A DNA stretch of 9,613 nt. Origin: JALTID01 sp027004335 [NCBI: bacterium]. Its GTDB lineage: Bacteria > JALSQH01. The stretch spans positions 1 through 9,613 of the forward strand of contig JALTID010000141.1 of NCBI GenBank assembly GCA_027004335.1, in the 5' to 3' direction. The notes under the pieces are model-generated. The model did not search any database, had not been told where the DNA came from, and saw nothing but the letters and a program-made list of their open reading frames with translations. Positions 1-9,613 of the stretch are shown here, one piece after another; the stretch's first letter is position 1, and each line of letters starts with the position of its first letter. Both the position numbers and the translations under genes were made by a program.

Positions 1-147
1 CTCTTCACCTACCCTGATAATTTCCTTACCGGGATCAAAAACATAACCAAAGATCTTTCCTGAAGACCAGTCATAGTCAAGAGAACCAACTTCATCTAAT
101 TTGCGTAAGATTTCTTCCCTGCTCAATCCTTTTTCAGGTAGTTCCAT
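1..147 (-). CDS. PLP-dependent decarboxylase / sphingosine-1-phosphate lyase-like protein, N-terminal fragment
   Basis: Only the first 49 residues are present; the gene continues beyond the left edge. The protein starts MELPEKGLSREEIL and continues with a DWSSGKIFGYVFDPG segment (residues 26-40). This resembles the N-terminus of bacterial group II PLP-dependent decarboxylases of the sphingosine-1-phosphate lyase type, where a 'LPEKGLS.eEil' opening precedes a 'dwrSGkvfgyvyd.G' segment that helps form the active-site entrance in the dimer. The PLP lysine lies outside the window, so the substrate cannot be stated. The ATG at 147-145 has a well-placed AAGGAGT Shine-Dalgarno about six bases upstream and a plausible promoter at 176-204, so the start is well supported. 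The gene is divergent from the por operon. The family call rests on a short segment and is moderate; that it is coding is fairly sure. Confidence 0.62.
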   Translation of the reverse strand, partial: MELPEKGLSREEILRKLDEVGSLDYDWSSGKIFGYVFDPGKEIIRVGEE

Positions 148-175
148 AGCACACTCCTTTTTCAGTTTGTGGTAA

Positions 176-204
176 ATTATAAACTAAAAATTTAAAAAGG
201 GCAA
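176..204 (-). promoter_or_regulatory. Sigma70-type promoter for the leftward decarboxylase-like gene
   Basis: Read on the minus strand, TTGCCC (204-199, 4/6 match to TTGACA) is separated by 17 bases from a perfect TATAAT (181-176). A transcript would start near 169, leaving a leader of about 20 bases that contains the AAGGAGT ribosome site. Inferred from consensus only; the flanks are AT-rich, so chance matches are possible. Confidence 0.5.
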
Positions 205-320
205 AGGGGAACCTGTTTAAAAAACGGAAATGTAACTATACATACTGAAACCTTATAAAAATTAGAAAGTAGTTCGTATGAATCTGGACTGAAACAAGCA
301 TGAGTCAATTCCATTTTTTC

Positions 321-350
321 TTCGCTATTTTTCAAAAAAAGTGTTATAAT
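321..350 (+). promoter_or_regulatory. Extended -10 promoter for the por-hyd operon
   Basis: A perfect extended -10, TGTTATAAT, lies at 342-350. The -35 is weak (TTCGCT at 321-326, 3/6, 18-base spacer), which is typical of extended -10 promoters. Transcription would start near 357, giving a leader of about 80 bases before porG. It is the best plus-strand promoter in the 148-436 spacer. Confidence 0.55.
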
Positions 351-369
351 AAATTTAATAGTAATTGTT

Positions 370-389
370 GTTTTAAAAGATTATAAAAC
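370..389. promoter_or_regulatory. Candidate operator: GTTTTA-N8-TAAAAC inverted repeat
   Basis: A perfect 6-8-6 hyphenated palindrome lies about 13-32 bases downstream of the predicted por operon start site, where a bound repressor would block elongation. It does not match the Rex consensus (TTGTTAA-N4-TTAACAA) and could be a chance product of AT-rich sequence. Confidence 0.25.
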
Positions 390-436
390 CTCTTAGATGG
401 GGATGAGCTTTTTGTAATGGAACAGGTTCCAGAGCT

Positions 437-982
437 ATGATAGAGATCAGGTTTCACGGAAGAGGCGGTCAAGGTGCTGTTACATCTGCTGAGATACTTG
501 CTCAGGCAGCAATAGAGGAAGGTGAATATGCCACAGCTTTTCCCTCCTTTGGGTCCGAGCGAAGAGGCGCGCCTGTTTTAGCTTTTACCCGCATTGATAA
601 AGAACAGATCAAATTGAGAACAGGTATCTATCAGCCAGATATTGTGGTTGTTCTTGACCCTACATTGATAGAAAGTCATAATGTTGCAGAAGGTCTTAAG
701 AAAAATGGCCTTGTTGTGATCAATACAAAGAAACCTCCTGAATTCTGGAAGGAAGAGATTGGGGTCAACAGAGTATGTACGGTAAAAGCTACAGTTATTG
801 CTATGCAGGAACTTGGAGTCCCCATAACAAATATTATTATGCTGGGTGCGCTTCTCAAAGCTGAACCCTTGGTGAGGCCTGAGATGATTGAGAAGAGGAT
901 AAGAGAGAGATTTCCCCATATAGCTGAGAAAGAGGTTAGAGCCTTTGACAGAGCAATTAATGAAAGCAGGGTAATACAATGA
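437..982 (+). CDS. porG: Pyruvate (2-oxoacid):ferredoxin oxidoreductase, gamma subunit
   Basis: Gamma subunit of the four-subunit, CoA-dependent enzyme that oxidises pyruvate to acetyl-CoA and CO2 and reduces ferredoxin in the cytoplasm of anaerobes. The 181 residues cover the whole gamma domain. The N-terminus is typical ([20 protein letters not shown]), with the GRGGQG glycine-rich loop at residues 8-13 and the family's FGSERRGAP segment at 38-46. This domain helps hold CoA and TPP in the assembled enzyme. The ATG at 437 is chosen because it begins exactly at the family's conserved start; the site in front of it is weak (only AGAG, inside a GGAAC/GTTCC palindrome), so initiation may be modest. 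First gene of the operon; its stop overlaps porD by four bases (ATGA). The substrate could be another 2-oxoacid, but the gamma-delta-alpha-beta order and subunit sizes favour pyruvate. Confidence 0.93.
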
Positions 983-1272
983 AACTATCGGAAAAGCCCA
1001 AATGGCAGGAACTTCCCCTCGCTGCAAGTATAGTTGAACCTGCAACAAGTCTTGAGTACAAAACAGGGGATTGGAAGACCTTAAAGCCAGTTGTTGACAC
1101 CACCAAGTGTATAAGATGTGCGACCTGCTATATTTTCTGTCCCGAAGCAGCTTATGAGGAAAATGAAGAGGGATACTTTCTTCCCAATTATGATTACTGT
1201 AAGGGTTGTGGAATTTGTGCAGTTGAATGTCCTGCCATGTGTATTCAAATGGTGGAGGAAGAGGCTGAGTAA
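979..1272 (+). CDS. porD: Pyruvate:ferredoxin oxidoreductase, delta subunit (2x[4Fe-4S] ferredoxin)
   Basis: The 97-residue delta subunit carries electrons from the TPP site of PorB to the external acceptor. It holds two complete [4Fe-4S] motifs: Cys44-x2-Cys47-x2-Cys50-x3-Cys54-Pro and Cys74-x2-Cys77-x2-Cys80-x3-Cys84-Pro. The roughly 40-residue N-terminal extension (with LPLAASIVEPATSLEYKTGDW at about 12-32) is the arm that docks delta onto the other subunits in this family. The ATG overlaps the porG stop as ATGA, and the TAA stop shares one base with the porA ATG (TAATG). Both ligand sets are intact, so this subunit should be fully functional. In this operon it is the natural exit point to the NADH module encoded downstream. 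Confidence 0.93.
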   Translation: MKLSEKPKWQELPLAASIVEPATSLEYKTGDWKTLKPVVDTTKCIRCATCYIFCPEAAYEENEEGYFLPNYDYCKGCGICAVECPAMCIQMVEEEAE

Positions 1273-2450
1273 TGGCACATAGAACAGGAATTGAGGTAAG
1301 TCTTGCGATAGCAGAAGCTGCCAGGCAGGCAGAAGTAGAGGTGATTTCTGCTTATCCAATTACCCCCCAGACTCATATAGTTGAAAGGCTTGCTAAGATG
1401 GTAGCTGATGGTGACCTTGAAGCTGATTTTATTACAGTTGAATCAGAACATACCGCCATGAGTGCAGCAGTTGGTGCATCTTTAGCGGGAGCAAGGGCAT
1501 TTACTGCTACATCGTCTCAAGGTCTGGCTCTAATGGACGAAATAGTCTACCTTGCTTCCAGTCTGAGAACTCCAGTGGTTATGGCACTTGCTAACAGAAG
1601 TCTTTCCGGACCTATTTCCATATGGAACGATCATTCAGATATTATGAATGTAAGAGATGCAGGCTGGATTTCTATTTTTGCCAATAATGGGCAGGAGGCG
1701 TATGATTTAACTCTCATGGCATATAAAATAGCTGAAGATCATAGGGTGTTGCTCCCCGTCATGATTTCATTTGATGGATTTATTCTAACTCATATGATTG
1801 AGCCAGTTTGTGTTTTTGATGATGAGGAAATTAAAGGTTATCTCCCACCTTTTAATCCTCCTTATAAGGCTGACCCTGAACATCCAGTTACATTTGGCCC
1901 GGTAGGGGTTCCAGATATTTACACTGAAGCAAAGAAACAGCAAGACTTTGCCATAAGGAGTTCTATCAGCGTAATAAAAGAAGTGTTTGCAGATTTTGAG
2001 AAAGAGTTTGGAAGGAAATACAAACCTGTAGAATCCTATATGGCTGAAGATGCAGATGTGATATTACTTTCTCAGGGATCAGTTTATGAAACAACTGAGA
2101 TAGCGGTTGATAGGTTGAGAAAAGAAGGTAAAAAGGTTGGGTCTGCTGAGGTTAGACTCTGGCGTCCCTTCCCATTTGAGGACCTGAGAAAAGCAGTTGC
2201 CAATGCGAAAGTCGTTGTGGTGCTTGATAGAGCTATATCTTTTGGTGGACAGCCTGGCCCGCTTTTAGGAGAAATTAGAAGTGCTTTGTATCCATTGGAG
2301 AAAAAACCTGGAGTGATCGGGGTGACAGCCGGGCTTGGAGGAAGGGATATAATGATTCAGGATTATGAAAAGATGTTTGAATATGGGTACAATTACCTTA
2401 AAACAGGTAAGGAACCTGAAGCAGTAACAATTGTGGGGTTAAGAGAATGA
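1272..2450 (+). CDS. porA: Pyruvate:ferredoxin oxidoreductase, alpha subunit
   Basis: Alpha subunit, 392 residues, the usual length for the separate PorA/VorA chains. It carries the pyrimidine-binding TPP domain and the transketolase C-terminal-like domain. YPITPQT (28-34) includes the threonine/proline loop that contacts substrate. VESEHTAMSAAVGAS (56-70) contains the glutamate region that activates TPP. The ATSSQGLALMDE segment (79-90) and the NRSLSGPISIWNDHSD segment (108-123) are typical of the family. The C-terminal half (from about 260, DADVILLSQGSVYETTEIA) is the domain II fold. GAGG seven bases before the ATG (1261-1264) is a good ribosome site. It overlaps porD by one base and porB by four. 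Close paralogues use 2-oxoisovalerate or 2-oxoglutarate, so the substrate is inferred from the gene order rather than proved. Confidence 0.92.
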   Translation: MAHRTGIEVSLAIAEAARQAEVEVISAYPITPQTHIVERLAKMVADGDLEADFITVESEHTAMSAAVGASLAGARAFTATSSQGLALMDEIVYLASSLRTPVVMALANRSLSGPISIWNDHSDIMNVRDAGWISIFANNGQEAYDLTLMAYKIAEDHRVLLPVMISFDGFILTHMIEPVCVFDDEEIKGYLPPFNPPYKADPEHPVTFGPVGVPDIYTEAKKQQDFAIRSSISVIKEVFADFEKEFGRKYKPVESYMAEDADVILLSQGSVYETTEIAVDRLRKEGKKVGSAEVRLWRPFPFEDLRKAVANAKVVVVLDRAISFGGQPGPLLGEIRSALYPLEKKPGVIGVTAGLGGRDIMIQDYEKMFEYGYNYLKTGKEPEAVTIVGLRE

Positions 2451-3412
2451 TAAAGACTACAAGACCCAGAGAAGGCTTCCTTAATATCTTTGCCTATCAA
2501 ACTGTGACAAGAGAAGAATACTTTGTTAGAGGTCACAGAGCGTGTCAGGGTTGTGGTGCCGCTCTGGGATTAAGATTAATTATGAAGGAAGCAGGTCCAA
2601 ATACTATCGTGGTTAATGCTACAGGGTGCATGGAAATAATAAGTTCTCCCTACCCTTACACATCATGGGCTGTACCATGGATCCATGTTGCTTTTGAAAA
2701 TGCTGCCGCAGTTGCCAGTGGTGTTGAATCTGCGATTAAGATTTTGAGAAAAAAGGGGAAAATACCGGAAGATAAAGAAATAAATATCATTGTGTTTGGT
2801 GGTGATGGTGGTACAGCGGATATAGGAATTCAGGCATTATCAGGTGCATTGATAAGAGGTCATAAATTTCTCTATGTTTGTTACGATAATGAAGCATATA
2901 TGAATACAGGGGTTCAGGGTTCTTCTGCAACTCCCTATGGTGCATCAACTACCACCACTCCAGCAGGGAAGATGAGCATTGGGCAGGGATACTGGAAAAA
3001 GAATTTAGTGGAAATAACTGCTGCTCACAGGATTCCCTATGTGGCAACTGCATGTCCGAGCTATCCTCTTGATCTTATGAAAAAAGTAAGAAAAGCCCTT
3101 GATGCTGATGGACCTTCTTTTATTCACATGTTTTCAGTTTGTCCGACGGGGTGGGGAACTCCTCCTGAGCTTACCATAAGAATAGGAAGGCTTGCAGCGG
3201 AGACAGGAATGTTCCCACTTTATGAAATAGATCACGGAAAATATAAGTTGACACTGGACCTACCCAATGGGCTTAGACCCATTGAGGATTTTCTTAAAGT
3301 TCAGAAGCGCTTCAGGCACTTAACGAAGGAAGATATTGAAGTAATCCGTAATCGTGTTCAGGAGGAGTATGATAGATTGAAAAAAATGGAAAGATTTACT
3401 CAGGAAGAATGA
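2447..3412 (+). CDS. porB: Pyruvate:ferredoxin oxidoreductase, beta subunit (TPP-binding)
   Basis: The 321-residue catalytic beta subunit binds TPP-Mg2+ and the proximal [4Fe-4S] cluster. Candidate cluster ligands are Cys33 and Cys36 (GHRACQGCGAAL), Cys61 (NATGCMEI) and Cys232 (SVCPTGW). The TPP/Mg motif is GDGG at 119-122, followed by YDNEAYMNTGVQ at 146-157 with the conserved Asn148 and the NTG metal/pyrophosphate contact. The PYTSW segment (70-74) and TPYGASTTTTPAGK (162-175) are characteristic. The family's usual length is 310-330, so the chain is complete. The ATG overlaps the porA stop (ATGA). Together with porG, porD and porA it gives a full heterotetramer with all expected cofactor sites, so the POR half looks catalytically normal; what is unusual is what follows it. 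Confidence 0.93.
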   Translation: MIKTTRPREGFLNIFAYQTVTREEYFVRGHRACQGCGAALGLRLIMKEAGPNTIVVNATGCMEIISSPYPYTSWAVPWIHVAFENAAAVASGVESAIKILRKKGKIPEDKEINIIVFGGDGGTADIGIQALSGALIRGHKFLYVCYDNEAYMNTGVQGSSATPYGASTTTTPAGKMSIGQGYWKKNLVEITAAHRIPYVATACPSYPLDLMKKVRKALDADGPSFIHMFSVCPTGWGTPPELTIRIGRLAAETGMFPLYEIDHGKYKLTLDLPNGLRPIEDFLKVQKRFRHLTKEDIEVIRNRVQEEYDRLKKMERFTQEE

Positions 3413-3414
3413 AA

Positions 3415-3903
3415 ATGCCTCAGCTTCCAGTTGAACCTGCAAAAGCAGTTTCTGAAATTTTAAGTCGGTATCACGGTGATCCTGCGAGGATGATAGAAAT
3501 TCTCCAGGACCTTCAGGAAATCTATAGGTATTTACCGAAAGAGGTCATTGAAGAAGTTTCTCATCAGACAGAGATCCCGATAAACAGGATTTATCATATT
3601 GCAACATTTTATAAAGCCTTTCATCTTGAACCGAGAGGTGAAACTATAATAACAGTATGCACAGGAACTGCCTGTCATGTGAGAGGTTCTTTCAGAACCC
3701 TGGATCTGCTTTCCGAACGTCTTGGCGTTAAACCTAATGAGACAAGTGGTGATTTGAAATATACTCTTGAAACAGTAGGTTGTGTAGGCGCATGTGCGCT
3801 TGGCCCTATAGTGATCATAAATGGGAAATACTATGGACATATGACTCCAGATAGGATGGACAGGGTACTTAAAAGGATGGGAATAATTGAGAAGTATTCG
3901 TAA
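3415..3903 (+). CDS. NADH dehydrogenase/bifurcating enzyme [2Fe-2S] subunit, NuoE/HydC-like
   Basis: A 162-residue thioredoxin-like [2Fe-2S] protein, equivalent to NuoE of complex I and HydC of bifurcating hydrogenases. A helical N-terminal domain with the IL-x2-LQEIYRYLP segment (29-41) and INRIYHIATFYKAF (56-69) precedes the cluster domain. The four ligands are present: Cys82-x4-Cys87 (VCTGTACH) and Cys123-x3-Cys127 (TVGCVGACALGP). The cluster sits near the FMN of the NuoF/HydB partner and takes part in electron traffic. Two starts are possible. ATG 3409 overlaps the porB stop (ATGA) but lies only two to three bases from AGGAA (3402-3406). ATG 3415, two bases after the porB stop, is eight bases away and is preferred. 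The end overlaps the next gene by 17 bases. I give no symbol because nuoE and hydC are both used for this family. Confidence 0.9.
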   Translation: MPQLPVEPAKAVSEILSRYHGDPARMIEILQDLQEIYRYLPKEVIEEVSHQTEIPINRIYHIATFYKAFHLEPRGETIITVCTGTACHVRGSFRTLDLLSERLGVKPNETSGDLKYTLETVGCVGACALGPIVIINGKYYGHMTPDRMDRVLKRMGIIEKYS

Positions 3904-5755
3904 AAAAGAAGATCTCCTGAATTTATATGAAAATTTGCGGAAGGAGAGAGAGAAGCAAGGAAAGTTTATCTCTGTTTGTGTAGATACAGGATGTCTGGCC
4001 ACTGGTTCTGGAGCGGTTTTTTCTGCTCTCAAAGAGGAAATTGCAAAAGCGGGACTGAACCCTGAGGGGGAGGGAGTCAAAAAAATACTCAGGGGAACAG
4101 GCTCATTAGGTTTTGATAGTGAGAATCCAGTTGTTGTAATTTACCCTGAAAAAATATTTTATAGAAAAGTTAGGCCTGGAGACGCGAAATATATTGTACA
4201 TAAGACTCTTTTAAACGGTGAGATTATTGAGAGGCTTCTATATAAGGATCCTGAAACAAATGAACCAATTCCTTATCTGGATGATATCCCGTTTTATAAG
4301 CATCAGAAGCGTCTTCTGCTGGCAAATCATGGAATAATTGATCCTTTAAGCATTGAAGAATATATTTCAATAGGGGGATACCAGGCGCTTCTCAAAGCTC
4401 TTACGGAAATGGAACCACCCCAAATAGTGGAAGAGGTAAAAAAGTCAAAGTTGAGAGGGAGAGGAGGCGCAGGTTTTCCAACCGGAATCAAGTGGGAAGA
4501 TGCGGCTAAGAGGGATTCAGACATAAAGTATGTTATATGTAACGCTGATGAAGGTGATCCTGGTGCTTATATGGATAGGTCTTTGTTAGAGGGGGATCCG
4601 CATAGCGTAGTTGAAGGGATGATTATCGGTGCCTATGCAGTAGGTGCAAGCCACGGATATATTTATGTAAGAAGAGAATATCCAAAAGCTCTGGAAAGCG
4701 CTACAAAGGCAATAGAAGATGCACGGGAAGCAGGATTGCTGGGGGATAATATTCTGGGAACGGGTTTTTCTTTTGATATAGAAATAGCAAGGGGAGGAGG
4801 AGCTTTTGTTGCTGGAGAATCAACGGCTCTGATGGCTTCAATTGAGGGGAAGCCTGCTGAACCTCACACCAAATATATCCATGCTACGCAGGCTGGACTT
4901 TACAGTAAGCCTACAGTTTTAAATAATGTGGAGACATGGGCAAATGTTCCAATTATTATAAATAAAGGAGCTGACTGGTATGGAAATATAGGGACCGAGA
5001 AAAGCAAAGGAACCAAGATATTTTCCCTTGTTGGTGCTGTAAAGAACTCCGGGCTTGTAGAAGTTCCCATAGGAACAACTCTGAGGGAGGTAATCTTCGA
5101 TATCGGTGGTGGTATCGCCAGCGAGAAAAAGTTTAAGGCGGTACAAACAGGTGGACCATCGGGGGGGGTTCTCCCTGAATCTCTTCTGGACATGCCTATT
5201 GATTTTGATACATTAACGAAGGCTGGTTCAATGATGGGCTCAGGTGGTATGATTATCATGGATGAGCATACATGTATGGTGGATGTAGCTCGCTATTATA
5301 TTGATTTTCTTTCCAAAGAATCCTGTGGAAAATGTACCCCGTGCAGGGAAGGGCTCAGGCAGATGTTAGATATTCTCACCAGGATTACTCAGGGGGAGGC
5401 AACAATGGATGATCTTGACCTCCTTGAGGAACTTTCATATGTTGTTAAAGATGCGAGTTTATGTGGACTGGGTCAGACTGCTCCCAATCCAGTTCTTTCT
5501 ACTCTTAAATATTTTAGGGATGAATATGTAGCTCATGTAAGAGATAAACATTGCCCTGCCGGTGTCTGTGCTGCATTGATAGAATATGAGATCATTCCAG
5601 AAAAATGCACTGGTTGTCTTGCATGTAAGGTAAGATGTCCAGTGGGTGCAATTGAAGGGGAAAAAGGAGAAGTTCACAAAATAGATCCAGATAAGTGCAT
5701 AAGGTGTGGAATCTGCATGGAAGTGTGTACATTTGATGCAGTGAGGATAAAGTGA
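3887..5755 (+). CDS. NADH-binding FMN/Fe-S subunit, NuoF/HydB-like, with C-terminal 2x[4Fe-4S] domain
   Basis: A 622-residue flavoprotein that exchanges electrons with NAD(H). Domains in order: thioredoxin-like N-terminal domain (about 25-118); FMN/NADH domain with RGRGGAGFPTG (190-200) and NADEGDPGAYMDR (219-231); SLBB domain (about 375-450); a [4Fe-4S] site with Cys480, Cys483, Cys486 (ESCGKCTPCREG) and Cys526; a KHCPAGVC segment (554-561); and two ferredoxin motifs (Cys574/577/580/584 and Cys604/607/610/614). This is the HydB layout rather than short complex I NuoF. Oddities: the N-terminal domain keeps Cys31 and Cys36 but has Ser73 and Asp77 where the second cluster pair is expected, and the usual CGEETAL is AGESTAL (309-315). 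The start is TTG 3887, with AGGATGG about seven to ten bases upstream; no in-frame ATG or GTG precedes the first conserved residues. It overlaps the previous gene by 17 bases. The substrate could in principle be NADP(H). Confidence 0.9.
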   Translation: MRSIRKKEDLLNLYENLRKEREKQGKFISVCVDTGCLATGSGAVFSALKEEIAKAGLNPEGEGVKKILRGTGSLGFDSENPVVVIYPEKIFYRKVRPGDAKYIVHKTLLNGEIIERLLYKDPETNEPIPYLDDIPFYKHQKRLLLANHGIIDPLSIEEYISIGGYQALLKALTEMEPPQIVEEVKKSKLRGRGGAGFPTGIKWEDAAKRDSDIKYVICNADEGDPGAYMDRSLLEGDPHSVVEGMIIGAYAVGASHGYIYVRREYPKALESATKAIEDAREAGLLGDNILGTGFSFDIEIARGGGAFVAGESTALMASIEGKPAEPHTKYIHATQAGLYSKPTVLNNVETWANVPIIINKGADWYGNIGTEKSKGTKIFSLVGAVKNSGLVEVPIGTTLREVIFDIGGGIASEKKFKAVQTGGPSGGVLPESLLDMPIDFDTLTKAGSMMGSGGMIIMDEHTCMVDVARYYIDFLSKESCGKCTPCREGLRQMLDILTRITQGEATMDDLDLLEELSYVVKDASLCGLGQTAPNPVLSTLKYFRDEYVAHVRDKHCPAGVCAALIEYEIIPEKCTGCLACKVRCPVGAIEGEKGEVHKIDPDKCIRCGICMEVCTFDAVRIK

Positions 5756-6486
5756 TGGTTAAGATAACCATTGATGGGAAAAAAATTTCTGCGAAAGAAG
5801 GCGAGACTGTCTTAAAAGCTGCACAAAGAGCAGGAATTTTTATTCCTACTCTATGTAACAATGATGCAGTTAAACCCTATAGCGCATGCAGGATGTGTCT
5901 GGTTGAAGTTGCTAAAAATGGCAGAACCAAGCTCGTAACTTCCTGTGATTATCCCGTGGAGGAAGGAATTGAGGTAAATACAAATACGGAGCGGATCCAG
6001 AGAGACAGGAAGGTGATTCTGGAACTTTTAATTGCAAGAACAGGCGAAACACCTGAATTAAAAAAGCTTGCTGAAAAAGTAGGGGTTAAAGAGGTAAGAT
6101 TTAAAGTAAGAAACTTTGATGACTGCATACTTTGCGGACTTTGTGTTAGAGTATGTGACGAAGTGGTTGGGGCTCATGCTATTGGTTTCAGGGGAAGGGG
6201 CATGGAGCGAGAAGTAGTGCCACCTTTTGATGTAGAAAATGAGCAATGTCTTGCATGTGGTGCATGTGCGGAAATATGTCCAGTAAATATCATAGATATT
6301 TTTGAACACGACGGGACAAGAGAACTTCCAAAATGGCATAAAAAGTCCAGGCTTGTGGCATGCAGGGTTTGTGGGAAATACTTTGCTACTGAAGAAGAAA
6401 TTGAAATGATCAGGGCAAAGACTGGCTTACCCGACGAGATACTATATGTCTGCCCTGATTGTAGGGAACATAATTTTACTATTTAG
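5755..6486 (+). CDS. Short NuoG/HydA N-terminus-like ferredoxin subunit with C-terminal CxxC pair
   Basis: A 243-residue electron-transfer subunit matching only the N-terminal ferredoxin part of NuoG, HoxU or HydA. Residues 1-80 are a plant-type [2Fe-2S] domain with Cys34, Cys45, Cys48 and Cys64. The following stretch (81-112) keeps the helical framework but lacks the His-Cys ligands of the usual extra [4Fe-4S] site. Residues 120-180 hold two [4Fe-4S] motifs: Cys124/127/130/134 and Cys165/168/171/175. The tail adds CRVCG (203-207) and CPDC (233-236), like a zinc ribbon or rubredoxin. No H-cluster or molybdopterin domain follows. ATG 5755 is preferred (GAGGA seven bases upstream; TGATG overlap with the previous stop); GTG 5752 would add one residue but is only four bases from that site. 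Last gene of the operon. It probably bridges the flavoprotein and PorD or free ferredoxin; that role is inferred. Confidence 0.87.
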   Translation: MVKITIDGKKISAKEGETVLKAAQRAGIFIPTLCNNDAVKPYSACRMCLVEVAKNGRTKLVTSCDYPVEEGIEVNTNTERIQRDRKVILELLIARTGETPELKKLAEKVGVKEVRFKVRNFDDCILCGLCVRVCDEVVGAHAIGFRGRGMEREVVPPFDVENEQCLACGACAEICPVNIIDIFEHDGTRELPKWHKKSRLVACRVCGKYFATEEEIEMIRAKTGLPDEILYVCPDCREHNFTI

Positions 6487-6541
6487 CAAAGCTTATCCTT
6501 TTTTACAATAAGAGATTTTGATTGTGATAAGAAATTCGGCT

Positions 6542-6561
6542 ATCATTAAATGATTTTTCTT
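6542..6561 (+). terminator. Weak candidate terminator after the por-hyd operon
   Basis: ATCAT-TAA-ATGAT forms a five-base-pair AT-only hairpin immediately followed by TTTTTCTT. The stem is too weak to be convincing. An alternative pairing, CTTATC (6492-6497) with GATAAG (6526-6531), lacks a T-run. The rest of 6487-6586 holds nothing else that I can recognise. Confidence 0.22.
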
Positions 6562-6586
6562 ATCTTACCTGATCTTGCATATTGGT

Positions 6587-6614
6587 TTGACAGCATGGAG
6601 TAATTTTGTAAAAT
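6587..6614 (+). promoter_or_regulatory. Strong promoter for the tRNA-Gly/tRNA-Cys unit
   Basis: A perfect -35 TTGACA (6587-6592) is followed after 16 bases by TAAAAT (6609-6614, 5/6). The start point would fall near 6621, about five bases before tRNA-Gly, as expected for a stable-RNA promoter with a very short leader. It also implies that the tRNAs do not depend on read-through from the por-hyd operon. Confidence 0.7.
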
Positions 6615-6625
6615 TATTAACGCAG

Positions 6626-6701
<76 letters not shown>

Positions 6702-6710
6702 TTTTTTTCT

Positions 6711-6784
6711 GGCGGCGTACCCAAGAGGCCTAAGGGGGCGGTCTGCAAAACCGCTATTCACCGGTTCGACTCCGGTCGCCGCCT
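6711..6784 (+). tRNA. tRNA-Cys (anticodon GCA), CCA not encoded
   Basis: The acceptor GGCGGCG (6711-6717) pairs with CGCCGCC (6777-6783). The anticodon stem GCGGT/ACCGC encloses loop CTGCAAA with GCA at 6745-6747. The T arm is ACCGG-TTCGACT-CCGGT. Discriminator T6784 agrees with the U73 required by cysteinyl-tRNA synthetase. The next bases are CTA, so CCA must be added by nucleotidyltransferase, unlike the neighbouring tRNA-Gly. The last 31 bases are overlapped on the other strand by the end of the hydrolase gene. Confidence 0.96.
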
Positions 6785-7806
6785 CTATTAAATAAGTGCT
6801 TTTTAAGCCATTTTTCAATTACTGGGAGAGTTTCCTCTGTTGCGTCAACTCCCACTACAAGGTCTATGTGACCATAGTCATGTTTGAATCCCTCGGGTTT
6901 TCCCATGACCACTAAAAACTTATCTCTGGAAGAGATATATTTGTAACTCAGCCTGATCCCCTCTGCCGGCGCCATTTTATCAACATCCCCGGCTATTAAA
7001 AGTACTGGATATTTAAGATCCTTAAGGGATGTAAGATAATTGATGTTATATTCATCTATTAGGGGTCCTTTTTCAATAGCATCTTTAAGCTGATCTACCA
7101 TTTTAATAGGGGTGGTTGGGCTTACCGCTCTTGTTATCATTATGGATACATCAGAGGGGGATATGTCATTTACATTTCCAAGTAACTTCAACAGTGAGAT
7201 TTTTTTGAGAAAGTAAGGAGAGAAAGGTTTTACTATGTAATTCCCCGGAAACGACCATGCATAGGGAGTAACAAATTTAAATTTATCCAGTAGGTTAATC
7301 AGGGGGATATAAATTTTCCTCTGCCATGCAGAGAATGTTACAGGAGCTGCAATAGCTATTATCCCAATAAGGTGAGTGTCAAATACATGGGAACCATAAG
7401 CTAAATCGGTGATTCCACCCAGGCTGTGACCCATAATAAAATATTTTTTGACACCTCTTTTTTTCACGCTTTTGATAAGGGCTTTTAAATCATATCTCCA
7501 TAACCTCCCTATTGTTATAATCCTGGGAGAGTTACAGTGTGATGCACCATGCCCCCGAAAGTCTATAGCGAAACCTTTGAACCCCTTTTTTGAGAGGATT
7601 CTCGCGAAGGATTTAGAGGGTACAGCGTCAAAGTTGTTATGATTTGCACCAAGTCCATGGAGATATATTATGGCGGGCAGAGTGCTGCTTCCAGGATAGG
7701 TGAATACTGGTAATTTGCATCCATCTGTGGTCCTTATCCAGTAGGATGGGATATCATGGCTGGAGCAGGAAAAGATGAAAGTAATGAGTATCAGTAGAAA
7801 GAGCAA
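6754..7806 (-). CDS. Alpha/beta-hydrolase, putative lipoprotein
   Basis: A 350-residue serine hydrolase of unknown substrate, related to lipases, esterases and acyl-hydrolases. HGLG (50-53) forms the oxyanion region and DFRGHG follows at 82-87. The nucleophile elbow is GHSLG with Ser128 (126-130). The acid is probably Asp276 in AGDVDKMAP (272-280) and the base His313 in YGHIDLV (311-317); a lid-like insertion lies at about 160-250. The N-terminus is a short hydrophobic stretch ending IFSC (11-14), a plausible lipobox with Cys14 as lipid-attachment site, so the enzyme is probably exported and membrane-anchored. The canonical start is TTG 7806, but this leaves no positively charged n-region; ATA 7824 would supply IRKLKK. 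The last ten or so residues (RGGDRSRTGE) are encoded antisense to tRNA-Cys and are unlikely to be part of the ancestral fold. It is the third gene after the PHP gene and thrC. Confidence 0.85.
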   Translation of the reverse strand: MLFLLILITFIFSCSSHDIPSYWIRTTDGCKLPVFTYPGSSTLPAIIYLHGLGANHNNFDAVPSKSFARILSKKGFKGFAIDFRGHGASHCNSPRIITIGRLWRYDLKALIKSVKKRGVKKYFIMGHSLGGITDLAYGSHVFDTHLIGIIAIAAPVTFSAWQRKIYIPLINLLDKFKFVTPYAWSFPGNYIVKPFSPYFLKKISLLKLLGNVNDISPSDVSIMITRAVSPTTPIKMVDQLKDAIEKGPLIDEYNINYLTSLKDLKYPVLLIAGDVDKMAPAEGIRLSYKYISSRDKFLVVMGKPEGFKHDYGHIDLVVGVDATEETLPVIEKWLKKHLFNRGGDRSRTGE

Positions 7807-7820
7807 CTTCTTAAGTTTTC

Positions 7821-9362
7821 TTATCCCATGATTTTAAGAATCTCCTTTTCTATTTTTTCAGGATTCTTTTCCACTATTTTAGTATGAATCATCCTCCTTC
7901 TGTCAAGGGTATTTATATTTTGAGGGATATTTTTCCCGGTTTCTCTGCTAATTAATCTGACAATCTCTACCCCTGATAACCCTTTTATCTCCGGGATATC
8001 TGACGCGTTGTAAGGGTATCCGTGAAGAGCTTTAAAGACATCTACTCCAAATTTTGCCCAGTGAGCAGTGGAAGCAACAACCATTTTTCTATTGTCCTTT
8101 TGCTTCCCTATATAACTTTCTGCTACCAGTTCTCCCACAGAGGTGTGGGGGTCCATGAGGTAACCTGTTTCAGTATAAATTTTTTTAATATTTAAGAGGG
8201 TTGTGTCATTGTTAACCCATCCGGCGGAAAATAGAGAACTTATCTTATCCTGAGTTTCTTCATCCACATGGAAAAAGCCTTCATGCTTGATCTGCTCCAT
8301 CCACTTTCTTATTTTTTGTGTATTCTCAGTAAGATGATAGAGAAGCCTTTCAAGATTACTTGAAATAAGAATATCCATGGAAGGAGAGGGGGTTTTGACG
8401 AGAGTTCGTGATCTCAGGTCATATTTTCCTGTGGTTATAAAGTCGTAGAGGATGTTATTCTGGTTTGATGCACATATGAGTTTCTTTATGGGTATTCCCA
8501 TCTCTCTTGCATAGTATGCTGCAAGAATATTTCCAAAATTTCCAGTGGGTACGGTAATGTTTATCTCCTCCCCTGCTCTAATTTCACCTTTTTTTAGAAG
8601 AGTTAGATAGGAGTAAATGTAATATACAATCTGTGGTAGCAATCTTCCCCAGTTTATTGAATTGGCTGAAGACATCTTTATCTGCAGAGAATCAAGTTTT
8701 TTTATAAATTTTTCATCGGTAAAAATATATTTAACTGCATTCTGAGCGTCGTCAAAATCACCTTTAATGCCGTAAACATGCTGATTCTTTCCATCCTGAG
8801 TAATCATTTGAAGCTCTTGAAGATCACTTACGCCTCCTTCGGGGTAGAGTACTGTTATGTCAATTTTTTCTCTGTTCTTAAACCCTTCCAGTGCCGCAGT
8901 GCCGGTATCTCCTGAAGTGGCAACTAAAATAAGATACCTAACCCCTGGCAAATTTTTGCTTTTTCTTTCTTCGTTTAATTTTCTCAATGAAGCTTCAAAA
9001 AAGAGGGGCATTACCTGTAAGGCCATATCTTTGAATGCAGATGTTGGTCCATGAAATAGTTCAATTAAAAATAATCCATTTCTCAGGTGTATTAGAGGAG
9101 CTACTTCTGGAGTGTCGAACTTTTCAAAGGCTTTTTCTATTAGTTCTTTTATTTCGTCATCGGCAAAATCTATTTCAAATTTTTTGAAAATATAGAATAC
9201 AAGCTCGTGATAGTTCATAGATAGAAGAGAATTTATTTCTTCAGGTGTGAGGGGAGGAATTTTTTCAGGAACAAATAATCCCCCATCAGAAGAGATTCCT
9301 TTTAAGATAACTTCTCTGAAAGTGTATTTTTCTTCTTCTCCACGAGTGCTGAAATACTTCAT
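7821..9362 (-). CDS. thrC: Threonine synthase
   Basis: PLP-dependent last step of threonine biosynthesis: O-phospho-L-homoserine plus water gives L-threonine and phosphate. The 513 residues are full length for the long E. coli/yeast-type class. The N-terminus (YFSTRG..., then ISSDGGLFVPE at 23-33) is characteristic. PLP-binding Lys111 lies in HGPTSAFKDMALQ (104-116). SGDTG (150-154) and VPTGNFGN (271-278) hold the cofactor phosphate, and SSANSINWGRLLPQ (231-244) is typical of this class. ATG 9362 has GAGGT about seven bases upstream and lies one base after the stop of the PHP gene, so translation is probably coupled. The end (ATG-GGA-TAA) abuts the hydrolase start region. There is no N-terminal regulatory extension of the plant type. 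All catalytic motifs look intact. Confidence 0.95.
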   Translation of the reverse strand: MKYFSTRGEEEKYTFREVILKGISSDGGLFVPEKIPPLTPEEINSLLSMNYHELVFYIFKKFEIDFADDEIKELIEKAFEKFDTPEVAPLIHLRNGLFLIELFHGPTSAFKDMALQVMPLFFEASLRKLNEERKSKNLPGVRYLILVATSGDTGTAALEGFKNREKIDITVLYPEGGVSDLQELQMITQDGKNQHVYGIKGDFDDAQNAVKYIFTDEKFIKKLDSLQIKMSSANSINWGRLLPQIVYYIYSYLTLLKKGEIRAGEEINITVPTGNFGNILAAYYAREMGIPIKKLICASNQNNILYDFITTGKYDLRSRTLVKTPSPSMDILISSNLERLLYHLTENTQKIRKWMEQIKHEGFFHVDEETQDKISSLFSAGWVNNDTTLLNIKKIYTETGYLMDPHTSVGELVAESYIGKQKDNRKMVVASTAHWAKFGVDVFKALHGYPYNASDIPEIKGLSGVEIVRLISRETGKNIPQNINTLDRRRMIHTKIVEKNPEKIEKEILKIMG

Positions 9363-9363
9363 C

Positions 9364-9613
9364 TTATACCTCTACTATTTTAGCAGGGTTATCTTTAAGA
9401 AGGTATTTTATTTTCTTCTCCCCAAAGTTTTTTTTAAGCTTTGGTATAGTGGTGATTACTTCTTTTAGTTGCTGGGGGGAATGTGTGTCAGTGGCAAGAA
9501 AGTGATATTTGCCTTCTTCCAGAAGGGAGATAAATTTTTTTCTCACATATCTCCCGTAGTGTCCAGCGTAGCTGCCGACATTGCCCTGGAGAAGTCCACC
9601 CCTGTGTGTGAAT
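9364..9613 (-). CDS. PHP-family protein, CpsB/YwqE tyrosine-phosphatase-like, C-terminal fragment
   Basis: Only the last 82 or so codons are present; the gene enters from the right edge and ends with TAA at 9366-9364. The reading frame shows GGLLQGNVGSYAGHYGR, then a helix, then YHFLATDTHSPQQL, then a final helix with NPAKIVE. The 'q.N.GSl.G.yGr' strand and the 'hfiaTDaHs' metal-binding motif (Asp and His ligands) are features of the metal-dependent CpsB/CapC/YwqE protein-tyrosine phosphatases of the PHP superfamily, which often act in polysaccharide export control. Other PHP hydrolases cannot be excluded because most ligands lie outside the window. An internal GTG (9546) is not the true start since the conserved frame continues upstream. 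It is the first visible gene of the operon with thrC, one base away. Confidence 0.75.
   Translation of the reverse strand, partial: FTHRGGLLQGNVGSYAGHYGRYVRKKFISLLEEGKYHFLATDTHSPQQLKEVITTIPKLKKNFGEKKIKYLLKDNPAKIVEV

Follow-up and report, generated by a model that had tools for sequence, protein, structure and literature searches.

The window, that is, the whole stretch of 9,613 nucleotides that was analysed, carries on its forward strand at positions 437–6486 seven genes arranged head to tail in the order PorG-PorD-PorA-PorB-NuoE-NuoF-NuoG(N). Subunits were identified from Pfam and NCBIfam profile matches, which bear out the first-pass annotation of the cluster as PorGDAB followed by NuoE-, NuoF- and NuoG-N-terminus-like subunits. 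The first four genes encode a pyruvate oxidoreductase (POR): the gamma subunit PorG (437–982; PF01558, 4e-42; TIGR02175, 217.9 bits, cut-off 81.1), the delta subunit PorD with two [4Fe-4S] clusters (979–1272; TIGR02179, 99.8 bits, cut-off 60; Fer4), the alpha subunit PorA (1272–2450; PF01855, 1e-74, and PF17147, POR_N/PFOR_II; PorA_Arch, 496 bits, below the cut-off of 550) and the beta subunit PorB with the TPP site (2447–3412; TPP_enzyme_C; PRK11865, 420.8 bits, cut-off 405). The remaining genes encode BfuC, which is NuoE/HydC-like and holds the C1 [2Fe-2S] cluster (3409–3903; PF01257, 2Fe-2S_thioredx, 1e-48), BfuB, which is NuoF/HydB-like with an FMN and NAD(H) domain (3887–5755; Complex1_51K, SLBB, NADH_4Fe-4S and Fer4 in Pfam), and BfuA, which resembles the N-terminus of NuoG/HydA (5752–6486; PF13510, Fer2_4, and Fer4). 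PorB passes the pyruvate model, and PorA, PorG and PorD score best with pyruvate models at values just below the equivalog cut-offs; pyruvate is thus the predicted rather than the proven substrate.

The genes overlap at each of the six junctions, by 4, 1, 4, 4, 17 and 4 bases, so that of the tight packing described earlier the overlaps of 1, 4 and 17 bases stand and the gaps do not. Five genes start with ATG, BfuB with TTG and BfuA with GTG. Scans for promoters and terminators did not resolve the operon promoter; an 11/12 match at 6587 precedes tRNA-Gly(GCC) and tRNA-Cys(GCA) (6626–6785, forward strand), conserved neighbours at the operon edge. The operon adjoins these tRNA genes, and the sole other family member compared has different genes at that place. 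A chimeric or misbinned contig was considered and rejected, since the neighbouring thrC, hydrolase and tRNA genes match the same family member in the same order. The host assembly comprises 1.50 Mb in 262 contigs and is 80.2% complete; its phylum is represented by two genomes among those searched. On viral contigs, 15 pattern matches were obtained, none of them a relative.

As previously observed, the open reading frames of the window include no hydrogenase, formate dehydrogenase or other complex I gene, and POR stands in their place. An orphan complex I module was rejected, there being no other Nuo subunit in the window and only one NuoF in the assembly: PF01512 has a single match there, the BfuB gene itself. 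A hydrogenase partner elsewhere in the genome was also rejected: PF02906, PF00374 and PF03598 (covering [FeFe] and [NiFe] hydrogenase and acetyl-CoA synthase) have no match in the host assembly (80.2% complete), and the BfuA gene lacks the H-cluster domain of HydA (Pfam). Because the assembly is only 80% complete, the missing hydrogenase counts as weak evidence.

The ligands of PorD, BfuA, BfuC and of B1–B4 in BfuB are conserved across Por-Bfu relatives, and those of B1–B4 and C1 are intact in the window. PorD keeps its eight ligand cysteines in 32/32 Por-Bfu sequences and BfuC its C1 ligands (C84, C89, C125, C129) in 33/33. In BfuB the ligands are C480, C483, C486 and C526 for B1, C463, T501, the diagnostic H550, C556 and C561 for B2 (aligning one to one with C438, C476, H525, C531 and C536 of 7t2r), and C574, C577, C580, C584, C604, C607, C610 and C614 for B3/B4. 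Counts for BfuB exclude sequences shorter than 450 aa (L062, L073, L082 and L085, cut by contig ends); L146, without its N-terminus, was left out of the B5 count, and L048, cut before H550, was counted for B5 and not for later ligands (27/28). The BfuA gene, of 244 codons, encodes A1 [2Fe-2S], two [4Fe-4S] clusters (A2 and A4) and a C-terminal CxxC..CxxC ribbon; on reading the sequence, three cysteine groups and no HxxxCxxC are found in only 244 aa, so that the His-ligated A3 and A5 are absent, as in Type 2 BfuA. On the operational Bfu domain list (InterPro), which we take to correspond to the Pfam families used here, BfuB and BfuC show the expected domains (PF01512; PF10531, 28.1 bits, cut-off 27; PF10589; Fer4; PF01257), as does BfuA (2Fe-2S and 4Fe-4S domains: PF13510 and Fer4 families).

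The best Foldseek matches of the BfuB and BfuA models are solved electron-bifurcating enzymes. For BfuB the best is 9mqx_B of Wor-Bfu (TM 0.89), its best sequence match being 7t2r_B (794 bits); for BfuA it is 9mqx_A, the top PDB entry by sequence as well as by Foldseek (40% identical in 249 Foldseek columns, the C-terminal ribbon among them). The domain arrangement of BfuA is unsure because its model reaches a pTM of 0.53 and a TM of only 0.45 to 9mqx_A; in VIA-align, 7t2r_A (Z 15.0) and 9mqx_A (Z 14.6) are tied and mainly residues 1–126 are covered. The entry 9mqx is titled "Electron-bifurcating Tungstopyranopterin-containing aldehyde oxidoreductase with NADH"; unlike the window, it has a tungsten aldehyde oxidoreductase as partner and all four B5 cysteines in 9mqx_B. 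In the literature searched for PDB codes, 9BT4 is named in one paper and 9MQX in none. The BfuBC core is likewise shared with NiFe-HydABCSL (7t2r) and FeFe-HydABC (8a6t, 7p5h), which differ in their hydrogenase partner and larger BfuA. Within the POR family, phenylglyoxylate:NAD+ oxidoreductase PadEFGHI is coupled to NAD+ through the GltD-like PadH; by contrast, none of the seven genes encodes a GltD-like (Pyr_redox) domain (Pfam), and the Pad equivalog models score far below their cut-offs.

The view that the NADH module here lacks a known catalytic partner is not supported, since Schut et al. (2022; PMC9304861) already treat POR as a partner in the Bfu family and describe a seven-subunit Por-Bfu, a prediction without biochemistry, in Dehalococcoides mccartyi 195 and others. 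As in that system, four POR subunits and BfuABC with a Type 2 BfuA (A1, A2 and A4 only) lie in one cluster; what differs in the window is BfuB, in which two of the four B5 ligands are missing.

Synteny of the seven genes, proposed earlier as a check, was found: the contiguous order occurs in 27 loci, comprising the window, eight further genomes (L033, L035, L142–L145, L147 and L148) and 18 of the 80 named loci, and in all 27 the Bfu module lies directly 3' of PorB. The PorB and BfuC matches are spaced by -14 to 110 bases in the 18 named loci; L117 satisfies the seven-gene rule of the script (giving 19/80) but was left out, its Bfu genes being only distantly related and 2.5 kb away. Because other genomes repeat this order, the arrangement is more than chance. 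The regular separation in relatives that the first-pass annotation held would tell against a single complex is seen in part: among the 80 close POR loci, 38 show no Bfu gene over the visible 1.5–7 kb downstream. POR and Bfu are linked in seven of the nine genomes of the nearest relatives' class; the eighth is truncated by its contig, and the ninth, 73% complete, has no such operon. Por-adjacent sequences cluster on the BfuB tree (4 label changes vs 13.3 when shuffled; 0/500 shuffles as low), although a single clade of Por-linked BfuB is rejected (p-AU 0.0135); the PorA tree has 10 label changes vs 24.5. Both are quick trees with SH-aLRT only. Since close module-free POR relatives are also common (38/80), the coupling was gained or lost repeatedly. 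The first 110 residues were cut from long rows of the BfuB alignment, so B5 does not shape that tree.

The degenerate B5 [2Fe-2S] site belongs to the N-terminal, thioredoxin-like domain of BfuB (3977–4117, forward strand), where C31 and C36 are kept and Ser73 (TCA) and Asp77 (GAT) occupy positions that are cysteines in relatives. All four B5 cysteines are kept in 24/28 BfuB sequences; the window keeps two and L033, L147 and L148 one each. A sequencing error was rejected, as each codon would need at least two base changes to become a Cys codon and a loss at B5 is also present in three other genomes. A cluster coordinated by Ser or Asp may still form at B5. The ratio of N-terminal to core differences is 1.72–1.76 for the four B5-less proteins; the 253 intact pairs have a median of 1.57, and because single intact proteins reach 1.77 no clear relaxation of constraint on this domain emerges. 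According to the abstract of Schut et al. (PMC9304861) the six-cluster BfuBC core, B5 included, is the defining feature of the family, and the paper states that every Bfu enzyme conserves B5. As Ser and Asp replace two B5 cysteines and the core is thus short of six regular clusters, the protein is, judged by its residues, a variant and not a strict member. The solved Nfn-type enzymes (Sporomusa ovata Stn, 8oh5; Caldicellulosiruptor saccharolyticus NfnABC, 9bov; Thermococcus sibiricus NfnABC, 9n5u) are a partial precedent: their BfuBC-type core has a B5 motif departing from C-x4-C, with one Cys at a shifted place and the second pair kept. They differ from the window in the B5 ligands lost and in having an NADPH-oxidising BfuA/StnC instead of POR.

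The TPP site of PorAB is where POR-family enzymes oxidise pyruvate and CoA. From gene content, conserved order, cluster ligands and descent we infer that the seven genes quite likely encode one pyruvate:NAD+/ferredoxin complex working like Por-Bfu and bifurcating without a normal B5 cluster. A single POR-diaphorase complex serving NAD+ and probably ferredoxin, as suggested at first, remains the best reading. By analogy with homologous structures, electrons from PorAB would pass through the two [4Fe-4S] clusters of PorD to A4, A2 and A1 of BfuA, then to B1 and the single FMN of BfuB. There they would be split, one pair reducing NAD+ and the second reaching ferredoxin through C1, B2, B3 and B4, for a predicted net reaction of 2 pyruvate + 2 CoA + NAD+ + Fd(ox) -> 2 acetyl-CoA + 2 CO2 + NADH + Fd(red). 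The direction would be mainly oxidative here, because the NADH and ferredoxin couples have a mean of about -390 mV and pyruvate lies at about -500 mV (Table 1, PMC9304861). No purified Por-Bfu was found in the open-licence PMC literature; similar expression of the Por-Bfu genes of D. mccartyi 195 is cited by Schut et al. (PMC9304861).

That the complex exists and does not bifurcate, acting as a plain pyruvate:NAD+ oxidoreductase or reducing NAD+ and ferredoxin independently, is unlikely. In its favour, the potential of pyruvate is low enough to reduce each acceptor by itself (Table 1, PMC9304861), B5 is degenerate in the window, B2–B5 are missing from non-bifurcating homologues in the account of Schut et al. 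(PMC9304861), and in three related loci a GltD-like FAD protein replaces BfuC and BfuB, suggesting that NAD(P)+ coupling can do without the bifurcating core in this clade. The window nevertheless keeps the ligands of B2 (with H550), B3, B4 and C1. A later paper ties the lost bifurcation of Syntrophomonas wolfei HydB to the loss of B3 and B4 (PMC11406978); the bifurcating Stn is described with B1–B4 only (PMC10482914), and Wor-Bfu, with an even lower-potential donor, reportedly did not reduce one acceptor without the other (PMC9304861). Less probable still is that one operon encodes two enzymes, a POR that reduces ferredoxin and a BfuABC that is a free NADH:ferredoxin module or is paired elsewhere. 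In this clade POR frequently stands without Bfu genes (38/80), the Bfu module has many partners and label changes in the PorA tree are frequent; against this, the genes overlap, the module follows PorB directly in all 27 loci, neither a hydrogenase of the [FeFe] or [NiFe] type nor acetyl-CoA synthase was found in the assembly (80% complete), and BfuA, which lacks a catalytic domain, needs a partner.

That the complex runs mainly in reverse, making pyruvate with electrons from NADH and ferredoxin, seems somewhat doubtful; this reading rivals the bifurcating complex in its direction alone. Schut et al. suggest it for organohalide-respiring and syntrophic bacteria from host lifestyle (PMC9304861), and the enzyme class is reversible; the lack of a detected acetyl-CoA synthase in the assembly (80% complete) speaks against it, and the reaction would run uphill at the NADH/ferredoxin mean potential unless acetyl-CoA and CO2 were high.

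If the bifurcating complex is real, anaerobes with Por-Bfu would oxidise pyruvate with additional driving force and obtain NADH and ferredoxin in a 1:1 ratio. The POR and Bfu arrangement is already in print (PMC9304861, 2022); B5 is what is different here, and on B5 two papers are at odds, one describing a dead end or remnant (PMC8880783), the dead end being the view of Feng et al., and the other an electron store, together with C1, kept in all (Schut et al., PMC9304861). The consulted text of PMC5736913 and PMC9499530 holds nothing bearing on B5 of Por-Bfu. There is an even chance that B5 was lost at least twice within Por-Bfu while the FMN domain, B1–B4, C1 and the thioredoxin-like fold were kept, giving natural five-cluster BfuBC enzymes in which B5 would be dispensable for bifurcation, a dead end and not an electron store with C1, and its domain a scaffold for BfuC; the bifurcating Stn described without B5 and the altered motifs of Nfn-type BfuB make this more probable. 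With the ligands dropped twice in a subclade, the question of B5 would become testable with natural sister enzymes that have and lack the site.

The Por-Bfu operon of the window comprises seven genes on the + strand (437–6486), in an assembly of 1.50 Mb and 262 contigs that is 80.2% complete. By Pfam and NCBIfam the first four encode PorG, PorD, PorA and PorB, subunits of a pyruvate-type 2-oxoacid oxidoreductase, and are followed by a NuoE-like protein (BfuC), a NuoF-like protein with a thioredoxin-like N-terminal and a ferredoxin C-terminal domain (BfuB) and a short protein resembling the N-terminus of NuoG/HydA (BfuA). The gene order and identities given in the first-pass annotation were confirmed, whereas the gaps of up to 2 bases that it described are absent, all six junctions being overlaps (4, 1, 4, 4, 17, and 4 bases). 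The start of a divergent gene (1–147, - strand; 49 aa, without a Pfam match) is cut by the contig end.

This type of arrangement is already known. The Bfu family groups HydABC-like bifurcating enzymes with exchangeable partners, among which "Por-Bfu" was predicted as a seven-subunit enzyme from 12 sequences including that of D. mccartyi 195, whose genes show similar expression levels and are flanked by two tRNA genes; the enzyme was termed uncharacterised (Schut et al., 2022; PMC9304861). In the openly licensed PMC literature no report of a purified POR-BfuABC enzyme was found, though later work may exist elsewhere, and among the papers matched there only PMC9304861 uses the term Por-Bfu. The window operon is a further example, and what it adds to the record is a subclade that has lost the N-terminal [2Fe-2S] site of BfuB (B5).

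A PorA-alignment scan of a named genome collection gave at least 588 pattern matches, of which 584 were confirmed and the best 80 kept. All seven genes occurred in 19 of these 80 loci (tblastn rule), and were contiguous in 18, since the Por and Bfu sets of L117 lie 2.5 kb apart; PorB-to-BfuC match spacing in the contiguous loci ranged from -14 to 110 bases. In six further loci of the 80 PorB is followed by BfuC or BfuC-BfuB before the contig ends (L048, L050, L062, L073, L082, and L085; L082, an Actinomycetota record, ends at BfuB), in three a single GltD-like protein precedes BfuA in place of BfuC and BfuB, in 14 the contig ends no more than about 1.2 kb from PorB (or PorA), and in 38 Bfu genes are absent from the 1.5–7 kb covered. 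The complete order was also present in genomes G022, G036, and G060 to G065. In the class of G022, which holds the nearest relatives of the window, seven of nine genomes have it; of the other two, G066 is interrupted by its contig end and G059, 73% complete, lacks the operon. By record label the linked lineages include Chloroflexota, Thermodesulfobacteriota, Myxococcota, SAR324, Spirochaetota, and Bacillota. On a quick PorA tree the linked state required 10 changes vs. 24.5 when shuffled, so the linkage is clustered yet was gained or lost several times. Por-adjacent BfuB required 4 changes vs. 13.3 when shuffled; its strict monophyly was rejected (p-AU 0.0135).

Several related loci combine these modules differently. 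The GltD-like protein of L051 (10111–12051), L084 (2850–4793), and L101 (10164–12062) is about 640 aa long and joins an NADH_4Fe-4S domain to an FAD, NAD(P) protein of the GltD/NfnB kind (Pfam for L051 and L101). The POR of these loci has the same BfuA adaptor and another NAD(P) module. In L038 (3526–9101; G008) a different 2-oxoacid oxidoreductase, whose alpha subunit is VorB-type (503 bits against a cut-off of 399), directly precedes BfuC-BfuB-BfuA, making this the second case of an oxoacid enzyme recruited as partner of the Bfu module. Bfu genes adjoin a Glu_synthase-domain protein of about 530 aa in L039 (2258–6436; G035), L040 (6313–11071; G007), and L041 (91–5117; G002), possibly a Bfu partner, one not noticed in the parts of PMC9304861 consulted. 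In L036 (3474–9887) a CCG-domain (heterodisulfide-reductase-like) gene is followed in turn by an FAD/Fer4-BfuC fusion, BfuB, and a BfuA of 589 aa that has additional ferredoxin domains. L034 and L037, with a CO dehydrogenase/prismane-family gene near BfuCBA, resemble the published Codh-Bfu. In L043 (10130–13159; Actinomycetota record) a close POR relative (PorA 58%) is followed by a 1010 aa protein with FAD and ferredoxin domains that looks HdrA-like, and the Bfu module is absent.

Among Por-Bfu sequences the cluster ligands are kept in BfuC (C1, 33/33), PorD (32/32) and BfuA (A1, 28/28; its two [4Fe-4S] clusters, 27 or 28 of 28, with one X), and in BfuB those of B1, B3, and B4, and for B2 its Cys and His, are kept in 27 or 28 of 28, the single gap being a cut contig. 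The window BfuA lacks both the His-ligated A3 and A5, which places it in Type 2 of the published scheme; it shares a C-terminal CxxC..CxxC ribbon, whose Cys occur in 24 to 26 of 28 Por-Bfu sequences, with 9mqx_A of Wor-Bfu. Residues C463, T501, H550, C556, and C561 of BfuB, whose top sequence match is 7t2r_B (NiFe-HydABCSL), align to the 7t2r B2 ligands numbered C438, C476, H525, C531, and C536 (PMC9304861); Thr, described there as the common state at the second position, occurs in 20/28 Por-Bfu BfuB. The AlphaFold model of BfuB (mean pLDDT 81) resembles 9mqx_B, a subunit of the solved electron-bifurcating tungsten aldehyde oxidoreductase (TM 0.89), and that of BfuA (mean pLDDT 81, pTM only 0.53) has 9mqx_A as top Foldseek match (TM 0.45). 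The seven subunits probably form one complex, which would bifurcate electrons. From ligand conservation, the B2 alignment, models and structure matches we infer that electrons would pass from pyruvate through TPP, PorD, BfuA, and B1 to FMN, from where one branch would reduce NAD+ and the other would run through C1, B2, B3, and B4 to ferredoxin.

A phylum-level search returned only the window's genome and one more, and G001 was the only same-family relative available for comparison. G001 and the window share a CpsB-like - thrC - hydrolase - tRNA-Cys - tRNA-Gly block (thrC 64%, hydrolase 58%), and the tRNA-Gly/tRNA-Cys pair with an upstream promoter-like box (TTGACA..TAAAAT) is 88% identical in DNA (window 6587–6785; G001 L153 10224–10429), this region being the edge of the Por-Bfu operon. 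G001 has a ThiF-like gene at the place of the operon and a best PorA match of 39%. Identity to the class of G022 is 61–76% for BfuB and 67–73% for PorA, whereas for thrC it is only 41–44%. The ThiF-like gene and the identity contrast fit lateral acquisition beside tRNA genes, the probable origin of the operon; alternatively, G001 may have lost it.

The usual N-terminal BfuB motifs of the clade, C-x4-C and later C-x3-C, are complete in 24 of the 28 Por-Bfu sequences covering the B5 site. The window BfuB has the first pair (C31, C36), the second being replaced by Ser73 (TCA) and Asp77 (GAT); in G022, G060, and G062 the four ligand positions read G, S, D, C. On a quick tree built without the B5 domain, the window joins eight sequences of the class of G022 (99), and within that class (97) B5 is intact in G061, G063, G064, and G065, G066 being cut before the site. 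The fewest-changes reading, with which the differing residues agree, is that B5 would have been lost twice. The window may still hold a cluster with Ser or Asp ligands, which the pattern in G022 makes less likely; the domain still folds in the predicted structure and shows no clear sign of relaxed constraint. Feng et al. (2022; PMC8880783) regard B5 as a dead end that is probably vestigial, and state that in the apo state the C-terminal domain of HydC is held by the B5 domain. Schut et al. (2022) instead treat B5, with C1, as part of the electron store. In a study of Hydrogenedentota (PMC11406978) a BfuB subtype lacking the domains of B5 and of B3/B4 was treated as non-bifurcating; in contrast, the window BfuB retains B3/B4.

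S. ovata Stn bifurcates, and its StnB was described with B1–B4 only, the N-terminal domain being docked and not refined (PMC10482914). In the PDB sequences of this enzyme and of the C. saccharolyticus and T. sibiricus NfnABC (8oh5_B, 9bov_B, and 9n5u_B) G-x2-SCG replaces C-x4-C, giving one Cys at a shifted place, and the second pair is present; BfuB of L037, L041, and L117 likewise has one shifted Cys instead of C-x4-C and keeps the second pair. With the window N-terminal domain as query, hydrogenase and Wor-type BfuB were matched at E < 1e-4, and those of Stn and both NfnABC were unmatched at E <= 10. Given the Stn description and these altered motifs, the statement that B5 is conserved in all Bfu enzymes (Schut et al., 2022) was already doubtful for the Nfn-type. 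The window adds an independent case, within Por-Bfu, in which two or three B5 ligands were lost and intact sister enzymes allow comparison.
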